NCBI RefSeq assembly: GCF_024054555.1
Contig: NZ_JAMXLY010000006.1
Coordinates: 1 to 64,000 of the forward strand
Length of the DNA stretch: 64,000 bases
Direction: 5' to 3'
Origin: Segatella cerevisiae
GTDB taxonomy: Bacteria; Bacteroidota; Bacteroidia; Bacteroidales; Bacteroidaceae
A program made the position numbers and the translations under genes. Shown here in pieces: positions 1-64,000 of the stretch (position 1 is its first letter; the number at the start of each line of letters is the position of its first letter). The notes beneath the pieces are model-generated. The model was not told the origin of the DNA. It saw only the letters and a program-made list of their open reading frames with translations, and did no database searches.

Positions 1-410
1 AGGTCGCGCAAGTCACGCTGATCGCGGCATGGAATAAAACTGCCTTTGAGCAAGCCTGCACGAAGGAGCTTGCAGATCCATGCCGAGTCTTTCTTGTCGG
101 TCTTGTGCCCCGGAACGTACTTGATGTGACGGGCATTGACGACCATTAATGTAAAGCCGCCAGGTTCCAGAATGTTCATTACTGGCTTCCAGTATACGCC
201 GGTACTTTCCATTGCTACATGAGTAACGCCAAGTTCCAATAGCCATTCTTTCAACTGTGTCAAAGATCTCGTTGTCGACTGGAACGTACGGGTCTCTTTT
301 TTGATGTCAGTTCCGCTGACTGTTGCCACTATCTCCTTCTTGTGGACATCAAGACCACAGCCGCGCGATACCACTTCTGAAAAGGAGACTTCTTGCTTCT
401 GATTCGACAT
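1..410 (-). CDS. IS110-family transposase, N-terminal part (cut by window edge)
   Basis: Reading the minus strand from an ATG at 410 gives about 136 codons that run off the left edge. The protein has the DEDD (RuvC-like) signature of IS110-family transposases: GLDVHKK near the N-terminus (first Asp), MESTGVYW (Glu), and DKKDSAW (paired Asp). The C-terminal serine-containing Tnp domain would lie outside the window. These enzymes insert and excise a circular intermediate, and the family is guided by a structured RNA encoded in the element's non-coding end. The visible reading frame is intact, so the element may be active. A match to the promoter element TATCTTTGC lies 30 nt upstream (440-448). 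Its orientation puts the element's upstream end between here and the PUL. Confidence 0.88.
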   Translation of the reverse strand, partial: MSNQKQEVSFSEVVSRGCGLDVHKKEIVATVSGTDIKKETRTFQSTTRSLTQLKEWLLELGVTHVAMESTGVYWKPVMNILEPGGFTLMVVNARHIKYVPGHKTDKKDSAWICKLLRAGLLKGSFIPCRDQRDLRD

Positions 411-439
411 ATCTAAAGGATTAAAGGGTTTATACTGTG

Positions 440-448
440 GCAAAGATA
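440..448 (-). promoter_or_regulatory. -7 promoter element for the IS110 transposase
   Basis: TATCTTTGC on the minus strand is an exact match to the Bacteroidota -7 consensus TAnnTTTGC. It lies about 30 nt upstream of the transposase ATG. No clear TTTG -33 element is seen at the expected distance. Confidence 0.5.
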
Positions 449-796
449 CAAAAAATCCCTTTTCATTCCCTTTGGCGAAAGACGATCATGTACGTTTCAT
501 ATAAATATAATTTAGGATTCACTGAATTATTACATTTGCATTTATTCGACTAATTTAAATTAAAATTAAATGTTGTCTAATTAGAGTATAACATACTGCC
601 AGAGTTATCCTCCGGTAGCCTCGAATAAAACTTTCCGCTTGTTTCATCTACTTCAGATCTTAGATATTAAATTAAATGTTATTCTGATTTTAAACTTTCG
701 CAACAAATGTAGGACTTTTTTATTAAAAATAAGCAAAAATTTGAAATATAAATTATTAAAAAAGTTTAATAGGGCTTTTGTAAGTATCACAAATCC

Positions 797-836
797 ATTG
801 GCAGGGTTAATTTAGCGCGTATTTAATCCTGCCAAT
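797..836. repeat. Long stem-loop downstream of the PUL
   Basis: ATTGGCAGG (797-805) and CCTGCCAAT (828-836) are perfect inverted repeats. The stem extends inward by a G-T wobble and TTAA/TTAA to about 14 pairs around a 12-nt loop. It lies 160 nt beyond the stop of the last PUL gene (minus strand). No clean T-run follows on either strand, so it may be a processing or terminator structure, a protein-binding palindrome, or an insertion scar. Confidence 0.5.
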
Positions 837-999
837 TAGACGTTTATTTATAAAATATAAATATCCTTTACTCCATTATCGTTCCGAAGGTTCACCATCG
901 AGGTCTGTTTTCTCGGAATTGGTATCACCCTGGTTTTATGTTATTTTTTTTAAAGGTTACCTATATATTAAATCAGGAAATCCACAATCTATTTCTTAT

Positions 1000-3594
1000 C
1001 TATAGTTTATCAGCTACTTTGACGAGTTGCTCTCCCAGACCTATAGTATATCCCTGAGAAATGAATACGACACGGTCAAATGTATCAGCAATGATAAACA
1101 TAGGAAGCTGGGTTGTATTCTGTAGTTTCATTTGGGCTGCAATCTGTTTTCGGATGCTTCCGTCCTTGTCGATACCAAATATCGTCTTCTCAGGAAGATT
1201 TCCAAACTCATTCTTCTGGAATTTCCGTGCATCTGCCTCACTTTCAAAGAGAAGTACCAATGGACGACCCCACTTATCAAGTCTGTCCTTCATTTTGGCA
1301 ATATCATGGAGTGCATGGTTTGTAGGTTCATTACCTACTCCAATAACACCCAGGACATAATAGCCACGTCCTGTCTGACTCAGGACACTTACATCCTTGC
1401 CATCTTTCTGGAAAGTAGACTCGCTATTGAAACTACCAATTACTTTAATACCATCAGTAGTCTCACGGATAACCAAATCTACATGAGTAGTCACATCCGG
1501 AAGAATGTGGAAGATTGTATTGCGGGCAAGAACACTGCCATCAGCAAGTCTCTGACCAGAAACCAACAGATAAGTACCCTTATCTAAAGGTGTACCATTC
1601 TTGAAAGTACCTGCCCAGGAAGTACCACCACCCATATCCACTTGTCCTTCATCGAAGTTCAGTAATTGGGTCTTACCGCCCACAATCTTACTGATTGTAA
1701 AATAGCTGTAGTATTTAGGATTATCCAGGTAAGCTGTCGGAGTATAGTTAAGAACAAGAGTACCTGTCTTTGCGGATTGCTGCTTGGCAGAATCAAAATC
1801 GACATCTATCCATTGTCCATCCTTTTTATACTGCACCTTTCCTGTAACGACATCCTTCCTGGCCTCTATATTCAGGCTACGGGCTACATCAACAAAGAAG
1901 ATATCACGACTGCGGCTGTCTGTCAGTCTTGCTTTCCAGACTCCCACAGGTGTCTGAGGAATTTTCATCGCACGCGTATCCGGATTCAGTTTGATATTCG
2001 TACAAATCCATTCTATAAGCAGAGAAGGATCTTTCCGGAATCGTCCGGTATCCTTCTTATCGAAAGCCTTCTCAAAGAACTGTTTGAAGGGAGCAATGAT
2101 GAGTTCGTCTTCTACACGAGGGCAAAGTTGATCACTGCCGGCATTCATGTTATCATCGAGAATAGCCATTGGCATATCGCGAAGGTCCTTGTCGCTCAAG
2201 GTACTCAGGAGACTGATGGAACGATCAAGGCGATCAGAATTCTTCTCCACGAAAGCTTCAATGGTCCTCCAGTTGCCACGAGACTTAACGATATAAGGTA
2301 TTGCTGCAGGATATTTATAACCTTTCAACGTCTCCTCTGTAGGGAAAGTCCTGACATAAGCATTACGTACAGAATCTTCGTAAGCAAAACGACGGTCATT
2401 CTCTGCACGCTGCTGTGGAGTTACTGTAGGGATATTTGCTTTCTCTGGAGGAGGTACAATATTCAATTCCTGACCGGTCAATATCGTGTTGGCATCATAT
2501 TTTAAGGTAATGGTAATCTGTTTATCCTTTCCAAAAGAAGCTTTCGCGTAACCGAATTTACCATTCTTGGATGCCCATACCAGCATATCACCCTTGCCGG
2601 CAGAAAGAAAGGTCACACCATTCTTATCTGTATACTTGGATGCTGCTGTATAGAATTCCGCATAATTATAAATCTTGAAATCTACACGAGCGTCGTATAC
2701 AGGTTTACCTGATTCATCAACAACCTTGAAGTCTGTTCTCGCAGAACTACCATAATTGTCAATCAAATTGATCTCTGTAAAGTTTCCGGTACGGAGCATT
2801 ACTTCCTCAGGGCCCTGATAATCACCAAAAACCTGCGTATGCATCAGCATAGCACGAGATGCAGGAGCATTAAACCATCCCAGGTTCAGAACAGGTTCCG
2901 GCTCACATGCACCCATAAAATACCACTTACCATCAGCCCAGGCTTCTACCCAGGCATGATTGTCATCCGTATGTGCCCAGCGAGGAGTATAAACCTGACG
3001 GGCCGGAATGCCCACGGAACGAAGAGCAGCCACTGTAAATGTGCTTTCCTCACCGCAACGTCCTCTACTTGTAAGAACAGACTGTAAAGGAGAAGACGTA
3101 CGAGCATCAGAAGGTTCGTAAGTTACATGTTCATGACACCAGTGGTTTACCTCGAGTATGGCATCTTTCATTGACATTCCTTTGATACGATCTTTAAGTT
3201 CCTTAAAGAATATCGCACGGGAATTGTCAAGCGGTTCATTATTGACACGCATAGGGACGACAAAATGCCGGAACAAAAGTTCCGGAACTGTCTTTCCCCA
3301 CGGCATCTCCTTATGAGCCTGCAAGGCCAGACGTACATTATTCAAGTGATAAGCCGTGGGATAGTCGGTAGCATCGGCTACAGGCATATAAGCATAGAGA
3401 AACTTCAGGGCTTCCTGCTCCTCCTGCGTAGCATTCAGTTCCTTCACATCATAAAAGCTGATACCAATGAGTTTCATCTTAGCATTGAAAGCAGAATCTA
3501 CTTTCTGTCGATAAGATGTATTGGTGATGAAATGCCGGGCATTTATAGAGAGGCTGACGCCTAACAGCAATAAACTAAAAATTATTTTCCTCAT
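1000..3594 (-). CDS. Secreted transglutaminase-like domain protein
   Basis: A protein of 864 residues with an N-terminal signal peptide (about residues 1-19). A transglutaminase-like (papain-fold) domain covers about 140-245. The catalytic Cys is Cys180 in GRCGEES and the His is His213 in DNHAWVEAW; the third residue is probably an acidic residue near 231. A carboxypeptidase-regulatory-like beta domain follows (about 280-365), and the C-terminal 120 residues resemble a thioredoxin-like fold but lack a CxxC pair. Members of this superfamily include proteases, protein cross-linkers and peptide:N-glycanases, so the reaction cannot be fixed from sequence. It lies 1 base after the second GH29 gene and is the last gene of the PUL, implying co-expression with the glycosidases and a role on the glycoprotein substrate. 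Confidence 0.75.
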   Translation of the reverse strand: MRKIIFSLLLLGVSLSINARHFITNTSYRQKVDSAFNAKMKLIGISFYDVKELNATQEEQEALKFLYAYMPVADATDYPTAYHLNNVRLALQAHKEMPWGKTVPELLFRHFVVPMRVNNEPLDNSRAIFFKELKDRIKGMSMKDAILEVNHWCHEHVTYEPSDARTSSPLQSVLTSRGRCGEESTFTVAALRSVGIPARQVYTPRWAHTDDNHAWVEAWADGKWYFMGACEPEPVLNLGWFNAPASRAMLMHTQVFGDYQGPEEVMLRTGNFTEINLIDNYGSSARTDFKVVDESGKPVYDARVDFKIYNYAEFYTAASKYTDKNGVTFLSAGKGDMLVWASKNGKFGYAKASFGKDKQITITLKYDANTILTGQELNIVPPPEKANIPTVTPQQRAENDRRFAYEDSVRNAYVRTFPTEETLKGYKYPAAIPYIVKSRGNWRTIEAFVEKNSDRLDRSISLLSTLSDKDLRDMPMAILDDNMNAGSDQLCPRVEDELIIAPFKQFFEKAFDKKDTGRFRKDPSLLIEWICTNIKLNPDTRAMKIPQTPVGVWKARLTDSRSRDIFFVDVARSLNIEARKDVVTGKVQYKKDGQWIDVDFDSAKQQSAKTGTLVLNYTPTAYLDNPKYYSYFTISKIVGGKTQLLNFDEGQVDMGGGTSWAGTFKNGTPLDKGTYLLVSGQRLADGSVLARNTIFHILPDVTTHVDLVIRETTDGIKVIGSFNSESTFQKDGKDVSVLSQTGRGYYVLGVIGVGNEPTNHALHDIAKMKDRLDKWGRPLVLLFESEADARKFQKNEFGNLPEKTIFGIDKDGSIRKQIAAQMKLQNTTQLPMFIIADTFDRVVFISQGYTIGLGEQLVKVADKL

Positions 3595-3595
3595 A

Positions 3596-4960
3596 TTACA
3601 TATCTAATTGTAAAGCAAAAGATTCTTCCTTCATATTTGCGGGGAGGGTAACGGTAACCGTTCCATTTGACTTGAACATCTTAAGGGTCTTGCCTGTACT
3701 CAGGAGACGAACACTCCTCGGTACATTAACAGTCCAACTAATGGTCTGAGGGACTTGCTCCCCGTCCTTCAATACATAAATCGCATAAAGATGTTTACCG
3801 TCCTTATTGGCTGTAAACCATACATTTCCGTCATTGTAATGCTTTGTGATCGTTGTACCATAAATAGCTTTGCCGTTGGTACGGAGCCATTCACCGATAA
3901 CCTTCAGACGCAGAACTACTTCCGGCTGTATCAAGCCTTCAGGAGTAGGACCTACACCAAGAACGAGGTTTCCACCCTTAGCCACAATCTCTATAAGGGT
4001 ATTGATGACTGTAGCAGGAGTCTTCCATTTGGGACGTGGTACCCATCCCCAGTCATTTGACAAGGGAATACAACTTTCCCACGGGAAATCAAGCTGGGTT
4101 TCAGGGATAGTCCTTTCAGGAGTCTGATAGTTTTCATAAGGACCATGAACGGTACGATCAACTATAATCAATCCCGGTTGATAATGACGTGCCATGGCAG
4201 CAATCTCAGGCATATCTATATCCTGATTATTTTCCTTGCAAACCCATCCGCCGTCTAACCAGAGAATATCCACATTTCCATACCGGCTCAGGATCTCTTC
4301 CATCTGGTTGTAGGTATACTTCTTGAAAGCATCCCAACGCCAAGGCCATTTCTTAATATCGTAATTCACATTACGACCATTCTTCGTCGGGTATACATCC
4401 CACCAATAATCCTGAGAATGCCAGTCTGGCTTGGAGAAATATTCTCCTGTCATGAATCCCTCGTCACGGAAGGCCTGAAGTACATATTTCAAAACATCGC
4501 GCTTAGGATTATCCTTGAAAGCATGCCTGGCAATATTAAAATCGGTATACTTAGAATCAAACATGCAGAAACCATCATGATGCTTGGTTGTGAAAATCAT
4601 ATATTTCATACCGGCATCCTTAAAGACAGAAGCCCACTGAGCCGGATTGAACTTCACAGGATTGAACTTCTCACACAATCCCCAGTACCAATCTTTATAC
4701 TGCTGGTATGTTCTTGTGGTGTCCCGGGATATCCAATCCTCATCACAGATAGACCAGGATTCAACAATACCGGGAACGGCATAGAGTCCCCAGTGCATCA
4801 GGACACCAAACTTCTGATCCTGCCATTTTTTTAATTTCTGGACTACCAATGGATCTGCAGGCCACTGGTAGGCTTTGGATTTTTGATAAACATCACCTTG
4901 TGCAAAAACAGGTGACGTAAAAAAAAGAGCTGTCAAGCCACATATAATTTTCTTTATCAT
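3596..4960 (-). CDS. GH29 alpha-L-fucosidase
   Basis: A protein of 454 residues with a signal peptide ending near FAQ (residues 18-21). The GH29 TIM barrel is clear: HWGLY at 56-60, KHHDG at 126-130, and the nucleophile motif ILWLDGG with the likely catalytic Asp at 236. The acid/base residue is not assigned. A short beta-sandwich C-terminal region follows. It releases alpha-linked L-fucose from glycans, probably in the periplasm or at the cell surface. It sits 14 bases after the other GH29 gene and 1 base before the transglutaminase-like gene, indicating translational coupling. The two GH29 proteins differ clearly in sequence, so they probably act on different fucose linkages rather than being recent duplicates. 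Confidence 0.92.
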   Translation of the reverse strand: MIKKIICGLTALFFTSPVFAQGDVYQKSKAYQWPADPLVVQKLKKWQDQKFGVLMHWGLYAVPGIVESWSICDEDWISRDTTRTYQQYKDWYWGLCEKFNPVKFNPAQWASVFKDAGMKYMIFTTKHHDGFCMFDSKYTDFNIARHAFKDNPKRDVLKYVLQAFRDEGFMTGEYFSKPDWHSQDYWWDVYPTKNGRNVNYDIKKWPWRWDAFKKYTYNQMEEILSRYGNVDILWLDGGWVCKENNQDIDMPEIAAMARHYQPGLIIVDRTVHGPYENYQTPERTIPETQLDFPWESCIPLSNDWGWVPRPKWKTPATVINTLIEIVAKGGNLVLGVGPTPEGLIQPEVVLRLKVIGEWLRTNGKAIYGTTITKHYNDGNVWFTANKDGKHLYAIYVLKDGEQVPQTISWTVNVPRSVRLLSTGKTLKMFKSNGTVTVTLPANMKEESFALQLDM

Positions 4961-4974
4961 TTTTTGAAGAGTAT

Positions 4975-6318
4975 TTATAAATCAGACTGGTTCTTCTCAT
5001 GATACATACGGACAGGACCATCCAATTGTACAGCCAAAACTGTGATCTCCGGATCAAGTACAGAATCAGGAACCTGGATATACAAATTGCCAGGTACATC
5101 ACGCCAGTCAGCAGCATTGTAAACATTAAACTTCAGTTGACGGTTGCTTCCTACAACGCGAACATTCTTAATCTTATTCATGACACCATTTACTTCTACC
5201 TCTCCATGTGGTTCGTATGGAATATAAAGATACAGGATATCCCCCTTCTCATTAAGTGTAGTATAACCCTGGAATGCTTCAGAATATACGCCTGCCCGAG
5301 TAGAATAAACAGCCTCACGATGCTTATTGATCCAACGCCCAAATTCCTTCAGCACATCAACTTCCGGCTGTGGAATAGTTCCATCTTCCCGCGGGCCAAT
5401 GTCGAGCAGCAGATTTCCACCATTACTCAGGCAATCACAGAACACACGCAACAACTCATACGGGGTCTTGAAAAGAGTATCCTTTGGCTGATATCCCCAG
5501 GAATCATTGATAGTCATACACAATTCCCAATATGGATCTTTAGGTTTGAATACCGGTATGCCTACTTCTGGTGTAGCATAATCTCCATAACCCTGAATAC
5601 GACTGTTTACAATACAGTCTGGATTCGTCTGACGAAGTAATTTGATCATCTCGGGAGCATGCCATTTCTCTGCTGTTTGTTCCCAATCACCATCAAACCA
5701 CCACAAATCAGGATGGTACTGGGTATTCAGTTCTCGAAGTTGGGCAAAATCGAAATCAACAAACTTCTGCCATCGCTTAAGATCCTGATTATTATCATAG
5801 CGTTTCTGTGTACGGGTAAAGTTTGGATAGTCTTTATTTGACCAATCAAGAAGTGAAAAATACAACCCTACTTTCAAACCCTGGCGACGGACTTCACTAA
5901 CGAAAGGCGTAATCAAATCGCGCCTGGCCGATGTACATTTCACCGTACTCAGTTTTCCTGCCTTGGTATTCCACAAAGCCATACCATCATGATGCTTGGT
6001 AGTAAGCACGGTATATTGGGCACCACTTTCCCGAATCAGATCTACCCAGTCTTTGGGATTCCATTTGCTGGCCGTAAAACCTTTAGCCTGGTCCATATAA
6101 TCTTTATAAGAAATCTGGCCATTATAGAACGACCAACTCTCCGAAATACCTTTCACAGCATAGATCCCCCAATGGATGAAGATTCCCAACTTGGCTTTTT
6201 GAAACCATTGCATACGTGACTTCCATGCTATAGAGTCATCAGCTGCTCTCTGCGCATGTACAGGCATGTAACTAAAAGACGCCAGCAATGATAAAGCAAT
6301 AATTGATTTTAGTTTCAT
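4975..6318 (-). CDS. GH29 alpha-L-fucosidase
   Basis: A protein of 447 residues with a signal peptide ending at VHA-Q (about residue 23). GH29 landmarks are IHWGIYA (48-54), TKHHDG (107-112) and LWWFDGD with the probable nucleophile Asp209. The C-terminal 90 residues look like the usual beta-sandwich. It is an exo-acting fucosidase for host- or plant-type fucosylated glycans. It is followed after 14 bases by a second GH29 gene. A 214-bp gap separates it from GH20, so it may start its own transcript, although no strong promoter match is visible there (only TTCCTTTGC near 6400). No truncation or missing motif is seen. Confidence 0.92.
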   Translation of the reverse strand: MKLKSIIALSLLASFSYMPVHAQRAADDSIAWKSRMQWFQKAKLGIFIHWGIYAVKGISESWSFYNGQISYKDYMDQAKGFTASKWNPKDWVDLIRESGAQYTVLTTKHHDGMALWNTKAGKLSTVKCTSARRDLITPFVSEVRRQGLKVGLYFSLLDWSNKDYPNFTRTQKRYDNNQDLKRWQKFVDFDFAQLRELNTQYHPDLWWFDGDWEQTAEKWHAPEMIKLLRQTNPDCIVNSRIQGYGDYATPEVGIPVFKPKDPYWELCMTINDSWGYQPKDTLFKTPYELLRVFCDCLSNGGNLLLDIGPREDGTIPQPEVDVLKEFGRWINKHREAVYSTRAGVYSEAFQGYTTLNEKGDILYLYIPYEPHGEVEVNGVMNKIKNVRVVGSNRQLKFNVYNAADWRDVPGNLYIQVPDSVLDPEITVLAVQLDGPVRMYHEKNQSDL

Positions 6319-6532
6319 AATTCTATATTTAATATGGTTTTGTAATCCTATGGAATATACTTATCAGATTAACGTATTGACCCAGTATTCATTTCGTATA
6401 TGCAAAGGAACATATTATATCTCAAAAAACGACTATCAAAGTTTCTCTTTGTATATCTATTTTTCCTATTTCAAGTTTATTAGGATTATTCCTACCTGAT
6501 TTTAAAGCTTCCCACAACTAAAAATTGCCCTA

Positions 6533-8275
6533 TTATTTCACGACTATCTCATCTGTAAATACCCACCCATTAGCAGGATTGTCGGCTTGTACACGAATAT
6601 AACGGGCACTTTGCATTGCTCCTTTATATCCTAAAGTCACAAAGTCGAGGTAATGCTTGGTAATATGTTGCTGAGTACTGCTGTATATTTCTGTAAAGTT
6701 CTTATTGTCAGAAGATATAGAAATAATCAGATGACGAGGTATATATATGTCCGGGGCTGCATTCTGTATAAACTCCATTTGAACAGAAGTAAAGGTTTTC
6801 ATCTTACCTAAGTCAACGGTTACATCCATACAATAACCTTTATCACCGATAAATCCTTGCCAATTACTTGCGACATGACTCCAGCCTCCCAGTTTTCCGT
6901 CTGTAAGTGTAGTAGCACCTGAGGAAGGATAATGGTCATTCCATGGCGCATTATAAGTAACCTTAGCATTAAGTGCCTTATGCTTTATAGAAGTCAAACT
7001 CTCCTTACGTTCTCCTTGCTCCTTGCTCAGATCAAAGGCATTAACACCAGAAGTACGCAACCACGATGTCTCTGCAAGGGCATAATCATGAAATTTGGCA
7101 TAAGAAGGGCGCATATCACCTTTCAAACCAATCTCCCCTATTGCCAATATACGAGGGTAGATCATAAATTCTGCTCTCTCCGGAGTTTCTACATACTCTG
7201 ACCAAAGACACGCTTCCAGGCCTTTCACATGTTTTTGTTCCTCCTTTGTAAGATTAGCTTTTGGATTAAAAGAATACATTTTCTTTAATGACAGATAATC
7301 CACAGGTCCACTTTTCCTTAATTCCGGCGCATCAGGTGAATGGTTGATGTAGCAATTGGATGTGGGAGCTTGAATCACATTGAATCCCTGACGAATAGCC
7401 AACTTGGCATAATCTGAATTCCGCCATACTTCTATAGTCTTAGGATTTCCCTTAATGCACGAAGGAATTGGGTCAAGGTCACAAAGTTCATCCCACCCAA
7501 TAAGACTTCGTCCATTCGCATTAAGAAAAGAATCGATACGGTCAATGAGATATGTTTGTAGACCAGATACCTTTATAAGATGGAGATCGTTCATTTTCTT
7601 CTTACAAAGAGCGCAATGACTCCAAGCTTTCATCTCTGCTTCATCTCCGCCCACATGGATATATTTGGATGGAAAAATATCCATCACTTCTTTGAGAACA
7701 TTGGTAAGGAATATATAAGTATGTTCATTACCCGGACAAAGATCTGGAGAGTTAATCAAACTTCCAGTACTGTCATCAACACATTTCAGCTCCGGATAGG
7801 CAGCAAGGACCTCGTCAGAATGACCAGGCATTTCTATCTCCGGAACAATCGTAATACCCTTACCTGCTGCGTATTTCACCAGATCTTTCATCTGTTCTTG
7901 GGTATAATATCCTCCATAGACATGAGGCGCATCTTCACGGGTATAGTCTCGTTTCCCGTTTTCATGCCATTTATCCCAGTTTGACTCAGGCCGCCATGCG
8001 GCCAATTCCGTCAATCGTGGGTAAGCATGGATCTGAAGTCGCCAACCTCCGTTATCCGTAAGATGTAAATGCAAGACATTAATACCATATTTAGACAAAT
8101 AATTGATCTGCTTTTTCAGAGACTCATAAGGCATGAAATGTCTTGAGACATCTATCATTAATCCCCTCCATTCATAAGCAGGCTGGGATTCTTTCTTCGC
8201 AGCGCTAACGGGTAACGCATTCAACAAAGCCAGAAAAACATTACCTAACAAAAAATAAAACTTTAACTTTCTCAT
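6533..8275 (-). CDS. GH20 beta-N-acetylhexosaminidase with C-terminal F5/8-type (CBM32-like) module
   Basis: A protein of 580 residues with a signal peptide (about 1-25). The catalytic TIM barrel begins directly (GLMIDVSRHFMP at 38-49) without the usual long N-terminal GH20b domain. The catalytic pair is Asp211-Glu212 in HVGGDEAEMKAW. Residues about 435-580 form an F5/8 type C (discoidin) carbohydrate-binding module ending in GWVFTDEIVV. The enzyme removes terminal beta-GlcNAc or beta-GalNAc by substrate-assisted catalysis. Within the PUL it would trim GlcNAc antennae or chitobiose ends. A TATCTTTG element at 8303-8310 on the minus strand lies 28 bases upstream and could be its promoter. Confidence 0.92.
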   Translation of the reverse strand: MRKLKFYFLLGNVFLALLNALPVSAAKKESQPAYEWRGLMIDVSRHFMPYESLKKQINYLSKYGINVLHLHLTDNGGWRLQIHAYPRLTELAAWRPESNWDKWHENGKRDYTREDAPHVYGGYYTQEQMKDLVKYAAGKGITIVPEIEMPGHSDEVLAAYPELKCVDDSTGSLINSPDLCPGNEHTYIFLTNVLKEVMDIFPSKYIHVGGDEAEMKAWSHCALCKKKMNDLHLIKVSGLQTYLIDRIDSFLNANGRSLIGWDELCDLDPIPSCIKGNPKTIEVWRNSDYAKLAIRQGFNVIQAPTSNCYINHSPDAPELRKSGPVDYLSLKKMYSFNPKANLTKEEQKHVKGLEACLWSEYVETPERAEFMIYPRILAIGEIGLKGDMRPSYAKFHDYALAETSWLRTSGVNAFDLSKEQGERKESLTSIKHKALNAKVTYNAPWNDHYPSSGATTLTDGKLGGWSHVASNWQGFIGDKGYCMDVTVDLGKMKTFTSVQMEFIQNAAPDIYIPRHLIISISSDNKNFTEIYSSTQQHITKHYLDFVTLGYKGAMQSARYIRVQADNPANGWVFTDEIVVK

Positions 8276-8302
8276 ATCTTAGGCTTTTATGAAGATATAT
8301 CC

Positions 8303-8310
8303 CAAAGATA
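8303..8310 (-). promoter_or_regulatory. Possible -7 element for the GH20 gene
   Basis: TATCTTTG on the minus strand matches TAnnTTTG, 28 nt before the GH20 ATG. No matching -33 TTTG is seen 19-21 nt further upstream, so this is a moderate call. Confidence 0.4.
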
Positions 8311-8475
8311 ATATTAAAAAGGATATACGATATAAACCATCGTACACTTCTTAATATATCCCCTGATAAGATTATTTCTTTAACTTTTATCCTGTCCATA
8401 AATGCTTGGCATGCTGATCTCACTCCAAGTATCCTTCGTCTGATAATAATCAAAATAGTCATTATCAGTAAGAGA

Positions 8476-8506
8476 AGGGTGTGTCACTTCACTTTTGACA
8501 CACTCT
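8476..8506 (-). terminator. Stem-loop after the GH18 gene
   Basis: An 11-bp stem (AGGGTGTGTCA pairing with TGACACACTCT, one G-T pair) with a 9-nt loop lies 22 nt past the GH18 stop. The following T-tract on the minus strand is weak (CTTCTCTTACTG), so it may act as an mRNA-stabilising hairpin rather than a full terminator. Confidence 0.45.
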
Positions 8507-8527
8507 CATGATATGTTTTTATAATGC

Positions 8528-9979
8528 TTATTCATGAAGGAGCCACTTGATGGCCTTCTCCTTTGTCTGATCATAAGAACTCAGACGAGGCATATAGCCC
8601 AGTCCTGCATTCTTCTTGTAGATAACAGAGCGGGCATGTTTTTTCTCATTATGACGATAGAAATCATTATACCATTTCCATGTCTTTGTGGTATCCGCAT
8701 TGACAGCCATATAACTGCCACGGGCATCATCTACATAATTCTGGAGATCAGCCTTAGCATCATCACTCAGAGATTCCGGTTCCAGACTGAGGTTACACAA
8801 CAGATGATAATGATCAAAGTTACCGTTGACATAAGTATCCCCGGCGTGATATTCAGTAACATCAAATCCAAATTCCTTTCCAAGTGAGGTGATGTACCGG
8901 ACATCATTGTTTTCATTACCATCAGTCATCAGCAAGACATGCTTCAAAGGTACAGAACCTTTCATATTCTTCATCAGAGAGAGATAGACCGTACTCATCA
9001 GATCCAACTGAGCATTATCTTCAGTTGTTTCCCAATACATGCCCCCCAACAGATCCTGATCCAATATATACTGACACTTAGCTGCGATAGAGCGTGGATT
9101 TTCTGCTCCCCATACCAATTGACCGGACCAGTCGACAAGGTAAGGAACCTCGCCAATACTATCCCAACGCTCTTCATAAAGACCACCGGTATAGCCTGTC
9201 CTCATAAACTTATCAAGGATGGTATTGCTATGGTCACCTCTTCCATAGAGGGGCATACCCAGACAAAGTTTATTCTTAGGAACACCTGCAGCAATATGAG
9301 CCTGCACAGCTTCACTGACCGTAATCTTTCCAGAAAGAGGAGAACGGAACAATGTGGTATGATGCTGTGGGGAATCAGCTACATCATAAGCCATGATATT
9401 GATGAAGTCCATATACTTGATGCAAGAGCGAAAGTCTATATACTTGGCATAAGCAATGGTAGCCGCTGTGAGCAACTTCTTAGAACCCAGAACCTTTCTG
9501 AGATCACGCATCAAAAGTGTAAAGTTCTTGGTATCTTCCGGAGAACTGGAAATACCGGACTCGCTACTTGTCGGATATTCCCAGTCGATATCGATACCAT
9601 CCAAGCCATATTCTTTTACAATACGACCACAATCCTTGGCAAAAGACATACGATACTTAGGGTTAGCAGCCATTTCAGAAAAATTACCACTCGTCCAACC
9701 GCCCACTGAAAGTTGGATCTTCAATTTAGGATTCTTCTCCTTTAAAGCTACAACTTGTCTTAAGAAGGGTTCATTCTGAATATCGCAACCATCAAAGGTT
9801 TTATTTACATGACCAAAAGCATAATTAATATTAGTCATGAGCGTTGGATCCGGTAAACGAAGATCAGGCCAAGAACTGACATAAGCCACCACGAGTTTCT
9901 GCTTTTGCTGAGCAGGAATCGGCAAAGATGCAGTTGATAACAGACAGACAATTAACAGAAATAGATTTAATTTTTTCAT
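8528..9979 (-). CDS. GH18 chitinase-type glycosidase with extra C-terminal domain
   Basis: From the ATG at 9979 the protein has 483 residues; an upstream in-frame start at 10000 is less likely because the signal peptide MKKLNLFLLIVC begins at the chosen one. Residues about 28-345 are a full GH18 barrel: LSVGGW (90-95), the DGIDIDWE catalytic motif at 127-134 with Glu134 as acid, INIMAYDVADSP, and GMPLYGRGD. This pattern resembles chitinases more than short EndoF-type enzymes, but either would cleave GlcNAc-beta-1,4-GlcNAc. About 135 residues (350-483) follow. They start with VLLMTDGNENND and resemble, tentatively, a ThuA/amidotransferase-like fold, an unusual addition to GH18. It likely starts a separate transcript of the enzyme genes. 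Confidence 0.88.
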   Translation of the reverse strand: MKKLNLFLLIVCLLSTASLPIPAQQKQKLVVAYVSSWPDLRLPDPTLMTNINYAFGHVNKTFDGCDIQNEPFLRQVVALKEKNPKLKIQLSVGGWTSGNFSEMAANPKYRMSFAKDCGRIVKEYGLDGIDIDWEYPTSSESGISSSPEDTKNFTLLMRDLRKVLGSKKLLTAATIAYAKYIDFRSCIKYMDFINIMAYDVADSPQHHTTLFRSPLSGKITVSEAVQAHIAAGVPKNKLCLGMPLYGRGDHSNTILDKFMRTGYTGGLYEERWDSIGEVPYLVDWSGQLVWGAENPRSIAAKCQYILDQDLLGGMYWETTEDNAQLDLMSTVYLSLMKNMKGSVPLKHVLLMTDGNENNDVRYITSLGKEFGFDVTEYHAGDTYVNGNFDHYHLLCNLSLEPESLSDDAKADLQNYVDDARGSYMAVNADTTKTWKWYNDFYRHNEKKHARSVIYKKNAGLGYMPRLSSYDQTKEKAIKWLLHE

Positions 9980-10015
9980 TAAGCAATTAAATAGGATCAA
10001 TCTAAGTTTTACGAT

Positions 10016-10024
10016 GTAAAGATA
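10016..10024 (-). promoter_or_regulatory. Possible -7 element for the GH18-led enzyme operon
   Basis: TATCTTTAC on the minus strand differs by one base from TAnnTTTGC. It lies between the SusD1 terminator and the GH18 start, where a promoter is needed if the terminator works. Confidence 0.35.
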
Positions 10025-10057
10025 AAATAATATTGAGATAACAGATACTTCCTACAA

Positions 10058-10100
10058 AAAAATAAGAGAGTCCAGAAAAATGCCTGATTCTCTTATTTTT
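10058..10100 (-). terminator. Intrinsic terminator after SusD1
   Basis: A perfect 12-bp stem (AAAAATAAGAGA / TCTCTTATTTTT) with a 19-nt loop begins 18 nt past the SusD1 stop and is followed on the minus strand by a T-run. It would separate the susC1-susD1 transcript from the GH18-GH20-GH29 genes. Confidence 0.7.
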
Positions 10101-10117
10101 ATGTTAGATGATTCTAC

Positions 10118-11782
10118 TTATTCTGCATCCCACCATACACGAGAATAGAAAGTATCACCATTAGTCATACGACCTACAGCTGCATTATAGTTGGTTGCGT
10201 TAACCTGTGATTCTGATGTCGGATAACGGAAGCGGCGAGGAATACTATAACCGTCACTAGCTGTTGCACATTCACCATCCAATTTTGCCATAGGAGCAGG
10301 AGCCAGAACAGGATAGCCAGAACGGCGCCAGTTGGAGAACACCTCATAAGGATCACCGAAACTGTTTATATAGTACTGAGTGTTGATCTGCTCCAACGCT
10401 TTACTATCATCAAAAGGATTAGCAGCCAGATAAGCAGCTGCTGCTGCATCTGCCCCATTAGGAAAGGCAACGGAAATAGCAGATGAAGCATTAGGAAATT
10501 GGCTATACTGCTCAAAAGCTGCTTTGACACCAGCATCATAATAAGCCTTGGCACTACCGGAAATATATCCTCTATAGACAGCCTCAGCCAACAAGAATTC
10601 TGTCTGGGCGTAAGTTACAATAAATGTAGTACCCGTCGGATCTGCATAAGTACAGCGGTTTGGAGAAGAGTAGTATCTGCCATAGTTGGCCAGATAAGCA
10701 GAGTCATTAAAAGCTTTGTCTACCTTTCCCACAAAATACTGACTGTTTTCTACAATGTTATAACCACCTGAAGGTAAACCTTTCTGAGAAGCGAAAGTCA
10801 TATCACCATAATCATGTGATGTCCATACGCCACCAGTATTACTCTGGATATCAGTATACTGCTTACCGTCTTTAGAAGGAGCGATGGTACCAATCAAAGA
10901 GATACGAGGATCATTGGTCCCCTTTAACATATTAACAAAGGCATCAGTCAGATAGAACTCTCTATCTTCATGGGCATGAATCTTAGCAAAAGGTTCTGAA
11001 GAGTCATTAGATGTCGTACCACCACTATGAGCTAATTTGCAGTTGTCACTATTAGATGTCATCAAGCCATTGGCAAGAGCCTTGACTGCATATTCCTTTG
11101 CAGTAGCTTGATCTACCTTTACCAGGCGCATAGCCAGACGCAACATTAAAGAATTGGCAAACTTCTTCCACGAAGCAGCATCTCCATTATAATAAAGATC
11201 CTGATTGCCCATCTTTGCCGTTCCGCTGCCCAAATTGGCCTGAGCGGAATCCAGTTCTGCCAACATGCTCTTATAGATACTTTCCTGGGAATCATATACC
11301 GGATACGGGTATTTAGCAGGGCGCCCTGCCTGACTATAAGGAATATCACCATAAAGGTCTGTCATCTTGCTGAATGCATAGACACGCATTACCCGGGCTA
11401 TATTATAGTCAATTTTCATATCAGCATTATCAGCCCACTTATCATAACAGGTAGTCACATCACGCATGGCGCCACGATCACCGTCAAAGGTATCCCAGTA
11501 AGATTTGGAATAATCATTACTCCACTCATAACGGGTATAATATGGCCACCAGTCGAGAGAAACCAACTGTTGCGTAAATTGCTCACAATAGATACAGCCT
11601 GTGCGCCACATATCCCAGTCAGAACCTAAGGCTTGATGTTGTGCATTGGAGAATACCATTGCATAAGGGACATTATCTTCATTAATACTCTCTGGATTTA
11701 CGTTTGTGTCGCCAAAGTCACTGCAACCAGCCAAACCCAACGCGAGAACTGAAGCTAAAGCTAAATATTTATATGTTTTCAT
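10118..11782 (-). CDS. SusD/RagB-family outer-membrane lipoprotein (SusD1)
   Basis: A protein of 554 residues starting with a lipoprotein signal peptide; the lipobox LAGC places the lipidated Cys at residue 20. The body has the TPR-like helices of SusD proteins (FTQQLVSLDWWPYYTRYEW near the N-terminus, MRVYAFSKMTDLYGDIPYSQAGRP in the first TPR region, QTEFLLAEAVYRGY further on). It belongs to the SusD-like subgroup often called nutrient-binding lipoprotein (PF12771-like) rather than the classic RagB subgroup. It would sit as a lid on the neighbouring SusC1 and bind glycan at the cell surface. It starts 20 bases after susC1, so the two are co-transcribed, and a terminator follows it. Confidence 0.9.
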   Translation of the reverse strand: MKTYKYLALASVLALGLAGCSDFGDTNVNPESINEDNVPYAMVFSNAQHQALGSDWDMWRTGCIYCEQFTQQLVSLDWWPYYTRYEWSNDYSKSYWDTFDGDRGAMRDVTTCYDKWADNADMKIDYNIARVMRVYAFSKMTDLYGDIPYSQAGRPAKYPYPVYDSQESIYKSMLAELDSAQANLGSGTAKMGNQDLYYNGDAASWKKFANSLMLRLAMRLVKVDQATAKEYAVKALANGLMTSNSDNCKLAHSGGTTSNDSSEPFAKIHAHEDREFYLTDAFVNMLKGTNDPRISLIGTIAPSKDGKQYTDIQSNTGGVWTSHDYGDMTFASQKGLPSGGYNIVENSQYFVGKVDKAFNDSAYLANYGRYYSSPNRCTYADPTGTTFIVTYAQTEFLLAEAVYRGYISGSAKAYYDAGVKAAFEQYSQFPNASSAISVAFPNGADAAAAAYLAANPFDDSKALEQINTQYYINSFGDPYEVFSNWRRSGYPVLAPAPMAKLDGECATASDGYSIPRRFRYPTSESQVNATNYNAAVGRMTNGDTFYSRVWWDAE

Positions 11783-11802
11783 TTTATTTGTTTTTTTAAT
11801 CG

Positions 11803-14800
11803 TCAGAACTTAATATTAAGGTTAAAACCTACACTGCGTGTTGTTGGATAACCGTTCAATTCCAGACCTTGTGCATTGGAATTATTGATAGCAGATTCTG
11901 GATCAATATTAGGAGTATGCTTAAGGATCGTCCAAAGATTACGGCCTACGAGAGAAAGGGAAAGTCCCTTGACAAAACCAAGATGAGACAACATGCTCTT
12001 CGGGAATGTATAACCGAAAGAAAGTTCGCGTAATTTGATAAAATCAGCACTGTAAACAAATTCTTCAGCGATGTTAGCATCACAAACCGCACGATAGTAA
12101 TCCTGCGAAGTTACCGTTACTGTATTGGCCTTACCTGTAGCTTCATCTATACCGGCAGCAGTAATGGATCCAGCAGGGTTGCTTGCAGTTCTTCCTGTAA
12201 GCGTATTCTTGTGCATACCATAGTAGTAAAGTTCATAGTTGGTACCAGAGAAGAGTTTAGCACCAAACTTAAAGTCAAGTAACATACTAAGGTTAAATCC
12301 CTTGTAAGAAAGGGTATTACGCCAACCGCCAGTCCACTTATAGACAGCATTACCGAGAACTTTCTGGTCGCCTGCCTGAGGAAGTCCATTCTTCAGTAGT
12401 AACTCACCATTTGAATTCCTTTTATAAGTATTACCGATGATTTCTGCATACGGCATACCAACTACCTGATAAACGGTCACATTACCATTACGTGAAGTAC
12501 CGCCTGATACGGAGATGCGTTTAGTGTCAGAGCCAACATTCAGTACCTTGCTGCTATTGTTTGCAATATTGAAAGTAGAATTCCATGAGAAATTATTATT
12601 ACGGATAGGATAACCATCAACCATGAATTCAAAACCACTATTTCTGATCTCTCCGATATTCATATAGGCTGAACCATAACCGGAAGCTGAAGAAGTAGAT
12701 ACTGGCAGGATATCATCAGTTGTCTTCTTATAGTAATAATCCATATCGAAATTCAATCTGCTCTGGAAGAAAGAGAGATTCATACCTACTTCAAACTCAG
12801 AGATATGAACAGGTTTCAAATCAGCATTAGGATAAGCATTATCGTTATTCTGAGTAGCTGTCTGTACACCATTAACTGTGAAAGAATTCAACTTGTAATA
12901 CATCAACGTCTGATAAGCACTCGTACCGTTAGATGCAAAAGCATAACCTAAACGAAGTTTACCGAAATCAAACCAATTTGGCAATGCCTTGCGGAAACTG
13001 TCTGTAAATACCCAGGATAAAGTAGCTGATGGATAGAAGTAACTGTTATTGTCAGGTGACAAAGTAGAGAACCAGTCATTACGTCCGGTAACATTCAAGA
13101 ATACTTGATTTTTCCAACCAAGATCGAATGTTCCATATAGGGAATTGACACGATAGCGGACAAAAGATTTATAGGGTTTCTGTCCGGAAGCTGTAATATT
13201 ATTTACAGACCAGAGTCCGTCAATAGTGAAAGGACGTCCTCCATTGGAAGTATAAAAATACTTCGTTTCATTATACATCTTATTTCCACCAAAAGAAGCA
13301 CCGACACTCCAATCTCCGAACTCCTTATTGAAATTCAAAAGGAAGTTGTAGTTGGTTTCATGGAAATTCTTTTCATATTCAGTCAACCAACCTGATGGAT
13401 CAGCTGCTGCCCCTTTAGGCTGAACCTGCCTGAACTCAATATTGTAACCATCTCGTTGAACTGCTCCCTGTAAATACAACCAGGAAGTGATATCCCATTT
13501 CATTGTTAATGATCCGGTAAGACGATTACGGTCCATGTCATTAGTTTTGCGATACTGAAGCCAATAAGGGTTATTGAAATAAACGTTAGTACCACCAATC
13601 ATTTCACTACCGTCAGCATTTGTACCCCAGCCGGCAGAAGTACCTTTCAACCAACGGACATCAAAAGAATTACCTCTATATAGTAATGATGCATTTGTAT
13701 TACCATTACCATCAGAAAGGTTTGAACGTCCATTGGACTTATCCTCTGTATAGTTAGCTGTTACAATAGCCGAAAGATTCTTAAAGATCTTATAAGTGGT
13801 ATTTGTATTAAAACCTAACTGATGAGTACCTGCACCTGGAAGGATACTCTTTTCCTTATTATAGTAAACGCCAAGACGATAAGTGATGTCCTTGTCAGAA
13901 CCAGAAACAGCTACAGAGGTATTGGTAGTTACACCTGTATTATAGAAATTCTTCCAGTTGTTAATATAAGAATATTTATAGGTATTCCCCAAGAAGTTTG
14001 TAGCATCACTACCATCCAGATAACCACCCCAACTGTTACTTTCTCCAGCTTTTGCAGCATTTATAGAAGTTGGTTTCTGTCCTTCCAATCCAAGTCCAAA
14101 CTCTTTCTGCCAATCCCGATAATCGTAGATGTTATTGAAAGTAAGGTTCTCATTCACATCTACGCTGACAGGCTGTCCCTTATGACCACTCTTTGTAGTA
14201 ATCAAGATGGCACCGTTACCACCACGGAAACCATAAAGTGCAGAAGCGGCTGCGCCTTTCAGAACCTGTATACTTTCGATATCATCAGCATTAATATTAC
14301 TTAAACCATCTCCCATATCAGAGCCGCCCCATTGACCGGCCGATCCCTGATTGGAATTATCAAAGGGTACACCATCGATAACATAAAGAGGTTGATTATT
14401 ACCGGAAATAGAGGAATTGCCACGAATGACAACACGAGAAGATCCCATACTTCCAGTAGCATTACCTGCTACACTGACACCAGCGACCTTACCGGAAAGT
14501 GCATTACCGATATTCGGGTCACGAGCCATAGTAAATTCATCACCATCTACCTTTGTCGTAGAATAACCAAGGGAACGAGCCTGACGCTTAATACCTAAGG
14601 CCGTTACGACAACTTCATCAATAGCAGTAGACTCTTCCTGCATCTTTACAGGTACACTTGCTCTTCCACGAACTGGAACAACCTGTGTCTTAAAACCGAC
14701 ATAAGAGATCTCCAGCTTTGCAGCAGACGGAACATCGATAGAATAATTACCATCAACATTGGTAACTACCCCATTAGTTGATCCCTGTTGCTTTACAGTT

Positions 14801-14943
14801 GCACCGATTACGGGTTCGCCCGAAGCATCCGTAACTGTACCTTTAACTGTAATACCTTGTGCAAAGATTGTTGTTGCAAATAACATGCAGACAGCAACCA
14901 TAAATGCTCGTAATAAGCACACAAAATGATATTTTCTTTTCAT
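11803..14943 (-). CDS. SusC/RagA-family TonB-dependent transporter (SusC1)
   Basis: A protein of 1046 residues with a signal peptide (about 1-28). A carboxypeptidase-regulatory-like domain follows (GTVTDASGEPVIGATV at 35-50), then the SusC linker AIDEVVVTALG, the TonB plug domain (about 115-235, including LYVIDGVPFDN and VLKGAAASALYG) and a long beta-barrel ending in the aromatic terminus FNLNIKF. There is no N-terminal STN domain, so unlike SusC2 it should transport without direct ECF signalling. It pairs with SusD1 20 bases downstream. It would import oligosaccharides across the outer membrane using TonB energy. The 265-bp region upstream has palindromes that may be control sites. Confidence 0.93.
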   Translation of the reverse strand: MKRKYHFVCLLRAFMVAVCMLFATTIFAQGITVKGTVTDASGEPVIGATVKQQGSTNGVVTNVDGNYSIDVPSAAKLEISYVGFKTQVVPVRGRASVPVKMQEESTAIDEVVVTALGIKRQARSLGYSTTKVDGDEFTMARDPNIGNALSGKVAGVSVAGNATGSMGSSRVVIRGNSSISGNNQPLYVIDGVPFDNSNQGSAGQWGGSDMGDGLSNINADDIESIQVLKGAAASALYGFRGGNGAILITTKSGHKGQPVSVDVNENLTFNNIYDYRDWQKEFGLGLEGQKPTSINAAKAGESNSWGGYLDGSDATNFLGNTYKYSYINNWKNFYNTGVTTNTSVAVSGSDKDITYRLGVYYNKEKSILPGAGTHQLGFNTNTTYKIFKNLSAIVTANYTEDKSNGRSNLSDGNGNTNASLLYRGNSFDVRWLKGTSAGWGTNADGSEMIGGTNVYFNNPYWLQYRKTNDMDRNRLTGSLTMKWDITSWLYLQGAVQRDGYNIEFRQVQPKGAAADPSGWLTEYEKNFHETNYNFLLNFNKEFGDWSVGASFGGNKMYNETKYFYTSNGGRPFTIDGLWSVNNITASGQKPYKSFVRYRVNSLYGTFDLGWKNQVFLNVTGRNDWFSTLSPDNNSYFYPSATLSWVFTDSFRKALPNWFDFGKLRLGYAFASNGTSAYQTLMYYKLNSFTVNGVQTATQNNDNAYPNADLKPVHISEFEVGMNLSFFQSRLNFDMDYYYKKTTDDILPVSTSSASGYGSAYMNIGEIRNSGFEFMVDGYPIRNNNFSWNSTFNIANNSSKVLNVGSDTKRISVSGGTSRNGNVTVYQVVGMPYAEIIGNTYKRNSNGELLLKNGLPQAGDQKVLGNAVYKWTGGWRNTLSYKGFNLSMLLDFKFGAKLFSGTNYELYYYGMHKNTLTGRTASNPAGSITAAGIDEATGKANTVTVTSQDYYRAVCDANIAEEFVYSADFIKLRELSFGYTFPKSMLSHLGFVKGLSLSLVGRNLWTILKHTPNIDPESAINNSNAQGLELNGYPTTRSVGFNLNIKF

Positions 14944-15058
14944 CGTCTTTTTATTTAGGTTTGTTTAGGAACAATAACGAACTTCAAATAATAGCGTTAT
15001 CACTCATCTGATGATTCTTCTAATTTTAGTTTAAGGTTACTATAACAGAGAGATGACC

Positions 15059-15069
15059 TGACAGTGTCA
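15059..15069. promoter_or_regulatory. Palindrome upstream of susC1
   Basis: TGACAGTGTCA is an 11-bp perfect palindrome around a central G in the 265-bp gap before susC1. An imperfect dyad with GTTAC and GTAAC ends lies 55-80 bp further upstream (15124-15148). These could be regulator sites; no regulator is identified. Confidence 0.3.
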
Positions 15070-15208
15070 TAAACTGCTATTTCCGTGAAGGTCGTCTTCT
15101 TGATTTATAAATTCTCGCTGTAAGTTACTGCACATTGTGACTGTAACATCAACAAACAGCAAGAAAAATAATATCTATACTTTGTGAATATATAATAGAT
15201 TAAAATAG

Positions 15209-17482
15209 TTAATTATTTCCAATCTTGTTCAGTACTATCGGACGGGAACTACGGCTCTTGCCGAAATTCTTGTTCGGCTTCTTTCCCATGACAAACTTCA
15301 GGGTACTGCCCTTGATGATATCATCATAGGTGATGTAGGTCTTACTGTATGGCTTGCCGTTCAGGTAGGCCTTTTCGATGTATTTGTTCTCAGCACTGTT
15401 TCCCACGGCCTCCATCGTAAATATCCTGCCGCCGCGGACCTTCACCTCTGCCCTGTTCAGCACGGGACTGCCGAATACAAACACCCCGTCACAGGGATTC
15501 ACCTGATAGAGTCCCATGGCTGAAAGGACATACCATGCTGACATCTGCCCGCAGTCTTCATTACCGATGACTCCGTCCGGCTGGTCCGTATAGAAATTAT
15601 CCATCACATAACGCACCTTCTCGGCCGTCTTCCACTGCTCACCGGCGTATGCATAAAGGTAAGCAATATGATGGCTCGGCTCATTCCCATGGGCATACTG
15701 GCCGATCAGACCGGTGATATCGCTCTGGGCTTTCGGGCCCATACTGTCATGATTAGAGAACAACTGGTTCAGTTTTTTGGTAAATGGCTTGTCACCTCCG
15801 AACAATTTAATCAATCCGTAGGGATCCTGAGGAGCAAAGAACGTGTACTGCCAGCCGTTACCTTCCGTAAAGTCCCGGACTCCAGCCGTTGCCGGATGAT
15901 ATGGAGTCTTCCAGGAACCGTCTGAGAGTCTGGGACACATAAAATCTATTGAAGAATTGAAGTAGTTCTTATAATAACCGGCCCGTTTTGCAAAGACACC
16001 TGCATCGGCTGTCTTTCCCATCCTGAGGGCCATCGCTGCAATACCCCAGTCATCCACGGCATATTCCATCGCCTTCGATACGGACTCCCCTACCTTGTCG
16101 GCCGGAATAAAGCCGTCTTTCATCACATAGGGTACTCCGTCCTGATCCTGATTGGTTGCCGTTGCCTTCATCGCCTCAAAGGCATCCTCTGCATTGAAGC
16201 CTGTAAAGCCTTTCAGATAGGCATCTGCGATTACGGGTACAGAGCTGTAGCCCGGCATGCAGTTGGTCTCTCCGTTCCATAACGGCCAGATCGGAAGCTT
16301 GTCCTGCTGGCGGTAAATGGAAAGCATCGAGTTGACCAGATGGGGGACCATTTCCGGTTGCACCACCGTCATCAGGGGATTCCACGCGCGGTAGGTGTCC
16401 CACAGGGACAAAGTTGTATAGTTCGACTTCGACGGATCCGTATAGATCATGTCATCCATACCACGGTACTGGCCGTTGACATCACAATATAAGGAGGGAT
16501 CGATCATGGTATGATAAAGGGACGTATAGAAGATACGGCGGCCACGGGCATTGAGGGCCTGAGCCTTCACCCTGCCCAACCGGGCATTCCACTCTGCTCT
16601 GGCGGCATCCTCTGTCTGCCCGAAGTTCCAACCGGACAGCTCGGCCTGCATGTTCTCCCTGGCATTGTCAATGCTGACCGATGACAGGGCGACTTTCAGG
16701 AGGACCTGGCTTGACCGGCCGAAATCGAGGATGCACTTCACAGACTTCGCCTTCAGCTGGAGGCGGTCTGTCGGGGTATTGTCATCGAAGAGCGTGGATT
16801 TCTGTATCTTCGTATTGCTCTTCAGGACAAAATAGACCTTACGGTCGGGGCTCCAGCCATGGTCATAGCGGTAGCCTTCTATGGTATAGTCGTCTACCTT
16901 ACGGGCATAGCAGCTGTAGGCAACGTCGCTGGTACCTTCATGAAGGTCTATCAGTACATAGGAGGGCTTCCCAGCGGGATAGGTATAACGGTGAAAACCT
17001 ACGCGCGCCGTCGCGGTCAGCTCTGCACGGATCTGGTACTTGTCCAGAAGCACTGAATAGTAATAGGGACTGACCACCTCATTCTTATGGGAATAGGTGG
17101 AGGCATAGCCGTTACTGATATCATCCTGTTCTCCCCGCCGGGTATGGATCTCATTCATCGGCATAAGCAGGATGTCGCCCAGGTCACTGCAGCCTGTCCC
17201 GCTCAGGTGGGTATGGGAAAAGCCGATCAGGATGTTGTCGGAATAATGGTAGCCGGAGCACCAGTCCCATCCTTTATATATATTGCTTGGCCCCAATTGG
17301 ACCATTCCGTAGGGTACGCTCGCACCAACGAATACATGGCCGTGGCCTCCCGAGCCGATGTAAGGATCTACATACTGGACATCATCCGATGACGGTACAA
17401 CCGCAGACTGTTGTCTGGCATAGCCTGTCGTAAAGACTAAAAGACAATAAGTTAAAAGAATTAATCTCATCTTTTTCTTCAT
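15209..17482 (-). CDS. GH92 alpha-mannosidase
   Basis: From ATG 17482 the protein has 757 residues. This start gives a compact signal peptide MKKKMRLILLTYCLLVF; an ATG eight codons upstream at 17506 is possible. GH92 hallmarks are YVDPYIGSGGHGHVFVGA near the start, GWDWCSGYHYSD, and the catalytic region GNEDCGQMSAWYVLS about 100 residues from the end. These calcium-dependent exo-enzymes remove alpha-1,2/1,3/1,6-linked mannose from N-glycans or yeast mannan. The gene lies between SusD2 and SusC1. Its base composition stands out: 60% G+C at 15421-15480 and 57% at 16681-16740, against 37% at 13801-13860 and 32% at 18361-18420. This suggests separate acquisition. Confidence 0.93.
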   Translation of the reverse strand: MKKKMRLILLTYCLLVFTTGYARQQSAVVPSSDDVQYVDPYIGSGGHGHVFVGASVPYGMVQLGPSNIYKGWDWCSGYHYSDNILIGFSHTHLSGTGCSDLGDILLMPMNEIHTRRGEQDDISNGYASTYSHKNEVVSPYYYSVLLDKYQIRAELTATARVGFHRYTYPAGKPSYVLIDLHEGTSDVAYSCYARKVDDYTIEGYRYDHGWSPDRKVYFVLKSNTKIQKSTLFDDNTPTDRLQLKAKSVKCILDFGRSSQVLLKVALSSVSIDNARENMQAELSGWNFGQTEDAARAEWNARLGRVKAQALNARGRRIFYTSLYHTMIDPSLYCDVNGQYRGMDDMIYTDPSKSNYTTLSLWDTYRAWNPLMTVVQPEMVPHLVNSMLSIYRQQDKLPIWPLWNGETNCMPGYSSVPVIADAYLKGFTGFNAEDAFEAMKATATNQDQDGVPYVMKDGFIPADKVGESVSKAMEYAVDDWGIAAMALRMGKTADAGVFAKRAGYYKNYFNSSIDFMCPRLSDGSWKTPYHPATAGVRDFTEGNGWQYTFFAPQDPYGLIKLFGGDKPFTKKLNQLFSNHDSMGPKAQSDITGLIGQYAHGNEPSHHIAYLYAYAGEQWKTAEKVRYVMDNFYTDQPDGVIGNEDCGQMSAWYVLSAMGLYQVNPCDGVFVFGSPVLNRAEVKVRGGRIFTMEAVGNSAENKYIEKAYLNGKPYSKTYITYDDIIKGSTLKFVMGKKPNKNFGKSRSSRPIVLNKIGNN

Positions 17483-17637
17483 AGATAATAAATTTATAAT
17501 TTTCATAAACTTTTTATTTTTCTATCAGGATGGAACATCCTTGTCCTGCCAATGAATAGCCAAGATATTGACCCATAAAAATGAGTTCAGCCAATGCTCC
17601 ACGCATTCCATCATTTTACAGGACAAGTGATCTATGA

Positions 17638-19272
17638 TCATTTCCAGCCTGGATTCTGAGTCAAAGAAGGATTTCTCTGCATTTCCGTCATCGGAACAGG
17701 CATTAACAAGGCAAATTCAGGAATAGCTCCCGGCTTTGTAAAGCCCTCCGGCTTGTTCTGAATAATGGCAGTAGTAATCGGCACCCAATTCAACTTACCG
17801 GAGATAGAACTTGACTCAGGATAGAGATGAGTACGGCGAATATCATCCCAAATTCTAAATTCAAGGGGCATCTCGTGTAAGCGCTCTGTAAGAATATCCT
17901 GGATAAGATCATCTCCGGAAGCATTATCATCTGATAAACCAGCCCGCTTGCGAACCTGATTGAGATAAAGACGAGCTTCAACTTCATTGCCTGTACGCGC
18001 ATAGCCTTCTGCTGCAATCAACAGGACCTCAGAGTAGCGCATCATCGGAACATTCAGATCACCGTCATGCCCATTTTTAAGTGCAGACTCATCAAACCAT
18101 AACCAGTTGCCCACATTATTTAACGTATGGGTAAGACTTGTATTATCAGTATAATACCTGAAAAAGAATTGTTTTTCATGACCGCGAATATCATTTGAAG
18201 CATAACTATTGATAATCATGTCACAAGGAAGATAGGCATTATAAAGCACATCTCCTGCAGGATGGAACACAGACGAACCATTAGCGTCTTTCCACTGAAA
18301 CGCATCTGTACCAATTGAACGACAAGCATAAGAATTACCTACGCCTAAATCCGTATAATTGTATTCCTTTGCATAAATAATCTCATCAGAAGACTTTGTT
18401 GTCTTAATCACGTTGAATGCCGATTTCAGATCATCACTGCTTCCACCAGCTTGCTCTAAATGGGCCGATCCACCATCAATTACCTGCTGCGCCATAGCAG
18501 CAGCTTTTGCATAATCGGTGGTGCCACCATTTAAGGGATAGCCGGCTCTTTGCAAATATACCTGAGCTAAAAGAGTTTGTGCCATGGCTTTAGTCACCCT
18601 GCATCCATTTTTATAAAAAGAGACATTAGGAAGTTCATCTCCACTGACTATACTCGTAAGATCCTTCACTATACTGTCATAAACTTCCTTGGCAGGTACA
18701 CGAGGGGTAGACATTCCACTTATTGACGTAAATGGCTTATCTATATAAGGGACATCTCCAAATTCTTTGACCAGATAATAATAATTATAAGCACGGAAGA
18801 ACTTAGCCTGAGCCACATCATTAGCAATCGTAGACTGGCTGAGGACACTCGTCATACGGGGAATATTAGCCAACACAAAATTAGCACGTGATATACCCTT
18901 ATAAAACTCATGCCAAAGTTTAAAGGAGGGACTTTCCGTTCCATTCGCAAACGCTTCAAGAGTAAACGTACAACCTTCTGAAGCAGTTGTCAAAGATCTA
19001 TCTTTACGCTTATCTACATAGAGCCCCGAGATGACACCTCCCCACATCGTTGCTTTAGGAGTCCAGCCGCCATCAACGTCTGTATTATTCAAATAGGGCA
19101 CACCACCATAATATAAAGCATTAACTCCGGATTCAGCATCCGCTTCTGTCTTCCAGAATTTATCAGCTACCTTCTCATCTTTAGGATTTTCATCCAAAAA
19201 ACCATTGCATGAAGAAACCACGGCAATTAACGAAAGCAAACCGAGAGCTAATATATATTTAGACTTTTTCAT
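17638..19272 (-). CDS. SusD/RagB-family outer-membrane lipoprotein (SusD2)
   Basis: A protein of 544 residues with a lipoprotein signal peptide; the lipobox region VVSSC puts the modified Cys at about residue 22. It belongs to the classic RagB/SusD subgroup: FLDENPKDEKVADKFWKTEADA after the Cys, AKFFRAYNYYYLVKEFGDVPY in the first TPR block, and the C-terminal MRYSEVLLIAAEGYARTGN and ERLHEMPLEFRIWDDIRR blocks. It would bind glycan on the cell surface and cap SusC2, whose gene ends 39 bases upstream. It differs clearly from SusD1, so the locus carries two independent binding/transport pairs rather than a recent duplication. Confidence 0.93.
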   Translation of the reverse strand: MKKSKYILALGLLSLIAVVSSCNGFLDENPKDEKVADKFWKTEADAESGVNALYYGGVPYLNNTDVDGGWTPKATMWGGVISGLYVDKRKDRSLTTASEGCTFTLEAFANGTESPSFKLWHEFYKGISRANFVLANIPRMTSVLSQSTIANDVAQAKFFRAYNYYYLVKEFGDVPYIDKPFTSISGMSTPRVPAKEVYDSIVKDLTSIVSGDELPNVSFYKNGCRVTKAMAQTLLAQVYLQRAGYPLNGGTTDYAKAAAMAQQVIDGGSAHLEQAGGSSDDLKSAFNVIKTTKSSDEIIYAKEYNYTDLGVGNSYACRSIGTDAFQWKDANGSSVFHPAGDVLYNAYLPCDMIINSYASNDIRGHEKQFFFRYYTDNTSLTHTLNNVGNWLWFDESALKNGHDGDLNVPMMRYSEVLLIAAEGYARTGNEVEARLYLNQVRKRAGLSDDNASGDDLIQDILTERLHEMPLEFRIWDDIRRTHLYPESSSISGKLNWVPITTAIIQNKPEGFTKPGAIPEFALLMPVPMTEMQRNPSLTQNPGWK

Positions 19273-19311
19273 ATTCTTATGAATTAACAGGTTAATTAGT
19301 TATGCAAATCT

Positions 19312-22300
19312 CTAAAACGTTACACCAACACCCAAAGTAAATGTCCGCGCACGCGGATAAGAGAAAAACTGGCGGTTTGTGCCCCAGTTATTATCTCCTA
19401 GACGAGTAGAGTTATCAGGATCATAGCCCAAATAGTCCTTAGAAGTAATAATAAACAAATTATTTAAATTTGCATAAACGCGCAAAGCATGAATCCCCAT
19501 CCTGCTTATTGCACTATTATTAAAAGTATATCCGATTTGTATCAGATTGCAGCGCAGGTAATCACCACTGCATACCCAGTCATCATCGGCCTGATTATTT
19601 GCACCTTGTCCAAAATTGGCCAGACGTATAGCCTGTTCTTTCCCATTAGGATTCGTTGCAGGGTTCCAGGCATCTTTATACAAACGGGTAAGGCCATTAG
19701 TCAGGAAACGGGACACCGTAGAATGATAAAATTCCTGCATAATATCAGCTCCAAGGGAGAACTGAAAATCAGCAGTAAAGTCAAAGCCCTTATAGTTAAA
19801 GGTATTTACAAATGACCCCATCCAGTCAGGGAGTCCATTTCCTATCACCTGGGGATCCTTATAGGTCACCTTTTCTCCTATTATAGACGGGATATTCATA
19901 GTCTTAGCATCCCAGTGAGAAGGAACTCCATCATAGATCCCTGCTCTTTTATAACCATAGAAGGAAGACAATGGTTCGCCTTCGCGGATAAGCATATCAT
20001 AACCTACAAAACCGTCCGTTGTGATCTGACGTTTGCCCGAAAGAGGATCCACGGACGCACCCTCATCAAGTTTTTCCACCTTGTTTTTATTAAATCCCAG
20101 ATTAAGCGTTGATTGCCATTGGAAGTCTTTGCTGTCTATTGGATACGCCGTAATCAAAATATCAAAACCATGGTTGGATACTGCTCCAATATTATCCATG
20201 ATAGAAGAGAATCCAGTAGACTCTGGGACTGGTCGATTAAGTAACAGGTCAGAAGTATATTTATAGTAATAAGAAATATCAAAATTCAATCTGTCTTTTA
20301 GCAATCCAAGTTCAAAACCAAGATCCCATTGTAATGTCTTCTCCCATTTTAATTTATCATTAGGAAGGTTATCCAGATAGGACACTACTTGCAGATTATC
20401 ACCAATAATAGTATTAGACTGACTTATCCGTGCAAGAGAAGCATAAGTACCAATCTCAGAATTACCAGTCAATCCTATTGAAGAATGGAGTTTTAAACGA
20501 CTTATTGGTTTTACATTTTTCAGGAAAGGTTCATTAGAAACCACCCATCCCAAACCTAATGAAGGGAAGAACGCATATTTATTATCTTTACCGAATTTAG
20601 AAGAGCCATCATAACGGCCGGTTACAGTAGCCAGATAAGTGTCATCATAATTATAGGCAAGACGGAAAAAGTAAGAATTCATAGCCCACTTATCGTAGTC
20701 ACTGCCAACACTAGGACGGTTAGTACCAGAACCTAAATTATAAAAGCCATCATAATCATCTATATATTTACTGTCTGAAGCACTAAAATAATCATACTTT
20801 CGCTCTGACCAGGACATCCCGCCCATTACATTAATGTGGTTTTTCCCAAAAGTATTAATATAAGTCAAATACGTCTCCTCCTGCCAGTAAAAAGCATTAG
20901 AACTATTTGCACTTGCAGAACCTTCAGAGTTTTGATTAATCAATGGACGTGGAGTAAATGGGGTATAGCCCTTATAACGATCAATATGATAGTCAACACC
21001 ATATTGGGTCTTCAAATCCAGATTTTTCATTAAGTGAAAGATAAACGCAGCATTTCCGAAAACCTGAGTATGATAAGTATCTGATTGAATTCTCTTCAGC
21101 AATTCTACAGGATTTCCAACACCTTCAGGACTGAAACTTTGATAGCCACTGTTCGGGTTATTCTTGTCATTAAGAATTGCCGTCGTCGTCACATCACTCG
21201 TTTGTGCATAATGTCCATCAATCATTACAGGAAGGAAAGGCAATTGCTCTATCATGGTACGCAGAGCCCCCTGGCCGTAAGGGTTATCTGAAGTACGATT
21301 ACCCCAGGTATGGTTTACCAACAAATTAATGGAAGTTGACAGCCATTTGGTCGGTTTATCATCATAAGCAAACTTTGCGTTCAAACGTTTGTAATAAGAG
21401 TTGAGAAGAATACCTTCCTGATCAGTATAATTCAGGAATGCACCCATAGAATAATCTTTTCCTCCACGCTGGATATTCAACTGATGATTCTGAGAAACTG
21501 ATGTACGGGAAGCCTCATCCTGCCAGTCCGTATTATATATTGGGGTTCCATCTGATTTGAACAAACGAGAATCTGTAAATATTTTCGACAAATCTGTATC
21601 AAAATTCTTCCCTTGCCAAGCATTTGCATTCTCCAAACCTTGCTTGAAAGCAGACATCCATTCCGAGGAATTCATGACCTTCATTTTTCTTGCCATCGAA
21701 CTAATCGAAATTGAGCCCTCATAAGAAATACGAGCCCCCTGTCCCTCTATACCCCGTTTGGTCGTCACCAATATGACGCCGTTTGCGCCACGGGCACCGT
21801 AAATTGCCTCTGCTGAGGCATCCTTCAGTACTTCTATGGACTCAATATCGTTAGGGTTAAGATATTGAAAATCTGACATTACTACGCCATCAACCACATA
21901 TAGAGGATTTGTGGATGCATTAATTGTAGAAATACCACGAATAATAACACGCATTTCTCCTCCAGGTTGTCCTGTATTATTATAGATATTAACACCAGCC
22001 GCTTTACCTTTCAACCCTTCAAGCGCATTGAAATTCTGTCCTTTCAAGATATCATCCCCCTTCGTTTGAGAGATTGATCCCGTAAGATCGGATTTACGCA
22101 TAGTACCATATCCTACAACTACTACCTCATTCAAATCTTTTGAATCCTCATGCATGATTGTATTCTTACCCACACCTGCTATGATCATACTCTTTTGAAA
22201 TCCGACATAAGATATTTCCAAAGTACTTCCGGAAGGGACTCTCAAAGTATAGTGTCCATCAATATCTGTGGCCACACCATTACTTGTTCCTTTTTGAATA

Positions 22301-22719
22301 ACAGATGCTCCAATAATAGGTTCACCATTCACATCAACTATTCTACCTGTAGCTTTAATAATTTGAGAGCTATTAAAATAAGATCTCTGAGGACTTTCCA
22401 TCCTCTGTTCTATCTGCTGCCTTTCTTTCACAATAATAAAATTACCATTAATCTCATAGTCTAGATTCTGGCCTGCCAAAATCTGATTGACAACTTCTTT
22501 TAATGGTCGATTATTAGCATTGACACTGATTTTCTTATTGGTATCCACCTTATTAGATCCAAATACAAAAGAATAACCAGTGGCTCTCTTGAATTTAATA
22601 ACAGCCGTTTTGACAGTTACGTTCTTGACACTAAAAGACACTTGCTGGGCGAAAGTTCCTATGCTGAAACAACATGCCAGACATAAAGCCAATATATGCT
22701 TTCGTGGTAATTTTTTCAT
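19312..22719 (-). CDS. SusC-family TonB-dependent transporter with STN signalling domain (SusC2)
   Basis: A protein of 1135 residues with a signal peptide ending near FAQ (about 24). An STN (secretin/TonB short N-terminal) domain covers about 27-95, a carboxypeptidase-regulatory-like domain about 120-200, then DLNEVVVVGYGTMRKSDLTGS, the plug (about 200-320, with LYVVDGVVMSDF and VLKDASAEAIYGARG), and the barrel. The STN domain marks a transducer: on ligand uptake it contacts the periplasmic part of FecR, which frees the ECF sigma. Both partners are the next two genes upstream. It pairs with SusD2 and is probably autoregulated by that sigma. The 276-bp gap before it carries a plus-strand small-RNA unit. 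Confidence 0.95.
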   Translation of the reverse strand: MKKLPRKHILALCLACCFSIGTFAQQVSFSVKNVTVKTAVIKFKRATGYSFVFGSNKVDTNKKISVNANNRPLKEVVNQILAGQNLDYEINGNFIIVKERQQIEQRMESPQRSYFNSSQIIKATGRIVDVNGEPIIGASVIQKGTSNGVATDIDGHYTLRVPSGSTLEISYVGFQKSMIIAGVGKNTIMHEDSKDLNEVVVVGYGTMRKSDLTGSISQTKGDDILKGQNFNALEGLKGKAAGVNIYNNTGQPGGEMRVIIRGISTINASTNPLYVVDGVVMSDFQYLNPNDIESIEVLKDASAEAIYGARGANGVILVTTKRGIEGQGARISYEGSISISSMARKMKVMNSSEWMSAFKQGLENANAWQGKNFDTDLSKIFTDSRLFKSDGTPIYNTDWQDEASRTSVSQNHQLNIQRGGKDYSMGAFLNYTDQEGILLNSYYKRLNAKFAYDDKPTKWLSTSINLLVNHTWGNRTSDNPYGQGALRTMIEQLPFLPVMIDGHYAQTSDVTTTAILNDKNNPNSGYQSFSPEGVGNPVELLKRIQSDTYHTQVFGNAAFIFHLMKNLDLKTQYGVDYHIDRYKGYTPFTPRPLINQNSEGSASANSSNAFYWQEETYLTYINTFGKNHINVMGGMSWSERKYDYFSASDSKYIDDYDGFYNLGSGTNRPSVGSDYDKWAMNSYFFRLAYNYDDTYLATVTGRYDGSSKFGKDNKYAFFPSLGLGWVVSNEPFLKNVKPISRLKLHSSIGLTGNSEIGTYASLARISQSNTIIGDNLQVVSYLDNLPNDKLKWEKTLQWDLGFELGLLKDRLNFDISYYYKYTSDLLLNRPVPESTGFSSIMDNIGAVSNHGFDILITAYPIDSKDFQWQSTLNLGFNKNKVEKLDEGASVDPLSGKRQITTDGFVGYDMLIREGEPLSSFYGYKRAGIYDGVPSHWDAKTMNIPSIIGEKVTYKDPQVIGNGLPDWMGSFVNTFNYKGFDFTADFQFSLGADIMQEFYHSTVSRFLTNGLTRLYKDAWNPATNPNGKEQAIRLANFGQGANNQADDDWVCSGDYLRCNLIQIGYTFNNSAISRMGIHALRVYANLNNLFIITSKDYLGYDPDNSTRLGDNNWGTNRQFFSYPRARTFTLGVGVTF

Positions 22720-22752
22720 AAAATATTAATTTGTGTTTAATTAGATATTAGA

Positions 22753-22771
22753 TTCGATATTTTGTATCGAA
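22753..22771. promoter_or_regulatory. Dyad symmetry in the susC2 leader
   Basis: TTCGATA-ttttg-TATCGAA is a perfect 7-bp inverted repeat 34 nt upstream of the susC2 ATG. It may be a leader hairpin controlling translation or a binding site. Confidence 0.35.
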
Positions 22772-22840
22772 AATCTATATAAAATGTTAATTATGAGTAG
22801 TTCTAAAGTTGGTTCTGATAATTGATATGAATTAATTTCA

Positions 22841-22849
22841 TATCTTTGC
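22841..22849 (+). promoter_or_regulatory. Promoter (-7 element) of the PUL small RNA
   Basis: TATCTTTGC on the plus strand is an exact match to TAnnTTTGC. It points away from susC2 towards fecR, opposite to all PUL genes, and a terminator lies about 55-80 nt downstream. The -33 element is weak. Confidence 0.6.
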
Positions 22850-22855
22850 AACATT

Positions 22856-22931
22856 AGAATTCTTATTAGAAGAATATGAAGCTAATTTGGATTTTGATTC
22901 TTAGGAGGATATTGGAGTATCCTCCTTTTTA
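22856..22931 (+). ncRNA. Predicted DonS-like antisense small RNA between fecR and susC2
   Basis: A plus-strand unit lies in the fecR-susC2 gap: a Bacteroidota promoter at 22841-22849, a 5' hairpin ATTCTT-attag-AAGAAT (about 22859-22875), and an intrinsic terminator AGGAGGATA-ttggag-TATCCTCCT (22903-22926) followed by TTTTATTT. The predicted transcript is about 75 nt and antisense to the leader of susC2. In Bacteroides, small antisense RNAs of the DonS class sit in this very position, between the anti-sigma gene and susC, and repress the PUL. The ends are estimates. A 25-codon frame inside overlaps the terminator and is not considered real. Confidence 0.6.
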
Positions 22932-22995
22932 TTTCTCTTTCAACGTGATTTAACTGATTTTCTTCATAGGCACTTGTCTTTTTAATGGTTATGGG

Positions 22996-24012
22996 TCAAT
23001 ATATAACATATTTATCTTTCATACGCTTATATTTGATTAAGTCGGTACTAGACATCACTTCCAAAATCTTATTTAAGGTATCCTCTTTCCGATTGAAGAA
23101 TCCGTAGAAACGATGATCTCTAACGCTATCAGCCACTCCAATATTAATGCCATAACTACGACTGAGTTGCCTTGCAATATCATCGATACGCATATTGATG
23201 AAATTCAGGTCATTCATAGCCTGAGCAGAACCCTCATCGACATCATTTTTCATCTTCAAGACTTTTCCGGTAAGCTTATTTAAGGTCAGACATTCTCCGG
23301 GAGCCATGCGAATAGGTTTCGATGGATGAATTTCATTATAAATTTCCACACTTCCATGAAACAAACTCACACAAGCTTGTTCGTCATCTCTATAGTTCCG
23401 GACATTGAATTCTGTACCTAAATCCTTAAGAATAAGTCCCCTTGTCTTGATAATAAAAGGAAGTTTAACACTATGACATACCTTGAAATAACCTTCACCG
23501 GTAAGAGTCAATTTTCGATCTACAATACCATAACCTTGTGAATAACTCAGCCGGGAACCGGAATTAAGCCGCACTTTAGTCCCATCGGGAAGGGTAAGAT
23601 TCAGTTGGGATCCATCAGGGGCTTCCATGACAACTTCTGCAAATTGCCTATTAACTTTATTATGGGCTAAATAATAGGTAAAAATTGGAAGGAAAATTAA
23701 TAATATAATAGCTGCAATATAAATTATTCTTTTCCAAGATGCAGAAACAAGAACAACAGGACGTATTTTTCTATCGGATTGAGATTTTGATATATGTTTA
23801 TAAAAGCGTTTTATTGCTAACTCTATATTATAATTTGTTCGATCATTAAGTACCGTTTGTGAAAAAAATATTTCAAAAAGATCACGAACATAGCATCTAT
23901 TGGCTTCGCTCTGATGAGCCCACGACTCCAGTTGCGAAAGTTCTTCTTTTGTAATACTTCCCTTTACAAAAGCATTTGCAATATCTTCTATATTCTGATC
24001 TATGTTCTTCAT
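22996..24012 (-). CDS. FecR-family anti-sigma factor
   Basis: A protein of 338 residues. The cytoplasmic N-terminal region (1-85) would bind the sigma factor. One membrane segment lies at about 90-112 (RIIYIAAIILLIFLPIFTYY). The periplasmic FecR domain spans about 125-235 (LPDGTKVRLNSGSRLSY, LTGEGYFKV, DLGTEFNVRNY), and the C-terminal DUF4974 domain (about 265-338) would receive the signal from the STN domain of SusC2. It holds the ECF sigma inactive until SusC2 is occupied. It lies 96 bases after the sigma gene and is probably co-transcribed with it. There is no sign of truncation. Confidence 0.93.
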   Translation of the reverse strand: MKNIDQNIEDIANAFVKGSITKEELSQLESWAHQSEANRCYVRDLFEIFFSQTVLNDRTNYNIELAIKRFYKHISKSQSDRKIRPVVLVSASWKRIIYIAAIILLIFLPIFTYYLAHNKVNRQFAEVVMEAPDGSQLNLTLPDGTKVRLNSGSRLSYSQGYGIVDRKLTLTGEGYFKVCHSVKLPFIIKTRGLILKDLGTEFNVRNYRDDEQACVSLFHGSVEIYNEIHPSKPIRMAPGECLTLNKLTGKVLKMKNDVDEGSAQAMNDLNFINMRIDDIARQLSRSYGINIGVADSVRDHRFYGFFNRKEDTLNKILEVMSSTDLIKYKRMKDKYVIY

Positions 24013-24108
24013 ATAATCATGGGTTCTATATTAGAGATACATTTAACAAGGACTAGGGTAGTGAAAGTGTTACTTTTTTTTATTTATTGAAAATAATTAT
24101 CAAAAAAC

Positions 24109-24705
24109 TTACCTCTTAGTATGATTAAGAAGAAATAATATTAAAATAATATATGGAGTAATGCCCTTTGCCAGTTGTTTAATCGCATTTTTGATATGGT
24201 ATTTGACCGTATTAACCGAAATTCCCAAACAATCGGCAATCTCCGCATATTTTTTACCTTCAAAACGGCTCATTTGAAAAACCTTCTTACACTCATCCGG
24301 TAAGTCATTGATCGCATCCATCAACTGTTTTTCCATTTCTTTCTCGATAATCCAGCCTATAGGATGATCCTCATCAAAAAGATAATCATTAAATTGAAGA
24401 AACTCCGAGCTTAAGCTTACAGATTTCATGGCAGACTGATAGGCAGAAGAACTAATAGCCTTTAAGCTATTATTGCGAACTGCACGAATCAGGTATGAAC
24501 GGAGAGATAGGATCTCTAATGTATCACGAGTATCCCAAATATGAAAGAGCACATCATCAACTACCTCTTCTGCAATTTCTGAATTGTGAAGCAGTTGGGC
24601 AGCAAAACGACATAGCAATTCATAATACTTGTGATAAAGTTGTTCAAATGCTTTTTCGTCACCTTGTCTGATACGACTTAATATTAAAAAATCGGTTTTA
24701 TCCAT
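24109..24705 (-). CDS. ECF sigma factor controlling the PUL
   Basis: A protein of 198 residues of the Bacteroidota RNA polymerase sigma-70 (ECF) type. Region 2 is at about 15-80 (KAFEQLYHKYYELLCRFA, VDDVLFHIWDTR) and region 4 at about 128-180 (LPDECKKVFQMSRFEGKKYAEIADCLGIS, helix-turn-helix). The last 20 residues are strongly hydrophobic (ITPYIILILFLL), a recurring feature of this subfamily. It would direct transcription of susC2 and downstream genes when released by FecR. A TACTTTTG element 40 bases upstream (24745-24752, minus strand) is a likely promoter for the regulatory pair. Confidence 0.93.
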   Translation of the reverse strand: MDKTDFLILSRIRQGDEKAFEQLYHKYYELLCRFAAQLLHNSEIAEEVVDDVLFHIWDTRDTLEILSLRSYLIRAVRNNSLKAISSSAYQSAMKSVSLSSEFLQFNDYLFDEDHPIGWIIEKEMEKQLMDAINDLPDECKKVFQMSRFEGKKYAEIADCLGISVNTVKYHIKNAIKQLAKGITPYIILILFLLNHTKR

Positions 24706-24744
24706 TCATGTTCCATCAGTCTATGTTTTCCTATAATAGAATTA

Positions 24745-24752
24745 CAAAAGTA
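24745..24752 (-). promoter_or_regulatory. Possible -7 element for the sigma-fecR genes
   Basis: TACTTTTG matches TAnnTTTG, 40 nt upstream of the sigma ATG. The -33 element is unclear. Confidence 0.4.
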
Positions 24753-24821
24753 CTTATTTTTTTCAAATTTCTTTAATATGTTTAAAGAAATCGTCTAAAT
24801 AGTTTTTAAGCTCCAATAACT

Positions 24822-24850
24822 TTTAAGGAAATACAAAATACTTCCTTAAA
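24822..24850 (-). terminator. Stem-loop after the OPT transporter gene
   Basis: TTTAAGGAA and TTCCTTAAA form a perfect 9-bp stem with an 11-nt loop, 63 nt past the OPT stop. It is AT-rich with only a short T-tail, so termination is uncertain. Confidence 0.4.
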
Positions 24851-24912
24851 TATTCAGCTGAAGTTTCCCCGATACTCCAGTTTTTTACAAGAAAACATGA
24901 AACTGTATTCTG

Positions 24913-26907
24913 TTATTTTGCGCTTTTCTTTGTAGCTTTGACAAAATAGATGATCAGCAGGATATAAGCGACCAATGAAGCTAACTCTGACAGTGGGTTC
25001 AACCACCAAGTATCTGCTACAGACCATTTCATCCCGAAGAAAGTAAGCAGGGCACTGACTACTCCCATCAATGCACCGCCGGCAATAAAACCGCTGGCAA
25101 GAAGGGTACCTCTTTCTCCCCGAGCTTTATTGACTGCAGAATCCTTTGAACGGGATGTGATATACCAGTTCAAACCGCCCCCTACCAGTAAAGGGATATT
25201 CAATTCCAAGGGTATGAACATTCCTAAAGCAAAGGCTAATGCGGAGATATGACAACGGTCCAACACGATGGCTATGACTGCCCCTATCGCATAGAGAAGC
25301 CATGGAGCTCCCACGCCATTCATCAACGGATCTATCACGGCTGCCATCGCATTGGCCTGAGGTGCCGCCAATTTACCACTCGTAAATCCGTAAGTTTGAT
25401 TCAAGAGCATCATCACTCCACCGACAGTGGCTGCACTGACCAAAGTGCCTAAGAATTTCCATGTCTCTTGTTTCTTAGGTGTCGTGCCCATCCAATAACC
25501 GATCTTAAGGTCGGTGATAAAACTCCCTGCCATTGACAAGGCGGTGCATACGACTCCTCCCATCAGAAGGGCTGCCAACATCCCTGCAGGACCTTTCAAG
25601 CCTACTGCTACCATAACTACTGAAGCCAGGATCAAAGTCATCAAAGTCATGCCGGACACAGGATTACTGCCCACTATCGCAATTGCATTGGCAGCAACGG
25701 TCGTGAACAAGAAAGCTATAATAGCTACAAGTAGGATACCTACCACGGCAAATAGGAAATTGCCATGCATCACTCCGAACAAGAAAAATCCGAAAATCAC
25801 CAGAAGGGTTAGAATAGTACCGATCAAAATGATCTTAAAGGCAATATCCCGTTGCGTGCGTTTGAGTTTTAGACCATCATTGCTTTTCCCTTTCAGTTCC
25901 TTTCCTGCAAGAGATATTGCACCCTTGATGATTTCCCAACTCTTGATGATCCCCAGGATACCGGCCATGGCAATGCCTCCAATGCCAATGCTCCGGCCAT
26001 AATTCTTGAAAATCTCCTCAGGGCTCATCGCACCTACCATCGTAGTGATTGAAGGGTCCCACATATTCAAAACTGTATGATGGAATATCAATCCCATACC
26101 CGGTACGATCAACCACCAGACTGCCACAGAACCCAGACAGATAAACAGGGCATAGCGTAAACCTACGATATAACCTAATCCGAGGACTGCTGCACCGGTA
26201 TTCACCTTAAAGACTAATTTGGCTTTATCTGCTATGGTCTGTCCCAACCCGATGACACGACTGGTGAAATTTTCATTCCACCACCCGAAAGTAGATACAA
26301 TAAAGTCGTAAAGTCCTCCGATAATGCCAGCCTGCAATAAGAGTTTGGCTTGACCGCCACCTTTTGCACCGCTGATCAGAACCTGAGATGTTGCCGTAGC
26401 TTCAGGAAAGGGATATTTTCCGTGCATGTCACTGACAAAATATTTCCGGAACGGTATCAAAAACAAGATACCAAGTATTCCTCCTAAAGCAGAAGCCATG
26501 AATACTTTAAGAAAAGATGTCGTCATCGTCGGGTATTTCGCCTGTAAGATATAGATAGCCGGCAGTGTGAAGATCGCACCTGCCACTACAGCACCGGAAC
26601 ATGCGCCGATACTCTGGATAATCACGTTTTCACCCAAAGAATTCTTCCGCTTTGCTGCTGTGGATACACCGACAGCAATAATCGCAATAGGGATTGCTGC
26701 TTCAAAAACCTGGCCGACTTTCAATCCCAGATAGGCAGCGGCAGCAGAAAACAAGACAGCCATCAGGATACCCCATATAACTGACCATGTATTAACTTCG
26801 GGATAAACCTTATCCGGTCTCATAACAGGTTTATATTCCTCCCCGGCCTTTAATTCCCTGAAGGCGTTATCAGGCAATTCCATCTTCTCTTTTTCTGTAT
26901 TCTCCAT
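24913..26907 (-). CDS. OPT-family oligopeptide transporter
   Basis: A protein of 664 residues with about 14-16 membrane segments across its length. Family features include YKPVMRPDKVYPEVNTWSVIWG at the N-terminus, GQVFEAAIPIAIIAVG, GKYPFPEATATSQVL and VGSNPVSGMTLMT. Members of the bacterial OPT family import small peptides (or metal-peptide chelates) driven by protons; the substrate here is unknown. It is transcribed alone, with a strong promoter upstream and the PUL sigma gene downstream on the same strand. Peptide uptake next to a probable glycoprotein-degrading PUL may be meaningful, but its separate promoter suggests independent control. Confidence 0.92.
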   Translation of the reverse strand: MENTEKEKMELPDNAFRELKAGEEYKPVMRPDKVYPEVNTWSVIWGILMAVLFSAAAAYLGLKVGQVFEAAIPIAIIAVGVSTAAKRKNSLGENVIIQSIGACSGAVVAGAIFTLPAIYILQAKYPTMTTSFLKVFMASALGGILGILFLIPFRKYFVSDMHGKYPFPEATATSQVLISGAKGGGQAKLLLQAGIIGGLYDFIVSTFGWWNENFTSRVIGLGQTIADKAKLVFKVNTGAAVLGLGYIVGLRYALFICLGSVAVWWLIVPGMGLIFHHTVLNMWDPSITTMVGAMSPEEIFKNYGRSIGIGGIAMAGILGIIKSWEIIKGAISLAGKELKGKSNDGLKLKRTQRDIAFKIILIGTILTLLVIFGFFLFGVMHGNFLFAVVGILLVAIIAFLFTTVAANAIAIVGSNPVSGMTLMTLILASVVMVAVGLKGPAGMLAALLMGGVVCTALSMAGSFITDLKIGYWMGTTPKKQETWKFLGTLVSAATVGGVMMLLNQTYGFTSGKLAAPQANAMAAVIDPLMNGVGAPWLLYAIGAVIAIVLDRCHISALAFALGMFIPLELNIPLLVGGGLNWYITSRSKDSAVNKARGERGTLLASGFIAGGALMGVVSALLTFFGMKWSVADTWWLNPLSELASLVAYILLIIYFVKATKKSAK

Positions 26908-26931
26908 TTTGTCTTAACAATATTTTACCGA

Positions 26932-26963
26932 CAAAGTTAGCCAAAACCCTATAAAAAAACAAA
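26932..26963 (-). promoter_or_regulatory. Promoter of the OPT transporter
   Basis: On the minus strand TTTG (26963-26960) is followed after 20 nt by TAACTTTG (26939-26932), a full match to the Bacteroidota -33/-7 consensus. It sits 25 nt before the ATG. Confidence 0.75.
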
Positions 26964-27014
26964 TCCGAATTCATTTATGTGAGAATATTCTTGTTGCTTC
27001 CACATGAAAATGAT

Positions 27015-27023
27015 TAATTTTGC
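27015..27023 (+). promoter_or_regulatory. dusB promoter -7 element; decides the start codon
   Basis: TAATTTTGC matches TAnnTTTGC. TTG at 26994-26996 could be a -33 element (spacing 18). Transcription would begin at about 27028-27030, only a few bases before the ATG at 27032, so an in-frame ATG at 27020 inside the element cannot be the start. Confidence 0.55.
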
Positions 27024-27031
27024 AATTAATT

Positions 27032-28054
27032 ATGAAAATAGGAAATATAGAATTAGGTTCTCGACCACTCTTCCTCGCACCCATGGAAGACGTGACAGAT
27101 ATTGGCTTCAGGAAACTCTGCAAGCGCTATGGCGCAGCTATGGTCTATACGGAATTTATTTCTGCCGATGCTCTTGTGCGTTCTATCAAACCGACCTTGA
27201 AGAAGATGCAGATCGATGACGACGAACGCCCTGTAGGTATCCAGATCTACGGAAAAGACGTCGCTTCTATGGTTGAAGCCGCACAAATAGTGGAGCAAGT
27301 CCATCCTGATGTCATTGACCTCAATTTCGGTTGTCCTGTCAAGAAAGTTGCAGGCAAAGGCGCAGGAGCGGGATTACTGAAGAACATACCGCTCATGCTG
27401 GAAATCACTAGAGAAGTGGTCAAAGCTGTCCACACACCCGTTACTGCCAAGACACGCCTAGGCTGGGACCAGGATCATCTCATCATCACTGAACTGGCTG
27501 AAGAATTGCAGGACTGTGGCATTCAGGCACTGACGATACACGGCCGCACACGTGGCCAGATGTATACGGGAAATGCCGACTGGAGTTTGATCAAAGCTGT
27601 CAAGGACAATCCCCGTATTCATATCCCCATTATCGGAAACGGGGACATCAACAGTCCTGAGAAAGCGAAAGAAGCCTTTGACAATTATGGAGTAGACGGG
27701 GTGATGATCGGTCGTGCCACCTTCGGACATCCCTGGATCTTCAAAGAAATCCGGGACTATCTAGACGGAGGTTCACATCAAACTTTGACTCTGGATGATA
27801 AAATAGATATTCTTGAGGAACAACTTCGGATCAACGTGAGCCGCATTGATGAGTATAGGGGTATCTTACATACCCGTCGCCACTTGGCAGCAAGTCCGAT
27901 ATTCAAAGGTATTCCTGATTTCCGCCAAACTCGAATAGCGATGTTGAGGACGGACAAGATGGAGGACTTACTGGCACTGCTCGAAAAGTGCAGGGCTCAA
28001 CTGAAAGAAATCTCGCTCGAGCAACAGAATGAAAGTAAAAGAGAAGAAGTATAA
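27032..28054 (+). CDS. dusB: tRNA-dihydrouridine synthase B
   Basis: A protein of 340 residues starting MKIGNIELGSRPLFLAPMEDVTD. It shows the Dus signatures LNFGCPVKKVAGKGAGAGLL (FMN and tRNA site with the catalytic Cys), KTRLGWD, TIHGRTRGQMYTG and IGNGDI. It reduces specific uridines in tRNA to dihydrouridine with FMN and NADPH. The start at 27032 is chosen because the upstream in-frame ATG lies inside the promoter. It is a single plus-strand gene between two minus-strand genes. A stem-loop at 28148-28174 may end its transcript. The C-terminal region has the usual helical tRNA-binding domain. Confidence 0.93.
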   Translation: MKIGNIELGSRPLFLAPMEDVTDIGFRKLCKRYGAAMVYTEFISADALVRSIKPTLKKMQIDDDERPVGIQIYGKDVASMVEAAQIVEQVHPDVIDLNFGCPVKKVAGKGAGAGLLKNIPLMLEITREVVKAVHTPVTAKTRLGWDQDHLIITELAEELQDCGIQALTIHGRTRGQMYTGNADWSLIKAVKDNPRIHIPIIGNGDINSPEKAKEAFDNYGVDGVMIGRATFGHPWIFKEIRDYLDGGSHQTLTLDDKIDILEEQLRINVSRIDEYRGILHTRRHLAASPIFKGIPDFRQTRIAMLRTDKMEDLLALLEKCRAQLKEISLEQQNESKREEV

Positions 28055-28147
28055 AATCTGAAAGGAAAATTCAAATTGGTATGACTTTACTGTTGTGGAG
28101 GTCAGCATTCAGAAAATTCAATCAGGATACTATATCCATAAAAAGAG

Positions 28148-28174
28148 AGGTTGTTCCAGATACGGAAACAACCT
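28148..28174 (+). terminator. Stem-loop downstream of dusB
   Basis: AGGTTGTT/AACAACCT plus CC/GG with one bulged A and a 6-nt loop, about 94 nt after the dusB stop, followed by TTTGC. A moderate terminator candidate. Confidence 0.4.
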
Positions 28175-28422
28175 TTGCATCAGTTTGTCTTAGTCCAAAA
28201 GAAATCCGCATACCTTTACCCTAAAACAGAAAAGTGAATAAGTGCGGACACTTGTCTATAAAATCAGTACGACTTAACCTACTGTATCTAGTTGTTCCGC
28301 ATGACTCAGAGGAAAGAGTCCGCTTATCTCACTCCTGAAGAGAACGAATATCTACTGATTTCAGATCGAATCACGACCTCAGTTATGACCAGTGAAAAAG
28401 CAAGTAAAAAAGAAACTTGTAA

Positions 28423-28524
28423 CCTTCGAAAAACCGGCTTCATAGTTTCTCGAAAGTCAGCGTCTTGTTTCTCGAAAGTCGGCTTTCTCTTTCGAGAAAC
28501 TATCAATCCTCTGTCTTTCTCGAA
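28423..28524. repeat. TTTCTCGAAAG repeat cluster with 15-bp inverted repeat
   Basis: ATAGTTTCTCGAAAG at 28442-28456 is repeated as GTTTCTCGAAAG at 28467-28478 and returns inverted as CTTTCGAGAAACTAT at 28489-28503. Partial copies lie at 28425-28440 and 28516-28524. The direct spacing is 22-24 bases. It may fold into a strong hairpin serving both convergent transcripts, or be an intergenic repeat family. Confidence 0.7.
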
Positions 28525-28561
28525 TGTTACAGCCTTATTTTATTGAAAGATACTGCCCGTT

Positions 28562-30577
28562 CTATCGGGCATTTACATTCTCTTCGTGAATATCCCGGTC
28601 ACTGTTTTTAGCATTCTCCTGATGCGCCCCCTCCACGGCCATATTGACGACCTGCGCAGAAGACTTGCTCCTTCCGCTAAAGAAGATACGGGTAGAATTC
28701 AAGACAGCTAACAAAGCGACACCTGAATCAGCGAAGACTGCTTCCCAAAGATTGGCCACGCCGAACAGACCGAGTATCATCACAAGTACTTTTATGCCTA
28801 TGGCAAGGACGATGTTCTCATAGACGATGCGATGCGTCCGATTGCCAATATGAATAGCCTCAGCGACCTTAGACGGTTGATCATCCTGAATGACTATATC
28901 CGCGGTCTCTATCGCCATATCGCTGCCTAGAGCCCCCATAGCAAAGCCGACATCACTCAGGGCGATTACCGGTGCGTCATTTATGCCATCCCCGACGAAA
29001 GCCACCTTTTTCCCTTCATCTTGCAGCGTGCTGATATGTTCCACCTTACCTTCAGGGAGCAAGTCTCCATAGCCATTGGTCATCTTCAACTGCTTTGCAA
29101 CTTTAGTGACCAGTGCTTGCTTGTCTCCTGAGAATATTTCGATGTTATTTATACCGGCTGAGCGCAGCCTTGACACGGCCTCAGCAGCATCTTCTTTCAG
29201 TGTATCTGCCAGAAGGAGATAACCTTTGTAGGCCTTGTCTTTGGCAACGACGACAATTGTCTCAGGAACTGATTTCAAATTCTCAGGATAGGCAATATGG
29301 TATTGATCCAGAAGTTTTGTGTTCCCCACAAGCCAATTCTGATATTCCAAGCCAAATCCTGCCAAATTCTCAGCATCCAATGTTGTCTTGACCGGATGAT
29401 ACCTTAAGATGGCTTGCGCTATCGGGTGACTGCTGATTTTCTCCATCGCGGCTATCTGATCCAGATCTTCAGGTTGAAGCCCTTCACTCCTCTGAACTTC
29501 AAATTGTCCGGTCGTGATTGTACCAGTCTTGTCAAAGACTACTGTATCCACCTTGGTAACAGCATCGATATAATTGCTCCCTTTGAAAAGAATGCCTCGC
29601 TTTGATGCAGCGCCAATACCTGCGAAATAACCCAGAGGAATACTGATGACCAATGCACAAGGACAACTGATGACCAGGAAGATCAGGGCTCGACGGAACC
29701 AGTCACTGAAGACATATTGAAAAGAGGGGGATATCCAACTGACTATCCAGGGTAGAAGAATGGTCAGAAGAGCCAGGAGCATCACTGCCGGAGTATAGAC
29801 ATGGGCAAATTTATGAATGAAGAGTTCTGTAGGGGCTTTCCGCTCTGTCGCATCCTCTACTAATTTCAGGACCCTGCTGATGGCTGACTCTTCCGCCGGC
29901 CGGACCACTTTGAGCCTTACCACAGTATAAGATGATATCATACCTGCGAGGACTTCCTTTCCCACAGAAATCTGACGAGGAACTGATTCTCCTGTCAAGG
30001 CAGCTGTATTGAAGGCAGCCTCATCACCCAGTAAAAGTCCATCCAGGGGCACCCGTTCACCGGGTCTTACTTCTATAATATCTCCTACCTCGACTTGTTC
30101 AGGGGCAATCTCTACGCTTTCGTCTTCCCTTATGACCCGTGCATGATCAGGACGAAAAGCCACTAAACTCTTAATGTTGTCTTTCGCCTTGTCCACTGCT
30201 CGATCCTGCAACGAGTCACCGATAGAATAAAGCAACATTACAGCAACGGCTTCAGGATATTCGCCGATGATAAACGCGCCGACGGCAGCAATACTCATGA
30301 GCATAAATTCGCTGGAGAAATCCCCTTTCATGGCATTGACGACCGCTTCTTTGATGACAGGAAATCCTACAGGTAAAAAAGCGACGGCATACCATATCAC
30401 TTGTACGAGTTGAATCTGCATCCAAGGTGTATGCTTCAAAAACATACCCAGGATTAATAGGACAGCAGAAAAGATCAGCGGAGTCCAAACTTTCCACTGG
30501 TTGCCCTCATTTTCTTCTTCCTCTCCCCCACAAGCCTTGCAAACAGGTTGTTGATTGCCTCTCTTTTCTTCATTCAT
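28562..30577 (-). CDS. Heavy-metal P1B-type ATPase (Zn/Cd/Pb export type)
   Basis: A protein of 671 residues. It has the CPC metal-binding motif in a membrane helix (Cys305-Pro-Cys307), the phosphorylation site DKTGT (Asp349), the actuator TGES (195-198) and the hinge GDGINDAP. Eight membrane segments are expected. The N-terminus lacks a full HMA domain and has only a short C-x2-C (Cys13, Cys16) and an acidic stretch, which suits ZntA/CadA-like exporters of divalent soft metals. It would pump Zn, Cd or Pb out of the cytoplasm. It is transcribed alone. Its upstream region has two -7 promoter elements around a perfect 7-1-7 palindrome, implying metal-responsive control. Confidence 0.92.
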   Translation of the reverse strand: MNEEKRGNQQPVCKACGGEEEENEGNQWKVWTPLIFSAVLLILGMFLKHTPWMQIQLVQVIWYAVAFLPVGFPVIKEAVVNAMKGDFSSEFMLMSIAAVGAFIIGEYPEAVAVMLLYSIGDSLQDRAVDKAKDNIKSLVAFRPDHARVIREDESVEIAPEQVEVGDIIEVRPGERVPLDGLLLGDEAAFNTAALTGESVPRQISVGKEVLAGMISSYTVVRLKVVRPAEESAISRVLKLVEDATERKAPTELFIHKFAHVYTPAVMLLALLTILLPWIVSWISPSFQYVFSDWFRRALIFLVISCPCALVISIPLGYFAGIGAASKRGILFKGSNYIDAVTKVDTVVFDKTGTITTGQFEVQRSEGLQPEDLDQIAAMEKISSHPIAQAILRYHPVKTTLDAENLAGFGLEYQNWLVGNTKLLDQYHIAYPENLKSVPETIVVVAKDKAYKGYLLLADTLKEDAAEAVSRLRSAGINNIEIFSGDKQALVTKVAKQLKMTNGYGDLLPEGKVEHISTLQDEGKKVAFVGDGINDAPVIALSDVGFAMGALGSDMAIETADIVIQDDQPSKVAEAIHIGNRTHRIVYENIVLAIGIKVLVMILGLFGVANLWEAVFADSGVALLAVLNSTRIFFSGRSKSSAQVVNMAVEGAHQENAKNSDRDIHEENVNAR

Positions 30578-30601
30578 ATCATTGCAATTTTAATTTCTGA
30601 C

Positions 30602-30643
30602 GCAAAGATAAGTAAATAGAGATGCAACTGAGTTGCAAAGATA
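30602..30643 (-). promoter_or_regulatory. Tandem promoter with operator palindrome for the metal ATPase
   Basis: Two exact TATCTTTGC elements lie on the minus strand (30610-30602 and 30643-30635). Between and partly overlapping them is TGCAACTGAGTTGCA (30623-30637), a perfect 7-1-7 palindrome. This spacing is typical of Fur-superfamily operators; the actual regulator is unknown. Confidence 0.6.
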
Positions 30644-30740
30644 GTTTCTGCACTGTATTTCTACCTACTTTTAATGATGGGGGATTGTAAAAGAATCTTT
30701 TCAAGTACAAAAATACCCAGATGGAATGATAGCCGCCAAC

Positions 30741-30768
30741 AAAAAGGGGTAGCCACTCGACTACCCCT
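30741..30768 (-). terminator. Intrinsic terminator of the GH3 gene
   Basis: AGGGGTAG / CTACCCCT, an 8-bp stem with an 8-nt loop, followed on the minus strand by TTTTTGTT. It lies about 30 nt past the GH3 stop. Confidence 0.75.
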
Positions 30769-30797
30769 CTCCCATTTCTAATAGTATTCGCTTTTGC

Positions 30798-33035
30798 CTA
30801 AATCAATTTGAATGACAATTTCAAAGGCAGATGATCTGAAGCATCTCCTACCAAAACTTCGAAATTGCCTTTCTCGGCCTTCCAGCCATTCGATGACTCA
30901 TCCCAGAAACTCAATGCAGAACGGTCAATCGTGATCTTAACATCCTTACTTTCACCGGCCTTCAGAAAGACCTTTTGGAAACCTTTCAGTTCCTTATAAG
31001 GACGGTCTACGCTGCACTGATCTTCATGGACATAGAGTTGAACGGTCTCTGCACCACTGCGAGAGCCGGTATTCTTCACACGGACAGTAAAGGTTATGGT
31101 TCCGTCAGCTGTCATTGAACCGGCAGAAGCTCGCAGATCCGAGAGTTTGAAAGTAGTATAACTCAATCCATGCCCGAAAGCAAACAGGGGATGTGTACCT
31201 GCATGATCGACCCACCGATAACCGACGTAAATTCCTTCCTTATAGGTCTCATCGATAATCTGATGTCCCGGGCGCCAAACACCGGGATAGGCATTCAACC
31301 GATGTGCGCCTACATCTTGCAGAGAAGCAGGCCACGTAAACGGCAGTTTTCCTGAAGGGTTCACCTTTCCCGTAAGAACATCCGCGATGGCATCACCGGC
31401 TTCAGAACCCAAGTACCACGCCTGGACTATAGCTGGAACTTGAGTTTTCCAAGGCATCGCCACCGCATTCCCTGAGATGTTCACAAAAACAAAATTCTTG
31501 TTTGCCCGCGACAAAGCCTCGATCAACTTATTCTGATCATACGGTAAGTCATAGGTCAGTCGGTCATGCCCCTCACAGTCCTGATGGTCACTCTTATTCA
31601 ATCCGCCGAACAAGATGACGGCATCTGCAGTCCTCGCCTTTGCCACAGCAGCAGCGATCAACTCGCCGGAACTACGGTGATCCACCAAACTCTGACCTGT
31701 AGTCACGCCATTATAAGAACCTGTGGTATCACCCACATATCCACGTTCAAATTCTACCGAAAGATCAGGGTTATACTCACGAAGTGCTTTCTCCAGACCA
31801 GACAGCGGTGAAATCTCCTTCTGTACCTTCAGAGAAGATGAGCCTCCACCTACAGTCATCATCTTAATAGCATTCTCTCCGACAACCAGAACTTTACGGA
31901 TCTTATGAACTTTCAAAGGCAGCACATCTCCTTTATTCTGGAGCAACACGATACCTTCATCTCCGACATTGCGGGCAGTTGCATAATGCGCTTCCGAACA
32001 CAAAAATCCATGTCCGCGATCTGGAGCCATCGTTGTACGGAAAAACAGACGTAGCACCCGACGCACTTTGTCATTGAGTTCTTTCATCGTGTAAGTTCCG
32101 TCAGAGATACCTTTGAGATAAGGATCGGCCAAATAGTAATTATCGTAGGCATTCTTCGTGCCTGTCGTCAAACCATTCGTCCAGGTCCCGAATTCCATAT
32201 CCAATCCATTTTTCACAGCCTGTTCAGTATTATGGACACCACCCCAGTCACTAACCACGACACCATCAAACTGCCAGTCTTGTTTCAGGATTCTGTTCAG
32301 CAGATATTCGTTATGGCAGTTGTGCTCATCCTTATACAGATTATAAGAACCCATAATCGCCCAAGCATGTCCCTTCTTGACGGCAGCCTCAAAAGCAGGT
32401 AGATAGATCTCATGCAAAGCTCTGTCACTGACAACCACATTGACGTTGAAACGATTTTCTTCATCATTATTCAGGGCAAAATGCTTGACGCAGGCAGAAA
32501 CGCCATTGGACTGCATTCCTTGGATATAAGGGACATCCATGGAAGATGCCAAATAAGGGTCTTCTCCCATAAACTCGAAATTCCTACCGCCCAACGGTGT
32601 ACGGTAAATATTGACACCGGGGCCCAGAATCATGTCCTTACCCCGATACAGCGCTTCCTCTCCGAGGCTTTTGCCATATTGGCGTGAGAGATCAGAGTTC
32701 CACGTCGCAGCCAAACAAGTCAAAGCCGGAAAAGCGACGCAAGAGTCATTGCTCTGCCCAGCCTGCTCCCACTCATCCCAAAGAACATCCGGACGCACCC
32801 CCATAGGGCCATCATCTGTCCAGAAATCAGGAATGCCTAACCTTGGAACACCTGCAGAAGAAAACTTACTCTGAGCGTGAATGATCCTGATCTTTTCACG
32901 GAGGGTCATCCGGGATAAAGCATCCTCTACCCTTTGCTCTATGGGAGTTGACGGATCCAAATAGACAGGAGTCTGCGCGGACGCAGAACTCCCACAAAAC
33001 AAAAAGAATACGATCAAATTTTTTATTGCCTTCAT
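30798..33035 (-). CDS. GH3 beta-glucosidase-type glycosidase
   Basis: A protein of 745 residues with a signal peptide ending SASA (about 20). The N-terminal GH3 barrel has KHFALNN (184-190) and the nucleophile Asp263 in VVVSDWGG. The middle alpha/beta sandwich contains GGLNKSDHQDCEGHDR, where the acid/base Glu is expected, and the last 75 residues are a fibronectin-III-like domain (TFTVRVKNTGSRSGAETVQLYV). Such enzymes release terminal beta-linked glucose, xylose or related sugars; the specificity cannot be read from sequence. It is outside the main PUL, on its own transcript with a clear terminator, and no SusCD pair is adjacent. Confidence 0.92.
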   Translation of the reverse strand: MKAIKNLIVFFLFCGSSASAQTPVYLDPSTPIEQRVEDALSRMTLREKIRIIHAQSKFSSAGVPRLGIPDFWTDDGPMGVRPDVLWDEWEQAGQSNDSCVAFPALTCLAATWNSDLSRQYGKSLGEEALYRGKDMILGPGVNIYRTPLGGRNFEFMGEDPYLASSMDVPYIQGMQSNGVSACVKHFALNNDEENRFNVNVVVSDRALHEIYLPAFEAAVKKGHAWAIMGSYNLYKDEHNCHNEYLLNRILKQDWQFDGVVVSDWGGVHNTEQAVKNGLDMEFGTWTNGLTTGTKNAYDNYYLADPYLKGISDGTYTMKELNDKVRRVLRLFFRTTMAPDRGHGFLCSEAHYATARNVGDEGIVLLQNKGDVLPLKVHKIRKVLVVGENAIKMMTVGGGSSSLKVQKEISPLSGLEKALREYNPDLSVEFERGYVGDTTGSYNGVTTGQSLVDHRSSGELIAAAVAKARTADAVILFGGLNKSDHQDCEGHDRLTYDLPYDQNKLIEALSRANKNFVFVNISGNAVAMPWKTQVPAIVQAWYLGSEAGDAIADVLTGKVNPSGKLPFTWPASLQDVGAHRLNAYPGVWRPGHQIIDETYKEGIYVGYRWVDHAGTHPLFAFGHGLSYTTFKLSDLRASAGSMTADGTITFTVRVKNTGSRSGAETVQLYVHEDQCSVDRPYKELKGFQKVFLKAGESKDVKITIDRSALSFWDESSNGWKAEKGNFEVLVGDASDHLPLKLSFKLI

Positions 33036-33086
33036 TTATTTCAGTTAAAATTTTACTATAGAAGTAACGATCAGAACTCTAAAATA

Positions 33087-33286
33087 TTACTTTTTAGTGA
33101 CCGTCACTACACCGTTGGCACATCCACCGGTCAAGTCTACCGTAATGACATAAGTGTCACCGTCTTTCAAAGAGACACCCTTCATAGAATAGACATTGCC
33201 ATTATCACCGCCATGAAGGTTGAATGATCCCTTCATTGCAGACCTTTTTATCCTATCATTAGTACGAATATCATTATAGAGTCAAA
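33087..33286 (-). pseudogene. C-terminal remnant of a secreted/surface protein
   Basis: A minus-strand frame of about 64 codons, open from just after a stop at about 33282-33284, ends at 33087. Its last 49 residues (from ATG 33236) look like the end of a beta-sandwich protein: MKGSFNLHGGDNGNV, then KDGDTYVITVDLT and a terminal TVTKK. This style is common at the C-terminus of SusE/SusF-like or glycan-binding proteins. The upstream residues do not look like protein and there is no signal peptide. It probably marks a deleted gene next to GH3. A genuine short gene is less likely. Confidence 0.45.
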
Positions 33287-33400
33287 TACAGAAATTGGGC
33301 ATTAGGCGACCGCGAAAACTTTGAAAAGAGGGTAAAGGAAATAGACATGCCTATCCCCTTCAAAGACAGGAATGGAAAAGATACGCCGACAACTGAATAA
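33263..33400 (+). pseudogene. Possible C-terminal remnant of a plus-strand gene
   Basis: A 45-codon open frame with protein-like composition (YRNWALGDRENFEKRVKEID, then MPIPFKDRNGKDTPTTE) and a double stop. It has no start or upstream body. It faces the minus-strand remnant at 33087, so the two may flank an old deletion. The family is not recognised. Confidence 0.3.
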
Positions 33401-33433
33401 TGAAGGAATAACTGTAGGATCTATCTCCTACGG

Positions 33434-33889
33434 TCACAAACTGTCATAATCTTCATCTATGACACTACTGACTGAATTAGGATCTAAATTCCCGTCTATC
33501 TGGATTAAATCTCCAATGTGTTTCCCGACCCTAAGAAGCAGAATGCTCGAAATAGCCCCGTCTTTCTGTCGTAACCAGACTTGTGATTTATAATACTTCT
33601 TATCATTCTTGGCAGCTATGGGTGTATAACCACTGGCATTCAGGTGAGCCGTCATTTTGGAAAAGCGCTTGATCACTCTTCTCGAGCAATTTCCCAAATT
33701 CAGGACTTTCAAGGAATCGGCCCTATATTTTGCCGTATTTAGATGTGTCAATTTAATCATATACCCCGGGACATTGACAAAACTTGCCTTCTTAGCCTGA
33801 CAGAATTCCGTAAATATATCATTGGGGGTCTGTGCGAATCCGTATATACAAACGAATAATGCAACCAAAATAAAAAATATTCTTTTCAT
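33434..33889 (-). CDS. Small secreted protein, DUF4252-like
   Basis: From ATG 33889 the protein has 151 residues; a GTG directly before it could add one codon. A clean signal peptide (MKRIFFILVALFVCIYGFAQ) is followed by a compact domain with VNVPGYMIKL, YYKSQVWLRQKDGAISSILLLRVG and DLIQIDGNLDPNSVSSVI. This pattern resembles the small DUF4252-type secreted proteins of Bacteroidota, whose function is unknown. The family assignment is tentative. It stands alone on the minus strand, with decayed sequence downstream and no clear promoter match upstream. Confidence 0.7.
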   Translation of the reverse strand: MKRIFFILVALFVCIYGFAQTPNDIFTEFCQAKKASFVNVPGYMIKLTHLNTAKYRADSLKVLNLGNCSRRVIKRFSKMTAHLNASGYTPIAAKNDKKYYKSQVWLRQKDGAISSILLLRVGKHIGDLIQIDGNLDPNSVSSVIDEDYDSL

Positions 33890-34040
33890 CACTTCAACCT
33901 TTTAATAATTTGATCAGTTTCAAAGATAAGATAAATTTCAATGTCCTTTGCTAAAATTTAAACATTATTCAACAAATACGGTTGATTACACTCTTCTCGA
34001 TCAAGACACAGACGACGATTACACGCTCCAAAACATAAAG

Positions 34041-34074
34041 AAGGGGAACTGTGCTTCATCACAATTCCCCTTTT
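34041..34074 (-). terminator. Terminator of the 28-codon small gene
   Basis: AAGGGGAA / TTCCCCTT with inner GTG/CAC pairs and a 6-nt loop. It lies 22 nt beyond the stop of the small gene and is followed on the minus strand by CTTTATGTTTT. It could also work in the plus direction. Confidence 0.65.
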
Positions 34075-34096
34075 AAAGGCCAGATGCCGAATAATA

Positions 34097-34183
34097 CTAA
34101 AAATGACTTTCAATATATTCAAACAACCAATCGTCAAAATCTTTAGCCTTTTCTTCCTCTTTTCCCTTATCTGCTTCTTTCAT
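34097..34183 (-). CDS. Predicted 28-residue small protein with own promoter and terminator
   Basis: A minus-strand ATG at 34183 opens a 28-codon frame. The product is highly charged at its N-terminus (MKEADKGKEEEKAKDFDDW) and ends with an aromatic, possibly amphipathic segment (LFEYIESHF). It has no signal peptide or membrane segment. Upstream, TTTC-N19-TATCTTTGC forms one of the best promoters in the window, and an intrinsic terminator starts 22 nt past the stop. The whole unit is therefore about 160 nt and monocistronic. No Shine-Dalgarno is present, as usual in this phylum. The family is not recognised. The unit could instead be a small RNA with a chance frame, but codon content and tight spacing favour a gene. 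Confidence 0.55.
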   Translation of the reverse strand: MKEADKGKEEEKAKDFDDWLFEYIESHF

Positions 34184-34200
34184 AATGTTTCGTTTTGGTT

Positions 34201-34232
34201 GCAAAGATAACTGAATCTTTGTTCTTATGAAA
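34201..34232 (-). promoter_or_regulatory. Promoter of the 28-codon small gene
   Basis: On the minus strand TTTC (34232-34229), 19 nt, then TATCTTTGC (34209-34201). It is nearly the full Bacteroidota consensus, giving a short leader of about 12 nt before the ATG at 34183. Confidence 0.7.
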
Positions 34233-34593
34233 GTAATTAAACTCTTTTTTAAAAGATTATTTGTGAAATCGTTTACCTCCTTATGATCTGCTGTCTAAAA
34301 CGAACCTATCCGACCCTCTAATGCATCAATAAAAGTATAAAAAACAGAACTGACAATGTACTGTCAAATGCTGTTGGAACTCGACACGCGTTATAGGGTA
34401 TTCTCCATTACTAAAGGTTCTTCTCCTATGGAATACGGTTCTCATCAAGTACACTCTTGAAGGGTGCTTCTTTAGTAAGATCTCCGATACATCCACCCCT
34501 ACCAAACCTTGGATAATATCAAAAAAATGCACCTGCAGATAGAGTATCGATTCTTTTTCGTATCTTTGCATACATAGAAAATCAATCAAAAAC
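34233..34593. other. Intergenic region upstream of ruvB
   Basis: About 360 bases without a credible gene. Inverted repeats suggest a folded element: GTATTC/GAATAC (34398-34403 and 34431-34436), TACTAAAG/CTTTAGTA (34409-34416 and 34470-34477) enclosing TCAAG-tacact-CTTGA (34445-34460). The ruvB promoter TATCTTTGC is at 34561-34569. A minus-strand frame of 95 codons overlaps the ruvB start and is rejected. Confidence 0.4.
34561..34569 (+). promoter_or_regulatory. ruvB promoter -7 element
   Basis: TATCTTTGC, an exact match to TAnnTTTGC, 24 nt before the ruvB ATG. The -33 element is poor. Confidence 0.55.
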
Positions 34594-35628
34594 ATGGACG
34601 AAGATTTCAACATCCACTCAGAAAATGAATCTTCCGCAGAAAAAGAGTTTGAAAAAGCCCTACGACCCCTGAAATTCGACGATTTCAGCGGAGAAGAGAA
34701 GGTCGTGGAAAACCTCAGAATCTTTGTCGAAGCTGCGAAATTTCGTGGAGAGCCTTTGGATCATACCTTACTTCATGGCCCCCCGGGATTGGGAAAGACG
34801 ACACTAAGCAATATCATAGCCAATGAACTCGGTGTAGGCTTCAAGGTAACCAGTGGGCCTGTATTGGACAAGCCCGGTGACTTGGCAGGTATTCTGACAT
34901 CTCTGGAGCCTAAAGACGTCCTTTTCATTGATGAGATCCATCGCCTTTCGCCTGTAGTCGAAGAATATTTATATTCTGCCATGGAGGATTACCGCATCGA
35001 TATCATGATCGACAAAGGTCCTTCGGCGCGAAGCATACAGATAGATCTGAATCCTTTCACCCTGATAGGGGCCACGACAAGAAGCGGATTGTTGTCTGCG
35101 CCATTACGCGCACGTTTCGGCATCAACCTCCACTTGGAATATTATCAACCGACGACACTGAAAAAGATTATCTTGCGTTCTGCAAATCTTCTGAAAGTAA
35201 AGATAGAGGATGATGCAGCAGAAGAAATCAGCCGCCGGTCACGGGGCACGCCTCGTATAGCTAACAGTTTGCTGCGGCGTATCCGTGACTTTGCACAAGT
35301 AAAAGGTAATGGTACCATTACCGGTGAAATCGCACGAATAGCCCTCAAGGCATTGAATATTGACAAATACGGACTCGATGAAATCGACAATAAGATTCTC
35401 ACGACCATCATAGACAAGTTTCGTGGAGGTCCGGTGGGCGTATCAACCATCGCCACGGCAATAGGAGAAGACTCAGGGACGATAGAAGACGTCTATGAGC
35501 CTTATCTTATCATGGATGGTTTCATCAAGCGTACTCCCCGAGGAAGAGTGGCAACGCTACTTGCCTATGAACATTTGGGCAGGGACTACAGAAAGGATGG
35601 CAATCCTTTTGAACAAAGCTTTTTTTAA
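34594..35628 (+). CDS. ruvB: Holliday junction branch migration ATPase RuvB
   Basis: A protein of 344 residues, normal for RuvB. Walker A GPPGLGKT is at 62-69, Walker B DEIH at 113-116, the sensor 1 region GATTRSG follows, then the arginine-finger region LRARFGI, and a winged-helix C-terminal domain ending [13 protein letters not shown]. As hexameric rings, RuvB drives branch migration of RuvA-bound Holliday junctions during recombination and repair. It is the first gene of a plus-strand set, with coaD 54 bases downstream and ybeY next. ruvA is not in the window. Confidence 0.97.
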
Positions 35629-35682
35629 TGTCAGAAGAGGTCTGTATAACACCAGACAAAGTGTTTTAGAGGAATTTTTCAC

Positions 35683-36150
35683 ATGAGAAAAACGAAGAAA
35701 ACAGGATTATATACCGGGACCTTTGATCCTTTTACAACAGGGCATCAAAACATTGTGAGCCGCATATTGCCGCTCTTTGACCGGGTTGTGATAGCGGTGG
35801 CCGTCAGTAACCGCAAACATACTCAGGAAGAAATAGATGAAAGGGTCAGGAACATACAAGGTCTTTATGAAAATGAGCCTAAAGTCAAGGTCGTCTCCTA
35901 TGGAGACCTTACCATTGACTTGGCAAAGCGCGAACAAGCCAGTTATATAGTCCGTGGTGTTCGCAACATACGTGATTTCGAGTACGAGCGGGAACAAGCT
36001 GATATCAACAAACAACTTGGCGGAATAGAGACGCTCTTGCTCTTCTCTGATCCCGAACTCGGAAGCGTGAGTTCTACACTGGTCCGCGAACTGTGGTATT
36101 TCGGACATGATGCCCATGAATTCCTGCCAAAGAAGAAGGATGATAAATGA
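35683..36150 (+). CDS. coaD: Phosphopantetheine adenylyltransferase
   Basis: A protein of 155 residues. The nucleotidyltransferase motif TGTFDPFTTGH (11-21) carries the T/HxGH signature, and RGVRNIRDFEYEREQADIN plus SSTLVRELWYFGHD match CoaD. It makes dephospho-CoA from 4'-phosphopantetheine and ATP, the fourth step of CoA synthesis, in the cytoplasm. It follows ruvB by 54 bases and precedes ybeY by 43, so it is probably co-transcribed. Length and motifs are normal. Confidence 0.96.
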   Translation: MRKTKKTGLYTGTFDPFTTGHQNIVSRILPLFDRVVIAVAVSNRKHTQEEIDERVRNIQGLYENEPKVKVVSYGDLTIDLAKREQASYIVRGVRNIRDFEYEREQADINKQLGGIETLLLFSDPELGSVSSTLVRELWYFGHDAHEFLPKKKDDK

Positions 36151-36193
36151 TGAAAAACTATTTTTTCCGGAAGAATATTAAAAGAAAAACAAT

Positions 36194-36604
36194 ATGATAA
36201 GCTATCAAGCAGATGGTGTGAAAATGCCAAAATTAAGAAAGAGAGATACAACGGCCTGGATAAAGAGAGTAGCTGCAGCTCATGGACGCAAAATCGGTGA
36301 AATCGGCTATATGTTCGTGAACGACGAGAAGATGTTGGAGGCGAACAAACAATATCTGGGTCATGACTACTACACGGACATCATCACCTTCGACGATGAC
36401 GAAGATGATGTCCTCAATGGAGATATCCTCATCTCCTTAGACACGGTCAAGTCTAATGCCGAAAAATTCCATAAGAGCTATGATAACGAGTTGCACCGCG
36501 TCATTATCCATGGTATCTTACACCTCTGCGGAATCAATGACAAGGGACCTGGAGAGCGGGAGATTATGGAAGCAAATGAGAATGCCGCCTTGGAAATGCT
36601 TTAG
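36194..36604 (+). CDS. ybeY: Endoribonuclease YbeY (16S rRNA maturation)
   Basis: A protein of 136 residues. The metal site is His106 and His110 in HGILHLCG with Asp116 in place of the third His; this Asp form is common in Bacteroidota YbeY. YTDIITFD and ERE-IMEANE are also typical. It takes part in 16S rRNA 3'-end processing and ribosome quality control. It is the last gene of ruvB-coaD-ybeY. An in-frame Met at residue 11 is an alternative start, but conserved sequence begins before it. Confidence 0.93.
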   Translation: MISYQADGVKMPKLRKRDTTAWIKRVAAAHGRKIGEIGYMFVNDEKMLEANKQYLGHDYYTDIITFDDDEDDVLNGDILISLDTVKSNAEKFHKSYDNELHRVIIHGILHLCGINDKGPGEREIMEANENAALEML

Positions 36605-36939
36605 ACCGTATCACTCGTATTACAGAGTCCTGCAAAAGGGATGAAACAAAGGGCTCAATAAAGAAGACTTTAATAAGGAAATAAAAAGGAATCCCGCTTC
36701 AATTCAGTTGAAATGAAACGGGATTCCTTATCGTATGAAAAACTAGAATCATTTTTACTCAATGGTCTCGGCACGTATACCGAAAACTGATAAGACCATG
36801 ACTCTTCAAAGATGTCACGAATGACACGTAGTCTTCCGTCTTTTCACGCCAGTCTTCTCAAAAGGCAATATTAAGAGCAGAAAATCTCCGCTCGTCAGCC
36901 GACCTATTTCTGAGAAGAATCCGTTGAGATCACGCTATT
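36605..36939. other. Intergenic region between ybeY and the S41 protease
   Basis: 335 bases between convergent genes. The only clear feature is the strong hairpin at 36684-36730. No small gene with a promoter is seen. Confidence 0.6.
36684..36730 (-). terminator. Terminator of the S41 protease gene
   Basis: AAGGAATCCCG (36686-36696) and CGGGATTCCTT (36719-36729) form an 11-bp stem, with an inner TTCAA/TTGAA hairpin. On the minus strand it is followed by TTTATTTCC. It may also stop ybeY read-through. Confidence 0.7.
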
Positions 36940-38529
36940 TTAATCCTTTCCTGACAAAAGTTGCAATGCTTTTTGGACGGTATGGTTGCTTTCGTTAGTG
37001 ATCTCGAAATACTCGTTCATATCCCACAGATCACGCGCGATGAGCGCCTTTACTTGAGCGGACAATGTCGGAACAGTCTTTTGCAGTTCATCGGCGTTCT
37101 TAGGCTTTATTTTCTGTTTGGCGCCGTCTGCTACAATACTATCGATTAAATCCTGAGGAATGACGAAGTTCTTGCGGAAGTCCTCAAAAATCGGGAATTT
37201 CCTCTTCAGTTCTTTACGGTGATTATCGATATAGGAAAGCGTCTGGGTATAGATCGAGTTTCCAGCAAGGAGTTTCCGATGGAACGTGGTATATTGAAGC
37301 GTATCCAACGGTACAAAATAATCTGGCATAATACCGCCACCGCCATAGACAAGACGATGCTTGCGAAGCGTATAGTACTTCTGGGACGGATCGAAGTGTA
37401 TACTGTCACGGTTGGTAAATTCGCCGTGCTTGTAACGTTGGTCAAGGTCCATCTCGTAGTCTTTCATGTCCCCGTTCTTATACGGTTTCTGAATGCAACG
37501 GCCACTAGGCGTATAGTAATGAGCAACCGTGAGTCGGATCATACTGCCGTCAGGGAAAGGTATAGGTCTTTGCACCAAGCCTTTTCCAAAAGACCTGCGA
37601 CCTACGACAATAGCACGATCTTGATCCTGTAAGGCTCCCGTAACGATCTCTGCAGCTGATGCGGAGAGTTCATCGACAAGCACAACGATTTTCCCTTTCA
37701 GCATTTTTCCTTTGCCATTTGACCTGAACTCCTGTCTCGGAGAACGGCGTCCCTGGGTATACACGATCAGGTCGTGATCAGGCAGGAACTGCTGTGCAAT
37801 CTCTACTGCTGACTGCAGATAGCCGCCACCATTTTCCTGAAGGTCAAAGATCAAGTTCTTCATCCCTTTCTTCTGTAAGGAATCAATGGACTGTGAGATC
37901 TCTTCAGGACTGTTGATACCGAAACTCTCCAAACGGATATATCCTATTCCGGGGCGTATCATATAAGAAGCATCGACGGTCTTCAAAGGAATCCGATCCC
38001 GAGTAACGGTAAAATGGAGTTTTTGAGGGGCTCCGCGACGTACTACCGTCAAATTGACTTTAGTCCCTTTAGGACCGCGCAGACGCTTCATGATCTTGTC
38101 ACGGGCCATCTTTACACCGGCAATAGCCGTATCATTCACAGCAATAATACGATCACCGGCAACAATCCCTACCTTTTCTGAAGGTCCGTTGACTACAGGC
38201 TGAATGACAACCAACGTATCATTCATCATATTAAACTGCACCCCGATGCCATCGAAATCACCATTCAAAGGTTCATTCAATTCTTTTGTCTCTGATGGAG
38301 TAGAATAAGCAGAATGAGGGTCTAACTTATCCAGCATGCCGACGATAGCATCTTCCACCAGTTTATTTTCATCCACAGAATCGACATAGAGATTATCTAT
38401 GGCCAACTCTGCCGCACTCAGTTTCGATAACGGAGAACCTTGTTCCAAATGAATCCGGAATTGCGCAGACAAAGTTATCGCACAACTGAGGAATGTAGCC
38501 AAAACAACTACTTTCTTTTTATCAAACAT
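36940..38529 (-). CDS. S41-family C-terminal processing peptidase
   Basis: A protein of 529 residues with an N-terminal signal peptide (about 1-22). A PDZ domain covers about 92-178 (GIGVQF, PSEKVGIVAGDRIIAVN), followed by the S41 core with the probable catalytic Ser291 in DELSASAAEIV and Lys316 in RRSFGKGLVQ. These serine/lysine proteases cleave exposed C-termini of periplasmic proteins and act in envelope quality control. The gene is 82 bases downstream of the topoisomerase gene on the same strand, so read-through is possible. A terminator follows. Confidence 0.93.
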   Translation of the reverse strand: MFDKKKVVVLATFLSCAITLSAQFRIHLEQGSPLSKLSAAELAIDNLYVDSVDENKLVEDAIVGMLDKLDPHSAYSTPSETKELNEPLNGDFDGIGVQFNMMNDTLVVIQPVVNGPSEKVGIVAGDRIIAVNDTAIAGVKMARDKIMKRLRGPKGTKVNLTVVRRGAPQKLHFTVTRDRIPLKTVDASYMIRPGIGYIRLESFGINSPEEISQSIDSLQKKGMKNLIFDLQENGGGYLQSAVEIAQQFLPDHDLIVYTQGRRSPRQEFRSNGKGKMLKGKIVVLVDELSASAAEIVTGALQDQDRAIVVGRRSFGKGLVQRPIPFPDGSMIRLTVAHYYTPSGRCIQKPYKNGDMKDYEMDLDQRYKHGEFTNRDSIHFDPSQKYYTLRKHRLVYGGGGIMPDYFVPLDTLQYTTFHRKLLAGNSIYTQTLSYIDNHRKELKRKFPIFEDFRKNFVIPQDLIDSIVADGAKQKIKPKNADELQKTVPTLSAQVKALIARDLWDMNEYFEITNESNHTVQKALQLLSGKD

Positions 38530-38611
38530 GATTGTATATTATATTTATTACTCTTAACACCTATCCAAGAAACAGGTTATTCTTTCAGATCCAAGATAAG
38601 TCCAATACTGG

Positions 38612-40603
38612 TTACATGCCGGCTTTAGCCAACTGCTCACTGAGTTCCACAGCTTCGTCTTCAGGAAGGTCTTCCTCTATCACCAGATTGTCAATGATAA
38701 AGTTCTGCCTTTCCATCGTATTTTTCCCCATATAATAAGCCAGGAGTTTCTGCACCTGGTCATTCTTATGCAGTGTCACTTGCTCCAATCTCATGTCCGG
38801 ACCGATAAAATGGGCGAATTCATCAGGAGAGATCTCTCCCAAACCTTTAAACCGCGTTATCTCGGGTTCAGGTCCAAGTTCTGCGATAGCTTTACGACGC
38901 TCTTCATCAGTGTAGCAATAGTCCGTAAGGAAATCACTCTTCTTGCCGTATTTCGCTTCATAATCCTTAATGACTGCCTTGTTCTTTATCTTCATCTTCC
39001 GGTTACGTACCCGGAAAAGTGGTGTCTGAAGGACATAGACATGGCCCTTCTTGATCAATTCCGGATAGAACTGAAGAAAGAAGGTAATCATCAGCAAGCG
39101 GATGTGCATCCCGTCGACATCTGCATCGGTAGCCACAATCACTTTATTGTACCTGAGATTGTCCAGACCGTCTTCTATATTCAAAGCTGCCTGAAGCAAG
39201 TTGAATTCCTCATTCTCATAGACGACCTTCTTTGTCAGTCCGAAGCAGTTCAATGGTTTTCCACGAAGGGAAAATACAGCCTGTGTATTCACATCACGGC
39301 TTTTCGTAATGCTCCCGCTGGCAGAATCCCCCTCTGTGATGAAGATGCAACTCTCCTCTTTTCTGGGATTCTTTTGATCACTATAGTGAACACGGCAATC
39401 TCTCAATTTCCGGTTGTGGAGACTCGCTTTCTTGGCACGCTCACGCGCAAGTTTGGTAATTCCCGCCATTGACTTGCGCTCATGCTCGCTCTCTTTGATC
39501 TTGTTCTCCAGGATTTCGGCCACATCCTGATGGATATGCAGGTAATTGTCCACATGTTGCTTGATGAAATCACCTACATACTTATTGATGGATTCTCCGC
39601 CCGGAGACATCTGAGTACTGCCCAACTTGATCTTCGTCTGACTTTCAAATACGGGTTCCTCGACATTAATGGCTATTGCAGCTACAATGCCGTTACGGAT
39701 ATCCGTATAGTCATAGTTCTTATTGAAAAATTCCTTGATTGTCTTTGCGATGTGCTCCTTGAAAGCACTCTGATGGGTACCGCCCTGAGTCGTATGCTGA
39801 CCGTTTACAAAACTGTAATATTCCTCGCCATACTGATTCGTATGCGTAAAGGCTATTTCGATGTCTTCCCCTTTGATATGGATAATCGGATACAGTCCAT
39901 CTACTGTCATATTGTCCGTCAACAGATCCTCCAGTCCATTACGGCTGTGGATGCGACGTTCATTATACATGATGCTAAGGCCTGAATTCAGATAAGTATA
40001 ATTGCGGAGCATGATTTCCACGATTTCATCGTGAAAAGAATAATTCTTGAACATCGTATTGTCCGGTTCAAAAAAGATATAAGTCCCCGTTTCTTCAGCA
40101 GTAGGCTCTGTCTTGTCACTTTTCTTGACGCCTCTTTCAAAGACCAGTTCACGGACTTTTCCTTCACGGAAACTCCGGACGATAAATTTGGAACTCAAGG
40201 CATTGACCGCCTTAATGCCGACTCCGTTCAAACCCACGCTTTTTTTGAATGCACGGGTATCATACTTACCACCGGTATTCAATTTAGCCACAGCTTCTTC
40301 CAATTTTCCTTGAGGAATTCCACGGCCGTAATCGCGGACAGATACTCTCAAATTATCCTGAATATTCACTTCGATACAGTCGCCCGCATTCATCTTAAAC
40401 TCGTCTATGGAATTGTCCATGACCTCTTTAAGCAGAACGTAAATCCCATCTTCAGGCAAAGAACCATCCCCCAAGCGACCGATATACATACCGGGGCGTG
40501 TACGGACATGTTCCATATCATTCAAATGGCGGATATTAGCATCTGTATATGCCGGCGTATTCTCCGGTTGATGATCTATATCATGATAATTATCTTCTGA
40601 CAT
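38612..40603 (-). CDS. parE: DNA topoisomerase IV subunit B (type IIA, ParE/GyrB-like)
   Basis: A protein of 663 residues. The GHKL ATPase domain is seen in [36 protein letters not shown] and [15 protein letters not shown]. The transducer domain follows, and the TOPRIM domain has EGDSASGS (about 421-428) and [12 protein letters not shown]. The C-terminal region has [13 protein letters not shown]. The length and lack of a GyrB insert favour topoisomerase IV, which decatenates daughter chromosomes. Partner parC is not in the window. AGAGG 5 nt before the ATG looks like a usable Shine-Dalgarno. Confidence 0.92.
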
Positions 40604-40796
40604 GTAACCTCTTTCTATCTCTTATATTTCTTACTTTTCAATACAAAAAATGTAAACCAACAAAAATGCAATCAAACAACTACAATATTCTAATTCTTAT
40701 TTCCCCTCAAACAATGTCATTCTGGGATTTCTTTACCCTCCTATACATTAACGCCTGACGGGTGGAAATATTAGGATCCGCTCCATAAAATCAATC

Positions 40797-41981
40797 CTAT
40801 TCAGATACCGTTTGCTTTTCCTGAGTCTGATTCGGAACAATGATTTTCTTAAAGCACCGGCGGCGCTTGTGATTAATCGGATTCAAAGGTTCCCATTGAC
40901 TCTGGACGCCTTCATTATGTTCCATTTCCACCTGACTTTCACCCCATTTGAAGCCATAAGCCTGATACCTGGGGATCAGATCTGCAAAGAGCAATGAGTT
41001 AGCGCCTTTCTTGCGGTACTCGGGCAGAAATCCTAAGAGAAGAAGGTCTACACCTTCTGTCTTATGCCATTTAATAGCGCGGAGCACATACCACCATCCA
41101 AAAGGAAGTAAACGCCCACGATGGCATTTCTGCATGGCTTTGGAAAGAGACGGCATCGTGATGCCAATCCCGGCAAGTTTATTATTTGCGCTCGTATCTT
41201 CAATTAAAGTGACTAAATTAAGGTCTATGAAAGGCAGGTATTCTTTAATCAATTGATTAATCTGAGCATCGCTCAATTCGGAATAACCGTAAAGGTCAGA
41301 GTAAGTTTCATTGATCAGTTCAAAGATCTTTCGTCCATATCCCCTTTTCATGACATCATCCTTGGTCAGTTTCTTGATGCGGAGGTGATAGCGTTCCTCT
41401 ACGACTCTAGCAATTTTCGTATACTTGTCGGGGATTTTTTCGGGGACCTTCAAATAATATTCCACATAATCATTATCCTTGGCAAAGCCTTCCATCTGTT
41501 CCATGTATTTGGGATAATAAGGATAGTTATAGAGTGTGGGCATCGTCCCGAGTTTGTCAAATCCCCAGGTAAGCATCCCTTCAGGGTCCATATCGGTAAA
41601 GCCTAAAGGACCTACGATTTCCGTCATACCCTTGGTTTTCCCATAATCCTCAACGGCTTTCAATAATAAACGTAAAACCTCTTTGTCATCTATAAAATCC
41701 AGCCATCCGAAACGAACAGATCTACGATTCCATTTTTTATTAGCTTTATGATTGATTATTGCTGCAATGCGTCCTACGATTTTCCCGTCTCTATAAGCCA
41801 AAAAATATTCGGCATCACAAAATTCGAAAGTGGCATTGTGTTTTTTATCCAGCGTATTGAATTCGTCACTGAATAGATTTGGAACATCATATGGATTCCC
41901 TTTATACAGGTCATAATGAAAATCTATAAAATGCTTAAGATCTCTTTTTGTTTCGACCCTTCTGATTTCTATTGCTGACAT
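40797..41981 (-). CDS. GNAT-like acyltransferase family protein
   Basis: A protein of 394 residues of a widespread Bacteroidota family annotated as GNAT N-acetyltransferase. The N-terminal half has IEIRRVETKRDLKHFIDFHY, EYFLAYRDGKIVGRIAAIINH and GPLGFTDMDPEGML. The C-terminal half has a second GNAT-like region (LAGIGITMPSL, LLLLGFLPEYRKKGANSLLF, GESQVEMEHNEGVQ). Its substrate is unknown. It has its own full-consensus promoter upstream and lies 193 bases upstream of parE on the same strand. It is cytoplasmic; no signal peptide is present. Confidence 0.85.
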   Translation of the reverse strand: MSAIEIRRVETKRDLKHFIDFHYDLYKGNPYDVPNLFSDEFNTLDKKHNATFEFCDAEYFLAYRDGKIVGRIAAIINHKANKKWNRRSVRFGWLDFIDDKEVLRLLLKAVEDYGKTKGMTEIVGPLGFTDMDPEGMLTWGFDKLGTMPTLYNYPYYPKYMEQMEGFAKDNDYVEYYLKVPEKIPDKYTKIARVVEERYHLRIKKLTKDDVMKRGYGRKIFELINETYSDLYGYSELSDAQINQLIKEYLPFIDLNLVTLIEDTSANNKLAGIGITMPSLSKAMQKCHRGRLLPFGWWYVLRAIKWHKTEGVDLLLLGFLPEYRKKGANSLLFADLIPRYQAYGFKWGESQVEMEHNEGVQSQWEPLNPINHKRRRCFKKIIVPNQTQEKQTVSE

Positions 41982-42011
41982 ATAATTAATATAAATATTG
42001 CTTTAAACTTA

Positions 42012-42043
42012 CAAAGTTAAGAAAATAAAAGGAAATGAACAAA
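42012..42043 (-). promoter_or_regulatory. Promoter of the GNAT-like gene
   Basis: On the minus strand TTTG (42043-42040), 20 nt, TAACTTTG (42019-42012): a full -33/-7 match, 31 nt before the ATG. Confidence 0.75.
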
Positions 42044-42167
42044 GCACAGGGATTTTTTTGGGAAATATTAGTGAGTTTTATACTCACAAATCGTTGTTTA
42101 TGCGCATTTTAGATTCCTGTGTGCAAAATACAAACTGTCAAATAGAAGGAAAGTGCCGAGTAAGGTT

Positions 42168-42941
42168 CTAAGGAATAGCTTTATAATATTTTCTTGCCGT
42201 TGCCCTGGAGCACCAATTGAAATGCCACCATTCTGTCGGTAATGCCCGCCATCCTGCATATCGCATGACTTTTCGCAGAAGCAGTCTGTTGGCTTCTTCC
42301 TGACGGGTAATCCTGTGATGACTGACCAGAGATGCTTCCTTGTCTATATGAGCCGCTGAGCCCATATAATCAACCTTTGTCCCCATACTGATCGTATCTC
42401 CCTTCAAATTACATAAGGACACATCTACAGCCAAGCCATAATTATGCATTCCTCCCCCATGTGCAGGATTACTTACATAGTAATATTTAGAGGTGTTTTT
42501 CACTTTATCCCACATTTTCTGTTGAATGGACATCGGACGGGCAGCGTCGAAAATGATCAAACTCAAATCTGGTCTGATGGACTTCAAATACCTTTGTGCA
42601 CGTCTGATCGCTTTGGCAGCTACAGGATGAAGATAAGCTTCTCTCAAATCGCCATAGAGTACGACTCCACAAAAATTATCGGGCCGTGAGTACATCAAGG
42701 ATACAAATATTGTCGGATCCTCGTCTTTCACGTTTACGTATCCGCGACGTGCCAATGCCTGTGCAGTTTTACTGAGAGCAGAGTGACCGGCAGATGACGA
42801 CAGTCGGATAGTCGAAACGGACTTTTTGACAGACGGCTCTTTAGCGACCCGAGGTGTAAGTTGCTGATCTGTCTTTTTCTGGGCATGGCAACATCCTATC
42901 AGACTGAAAGCCATAACCAATAAGAATCCCCACTTTTTCAT
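42168..42941 (-). CDS. M15-family D-Ala-D-Ala dipeptidase-like lipoprotein
   Basis: From ATG 42941 the protein has 257 residues. A longer frame starts at 43004 but would run through the upstream terminator, so the internal start with its lipoprotein signal (LIGC, Cys17) is chosen. The zinc site is complete: His166 and Asp173 in HNYGLAVD and Glu237-x2-His240 in EWWH. This matches VanX/DdpX-type D-alanyl-D-alanine dipeptidases. It would act in the periplasm on peptidoglycan dipeptides, in cell-wall recycling. It is probably anchored to a membrane. No resistance-gene context is present, so a wall-recycling role is favoured over glycopeptide resistance. Confidence 0.88.
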   Translation of the reverse strand: MKKWGFLLVMAFSLIGCCHAQKKTDQQLTPRVAKEPSVKKSVSTIRLSSSAGHSALSKTAQALARRGYVNVKDEDPTIFVSLMYSRPDNFCGVVLYGDLREAYLHPVAAKAIRRAQRYLKSIRPDLSLIIFDAARPMSIQQKMWDKVKNTSKYYYVSNPAHGGGMHNYGLAVDVSLCNLKGDTISMGTKVDYMGSAAHIDKEASLVSHHRITRQEEANRLLLRKVMRYAGWRALPTEWWHFNWCSRATARKYYKAIP

Positions 42942-42957
42942 ATTACTATATAGTAAA

Positions 42958-42994
42958 TACCCCCACGAAGAGCTATTCAGTCTTCGCGGGGGTA
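42958..42994 (-). terminator. Terminator of the sdhCAB operon
   Basis: TACCCCC-A-CGAAGA (42958-42971) pairs with TCTTCG-C-GGGGGTA (42981-42994), with one A/C mismatch and a 9-nt loop. It begins 24 nt after the sdhB stop. The T-tail is short (ATTTAC). Confidence 0.7.
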
Positions 42995-43018
42995 AGATAT
43001 ACAAATCCTCAAAGGAAT

Positions 43019-43774
43019 TTAATCATTCAATTTAGCTTTGATGAATTCCCGGTTCAGACGGGCAATGTTAGCTACAGTTTCATTCTTCGGACATTCAGCT
43101 TCACAGGCACGTGTATTGGTGCAGTTACCAAAGCCTAATTCCTCCATTTTGGCAACCATAGACTTCGCACGGCGAGCTGCTTCAACACGTCCCTGAGGGA
43201 GTAAGGCAAACTGGCTGATCTTCGAACTGACGAAGAGCATTGCTGAACCATTCTTGCAGGCGGCAACACAAGCGCCACAACCGATACAAGATGCACAGTC
43301 CATTGCCTCATCGGCCTTGTCTTTAGGTATAGGAATGGCATTGGCATCCTGAGCGGCACCTGTACGAACCGTAATATAACCGCCTGCTGCCATGATCTCA
43401 TCAAATGCTGACCGGTTTACCATACAATCTTTGATGACAGGAAAAGCAGCAGAGCGCCAAGGCTCCACAGTGATAGTATCTCCATCATTGAAACTGCGCA
43501 TATAGAGTTGGCATGTCGTGCCCCCTTGTGCTGGTCCATGTGGATGCCCGTTAATATACAATGAACACATACCGCAAATACCTTCCCTACAATCGTGGTC
43601 GAATACGAACGGTTCCTTATTGGCCTCTATGAGCTGTTCGTTTAAGATATCCAGCATCTCGAGGAAAGAGGTATCAGTAGGGATATCCTTCATCTGGAAG
43701 GTATCAAAATGACCTTCTGCCTGAGGTCCGTTCTGACGCCAGACCTTCAGTGTGAAATTTATATTCTTATCCAT
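43019..43774 (-). CDS. sdhB: Succinate dehydrogenase/fumarate reductase iron-sulfur subunit
   Basis: A protein of 251 residues. Cysteines for the [2Fe-2S] cluster are at 62, 67, 70 and 88 (CREGICGMC). The second motif [14 protein letters not shown] (about 160-173) and the third [12 protein letters not shown] (218-229) bind the [4Fe-4S] and [3Fe-4S] clusters. It passes electrons between the flavoprotein and the membrane cytochrome. In anaerobic Bacteroidota this complex works mainly as fumarate reductase, producing succinate. It lies 45 bases after sdhA and is last in sdhC-sdhA-sdhB. Confidence 0.95.
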
Positions 43775-43819
43775 TTTAAATCTGATTTAATTGATACATC
43801 AACAATCCTGTATGAAGGA

Positions 43820-45772
43820 TTACTTCTTATAGTTACGAACCTGAACCTTGATATACTTGTAATCGAGCGGTTCCTTAAGAAGCGTAGGAGCGACATCATC
43901 CGAACCCTCGTATTTCCAGCAAGCTACATACATATAGTGTTCATCATCACGCTTAGCCTCACCTTCTTCAGTCTGGGACTCTTCGCGGAAGTGGCCACCA
44001 CAACTTTCGTTTCGGTTCAAAGCATCATAAGCAATCAATTCACCCATTGTAATGAAGTCACGAAGGTGGATAGCCTTGTCAAGTTCAACATTCAGACCTT
44101 CTTTAGATCCAGGAACACGAACATGTGCATAGAATTCTTTACGAACGTCTTTCAACATGGCAAGGGCCTTTTTCAGTCCTGCCTCATTACGAGCCATTCC
44201 GACATAATTCCACATGATATTGTAGAGTTTCCTGTGGATGAAGTCAACACTTTCATCACCTTTGATATTATAGATTCGATCGATCTCTTCCTGAACATTC
44301 TTTTCAGCTTCATCGAATTCCGGTGCATCTGTCTTAAAACGAGGAACTGAGATCTGGTCACTCAGATAGTTCTGCATTGTGTAAGGAATGACGAAATAAC
44401 CATCGCTCAATCCCTGCATCAAGGCAGAAGCACCTAAACGGTTTGCACCATGATCAGAGAAGTTGCACTCTCCTAGAGCAAACAAGCCTTTGATAGAGGT
44501 CTGCAATTCATAATCTACCCACAGACCACCCATCGTATAGTGAATGGCAGGATAGATCATCATCGGATTTTTATATGGATCTACATTGACAATACGCTTG
44601 TACATATCGAACAAGTTGCCATAACGTTGAGTGACGACATCCTTGCCTAACCGACCGATAGCCTCCTTGAAATCCAAGAAAACGGCCAGTCCTGTAGCAT
44701 TGACGCCATAGCCTTTATCTGTACGCTCTTTAGCAGCACGTGAAGCGACATCTCGTGGAACCAAATTGCCGAAGGCAGGATACCGACGCTCCAAATAGTA
44801 GTCACGGTCCTCTTCAGGAATATCCTTACCTTGGATCTCACCACTCTGGAGTTTCTTGGCATCTTCAAGTTTTTTAGGAACCCAGATACGACCATCATTA
44901 CGTAGAGACTCGGACATTAAAGTCAACTTTGACTGTTTGTTTCCATGTACAGGAATACAGGTCGGATGGATCTGGACGAAACAAGGGTTGGCGAACCAAG
45001 CTCCCTTGCGGTAGCATTGCATAGCTGCGGTACAGTTGCAGCCCATTGCATTGGTAGACAAGAAATAGGTATTGCCGTATCCGCCTGTAGCAATACAGAC
45101 AGCATGAGCAGCATAACGCTCGAGTTTACCTGTAACCAAATTTTTGGCGATGATACCCCTTGCACGGCCGTCTATGATCACCACGTCTTCCATTTCCGTA
45201 CGTGTGTGGAGTTCTACTGTTCCATTATGAACTTCCTTCATCAAGGCAGAATAAGCGCCCAACAGCAACTGCTGGCCTGTCTGACCCTTGGCATAGAAAG
45301 TACGGCTGACCTGAACGCCACCGAAAGAGCGGTTAGCCAACAGTCCACCATATTCACGTGCGAAAGGAACACCTTCTGCGACACATTGGTCAATGATATC
45401 TGCACTGACTTCAGCCAATCTGTAAACATTAGCTTCACGAGAACGATAATCTCCGCCTTTGATCGTATCGTAGAACAAACGATAGACAGAGTCTGCATCA
45501 TTCTGGTAATTCTTTGCAGCATTGATACCTCCTTGTGCTGCAATAGAGTGCGCACGACGAGGAGAATCCTGTATGCAGAAATTGATGACATGAAAGCCCT
45601 GTTCACCTAAAGAGGCGGCAGCAGATGCGCCTGCCAGTCCGGTACCCACAACGATAATATCCAACTTACGCTTGTTAGCCGGATTAACCAGTTTCTGATG
45701 AGCTTTGTAATTGGTCCATTTTTCAGCCAAAGGGCCTTCAGGAATCTTAGAATCAATCTTTATATCTGACAT
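43820..45772 (-). CDS. sdhA: Succinate dehydrogenase/fumarate reductase flavoprotein subunit
   Basis: A protein of 650 residues. FAD-binding [12 protein letters not shown] (GTGLAG at 43-48), the covalent-FAD His75 in [11 protein letters not shown], the substrate site around [12 protein letters not shown], and [15 protein letters not shown] are all intact. It is the catalytic subunit that interconverts fumarate and succinate at the cytoplasmic face. It follows the cytochrome gene by 38 bases. The form is the Bacteroidota/epsilon-type long subunit used with a single five-helix cytochrome b. Confidence 0.96.
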
Positions 45773-45810
45773 AATCTGATATTCTTAAAAATAATAATAT
45801 GAATCAGGAA

Positions 45811-46491
45811 TTAACGAAGACTGGGTGCAAATCCAAAAGCAAAGGCCAAGACAAGAAATGCAAAAATAAGCATCAATATTGTCACATAAATAATGCCGAT
45901 GACTTCCCAGCGTTTCAACCAGATCTTACCACTCCAACCTAAGGTTTGCAAAGAACTCCAAAAGCCATGAGAGAGGTGGAACCAGATAGCCACAAACCAG
46001 ATAAGGTAAATAACGACGAACAGAGGATGGGCGAAGGTGTACTTGATCCATCCAAAGCCATCCGTAGGACTAGCGATAGAAGAAGGAGTGCCGATAATGT
46101 CGGCAAGCATCATGTGAGCCCAAAAATTGAACAAATGGAGGAAAAGACCACAAAAGATAATGATTCCGAGCACCAGCATGTTCTGGGAAGCCCAACTGAC
46201 TTCAGGGCGGCGTGAAGTGACGGCATAACGTTCACTTCCACGAGCACGGCGGTTCTGAATAGTTAGGATAAAAGCATAGACAATGTGGAAGCAAGCCAAT
46301 GCTGCCAAGATGATAGTACCAATAATGGCATACCAATTAGATCCCAAGAATGCACAAACCTCGTTGTAACCAGTTCCAGAGAAAAAGGCTACAGTGTTCA
46401 TACATACGTGGAATGTCAGAAATAGAATAAGGCAGATGCCGGTTACAGACATGACCACCTTTCTACCAATAGGTGAATTGATTAACCACAT
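45811..46491 (-). CDS. sdhC: Succinate dehydrogenase/fumarate reductase cytochrome b subunit
   Basis: A protein of 226 residues with five membrane helices (about 13-32, 48-76, 100-122, 148-170, 198-220). Histidines within helices (for example in LFLTFHVCMNT and FHLSHGFWSSLQTLG) probably bind two haems. This is the b558-type membrane anchor that exchanges electrons with menaquinone. It is first in the operon. No exact promoter consensus is seen in the 263-bp gap upstream, which it shares divergently with mnmG. Confidence 0.93.
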   Translation of the reverse strand: MWLINSPIGRKVVMSVTGICLILFLTFHVCMNTVAFFSGTGYNEVCAFLGSNWYAIIGTIILAALACFHIVYAFILTIQNRRARGSERYAVTSRRPEVSWASQNMLVLGIIIFCGLFLHLFNFWAHMMLADIIGTPSSIASPTDGFGWIKYTFAHPLFVVIYLIWFVAIWFHLSHGFWSSLQTLGWSGKIWLKRWEVIGIIYVTILMLIFAFLVLAFAFGFAPSLR

Positions 46492-46727
46492 AAATGATTG
46501 TAATTTAATTATTTAACTGTTTGAAATATTTCATTGTCTAAGTATTCCCATAAAAAACTTATGGCTTTTTTCCTTATCCTTCCACTCCAAGCGTACCTGA
46601 ATCAAAATTTGTTCTAAAGAATTTCTCATACCTATAATAAGGTATATGCCAAGCCACTCTTGGTGCAAATTTACCATTTTTTGATGATTAGGCAAAGCAA
46701 TTCCTATAAAATTTCGATTTAATTTCT

Positions 46728-46736
46728 TACTTTTGC
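46728..46736 (+). promoter_or_regulatory. mnmG promoter -7 element
   Basis: TACTTTTGC matches TAnnTTTGC, 18 nt before the mnmG ATG. The following leader contains AAAGGAGATAC (46741-46751), a rare clear Shine-Dalgarno for this phylum. Confidence 0.55.
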
Positions 46737-46754
46737 GGAAAAAGGAGATACGAG

Positions 46755-48626
46755 ATGAATTTCAATTATGATGTTATTGTTATCGGAGGAGGACATGCCG
46801 GATGTGAAGCTGCCACTGCTTCGGCCAACATGGGAGCCAAGACGTGCTTGATAACAATGGACATGAACAAAATCGCCCAAATGAGTTGTAATCCTGCTGT
46901 CGGCGGAATCGCAAAAGGGCAGATCGTACGTGAAATTGATGCATTAGGCGGACAAATGGGTAAAGTCACAGACCGCACCGCTATCCAGTTCAGAATGCTT
47001 AATATAGGAAAGGGACCTGCAGTGTGGAGTCCCCGCGCCCAATGTGACAGGGGCAAGTTCATTTGGGAATGGCGGCACGTACTTGATGAGACCCCGAATC
47101 TCGACATCTGGCAGGACCAGGCTGATACGCTGATCGTCGAGAAAGGAGAAGCGGTAGGCATCAGGACGATATGGGGTGTGGAATTTCATGCCAAAAGTAT
47201 CGTCGTCACTGCAGGGACTTTCCTGAACGGTCTCATGCATATCGGACGGCACATGGTAGAAGGCGGCAGAATCGCAGAACCTGCCGTGCATCATTTTTCA
47301 GAAAGCATTTCCAGATGGGGCATTCATTCCGACCGGATGAAGACTGGTACTCCCCCACGTATCGATAAGCGCAGCGTTCATTTTGATGAGATGACAGAAC
47401 AGGAAGGCGATACAGGATTCCACCAATTTTCATATTTGGGACCACATCGCGTTCTCAAGCAATTGCCTTGTTGGACCACTTATACCAACAAGACTGTCCA
47501 TGACATTCTCAAGAGTGGTCTGAAAGACTCCCCCCTTTTCGACGGCCAGATCAAGAGTAAAGGTCCCCGATATTGTCCTTCAATAGAAACTAAACTGGTC
47601 ACCTTTCCCGACAAGGAGCAGCATCCTCTGTTTTTGGAACCGGAAGGTACGGACACAAATGAAATGTATCTCAATGGTTTCTCCTCAAGTATGCCGATGG
47701 AAATCCAATTAGAGGCTGTTCATCATATCCCCGCTCTCAGGGATGCTAAAATGTATCGTCCCGGATATGCCATTGAATACGATTACTTCGACCCTACCCA
47801 ACTCTCTCATTCTTTGGAATCGAAAGTCATCAAGGGGTTGTTCCTTGCCGGCCAGGTCAACGGTACAACTGGTTACGAGGAAGCCGGAGGACAGGGAATC
47901 GTCGCAGGCATTAATGCGGCAATCCATTGTAGTAACGGTAAGCCTTTTGTGATGAAAAGAGACGAGAGTTATATCGGCGTTCTCATCGATGATCTGACAA
48001 CCAAAGGTGTCGATGAACCTTACCGAATGTTCACATCTCGGGCAGAATACCGCATTCTGCTTCGTCAGGATGACGCTGATGCAAGATTGACCAAAATGGG
48101 TTATCAACTCGGCATTGTCAAACGGGACCGGTATGACTGGTGGATACAAAAGAAAGAGGCTATAGCTAAACTCATCAACTTCTGCGAAGAGACACCCATA
48201 AAACCAAAGGAAATGAATTCCTTCCTGGAATCAGCAGGTTCCACTCCACTTCGTGCCGGTTGCAAATTAATCGACTTGATTGTTCGACCTCAACTGACAT
48301 TGAAGAACCTCTCAGAAGTAGTTCCGGGCTTAAAGGAAGTTCTCGAATCGCCTGTTAACCGTAAAGAGGAAATCGCAGAAGCAGCCGAAATCAAGATGAA
48401 ATACAAGGGATATATTGAGCGTGAGAAAATAATAGCAGACAAGATGCATCGCTTGGAAGACATCAAGATCCGCGGGCATTTCAAATATAACGACTTAAAG
48501 GAAATATCAACTGAGGGAAGACAAAAATTGACAAAGATCGATCCCGAGACTTTGGCGCAAGCGAGTAGAATCCCCGGAGTTTCACCTAGCGACATCAACG
48601 TACTTCTCATCCTCATGGGGAGATAA
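46755..48626 (+). CDS. mnmG: tRNA uridine 5-carboxymethylaminomethyl modification enzyme MnmG (GidA)
   Basis: A protein of 623 residues. The FAD-binding motif [14 protein letters not shown] (7-20), [17 protein letters not shown], the GTPPRID motif, and [21 protein letters not shown]-like sequence (here EEAGGQG) identify MnmG. With MnmE it installs the cmnm5 group at wobble uridine 34 of tRNAs. The start is supported by AAAGGAGATAC three bases upstream. In many bacteria mnmG lies near the chromosome origin beside parAB; here a parS-like site follows 114 bases after its stop. Confidence 0.97.
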   Translation: [623 protein letters not shown]

Positions 48627-49002
48627 GATATCTAAGGATAAAAGACACCTATGAGAATAGAGCATTCATCCTATTCCAGAACGACCAGCCTCCTATTATA
48701 ACCTATAAACATAGACATGGATTTCGCACATCAGATAGGGTTTCACGTGAAACAAACGAATTGATAACATCCTGTCATTGTGAGACTTAAGTATTAAAGA
48801 AAGACTAAAAACATGAGGTGATAAGGAGTTGCAAAGAACTGAATGAACAAAAGAATAATCGATGGTAAATGAGTTGAAGTATTGAGTTAAGACAGTTAAA
48901 GTTTTTATAAAGAAAAGGGATAGAAGATAGGCAAGATAAAGTTAATAAGTCAGTGAATTGACTTTAAAAAAGAAATCAGTTTATAACATTAAATATAAAA
49001 AC
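48627..49002. other. Intergenic region carrying parS site 1
   Basis: 376 purine-rich bases between mnmG and apt. Apart from the parS palindrome at 48740-48753 there is no recognisable gene, tRNA or terminator. Confidence 0.6.
48740..48754. other. parS-like centromere site 1
   Basis: GTTTCACGTGAAACA contains the perfect 14-bp palindrome GTTTCACGTGAAAC. It matches 15 of the 16 bases of the bacterial parS consensus TGTTTCACGTGAAACA, to which ParB binds and loads the partition complex. A second copy lies 1,070 bp downstream. Confidence 0.85.
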
Positions 49003-49533
49003 ATGAATAGTAAAATGTTGATTGACCACCTGCGCACAGTACCAGATTGGCCAATAAAGGGTGTTAATTTCAGAGATATTACCACCCTACTCAAAGACCC
49101 GAAATGTCTTAAGGAAATCAACGATGAAATGTACGAGCTCTACTGCGACAAAGGGATAACAAAAATTGCTGGTATAGAAAGTCGGGGGTTTATCATGGCT
49201 TCAGCTCTTGCTATCAGAATCGGTGCAGGCGTTGTGCTTTGTAGAAAACCGGGGAAATTACCTTGTCCGACCGTACAGCAGAGTTATGCTAAAGAATATG
49301 GTATAGACACTATAGAAATACATAAAGACGCTATTACACCGGATGACGTCGTTCTATTACACGATGATTTACTCGCAACAGGCGGGACAATGCAAGCAGC
49401 TTATAAACTCGTCAAGAAATTCCATCCGAAGAAAATATATTGTAATTTCATCATTGAACTCATGAGCGAGGGATTGAATGGGAGGGAGAAATTCGATAAT
49501 GAAGTAGAAATCACTTCCCTACTCAAACTTTAA
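49003..49533 (+). CDS. apt: Adenine phosphoribosyltransferase
   Basis: A protein of 176 residues from ATG 49003. A longer frame from 48958 adds lysine-rich residues not found in the family. Features are VPDWPIKGVNFRDITTLLKDP, AGIESRGFIMASALA, CRKPGKLPCPT and the PRPP-binding motif LHDDLLATGGTMQAA. It converts adenine and PRPP to AMP in purine salvage. It is flanked on both sides by long intergenic stretches, each with a parS-like site, so it sits inside the presumed partition region. No promoter consensus is obvious. Confidence 0.95.
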   Translation: MNSKMLIDHLRTVPDWPIKGVNFRDITTLLKDPKCLKEINDEMYELYCDKGITKIAGIESRGFIMASALAIRIGAGVVLCRKPGKLPCPTVQQSYAKEYGIDTIEIHKDAITPDDVVLLHDDLLATGGTMQAAYKLVKKFHPKKIYCNFIIELMSEGLNGREKFDNEVEITSLLKL

Positions 49534-49862
49534 ACTCAAAAGGGTCAATTTACATATTGAAGTAAATCTGTTTCCTGACGCCCCTCACTTTTTAATCTTA
49601 TCAGATGATAGACTGGAAACAGATAAGGAGAAAGAGATGACAGAACTCAATCGAGAATATCAAGGCATCTATATACTACTATGGTGGACTAATGAAAGTT
49701 GATGGCACTAAAGGACATTGGTAAGGACTATTTAGGAAACAGTACCCAAACATAAACCCAATGAGCAGAGAAGGGCAGCTTCAAGAGAAGAAGAGATAGG
49801 CAGGGTGAAGTTTCACGTGAAACAACAACCGCTAAACTAACTGTAAATAAAGGAGATACAGA
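49534..49862. other. Intergenic region carrying parS site 2
   Basis: 329 bases between apt and uvrC. The parS palindrome is at 49810-49823 and the uvrC Shine-Dalgarno at 49849-49859. A 21-codon frame at 49637 is not supported by other evidence. Confidence 0.6.
49810..49824. other. parS-like centromere site 2
   Basis: GTTTCACGTGAAACA, identical over 15 bases to site 1, again a perfect 14-bp palindrome and 15/16 match to the parS consensus. It lies 39 bp upstream of the uvrC start. Confidence 0.85.
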
Positions 49863-49865
49863 GTG
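49849..49865 (+). promoter_or_regulatory. Ribosome binding site that fixes the uvrC GTG start
   Basis: AAAGGAGATAC followed by three bases and GTG. The same 11 bases with the same spacing precede mnmG. It supports the GTG at 49863, since the next in-frame ATG would remove conserved N-terminal residues. Confidence 0.6.
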
Positions 49866-51728
49866 ACAAGAGAAGAAAACGAGAAACGTTTAGCATACCT
49901 AAAGAATATTGTACTGAATATGCCTGAGAAACCAGGTAGCTATCAGTTTTATGACGACCAGCATAAAATCATTTATGTTGGGAAGGCTAAACATTTGAAA
50001 CAAAGAGTTTCGTCTTATTTTCACAAGGAAGTTGACCGATATAAGACAAAGGTATTGGTCAGCAAAATTCAGGATATCTCATATACTGTCGTCAACACGG
50101 AAGAAGATGCTCTCCTTTTGGAAAATTCCCTGATCAAGAAATACAATCCAAAATACAATGTATTGTTGAAAGACGGGAAGACCTATCCCAGTATTCTCGT
50201 AACCAATGAGTATTTCCCCCGAATTTTCAAAACCCGACGAATCAAAAAAAGTTATGGAACGTATTACGGCCCCTATCCGCACGTATCGAGTATGTATAAT
50301 GTCTTGACACTTATCCATAAATTGTATAAACCCAGAACCTGCCACTTGACCATCACAGAAGAGGGAGTCAGAGAGCATAGATACAAACCCTGTCTGGAAT
50401 ACCACATACACAATTGCTATGCCCCGTGCATCAACAAAATCAGCAACAAAGAATACAAGGAGAACATGAAGCAGGCAGAAGAAATTCTGAAAGGGAATAC
50501 ACGAGACGTTAGTTCTCTACTCTACCGCCTGATGTTGCTCAATTCCAAGAAATTGAAATTCGAGGAAGCTGAAAGGTTGAAAGAGCGTTACCTACTACTC
50601 CAGGACTTTGTATCAAAGAGTGAAGTCGTCAGTCATACCATAACAGACGTAGATGTCTTTTCCATTACAGATGACGAAAACAATAAAAACGCCTATGTCA
50701 ATTACATCCATGTCAAAAACGGGGCAATCAATCAGAGTTTTACTTATGAGTATAAGCGCAAACTAGATGAAAGTGATGAAGAACTTTTGAACGAGGCAAT
50801 TCCTGAAATCAGAGACCGGTTCAATAGTCATGCCAAAGAGATCATTGTACCTTTTCAAATGGATTGGAATATCAAAGATGCCGTCTTTTTCATCCCTCAA
50901 AGGGGTGATAAAAAACACCTGCTGGAACTTTCCGAAATGAATGGAAAAGAATACTGCTTCGACAGGTTAAAACAAGCTGAAAAACTTAACCCGGAACAAA
51001 AGCATACAAGATTGATGAAAGAGTTGCAAGACAAACTTAAATTACCAAAACTGCCTTATACAATAGAATGTTTCGACAACTCGAATATTTCAGGAACAGA
51101 TGCCGTTGCAGGCTGCATCGTCTATAAAGGGATGAGACCATCCCGAAAAGACTATCGGAAATATAATATCAAGACAGTGGTAGGGCCGGATGACTATGCA
51201 TCCATGCAGGAAGTCGTCAGAAGACGTTATTCCAGAATGATTCGAGAGAAGCAGCCACTCCCCAATCTGATCATCACAGATGGTGGAAAAGGTCAAATGG
51301 ATGTAGTCAGGGAAGTTGTAGAGGGCGAATTACATTTGGAAATTCCTATCGCCGGTTTGGCAAAAGACGACCGGCATAGAACCAACGAACTCCTTTTCGG
51401 CAATCCGCCACAAACTGTCGGACTGGATATAAAAGGTGAACTTTTTAAAATATTGACACAAATCCAAGATGAAGTACACCGGTTTGCCATCACCTTCCAT
51501 AGGGATAAACGCTCAAAACACGCACTCCACAGTGAACTTGATGATATCAAGGGCATTGGTGAGAAGAGTAAGATCGCACTATATAAAGAATTCAAGAGCG
51601 TCAGGATGATTAAATCAGCAGATATTCAAGCACTTACGAAAGTGTTAGGAGAAAGTAAGGCAAAAGTTCTTTACAATTATTTCCATCGTACTGAACTAAA
51701 GGAGGCGAAGGGAAACAACGAGGAATAG
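49863..51728 (+). CDS. uvrC: Excinuclease ABC subunit C
   Basis: A protein of 621 residues starting at GTG. The GIY-YIG nuclease domain is at about 18-95 (PEKPGSYQFYDDQHKIIYVGKAKHLKQRV). The UVR motif that binds UvrB is at about 219-249, the RNase H-like nuclease domain begins near 400 (IECFDNSNISGTDAVAGCIVY), and two helix-hairpin-helix motifs are at the C-terminus (IKGIGEKSKIALYKEF). It makes both incisions in nucleotide excision repair. The gene has a clear Shine-Dalgarno and follows a parS-like site. Confidence 0.97.
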   Translation: MTREENEKRLAYLKNIVLNMPEKPGSYQFYDDQHKIIYVGKAKHLKQRVSSYFHKEVDRYKTKVLVSKIQDISYTVVNTEEDALLLENSLIKKYNPKYNVLLKDGKTYPSILVTNEYFPRIFKTRRIKKSYGTYYGPYPHVSSMYNVLTLIHKLYKPRTCHLTITEEGVREHRYKPCLEYHIHNCYAPCINKISNKEYKENMKQAEEILKGNTRDVSSLLYRLMLLNSKKLKFEEAERLKERYLLLQDFVSKSEVVSHTITDVDVFSITDDENNKNAYVNYIHVKNGAINQSFTYEYKRKLDESDEELLNEAIPEIRDRFNSHAKEIIVPFQMDWNIKDAVFFIPQRGDKKHLLELSEMNGKEYCFDRLKQAEKLNPEQKHTRLMKELQDKLKLPKLPYTIECFDNSNISGTDAVAGCIVYKGMRPSRKDYRKYNIKTVVGPDDYASMQEVVRRRYSRMIREKQPLPNLIITDGGKGQMDVVREVVEGELHLEIPIAGLAKDDRHRTNELLFGNPPQTVGLDIKGELFKILTQIQDEVHRFAITFHRDKRSKHALHSELDDIKGIGEKSKIALYKEFKSVRMIKSADIQALTKVLGESKAKVLYNYFHRTELKEAKGNNEE

Positions 51729-51819
51729 GAGGATGATTCGAAGCAAGACGCATCCAAAAGAACCGTTAGTTTCCTTAAATAATTTAGAAAAGAGCATCGG
51801 AAGATCTAAATAATATTCG

Positions 51820-51827
51820 TACATTTG
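51820..51827 (+). promoter_or_regulatory. Possible -7 element just before dtd
   Basis: TACATTTG matches TAnnTTTG and ends only 4 nt before the dtd ATG. If used, the dtd mRNA would be leaderless. There is no -33 match. Confidence 0.3.
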
Positions 51828-51831
51828 TAAC

Positions 51832-52284
51832 ATGAGAATCATCATACAAAGAGTCACAAAGGCCTCTGTCTCGATTGAGGGAAAGACGAAATCGAGCATA
51901 GGAAGAGGTTATATGATTTTAGTTGGTATCGAAAGTAACGACAGTTCGAAAGATGTCGACTGGCTCGTTAGGAAAATCATCGGTTTGAGAATATTCGATG
52001 ATGAAAACGGGGTGATGAACCGTTCTATAAAAGAAGTTGACGGAAGAATCCTTGTCATCAGTCAATTCACCCTCTTCGCAAGTTATAAGAAAGGGAACCG
52101 CCCAAGTTGGCTTAGGGCAGCCAAACATGAGATATCCATACCTCTATATGAAACCTTTTGCGAACAACTCTCTATTGCATTGGGAAAACCTGTCGGTACG
52201 GGAGAATTTGGGGCCGATATGGAAGTGGAATTGATCAACGACGGTCCAGTGACCATCATGATGGACACCCATCAGAAAGAATAG
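51832..52284 (+). CDS. dtd: D-aminoacyl-tRNA deacylase
   Basis: A protein of 150 residues, the normal length. It starts MRIIIQRVTKASVSI and has the two family motifs SQFTLFASYKKGNRPSW and NDGPVTIMMD. It removes D-amino acids (and glycine from tRNA-Ala) from mischarged tRNAs, protecting translation. It lies about 100 bases after uvrC and 51 before a MazG-like gene, in a co-directional group. Confidence 0.96.
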   Translation: MRIIIQRVTKASVSIEGKTKSSIGRGYMILVGIESNDSSKDVDWLVRKIIGLRIFDDENGVMNRSIKEVDGRILVISQFTLFASYKKGNRPSWLRAAKHEISIPLYETFCEQLSIALGKPVGTGEFGADMEVELINDGPVTIMMDTHQKE

Positions 52285-52335
52285 AAAAAACTGAACAAAA
52301 GATAAATAAAAAAGGTAAATAGAAGGAAATAAACA

Positions 52336-52674
52336 ATGACTATAAAAGAGGCACAAGACGCTGTAGACCAGTGGATCAAACAATATGGAGTAAGATATTT
52401 CAGCGAACTCACGAACATGGTTTGTTTGACGGAGGAAGTCGGAGAACTGGCAAGGGTAATTGCCCGTAAATACGGCGATCAAAGTTTCAAACCAGGAGAA
52501 AAAGCAAATCTGGGCGAGGAGATGGCTGATGTACTGTGGGTTCTGCTTTGTCTGGCCAACCAAACCGGCATTGACTTGACAGACGAACTCAAGAAAAGTT
52601 TTGAGAAAAAGACTGAAAGAGATCGGACAAGACACCTCAATAACCCGAAACTTAAAGAAAAACCAAGACAATAA
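52336..52674 (+). CDS. MazG-like nucleotide pyrophosphohydrolase
   Basis: A protein of 112 residues. It has the all-alpha NTP pyrophosphohydrolase pattern: TEEVGELARVIAR (ExxE) and NLGEEMADVLWVLLCLANQTGIDL (ExxD), which bind Mg. It would hydrolyse a nucleoside triphosphate to the monophosphate in house-cleaning; the substrate is not known. It sits between dtd and deoC, both co-directional. Confidence 0.88.
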   Translation: MTIKEAQDAVDQWIKQYGVRYFSELTNMVCLTEEVGELARVIARKYGDQSFKPGEKANLGEEMADVLWVLLCLANQTGIDLTDELKKSFEKKTERDRTRHLNNPKLKEKPRQ

Positions 52675-52719
52675 ATCGAGAAAGTCTCATTCTAAAATCG
52701 TAACATAAACAAGAATATC

Positions 52720-53685
52720 ATGTCATATAGAAGTAAAATTGAACCAACGATTGACCCTCGGAAACTGAATGAAGAGGAAAAGAACAAGAAAAAAGAACCT
52801 GAAAAGAGTAAGTATGATCAGGCTCTCGAGAAATATAATACCAACCTCAATAAAGAGGAAGTAGACAGGGAAGTAAAAAGGATAATCACAGAAAAGCTCG
52901 AGGAAAATGACACACCGGAGGTTAAGAAATTCCTCTTTGGAAGTGTCGAACTAACCTCACTGCATACAACGGATACAGAAGAGGGAATCCTTGCCATGAC
53001 TGAGAAAATCAACAAGTTCTATGCTGATTATCCCGAACTCCCTCACGTCGCAGCTATCTGTGTCTATCCCATATTTACCGAACTCGTGGCTAAAAGTCTT
53101 GAAATAGACGGAGTTGAGATCACGAATGTCTGCGGCAATTTTCCCTCCTCACAAGCCAGGATGGAAGTGAAGATAGCAGAGACCTCACTGGCTATTGCCG
53201 ATGGTGCAACCAATGTAGACATTGTCATGCCGGTAGGAAAATTCCTCAGCGGTGACTATGAAGGCATGTGTGATGATATCTGCGAACTGAAAGAGGTATG
53301 CAAGGATATCCCCATGAAAGTCATCCTCGAGACAGGTGATCTCGGCAGTTACAGTAACATCAAGAAAGCAGCCATATTAGCCATGTATGCCGGTGCAAAT
53401 TATATCAAGACCTCTACCGGAAAAGAGAAAGTCGGTGCAACACCTGAGAGCGTTTACATCATGTGCCAAGCCATTAAAGAATACTATGATACGACCGGCA
53501 TACAAATCGGTTTGAAACCTGCAGGGGGCATGAAAACAGTAAAAGATGCACTTATCTATTACACGATAGTCAAAGAGGTTTTAGGGAAGAAATGGCTGAC
53601 GAATGAGTGGCTCCGACTGGGAACCAGTAGCTTGGCAAACCTTCTTCTTGGGGAAATTCTGGGCAAAGAAATCAAATATTTCTAG
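52720..53685 (+). CDS. deoC: Deoxyribose-phosphate aldolase
   Basis: A protein of 321 residues. The class I aldolase signature YIKTSTGK with the Schiff-base Lys (about residue 229), AAICVYP, and the phosphate-binding GLKPAGGMKT are present. It splits 2-deoxyribose-5-phosphate into glyceraldehyde-3-phosphate and acetaldehyde during deoxynucleoside breakdown. The N-terminal 60 residues are a Lys/Glu-rich, probably helical extension (EEEKNKKKEPEKSKYDQALE). Extended N-termini occur in Bacteroidota DeoC. A strong terminator follows. Confidence 0.94.
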   Translation: MSYRSKIEPTIDPRKLNEEEKNKKKEPEKSKYDQALEKYNTNLNKEEVDREVKRIITEKLEENDTPEVKKFLFGSVELTSLHTTDTEEGILAMTEKINKFYADYPELPHVAAICVYPIFTELVAKSLEIDGVEITNVCGNFPSSQARMEVKIAETSLAIADGATNVDIVMPVGKFLSGDYEGMCDDICELKEVCKDIPMKVILETGDLGSYSNIKKAAILAMYAGANYIKTSTGKEKVGATPESVYIMCQAIKEYYDTTGIQIGLKPAGGMKTVKDALIYYTIVKEVLGKKWLTNEWLRLGTSSLANLLLGEILGKEIKYF

Positions 53686-53775
53686 ATAACCGCAAGAGGA
53701 ATCTTTTATAACAGTTTCAAAGGTTTTGAAACTACCGAATCATGCCGAGAGACTGGACCAAAGAATAAAACGGAG

Positions 53776-53808
53776 AATCCGGAGTAATGTACTCCGGATT
53801 TTTTATTT
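53776..53808 (+). terminator. Intrinsic terminator after deoC
   Basis: AATCCGGAGT-aatgt-ACTCCGGATT, a perfect 10-bp stem and 5-nt loop followed by TTTTATTT. It is the strongest terminator in the window and ends the uvrC-deoC group. Confidence 0.9.
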
Positions 53809-53912
53809 AAAAAGTCTTCAAGAATCGGAAATAGAAAGAAATACGTTAAAAGTATAACCCGTTGATTGACGTAAAACACCCTATCCCACTGAAGTTATCC
53901 TTTCAGAGTAAC

Positions 53913-54890
53913 TTAATTGTCTCTCTTGATAATAAAATCCAAATACGCCTTCAAAGAATGCTTGGTACTCTCATCCGTAACATACTTATCCAAGAATTGG
54001 ATACAAGAAGCATGAAACTTCCACATACGATTTTCAGCATACTCAATGCCACCATTAGACTTGGTAAAAGAGACCAACTTTGCGATTTCCTCAGGTTGGA
54101 TGGTACGCGCCTTGACCTTGCTAGCCAATGCCATCATCTGCACATCATGAGTAGTATTCAAAGCATAAATCACAGGTAAAGTTAATTTGCCTTCAGCCAA
54201 ATCATTTCCTGTAGGTTTTCCGATTTCCTTGGAATCAAAATAGTCAAAAATATCATCACGGATTTGGAAAATAATCCCCAAGTTCTGCCCGAACTCACGA
54301 GTAGCATTGACCTGCTCACTCGTAGCATGGACCGATTCAGCTCCCACTGCTGCACAAGCAGCAAAAAGAGCAGCTGTCTTCTGCTTGATGACCTGATAAT
54401 AAACCTCTTCCGAAATCTCCTCATTTTGGATATTGGTGAGTTGGAGAATCTCCCCGTTTGAGAGTGTTTGTCCCAACTCAGAAAGATAACGGACGATGAC
54501 TTCTGAATGGGTATAGGAAACATGCAGCAGGGCTGTTGAAAGAATATAATCCCCAACAAGCACAGCAACCTTGTTGTCGTATACGGCATTAACCGAAGCC
54601 TGCCCTCTCCTTTCAGAACTCTCATCCACCACGTCATCATGGACCAAAGAGGCTGTATGCAGCAGTTCGAGACCGACAGCCGCATTCAACGTGACATCAT
54701 TAATTCTACCAAAATTTCTTGCTATCAAGAGAATCAATATCGGTCTCATCCGCTTTCCCTCACGTTGACGGATATGGTCTAAAACTTGAGAAAGCAGACC
54801 GTAACTATGTGAAAGGGCCTTATTGAACAACTCAACAAAGTCATCTAACTCTTTCTGAATTGGTTGTCTGATGATAGATAGATAATCCAT
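53913..54890 (-). CDS. Polyprenyl diphosphate synthase
   Basis: A protein of 325 residues of the trans-isoprenyl synthase family. The first aspartate-rich motif is DDVVD (85-89) with the following RRG, and the second is DDIFD (212-216). Small residues before the first motif suggest a long-chain product, such as the side chain of menaquinone, which this fumarate-respiring cell needs. It is divergent from polA. A TATTTTTG element at 54909-54916 (minus strand) just upstream is a possible promoter. Exact chain length cannot be inferred. Confidence 0.92.
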   Translation of the reverse strand: MDYLSIIRQPIQKELDDFVELFNKALSHSYGLLSQVLDHIRQREGKRMRPILILLIARNFGRINDVTLNAAVGLELLHTASLVHDDVVDESSERRGQASVNAVYDNKVAVLVGDYILSTALLHVSYTHSEVIVRYLSELGQTLSNGEILQLTNIQNEEISEEVYYQVIKQKTAALFAACAAVGAESVHATSEQVNATREFGQNLGIIFQIRDDIFDYFDSKEIGKPTGNDLAEGKLTLPVIYALNTTHDVQMMALASKVKARTIQPEEIAKLVSFTKSNGGIEYAENRMWKFHASCIQFLDKYVTDESTKHSLKAYLDFIIKRDN

Positions 54891-54977
54891 GAAAAACTAA
54901 ATGTGCTACAAAAATAGTGATTTTATCGCATTTACAGTAATTTTTTCGTAAATTTACGCCATTAAATAAAAAATAAT

Positions 54978-57740
54978 ATGGAGAAACTGTTTCTTTTAGA
55001 CGCGTACGCACTCATATACCGATCCTATTATGCCTTCCTCAAAAATCCAAGAATCAATTCTAAAGGACTAAATACATCTGCCATACTGGGATTTTGCAAC
55101 ACTCTGAATGAAGTACTCAACAAAGAGAAACCTGAATATATCGCCGTTGCATTCGATCATGGAAAGACCTTCAGGAATGATGCCTTCCCGGCCTATAAGG
55201 CACAACGCGAGGCTACCCCTGAAGATATCAAGCGCTCAGTCCCTATCATTAAGGAAATCCTGGAAGCCTATCACATTCCTATCTTGCAAGAAGAGGGGTT
55301 TGAAGCTGATGACGTCATCGGCACTGTCGCCACTCACACGGCCAAGATGAATATCGAGACCTATATGCTCACGCCTGACAAGGACTACGGCCAGATCGTC
55401 ACTTCCAACGTATTTATGTTCAGACCCCGACATGGTGGTGGATATGACAAGATGGGCGAAAAAGAGATAGAAACCAAATATGGGATCACCTCCACCAAAC
55501 AGGTCATCGATCTGCTTGCACTTATGGGTGACTCAGCTGACAACTTCCCGGGATGTCCGGGTGTCGGTGAAAAGACTGCCGTCAAACTTATCAATCAGTT
55601 TGGCAGTGTCGAAGGACTGCTCGCTCACACAGATCAACTCAAAGGGAAAATAAAAGAGAAGGTTGAAAGTGCCGTCGACGACATCAAGATGTCAAAATAC
55701 TTGGCAACGATCAGAACGGATGTCCCCGTCAACATCAAACTCGAAGATATGAAAGTGGAATCTCCTGACGAAACAAAACTTCAGGAAATCTTCACTGAAC
55801 TTGAATTTAATTCATTAAAAAGCAAGAGTCTAAAAAAAGTTGAAAATAACTCAAAAAGCACAAACAGGCAACTCGATCTCTTTGCAGAAGATGCAAGCAA
55901 TGATGCAGAACAACCTGTAGAAACGAATTATAAGAGTTTAAAAAGCATACCACATGATTATCAACTTATTGATAATCAAGTTGAAATGAATAAACTTTGT
56001 GACTTTTTCAGGACAAAAGATATTCTCAGTCTAGACACGGAGACCACTTCTACTCACCCGATAGATGCAGAATTGGTAGGTTTGAGTTTTTCCATCAAAG
56101 AAAATGAAGCTTATTACATACCGGTTCCTGCAGATCAGAAAAAGGCACAGGAAATTGTCAATATCTTCAAACCGCTTTACGAAGACCCTCAGATTTTGAA
56201 AGTCGGACAGAATATCAAATACGATTATGAGGTCCTCAAAAATTACGGCGTTGAGATCAAAGGCAAAATGTTCGACACGATGATCGCCCATTATCTCATT
56301 CAACCCGAACTCCGGCACAACATGGATTATATGGCCGAAGTATACCTGAACTACCAAACGGTACACATTGAGGAGTTGATAGGCCCCAAAGGCAAAAATC
56401 AGAAAAACATGAGGGACTTGGCTCCGGAAGATGTTTATGAATACGCAGCCGAAGATGCAGACGTCACTTTGAAACTGAAGAATGTCCTGGAACCAAAATT
56501 GAAAGAGTTGGAACTGGAGAATCTGTTTTGGAATATTGAGATGCCACTGGTCCCGGTACTTGCAGATATGGAAATGACCGGTGTGCGTCTGGATACAAAG
56601 GCCCTCAAGGAAACGTCGGACAACTTCACCAATCGGATGAAAGAGATAGAAAAGCACATCTACGAATTGGCAGGTGAAGTTTTCAACATTTCTTCCCCAA
56701 AGCAAGTAGGAGAAATCCTATTCAACAAGATGAGCATCATTGACAAACCGAAGAAAACCAAAACGGGCCAGTTTGTTACGAGCGAAGATGTCCTTGAACA
56801 GTTGAGGTCGAAGAATCCGATTGTCGAGGAAATCCTCAAATACAGAGGACTGAAGAAACTGCTCAACACCTACATTGACACCCTTCCCAAACTGATCAAT
56901 CCCCGGACCGGACACATCCATACGTCCTTCAATCAAACCATAACTGCTACGGGACGACTCAGTTCCAGCGATCCAAACTTGCAGAATATCCCCGTCAGGA
57001 ATGATGATGGGAAAGAGATCCGAAAATGCTTCATTCCCGAACCCGGCTGTCTGTTCTTCTCCTCAGATTACAGTCAGATCGAATTACGGATCATGGCCCA
57101 TCTTTCAGGAGATGAGAATATGATCAATGCCTTCAAAGAAGGCTTGGATATCCATGCGGCAACAGCAGCCAAGATCTGGCACAAGGAGATGAAAGATGTC
57201 ACGCCGCAGGAAAGAAAAAAGGCAAAACAAGCCAACTTCGGGATCATCTACGGCATCACCGCATTTGGACTTGCCCAACGGATGGACATTCCCAATGGCG
57301 AGGCACGTGATCTCATCAAAGATTACTTCAAGACGTTCCCGAAAGTGAAGGTCTATATGGAGAAAGCCAAGGAAATAGCCCGAGAAAACGGCTATGTCGA
57401 GACCCTCTTCCACCGGCGCAGATACCTGCCGGACATCAAAAGCCACAACGGAACTGTACGGGGCTTTGCCGAACGCAATGCCATCAATGCCCCTATCCAG
57501 GGCAGTGAAGCAGATATCATCAAAGTAGCAATGGTCCGTATCTGGCAACGATTCCGGAAGGAAGGCATCAGGTCCAAGATGATCCTGCAGGTCCACGATG
57601 AACTCAATTTCTCGGTGTATCCTGATGAAAAAGACAAGGTATCGAAAATCGTGCTGGAAGAAATGCAAGGTGCCTACAAATTGAAAGTACCTCTGATTGC
57701 TGATGCAGGTTGGGGCAAAAATTGGCTGGAAGCCCACTAA
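54978..57740 (+). CDS. polA: DNA polymerase I
   Basis: A protein of 920 residues with all three domains. The 5' nuclease is at 1 to about 290 (FLLDAYALIYRSYYAF, TPDKDYGQIV, GDSADNFPGCPGVGEKTA). The 3'-5' exonuclease has SLDTETTS near 352, so the DxE pair is kept and proofreading is likely active. The polymerase domain has DYSQIELRIMAHLSGD near 696, KQANFGIIYG and HDEL near 873. It acts in gap filling, Okazaki-fragment maturation and repair. A charged linker separates the first two domains. Confidence 0.97.
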   Translation: MEKLFLLDAYALIYRSYYAFLKNPRINSKGLNTSAILGFCNTLNEVLNKEKPEYIAVAFDHGKTFRNDAFPAYKAQREATPEDIKRSVPIIKEILEAYHIPILQEEGFEADDVIGTVATHTAKMNIETYMLTPDKDYGQIVTSNVFMFRPRHGGGYDKMGEKEIETKYGITSTKQVIDLLALMGDSADNFPGCPGVGEKTAVKLINQFGSVEGLLAHTDQLKGKIKEKVESAVDDIKMSKYLATIRTDVPVNIKLEDMKVESPDETKLQEIFTELEFNSLKSKSLKKVENNSKSTNRQLDLFAEDASNDAEQPVETNYKSLKSIPHDYQLIDNQVEMNKLCDFFRTKDILSLDTETTSTHPIDAELVGLSFSIKENEAYYIPVPADQKKAQEIVNIFKPLYEDPQILKVGQNIKYDYEVLKNYGVEIKGKMFDTMIAHYLIQPELRHNMDYMAEVYLNYQTVHIEELIGPKGKNQKNMRDLAPEDVYEYAAEDADVTLKLKNVLEPKLKELELENLFWNIEMPLVPVLADMEMTGVRLDTKALKETSDNFTNRMKEIEKHIYELAGEVFNISSPKQVGEILFNKMSIIDKPKKTKTGQFVTSEDVLEQLRSKNPIVEEILKYRGLKKLLNTYIDTLPKLINPRTGHIHTSFNQTITATGRLSSSDPNLQNIPVRNDDGKEIRKCFIPEPGCLFFSSDYSQIELRIMAHLSGDENMINAFKEGLDIHAATAAKIWHKEMKDVTPQERKKAKQANFGIIYGITAFGLAQRMDIPNGEARDLIKDYFKTFPKVKVYMEKAKEIARENGYVETLFHRRRYLPDIKSHNGTVRGFAERNAINAPIQGSEADIIKVAMVRIWQRFRKEGIRSKMILQVHDELNFSVYPDEKDKVSKIVLEEMQGAYKLKVPLIADAGWGKNWLEAH

Positions 57741-57807
57741 AACGGTGCTAACTAATAGGCAAATAAAGAAATAACTTACTAAAATACCGCTCATTAAGTT
57801 TTTTTTG

Positions 57808-57816
57808 TAACTTTGC
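57808..57816 (+). promoter_or_regulatory. ychF promoter -7 element
   Basis: TAACTTTGC matches TAnnTTTGC exactly, 29 nt before the ychF ATG. The -33 element is weak. Confidence 0.55.
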
Positions 57817-57845
57817 AAGATAGAAATAAAAGCTTTAATTAAATA

Positions 57846-58958
57846 ATGGCATTAAAATGTGGTATTGTAGGCCTCCCGAACGTGGGAAAGTCTACCCTTT
57901 TCAATTGTTTGTCAAGTGCTAAGGCGCAAGCAGCTAATTTTCCTTTCTGCACCATTGAACCTAACCTGGGAGTGATCACCGTTCCTGATGAGCGCCTCAA
58001 CAAACTGGCGGAAATCGTACATCCCGGTCAGATTGTTCCTGCAACTTGTGAGATTGTCGATATCGCAGGACTGGTGAAAGGTGCCAGTAAAGGTGAAGGA
58101 CTGGGCAATAAATTCCTGGGGAACATTCGAGAATGTGATGCAATCATCCATGTGATCCGCTGCTTTGACGACGATAATATCATCCGTGAAGGCGGGGCAC
58201 CCATTGACCCTGAAGAAGATAAGAGCATCATCGATACAGAGCTCCAGTTGAAAGATCTCGAAACCATTGATGCCCAACTCAAGAAACAGGAAAAGATTGC
58301 CAACAGTGGTGACAAGGAGGCAAAAGAAGCACTAGAAGTTCTCAATGCCTATAAGAAAGCCTTGGAGCAAGGCAAGAATGCAAGAACAGTCGCTTTTGAT
58401 GACAAGGAACTTCAGAAAATAGCCCATGATTTGTTTCTGTTGACTACAAAACCGGTACTCTATGTTGCCAATGTTGATGAATCGGCAGCCAAGGACGGCA
58501 ATGCTTACAGTAAGAAAGTAGAAGAGATGGCAGCTGCTGAAGGGGCTGAATGCATGACTATTGCAGCTAAGACCGAAGAAGATATTGCTGCTCTGGATAC
58601 CTACGAAGACAAAAAAATGTTCTTGGACGAACTGGGTCTGAAGGAGAGTGGTGTGGATCGGTTGATCAAGAAAGCATACCACTTGCTCAATCTCCAGACC
58701 TTCATCACAGCCGGTCCTATGGAAGTCAAGGCATGGACGTTCCACAAGGGATGGAAAGCACCGCAATGCGCAGGTGTCATTCATACTGATTTCGAGAAAG
58801 GTTTCATTCGTGCTGAAGTCATCAAATACGAAGATTATATCAAGTACGGTTCTGAAACGGCTGTTCGCGATGCCGGTAAAATGGGTGTCGAAGGAAAAGA
58901 TTATGTCGTCCAGGACGGAGATATCATGCACTTCCGGTTCAATGTCTCCAAGAACTGA
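57846..58958 (+). CDS. ychF: Redox-responsive P-loop ATPase YchF (Obg family)
   Basis: A protein of 370 residues, close to the family's usual length. It has Walker A GLPNVGKST (8-16), the switch region DIAGLVKGASKGEGLGNKFL, and a C-terminal TGS domain (TFITAGPMEVKAWTFHKG, then HTDFEKGFIRAEV). It is an Obg-type protein that binds ATP better than GTP and interacts with ribosomes and stress responses. It is a plus-strand gene with its own promoter element, 105 bases after polA. Confidence 0.96.
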   Translation: MALKCGIVGLPNVGKSTLFNCLSSAKAQAANFPFCTIEPNLGVITVPDERLNKLAEIVHPGQIVPATCEIVDIAGLVKGASKGEGLGNKFLGNIRECDAIIHVIRCFDDDNIIREGGAPIDPEEDKSIIDTELQLKDLETIDAQLKKQEKIANSGDKEAKEALEVLNAYKKALEQGKNARTVAFDDKELQKIAHDLFLLTTKPVLYVANVDESAAKDGNAYSKKVEEMAAAEGAECMTIAAKTEEDIAALDTYEDKKMFLDELGLKESGVDRLIKKAYHLLNLQTFITAGPMEVKAWTFHKGWKAPQCAGVIHTDFEKGFIRAEVIKYEDYIKYGSETAVRDAGKMGVEGKDYVVQDGDIMHFRFNVSKN

Positions 58959-59084
58959 CATCCCCCTATCCGCTTGCCGGAAGATATAAGCGTCTGAAAA
59001 TATTTAACTGATTTTCCTGAAGAAATATCGTCCTTACAACGGACCGATTCCTGAGTATTTACAGGAAACCAAACACACTGAATT

Positions 59085-59978
59085 ATGGTCGACTTATTGA
59101 ATTTTATCGTCTGGAATCCCAATCCCATCATCGGGCATATTGGTCCCGTCACACTTCGATGGTACTCGATGTGCTGGCTGGTAGGTCTCATCCTGGGTTA
59201 TCTCATGATGAAGAAGTTGTACCAGCAACAGCATATTCCGGAAGAAAAATTCGACCCGCTGATCATCTATATTTTTGTCGGCGTGCTGATTGGCGCACGG
59301 TTAGGACATTGCCTGTTTTATCAACCCGATTACTTCCTGAGCAGTTGGGATCATATTGTCGAGATGATCCTGCCCATCCATCACATGCCTGACGGCGGAT
59401 GGAAACTGACGGGTTATGAAGGGTTAGCTTCTCACGGAGGCGTCATCGGCATGTTCATCGGCATCTATCTCTACTGCCGCAGGAATCAAGTCGGCTGGTG
59501 GATCGTACTGGACAATATGGGTATCTGCTCCGGCATCACGGCGATGTTCATTCGTTTAGGCAATCTGATGAACTCTGAGATCATCGGACGTGTGACAGAT
59601 GTGCCTTGGGCCTTCATCTTCGTTCAAGACGACAGTTATCCCCGGCATCCGGGACAACTCTATGAGGCCATTGCCTATGGCATCATTTTCCTGACTATTT
59701 TTGCGTTTTACCGCAAGAAAGGTCCTAAGACAATAGGTTCTGGATTCTATTTCGGACTGTGTCTGGCACTTATCTTTGTTTTCCGTTTCCTGATCGAATT
59801 CACGAAAGAAGTACAGGAGCCTTTCGAAGCCGGCCTTCCGCTGGATATGGGACAGGTTCTCTCGATTCCACTTGTCGCTATCGGCATTTGGAGCATCTGC
59901 ACCAGTAAAAAGCGTGAAAACGACCATGCCATCAAGGAAGAGAAGGAAATGTCTCAAAAGAAAGAGATCAAAAAATAA
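59085..59978 (+). CDS. lgt: Phosphatidylglycerol-prolipoprotein diacylglyceryl transferase
   Basis: A protein of 297 residues with about seven membrane segments. Lgt signatures are GARLGHCLFYQPDYF, the SHGGVIGMFIG loop, RLGNLMNSEIIGR (the conserved Arg/Asn/Glu active-site motif), and RHPGQLYEAIAYG. It attaches diacylglycerol to the lipobox Cys of prolipoproteins, including SusD-type proteins like those in this window. The lysine/glutamate-rich C-terminal tail is cytoplasmic. It is 126 bases after ychF. Confidence 0.96.
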   Translation: MVDLLNFIVWNPNPIIGHIGPVTLRWYSMCWLVGLILGYLMMKKLYQQQHIPEEKFDPLIIYIFVGVLIGARLGHCLFYQPDYFLSSWDHIVEMILPIHHMPDGGWKLTGYEGLASHGGVIGMFIGIYLYCRRNQVGWWIVLDNMGICSGITAMFIRLGNLMNSEIIGRVTDVPWAFIFVQDDSYPRHPGQLYEAIAYGIIFLTIFAFYRKKGPKTIGSGFYFGLCLALIFVFRFLIEFTKEVQEPFEAGLPLDMGQVLSIPLVAIGIWSICTSKKRENDHAIKEEKEMSQKKEIKK

Positions 59979-60054
59979 GAAGGAACATTCTTCCTTACTA
60001 TTCTTTTGAGGAAATCTTGTATTGTTTTCGTTTCAGTAGGAAAAGGATCCGACC

Positions 60055-62715
60055 TCATTTCCCTGAAACGATTTTCTTGATATCACTGAGTTTATCAAGC
60101 GCTTCTATAGGGGTCAGATGATCGATATCCAACCCCAGGATCTCATCGCGGATCTGGCAGAGTACAGGATCATCCAGTTGGAAGAAACTCAGTTGGAGAC
60201 CGTTTTTCTGTTTGCTCCCCGTCTTACTTTCATGAGAGATGGACCCTACGGTAGCATTATCCTCCTCCAACTGTTTCAGAACTTCTTCCGCACGCTTGAC
60301 AATACTTTTCGGCATGCCGGCAATTTCAGCCACATGGATTCCAAAAGAATGTGCAGCGCCACCACGGATGAGTTTTCTCAGGAAAATCACCTTGCCTTCC
60401 ACTTCTTTCACGCTGACGTTATAGTTCTTGACCCGCGGATAGTATTTTTCCATTTCGTTGAGTTCGTGGTAGTGCGTGGCAAACAGCGTGCGCGCCTTTG
60501 CCCTCGGCTGCTCATGCAGATACTCCACAATCGCCCAGGCAATGGATATACCGTCATAAGTGGAAGTCCCTCTGCCCAATTCGTCAAAGAGGACCAGAGA
60601 ACGGGGTGTCACATTATTGAGGATGTTCGCTGCCTCCGTCATTTCGACCATGAACGTCGATTCTCCCAAAGAAATATTATCCGAAGCCCCTACCCTGGTG
60701 AAGATTTTATCCACCATGCCTATTCTTGCGCGTTCTGCGGGCACAAAGCACCCGATCTGGGATAATAGTACTATCAGAGCGGTTTGTCGCAACAGGGCGG
60801 ATTTACCGGCCATATTCGGTCCGGTGATCATCATGATCTGCTGCTTCTCAGTATCCAGGTAGACGTCATTGGGCACATACTTCTCTCCAAGCGGCAACTG
60901 CGTTTCAATGACAGCATGCCGGCCGCCTTTGATATCTATGACGTCAGTATCGTCTACAGAAGGACGGACATAGCCGTTTTCATTCGACACCTTGGCAAAG
61001 GACAACAGGCAGTCGAGATGGGCTATGAGACTGGCATCCAACTGGATCTGAGGGATATAGTCCTGCATGAAAACGACGAGTTGGGTATACAAGTCATTTT
61101 CCATTACCTGTATCTTCTCGTCAGCACCCAAGATCTTTTCTTCATATTCCTTCAATTCCTGTGTGATGTAGCGTTCGGCACTGACCAAAGTCTGTTTCCG
61201 GATCCAGTCTGACGGGACCTTATCCTTGAAGGTATTGCGCACTTCCAGGTAATACCCGAAGACATTGTTATAGCCTACTTTCAGAGAACTGATACCGGTT
61301 TTCTCCGTCTCTCTCTGTTGGATTTTCAACAGGTAATCCTTGCCGTTGTCCCTGATGTTACGCAGGTCATCCAGTTCTTGGGAATAACCGGGAGCAATCA
61401 CGCTCCCACGCCCCAGGATCTGAGGCGGGTCTGGCACGATTTCCTTCCCTATACGGTCACAAAGCGCTTCACAACAATCCAGTTTTTTACCGATATTGTT
61501 CAATGTCTTCTCGTCCGTACCGAGACAAGCTTTTTTCACATTGACCAGAGCCTGCAAGGCAGTTTTCAGTTGTATCACTTCGCGAGGCGAAACGCGCCCC
61601 ACGGCAACTTTTGAAATGATCCGTTCCACATCTCCCATCATCTGCAACTGGTCATCGATGACCTGCCGAAAGTCAGGGTCTTTGAAGAAGTATTCGACAA
61701 TATCCAGTCTTTCCTGAATCGGTTTCAACTCTTTCAGAGGAAAGACCAGCCAACGCCGAAGCATACGTCCTCCCATAGGTGTGACCGTATGGTCGATGAC
61801 ATCCAGCAATGAACTTCCGCCTTCCTGCATCGGCTGGAGGAGCTCAAGACTGCGTATGGTGAAGTTGTCCAGCCGCACATAGCGTTCGGTCTCAATACGA
61901 CTCAAGGAGGTAATATGGGAGATATGCGTATGCTGGGTGAGAATCAGATACTGCATGATGGCACCGCTGGCGATAATGCCGTTTTTCAAGTGCTCCACAC
62001 CAAAACCTTTCAGGTTCTGGGTTCCGAAATGTTTCAAGAGCCGCTCTCTGGCATTCTGCTCAGTAAACACCCAGTCATCGAGTTCATAAGTACAGTATCT
62101 TGTCCCGAAATATTTTTCGAAATCCGTCTTCTTCGCACGGTCGAAAAGCACCTCTTTAGGTGAAAAATTACCTAAAAGTTTTTCGACATAATCGTACGAT
62201 CCTTCGCCGGTCAGAAATTCACCGGTAGAAATATCCAGAAAACTGACACCGCAGACTTTCTTTCCGAAATGCACGGCAGCCAGGAAGTTATTTTCCTTGT
62301 AATTGAGCACATTGTCGCTCATGGCTACGCCAGGGGTCACCAGTTCGGTAATCCCCCGCTTCACCATCTTATCCAAAGCGGTAAGCCCCTTCTTGCCTTT
62401 TATCTCTTCCCGTTTTTTCTTGGGATCTTCCAATTGGTCACAGATAGCCACACGCTTACCTGCTCTGATCAATTTCGGCAAATAGGTATCAAGGGCATGA
62501 TGGGGGAATCCTGCCATTTCAGCAGAGCCATGATTTCCACCATTATTACGCCTCGTCAGTGTGATTCCGAGAATTTTTGAAGCTTCAATAGCATCCTGGC
62601 AATAGGTCTCATAAAAATCACCACAACGAAACAGCATCAAGGCATCCGGATGTTTTGCTTTCAGTGCAAAAAACTGCTTCATCATGGGGGTCTGGGCCTT
62701 TTCATTATTTGTCAT
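60055..62715 (-). CDS. mutS: DNA mismatch repair protein MutS
   Basis: From ATG 62715 the protein has 886 residues, the family's normal size. The open frame continues upstream to 63027, but that part overlaps the promoter and the divergent tex gene. Mismatch-binding [10 protein letters not shown] near the N-terminus is a variant of the FxE motif. Walker [15 protein letters not shown] is near 635, followed by [11 protein letters not shown] (Walker B region) and ATHYHEL. It recognises mismatches and starts repair with MutL. GGAGGA four bases upstream of the ATG and the promoter at 62740-62772 both fix the start. Confidence 0.97.
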
Positions 62716-62739
62716 GATTCCTCCGCATTTAAATATCAT

Positions 62740-62772
62740 GCAAAGATAACAAAAAACATTGAGTCGAGCAAA
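62740..62772 (-). promoter_or_regulatory. mutS promoter
   Basis: On the minus strand TTTG (62772-62769), 20 nt, TATCTTTGC (62748-62740): full consensus. It rules out the longer mutS reading frame. It shares a 208-bp divergent region with tex. Confidence 0.75.
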
Positions 62773-62891
62773 AGTATTTAAACCTTGGGACTTTAAGCCA
62801 AAGTCTGACAACTCTTCTGTTTTAGAAATTAGACTTCTATTTGCCGACAAGTCTTGATCAACAGACCTTCCTGTATTCCGGGATTTTTTCG

Positions 62892-62900
62892 TAAGTTTGC
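62892..62900 (+). promoter_or_regulatory. tex promoter -7 element
   Basis: TAAGTTTGC matches TAnnTTTGC, 23 nt before the tex ATG. The -33 element is not evident. Confidence 0.5.
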
Positions 62901-62923
62901 AAAATACATAACTGAAAGATAGA

Positions 62924-64000
62924 ATGAACGCATTTACCCTGCAAATTTCCAAAGAACTGAATCTGCCTGTACACAGTGTAGAAAATACCCTGCAACTCTT
63001 GGACGACGGCTGTACGATTCCCTTCATCAGCCGCTATAGAAAGGAACGTACCGGCAGCCTCGACGAGGTCGCTGTCGGACAGATCCAGGAAAGATACCAC
63101 TGGCATAAGGAGTTTCAGAAACGTAAGGAAAGCATTCTCAAGTCCATTGAGACACAAGGAAAATTAACACCGAAACTAAAACTGCAAATTGACAATTGCC
63201 AAGATAGCAATGAACTCGAAGATTACTACCTCCCCTATAAAGCCAAACGCCATACCAAAGCCCAGATTGCCCGTGAACAGGGTCTTGAGCCGTTGGCAAC
63301 ACTGATTTTCCTGCAGCGGGAACCAGATCCGGAAAAGAATGCTTCAACTTTTGTAAAAGGGGATATTGCCAATGCAGACTCAGCGGTCAAAGGCGCCTTG
63401 AATATTATAGCCGAAACCATCAGCGAAGATGAGCAGGCACGTAGAGACATCAGAAATATCTATAAGCACGAGGCCATGATATCGTCCAAGGTCATCACTA
63501 AGGTCAAGCATGAAGAAAAGGCTCAGAAATATGCCGATTATTTCAATTTCTCCGAACCTTTGAGACGATGCAGCAGTTTCCGCCTTCTCGCTATGAGAAG
63601 GGGAGAAACTGAGGGAATATTGAAAGTCTCCATATCGGCAGACGAAGAAAAATGCCTGAGACAGTTGAATCACCGGTTTGTCAACAGCCAAGGGACTTGT
63701 GGAAAACTCGTCCGACAGGCTATAGAGGATGGTTATAAACGACTCCTGAAGCCGTCCATAGAAACCGAGTTCAGCAATTCGAGCAAAGACCAGGCTTGCA
63801 AAGAGGCCATCGATGTCTTTGCAGACAACCTCCGGCAATTGCTCCTGGCTCCTCCATTGGGTCCTAAACGTGTCATGGGAGTTGACCCGGGATTCAGGAC
63901 CGGTTGCAAAGTGGTATGCCTCGATGCACAAGGCAACCTGCTGCATGAAGAAGTGATCAAGCCCCATCCGCCTGTCAATGACTGTTCCGGGGCAGCCAAG
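62924..64000 (+). CDS. tex: RNA-binding transcriptional accessory protein Tex (5' part)
   Basis: An ATG at 62924 opens a frame of 359 codons that runs off the right edge without a stop. The Tex N-terminal domain is clear: [44 protein letters not shown], and the start of the YqgF/RNase H-like domain, [17 protein letters not shown], near residue 310. The missing C-terminal part should contain the helix-hairpin-helix and S1 RNA-binding domains. Tex is a conserved nucleic-acid-binding protein linked to transcription. It is divergent from mutS. Confidence 0.93.

Follow-up and report, generated by a model that had tools for sequence, protein, structure and literature searches.

PULs that carry DonS-like antisense RNAs typically encode an ECF sigma factor, a FecR protein and a SusC homologue bearing an STN domain. 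The class is associated with PULs for host glycans derived from the mucosa, and the don PUL itself carries N-glycan-type enzymes. DonS has been reported to reduce susC expression, and the same report quotes a length of 78–128 nt for the class and gives TAnnTTTG as the consensus for the primary sigma factor of Bacteroidetes (PMC7366714). As described for Bacteroides, the cis-antisense RNAs of this class are short, lie upstream of a susC homologue and diverge from it, and have a promoter of the primary-sigma type and a terminator of their own. Ten PUL antisense RNAs were reported for B. thetaiotaomicron and later 32, and five and two further candidates are reported as seen on Northern blots (PMC7366714, PMC10994844). 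Across the 32 RNAs, RNA-PUL pairs are reported to correlate inversely but also positively (PMC10994844), and some antisense starts are described as possibly spurious (PMC7366714).

Two additional lines of work in B. thetaiotaomicron are relevant here. First, 5′ RACE in an anti-sigma mutant is reported to place a 5′ end of PUL24 susC 291 nt upstream of the gene, which falls inside the end of the anti-sigma gene at a site without a housekeeping promoter (PMC11501099). Second, the small RNAs FopS and GibS are reported to repress susC mRNAs. FopS RNAs act in trans, are encoded in multiple copies, and share a conserved 5′ seed; they have a primary-sigma promoter and give bands of ~65 and ~70 nt, and 4 of the 14 fall in the antisense class (PMC11697453). 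At the level of titles and abstracts, in a search whose coverage left most subscription papers outside, we found no report of PUL antisense RNAs in Prevotella.

A predicted antisense RNA between fecR and susC

We examined a PUL located within a 64,000-nucleotide stretch of DNA (hereafter the window) from a genome of the genus group Prevotella in the wide sense, and thus from a lineage outside Bacteroides, as an earlier note on this DNA had stated. The relevant features are as follows.

24109–24705, minus strand: ECF sigma factor gene
22996–24012, minus strand: gene for a FecR-type anti-sigma factor (fecR)
22720–22995, strand not assigned: fecR-susC gap of 276 bp, whose minus strand would form the susC leader by analogy with Bacteroides PUL24 (PMC11501099)
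22841–22848, plus strand: −7 promoter element TATCTTTG, read directly, of the type (TAnnTTTG) used by the primary sigma factor of Bacteroidetes
22853–22932, plus strand: predicted antisense small RNA, with approximate ends and a 5′ end placed from the −7 element
22853–22898, plus strand: 5′ hairpin of the predicted RNA, from folding
22903–22935, plus strand: intrinsic terminator, with a stem-loop at 22903–22926 and a T-rich tail at 22927–22935
19312–22719, minus strand: susC homologue with an STN domain, the presumed target
17638–19272, minus strand: susD homologue
15209–17506, minus strand: GH92 glycosidase gene

The plus strand of the gap reads TATCTTTGC at positions 22841–22849, and the terminator-like site at 22903–22926 has the form AGGAGGATAT-TGGA-GTATCCTCCT, followed by the T-rich tail. 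Direct reading and folding therefore confirm what the earlier note had described on this strand inside the 276-bp gap, namely an exact promoter, a 5′ hairpin, and a terminator with a T-run. Its description of a perfect 9-bp terminator stem is accurate for the Watson–Crick pairs, whereas the stem comprises 10 pairs once a G-U pair is counted. The element was also said to lie opposite to every PUL gene, and indeed all the PUL genes that we identified, from 24109–24705 down to 1000–3594, are on the minus strand.

Judging from the positions of the promoter and terminator, the predicted RNA is ~75–80 nt long, compared to the 78–128 nt quoted for the DonS class (PMC7366714), although the ends of the RNA examined herein are predictions. 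At the sequence level, two features of the DonS class are present, in that the element has its own promoter and intrinsic terminator and diverges from a susC homologue. The region from 22851 to 22935 folds with a predicted energy of −23.9 kcal/mol (z −2.86), and 2 of 200 shuffled sequences folded equally well. No TTTG that could serve as the −33 part of the promoter is located within 35 nt upstream of the −7 element. The TATCTTTG promoter is also absent from the output of a simple sigma-70 scan, which is expected because it is of another promoter type.

The gene content of the locus likewise matches that of PULs associated with DonS-like RNAs, with an ECF sigma factor, FecR, and an STN-bearing SusC all present. 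Based on Pfam matches, the operon continues after SusD and GH92 with a second SusC/SusD pair, GH18, GH20, two alpha-fucosidases, and a transglutaminase-like protein; the GH18 protein also has a weaker EndoS-like match. The combination of GH92, GH18, GH20, and two alpha-fucosidases is consistent with a PUL whose putative substrate is host N-glycan, and it resembles the N-glycan-type enzyme set of the don PUL. On the minus strand, no TAnnTTTG sequence is found between boxes at 20854 and 24752. This fits a sigma-specific promoter for susC, of which we identified no example. The box at 24752 on the minus strand, TACTTTTG, precedes the ECF sigma gene by 47 nt and is a candidate housekeeping promoter for the sigma and fecR genes.

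Recurrence of the arrangement among relatives

A TAnnTTTG element followed by a terminator at a distance of 50–160 nt appeared in 3 of 400 dinucleotide shuffles of the gap (with 20 nt on either side included), and in none of the 400 did the terminator of such a pair reach −13 kcal/mol. Both strands of the 64-kb window together contain 68 TAnnTTTG boxes and 28 terminators, yet the single pair formed among them is that in the fecR-susC gap. In a first survey of gaps of 90–600 nt, among the matches listed, the pair was present antisense to susC in 16 of 50 gaps and in the sense orientation in none, whereas 0.1 were expected from 30 shuffles per gap; near copies, such as L084 and L085, were retained in the 50. 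The antisense promoter-terminator element is thus probably real and of a known class.

A broader set of loci was collected by FecR searches in three overlapping groups (100 relatives, 398 genomes from the genus group, and 201 from the family), with up to 30 loci taken per search. To these were added 20 stretches, picked either for their FecR score or because they belong to the genome of the window, and a named set of 25 loci. Entries in which fecR followed by susC was not complete (13 in the first survey and three in the second: L115, L121, and L134) do not contribute, and L001, L002, L004, and L005 were dropped because they duplicate other loci of the set. The result is 103 different fecR-susC gaps from the same taxonomic order, in loci chosen by FecR similarity among the matches listed. 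Gaps longer than 600 nt, which were skipped in the first survey, form a separate class (n = 3) among the 103.

Within this set, and again among the matches listed, the pair occurs antisense to susC in 19 of the 103 gaps and in the sense orientation within the gap in none. The proposal of the earlier note that the RNA is DonS-like is supported by its position and by this recurrence. Carriers are unevenly distributed by gap length: the antisense pair is present in 0/43 gaps shorter than 90 nt, 2/12 gaps of 90–149 nt, 17/45 gaps of 150–600 nt, and 0/3 longer gaps (among the matches listed). The absence from the 43 shortest gaps means that gap length alone hints at whether a PUL may have an antisense layer. 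Expressed as density, 19.7 kb of gap hold 21 matches to the pair, whereas the rest of these loci (427 kb, both strands) hold 10. The strict gap rule undercounts, since the antisense pair of L095 begins 43 nt inside susC and was scored as outside the gap. The same rule excluded a sense-strand pair in L097 that begins inside the end of fecR and stops 51 nt into the gap, and this case counts against the tally of no sense pairs.

In 13 of the 19 carriers, the −7 element and the end of the terminator stem are 79–92 nt apart, and in the other six they are 95–136 nt apart. The window RNA begins farther from the susC start codon than those of the other carriers: its predicted start is ~130 nt away, and its −7 element lies at 121, versus −1 to 97 in the other 18. 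This placement, and its occurrence in Prevotella, distinguish it from the described DonS class, and the likeness to DonS is one of arrangement and position. Seven of the 19 carriers belong to the window's genus group and ten are other Bacteroidaceae (including L127, a Phocaeicola), and the remaining two are MAGs of Tannerella and Tidjanibacter. The window's own genome carries a second antisense pair in another PUL (contig C47, L081). Two more fecR-susC gaps outside the 103, L182 and L183, both have an antisense pair; they were picked through a match to a terminator model (see below) and so are not an unbiased sample.

Based on these data, the window RNA is probably a member of the already known class of PUL antisense RNAs, whose arrangement recurs in relatives, some of them outside Bacteroides. 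If true, a form of PUL control described for Bacteroides would extend to Prevotella, Tannerella, and Tidjanibacter genomes. Moreover, candidates could be listed by a simple sequence rule: a long gap between fecR and susC that holds, antisense to susC, a TAnnTTTG element together with a terminator.

When the whole gap was compared as DNA with the 100 relatives, only short matches covering 28–49 query bases were found outside the window itself. One is a 34-nt stretch at the susC-proximal end of the gap with 85% identity to positions 1479–1512 of L009 (G000:C60), which sits just upstream of another gene in the window's own genome; by eye, the start of this gene resembles that of SusC. Another is a 28-nt stretch around the −7 element of the RNA with 93% identity to positions 1501–1528 of L006 (G031:C6), a site that belongs to a different genome of the genus and precedes a gene by ~20 nt.

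Possible mode of action

We favor, with a probability of roughly 0.66, the reading that a DonS-like cis-antisense RNA made from the plus strand damps a host-glycan-type PUL in Prevotella; its transcription, its overlap with the mRNA, the repression, and the trigger are what we infer from the arrangement. In this reading, the plus strand of the fecR-susC gap would give a stand-alone transcript of ~75–80 nt that has a promoter for the primary sigma factor and a terminator of its own. For the sigma-dependent mRNA of susC, a start at the 3′ end of fecR or within that end is probable. By analogy with PUL24, the susC leader in the window would span the whole gap, and if a PUL24-like start holds, then this long leader would cover the small RNA end to end and the two RNAs would be complementary along the full length of the smaller one. 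In the absence of the glycan, or with a better sugar available, the RNA would lower expression of susC and of the downstream susD and GH92 genes. Once the SusC-FecR-sigma cascade fires, sense transcription would overwhelm the antisense RNA. Such an RNA would add a third layer of control to SusC-FecR-sigma regulation, as the earlier note had suggested.

Given that DonS is reported to lower susC expression, that the RNA-PUL correlations reported are mixed, and that the two transcripts are predicted to overlap, we infer that repression through pairing, through interference, or through both is the best reading of how the RNA might act. The RNA bodies between promoter and terminator are hardly alike across loci, whereas the promoter, the length, and the terminator recur. 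Dissimilar bodies suit cis-antisense RNAs, yet conservation is thereby lost as an argument for a sequence-specific function. One possibility is that transcription itself is what matters, such that polymerases from the plus-strand promoter collide with or block those from the susC promoter while the sequence of the RNA is irrelevant. The recurrence of everything but the body would agree with this, and the plus-strand promoter does point toward the presumed susC start. However, perfect pairing of a cis-antisense RNA with the locus that encodes it is possible for any sequence, and so the lack of conservation does not exclude pairing. Furthermore, collision does not need a short, well-terminated RNA that stops before the presumed susC start. 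We regard interference by transcription alone as doubtful.

Among the recurring parts, the terminator was modeled by covariance analysis. The model shows a well-conserved stem and 32 compensatory cells, but this support is partly circular because the sequences had been chosen for their hairpin and laid out around its loop. (An earlier model with six pairs, built on a poorer alignment, was discarded.) In whole genomes, the model also matches many places away from fecR and susC. Among 30 loci taken from a family search with it, those in fecR-susC gaps either belonged to the training set or nearly duplicated one of its members. Two further listed matches located beside FecR matches proved to be the fecR-susC gaps with antisense pairs mentioned above (L182 and L183). 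Because the terminator model matches elsewhere, the terminator is not class-specific, and we do not claim a homologous RNA family.

Patchy distribution and other readings

The nearest sister PULs on the FecR tree, among the matches listed (L119, L041, and L044), have gaps of 68–84 nt without the element. It is likewise missing from the sister PULs L040 and L011 (gaps of 37 and 34 nt) and L043 (a 186-nt gap). Conservation of promoter and terminator, which the earlier note had made a test of its proposal, is therefore seen in farther relatives, while the sister PULs nearest to that of the window lack it. The FecR tree comprises 71 rows, 16 of them carriers; on it, the presence label needs 13 changes, of which at least 8 are forced, and carriers do not cluster beyond chance (72 of 500 shuffles were as low). 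An antisense terminator without a matching TAnnTTTG element in the gap is found in L053, L095, L018, L019, L031, and L025, and also in L124. A single clade includes the full pair (L013 and L056), a terminator only (L053), and a 39-nt gap (L051). The closely related PULs L051, L052, L053, L056, and L013, which run from a full antisense pair through a terminator only to the 39-nt gap, possibly represent a natural series of loss. We read the patchy presence as frequent loss or turnover, on a tree that cannot separate gain from loss.

An alternative is that the pairs are spurious or decayed, without function, and simply kept in some PULs and lost in others. Patchiness on the FecR tree and half-present states, such as terminator-only gaps and the 39-nt gap of L051, agree with this explanation, as does the reported spurious antisense initiation (PMC7366714). 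It is difficult to reconcile with 16 antisense pairs in 50 gaps and no sense pairs among the matches listed, with the near-constant length, and with the presence of two cases in the window's genome. Thus, we consider a functionless pair unlikely.

A trans-acting RNA similar to FopS and GibS, binding to the start regions of other susC mRNAs, is highly improbable. FopS is comparable in size and is partly classed as antisense (PMC11697453), but the loci examined herein have no shared 5′ seed, in contrast to the conserved 5′ end of FopS. In addition, the gap has no Rfam match at the gathering score, and no family of this kind, FopS included, is among its weak matches (Rfam 15 may not include FopS). 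One of the weak matches is to RteR (RF04181), a Bacteroides small RNA of similar length, which scores 18.5 bits (E 1.3) where the gathering cut-off is 72. The chance that the plus-strand transcript codes for a small protein is practically negligible: the window RNA has an ATG frame of 20 codons that stays open to the end of the stretch, and 11 of 15 other transcripts checked have one of at least 8 codons, but the frames vary in place, length, and sequence between loci and are absent from 4 of 16 transcripts, and in 10 of the 12 with such a frame, frames continue through the terminator. Several terminator hairpins look alike by eye in one reading frame, and a conserved peptide across the terminator was rejected as coding because a stop directly precedes that frame in the window.

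Returning to the DonS-like cis-antisense RNA as the preferred reading, its presumed target strand has features of its own. A tiny ORF encoding MKKIS is located at 22950–22967 on the minus strand, just downstream of fecR. On the strand of susC, ATGAA occurs at +15 to +65 after the fecR stop in 25 of 51 unique gaps of 130–600 nt, compared to a mean of 6.0 and a maximum of 12 in 200 shuffles, in a count that includes near copies among the 51 and ignores relatedness. The peptides of these ORFs are not conserved, and some are only one or two codons long. In L051, the matching ATGAA block is the start of susC itself, while in L053 it opens a 9-codon ORF and the susC start comes later. The tiny ORF could represent either a relic start or an ORF of the leader, and it suggests that sense transcripts cross the fecR-susC region. 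We speculate that the susC leader is a two-part switch, in which a tiny translated ORF of a few codons after fecR and the antisense RNA directly downstream of it jointly gate sense transcription or translation into susC, and that gains and losses within the order affect the cassette as a whole, but we consider this quite unlikely.

A perfect 7-bp inverted repeat, TTCGATA-TTTTG-TATCGAA, is also present at 22753–22771, ~34–52 nt upstream of susC, and is possibly an operator. Its pattern, with a spacer of 3–6 nt, is found at only one other site in the genome (G000:C37:10104-10122).
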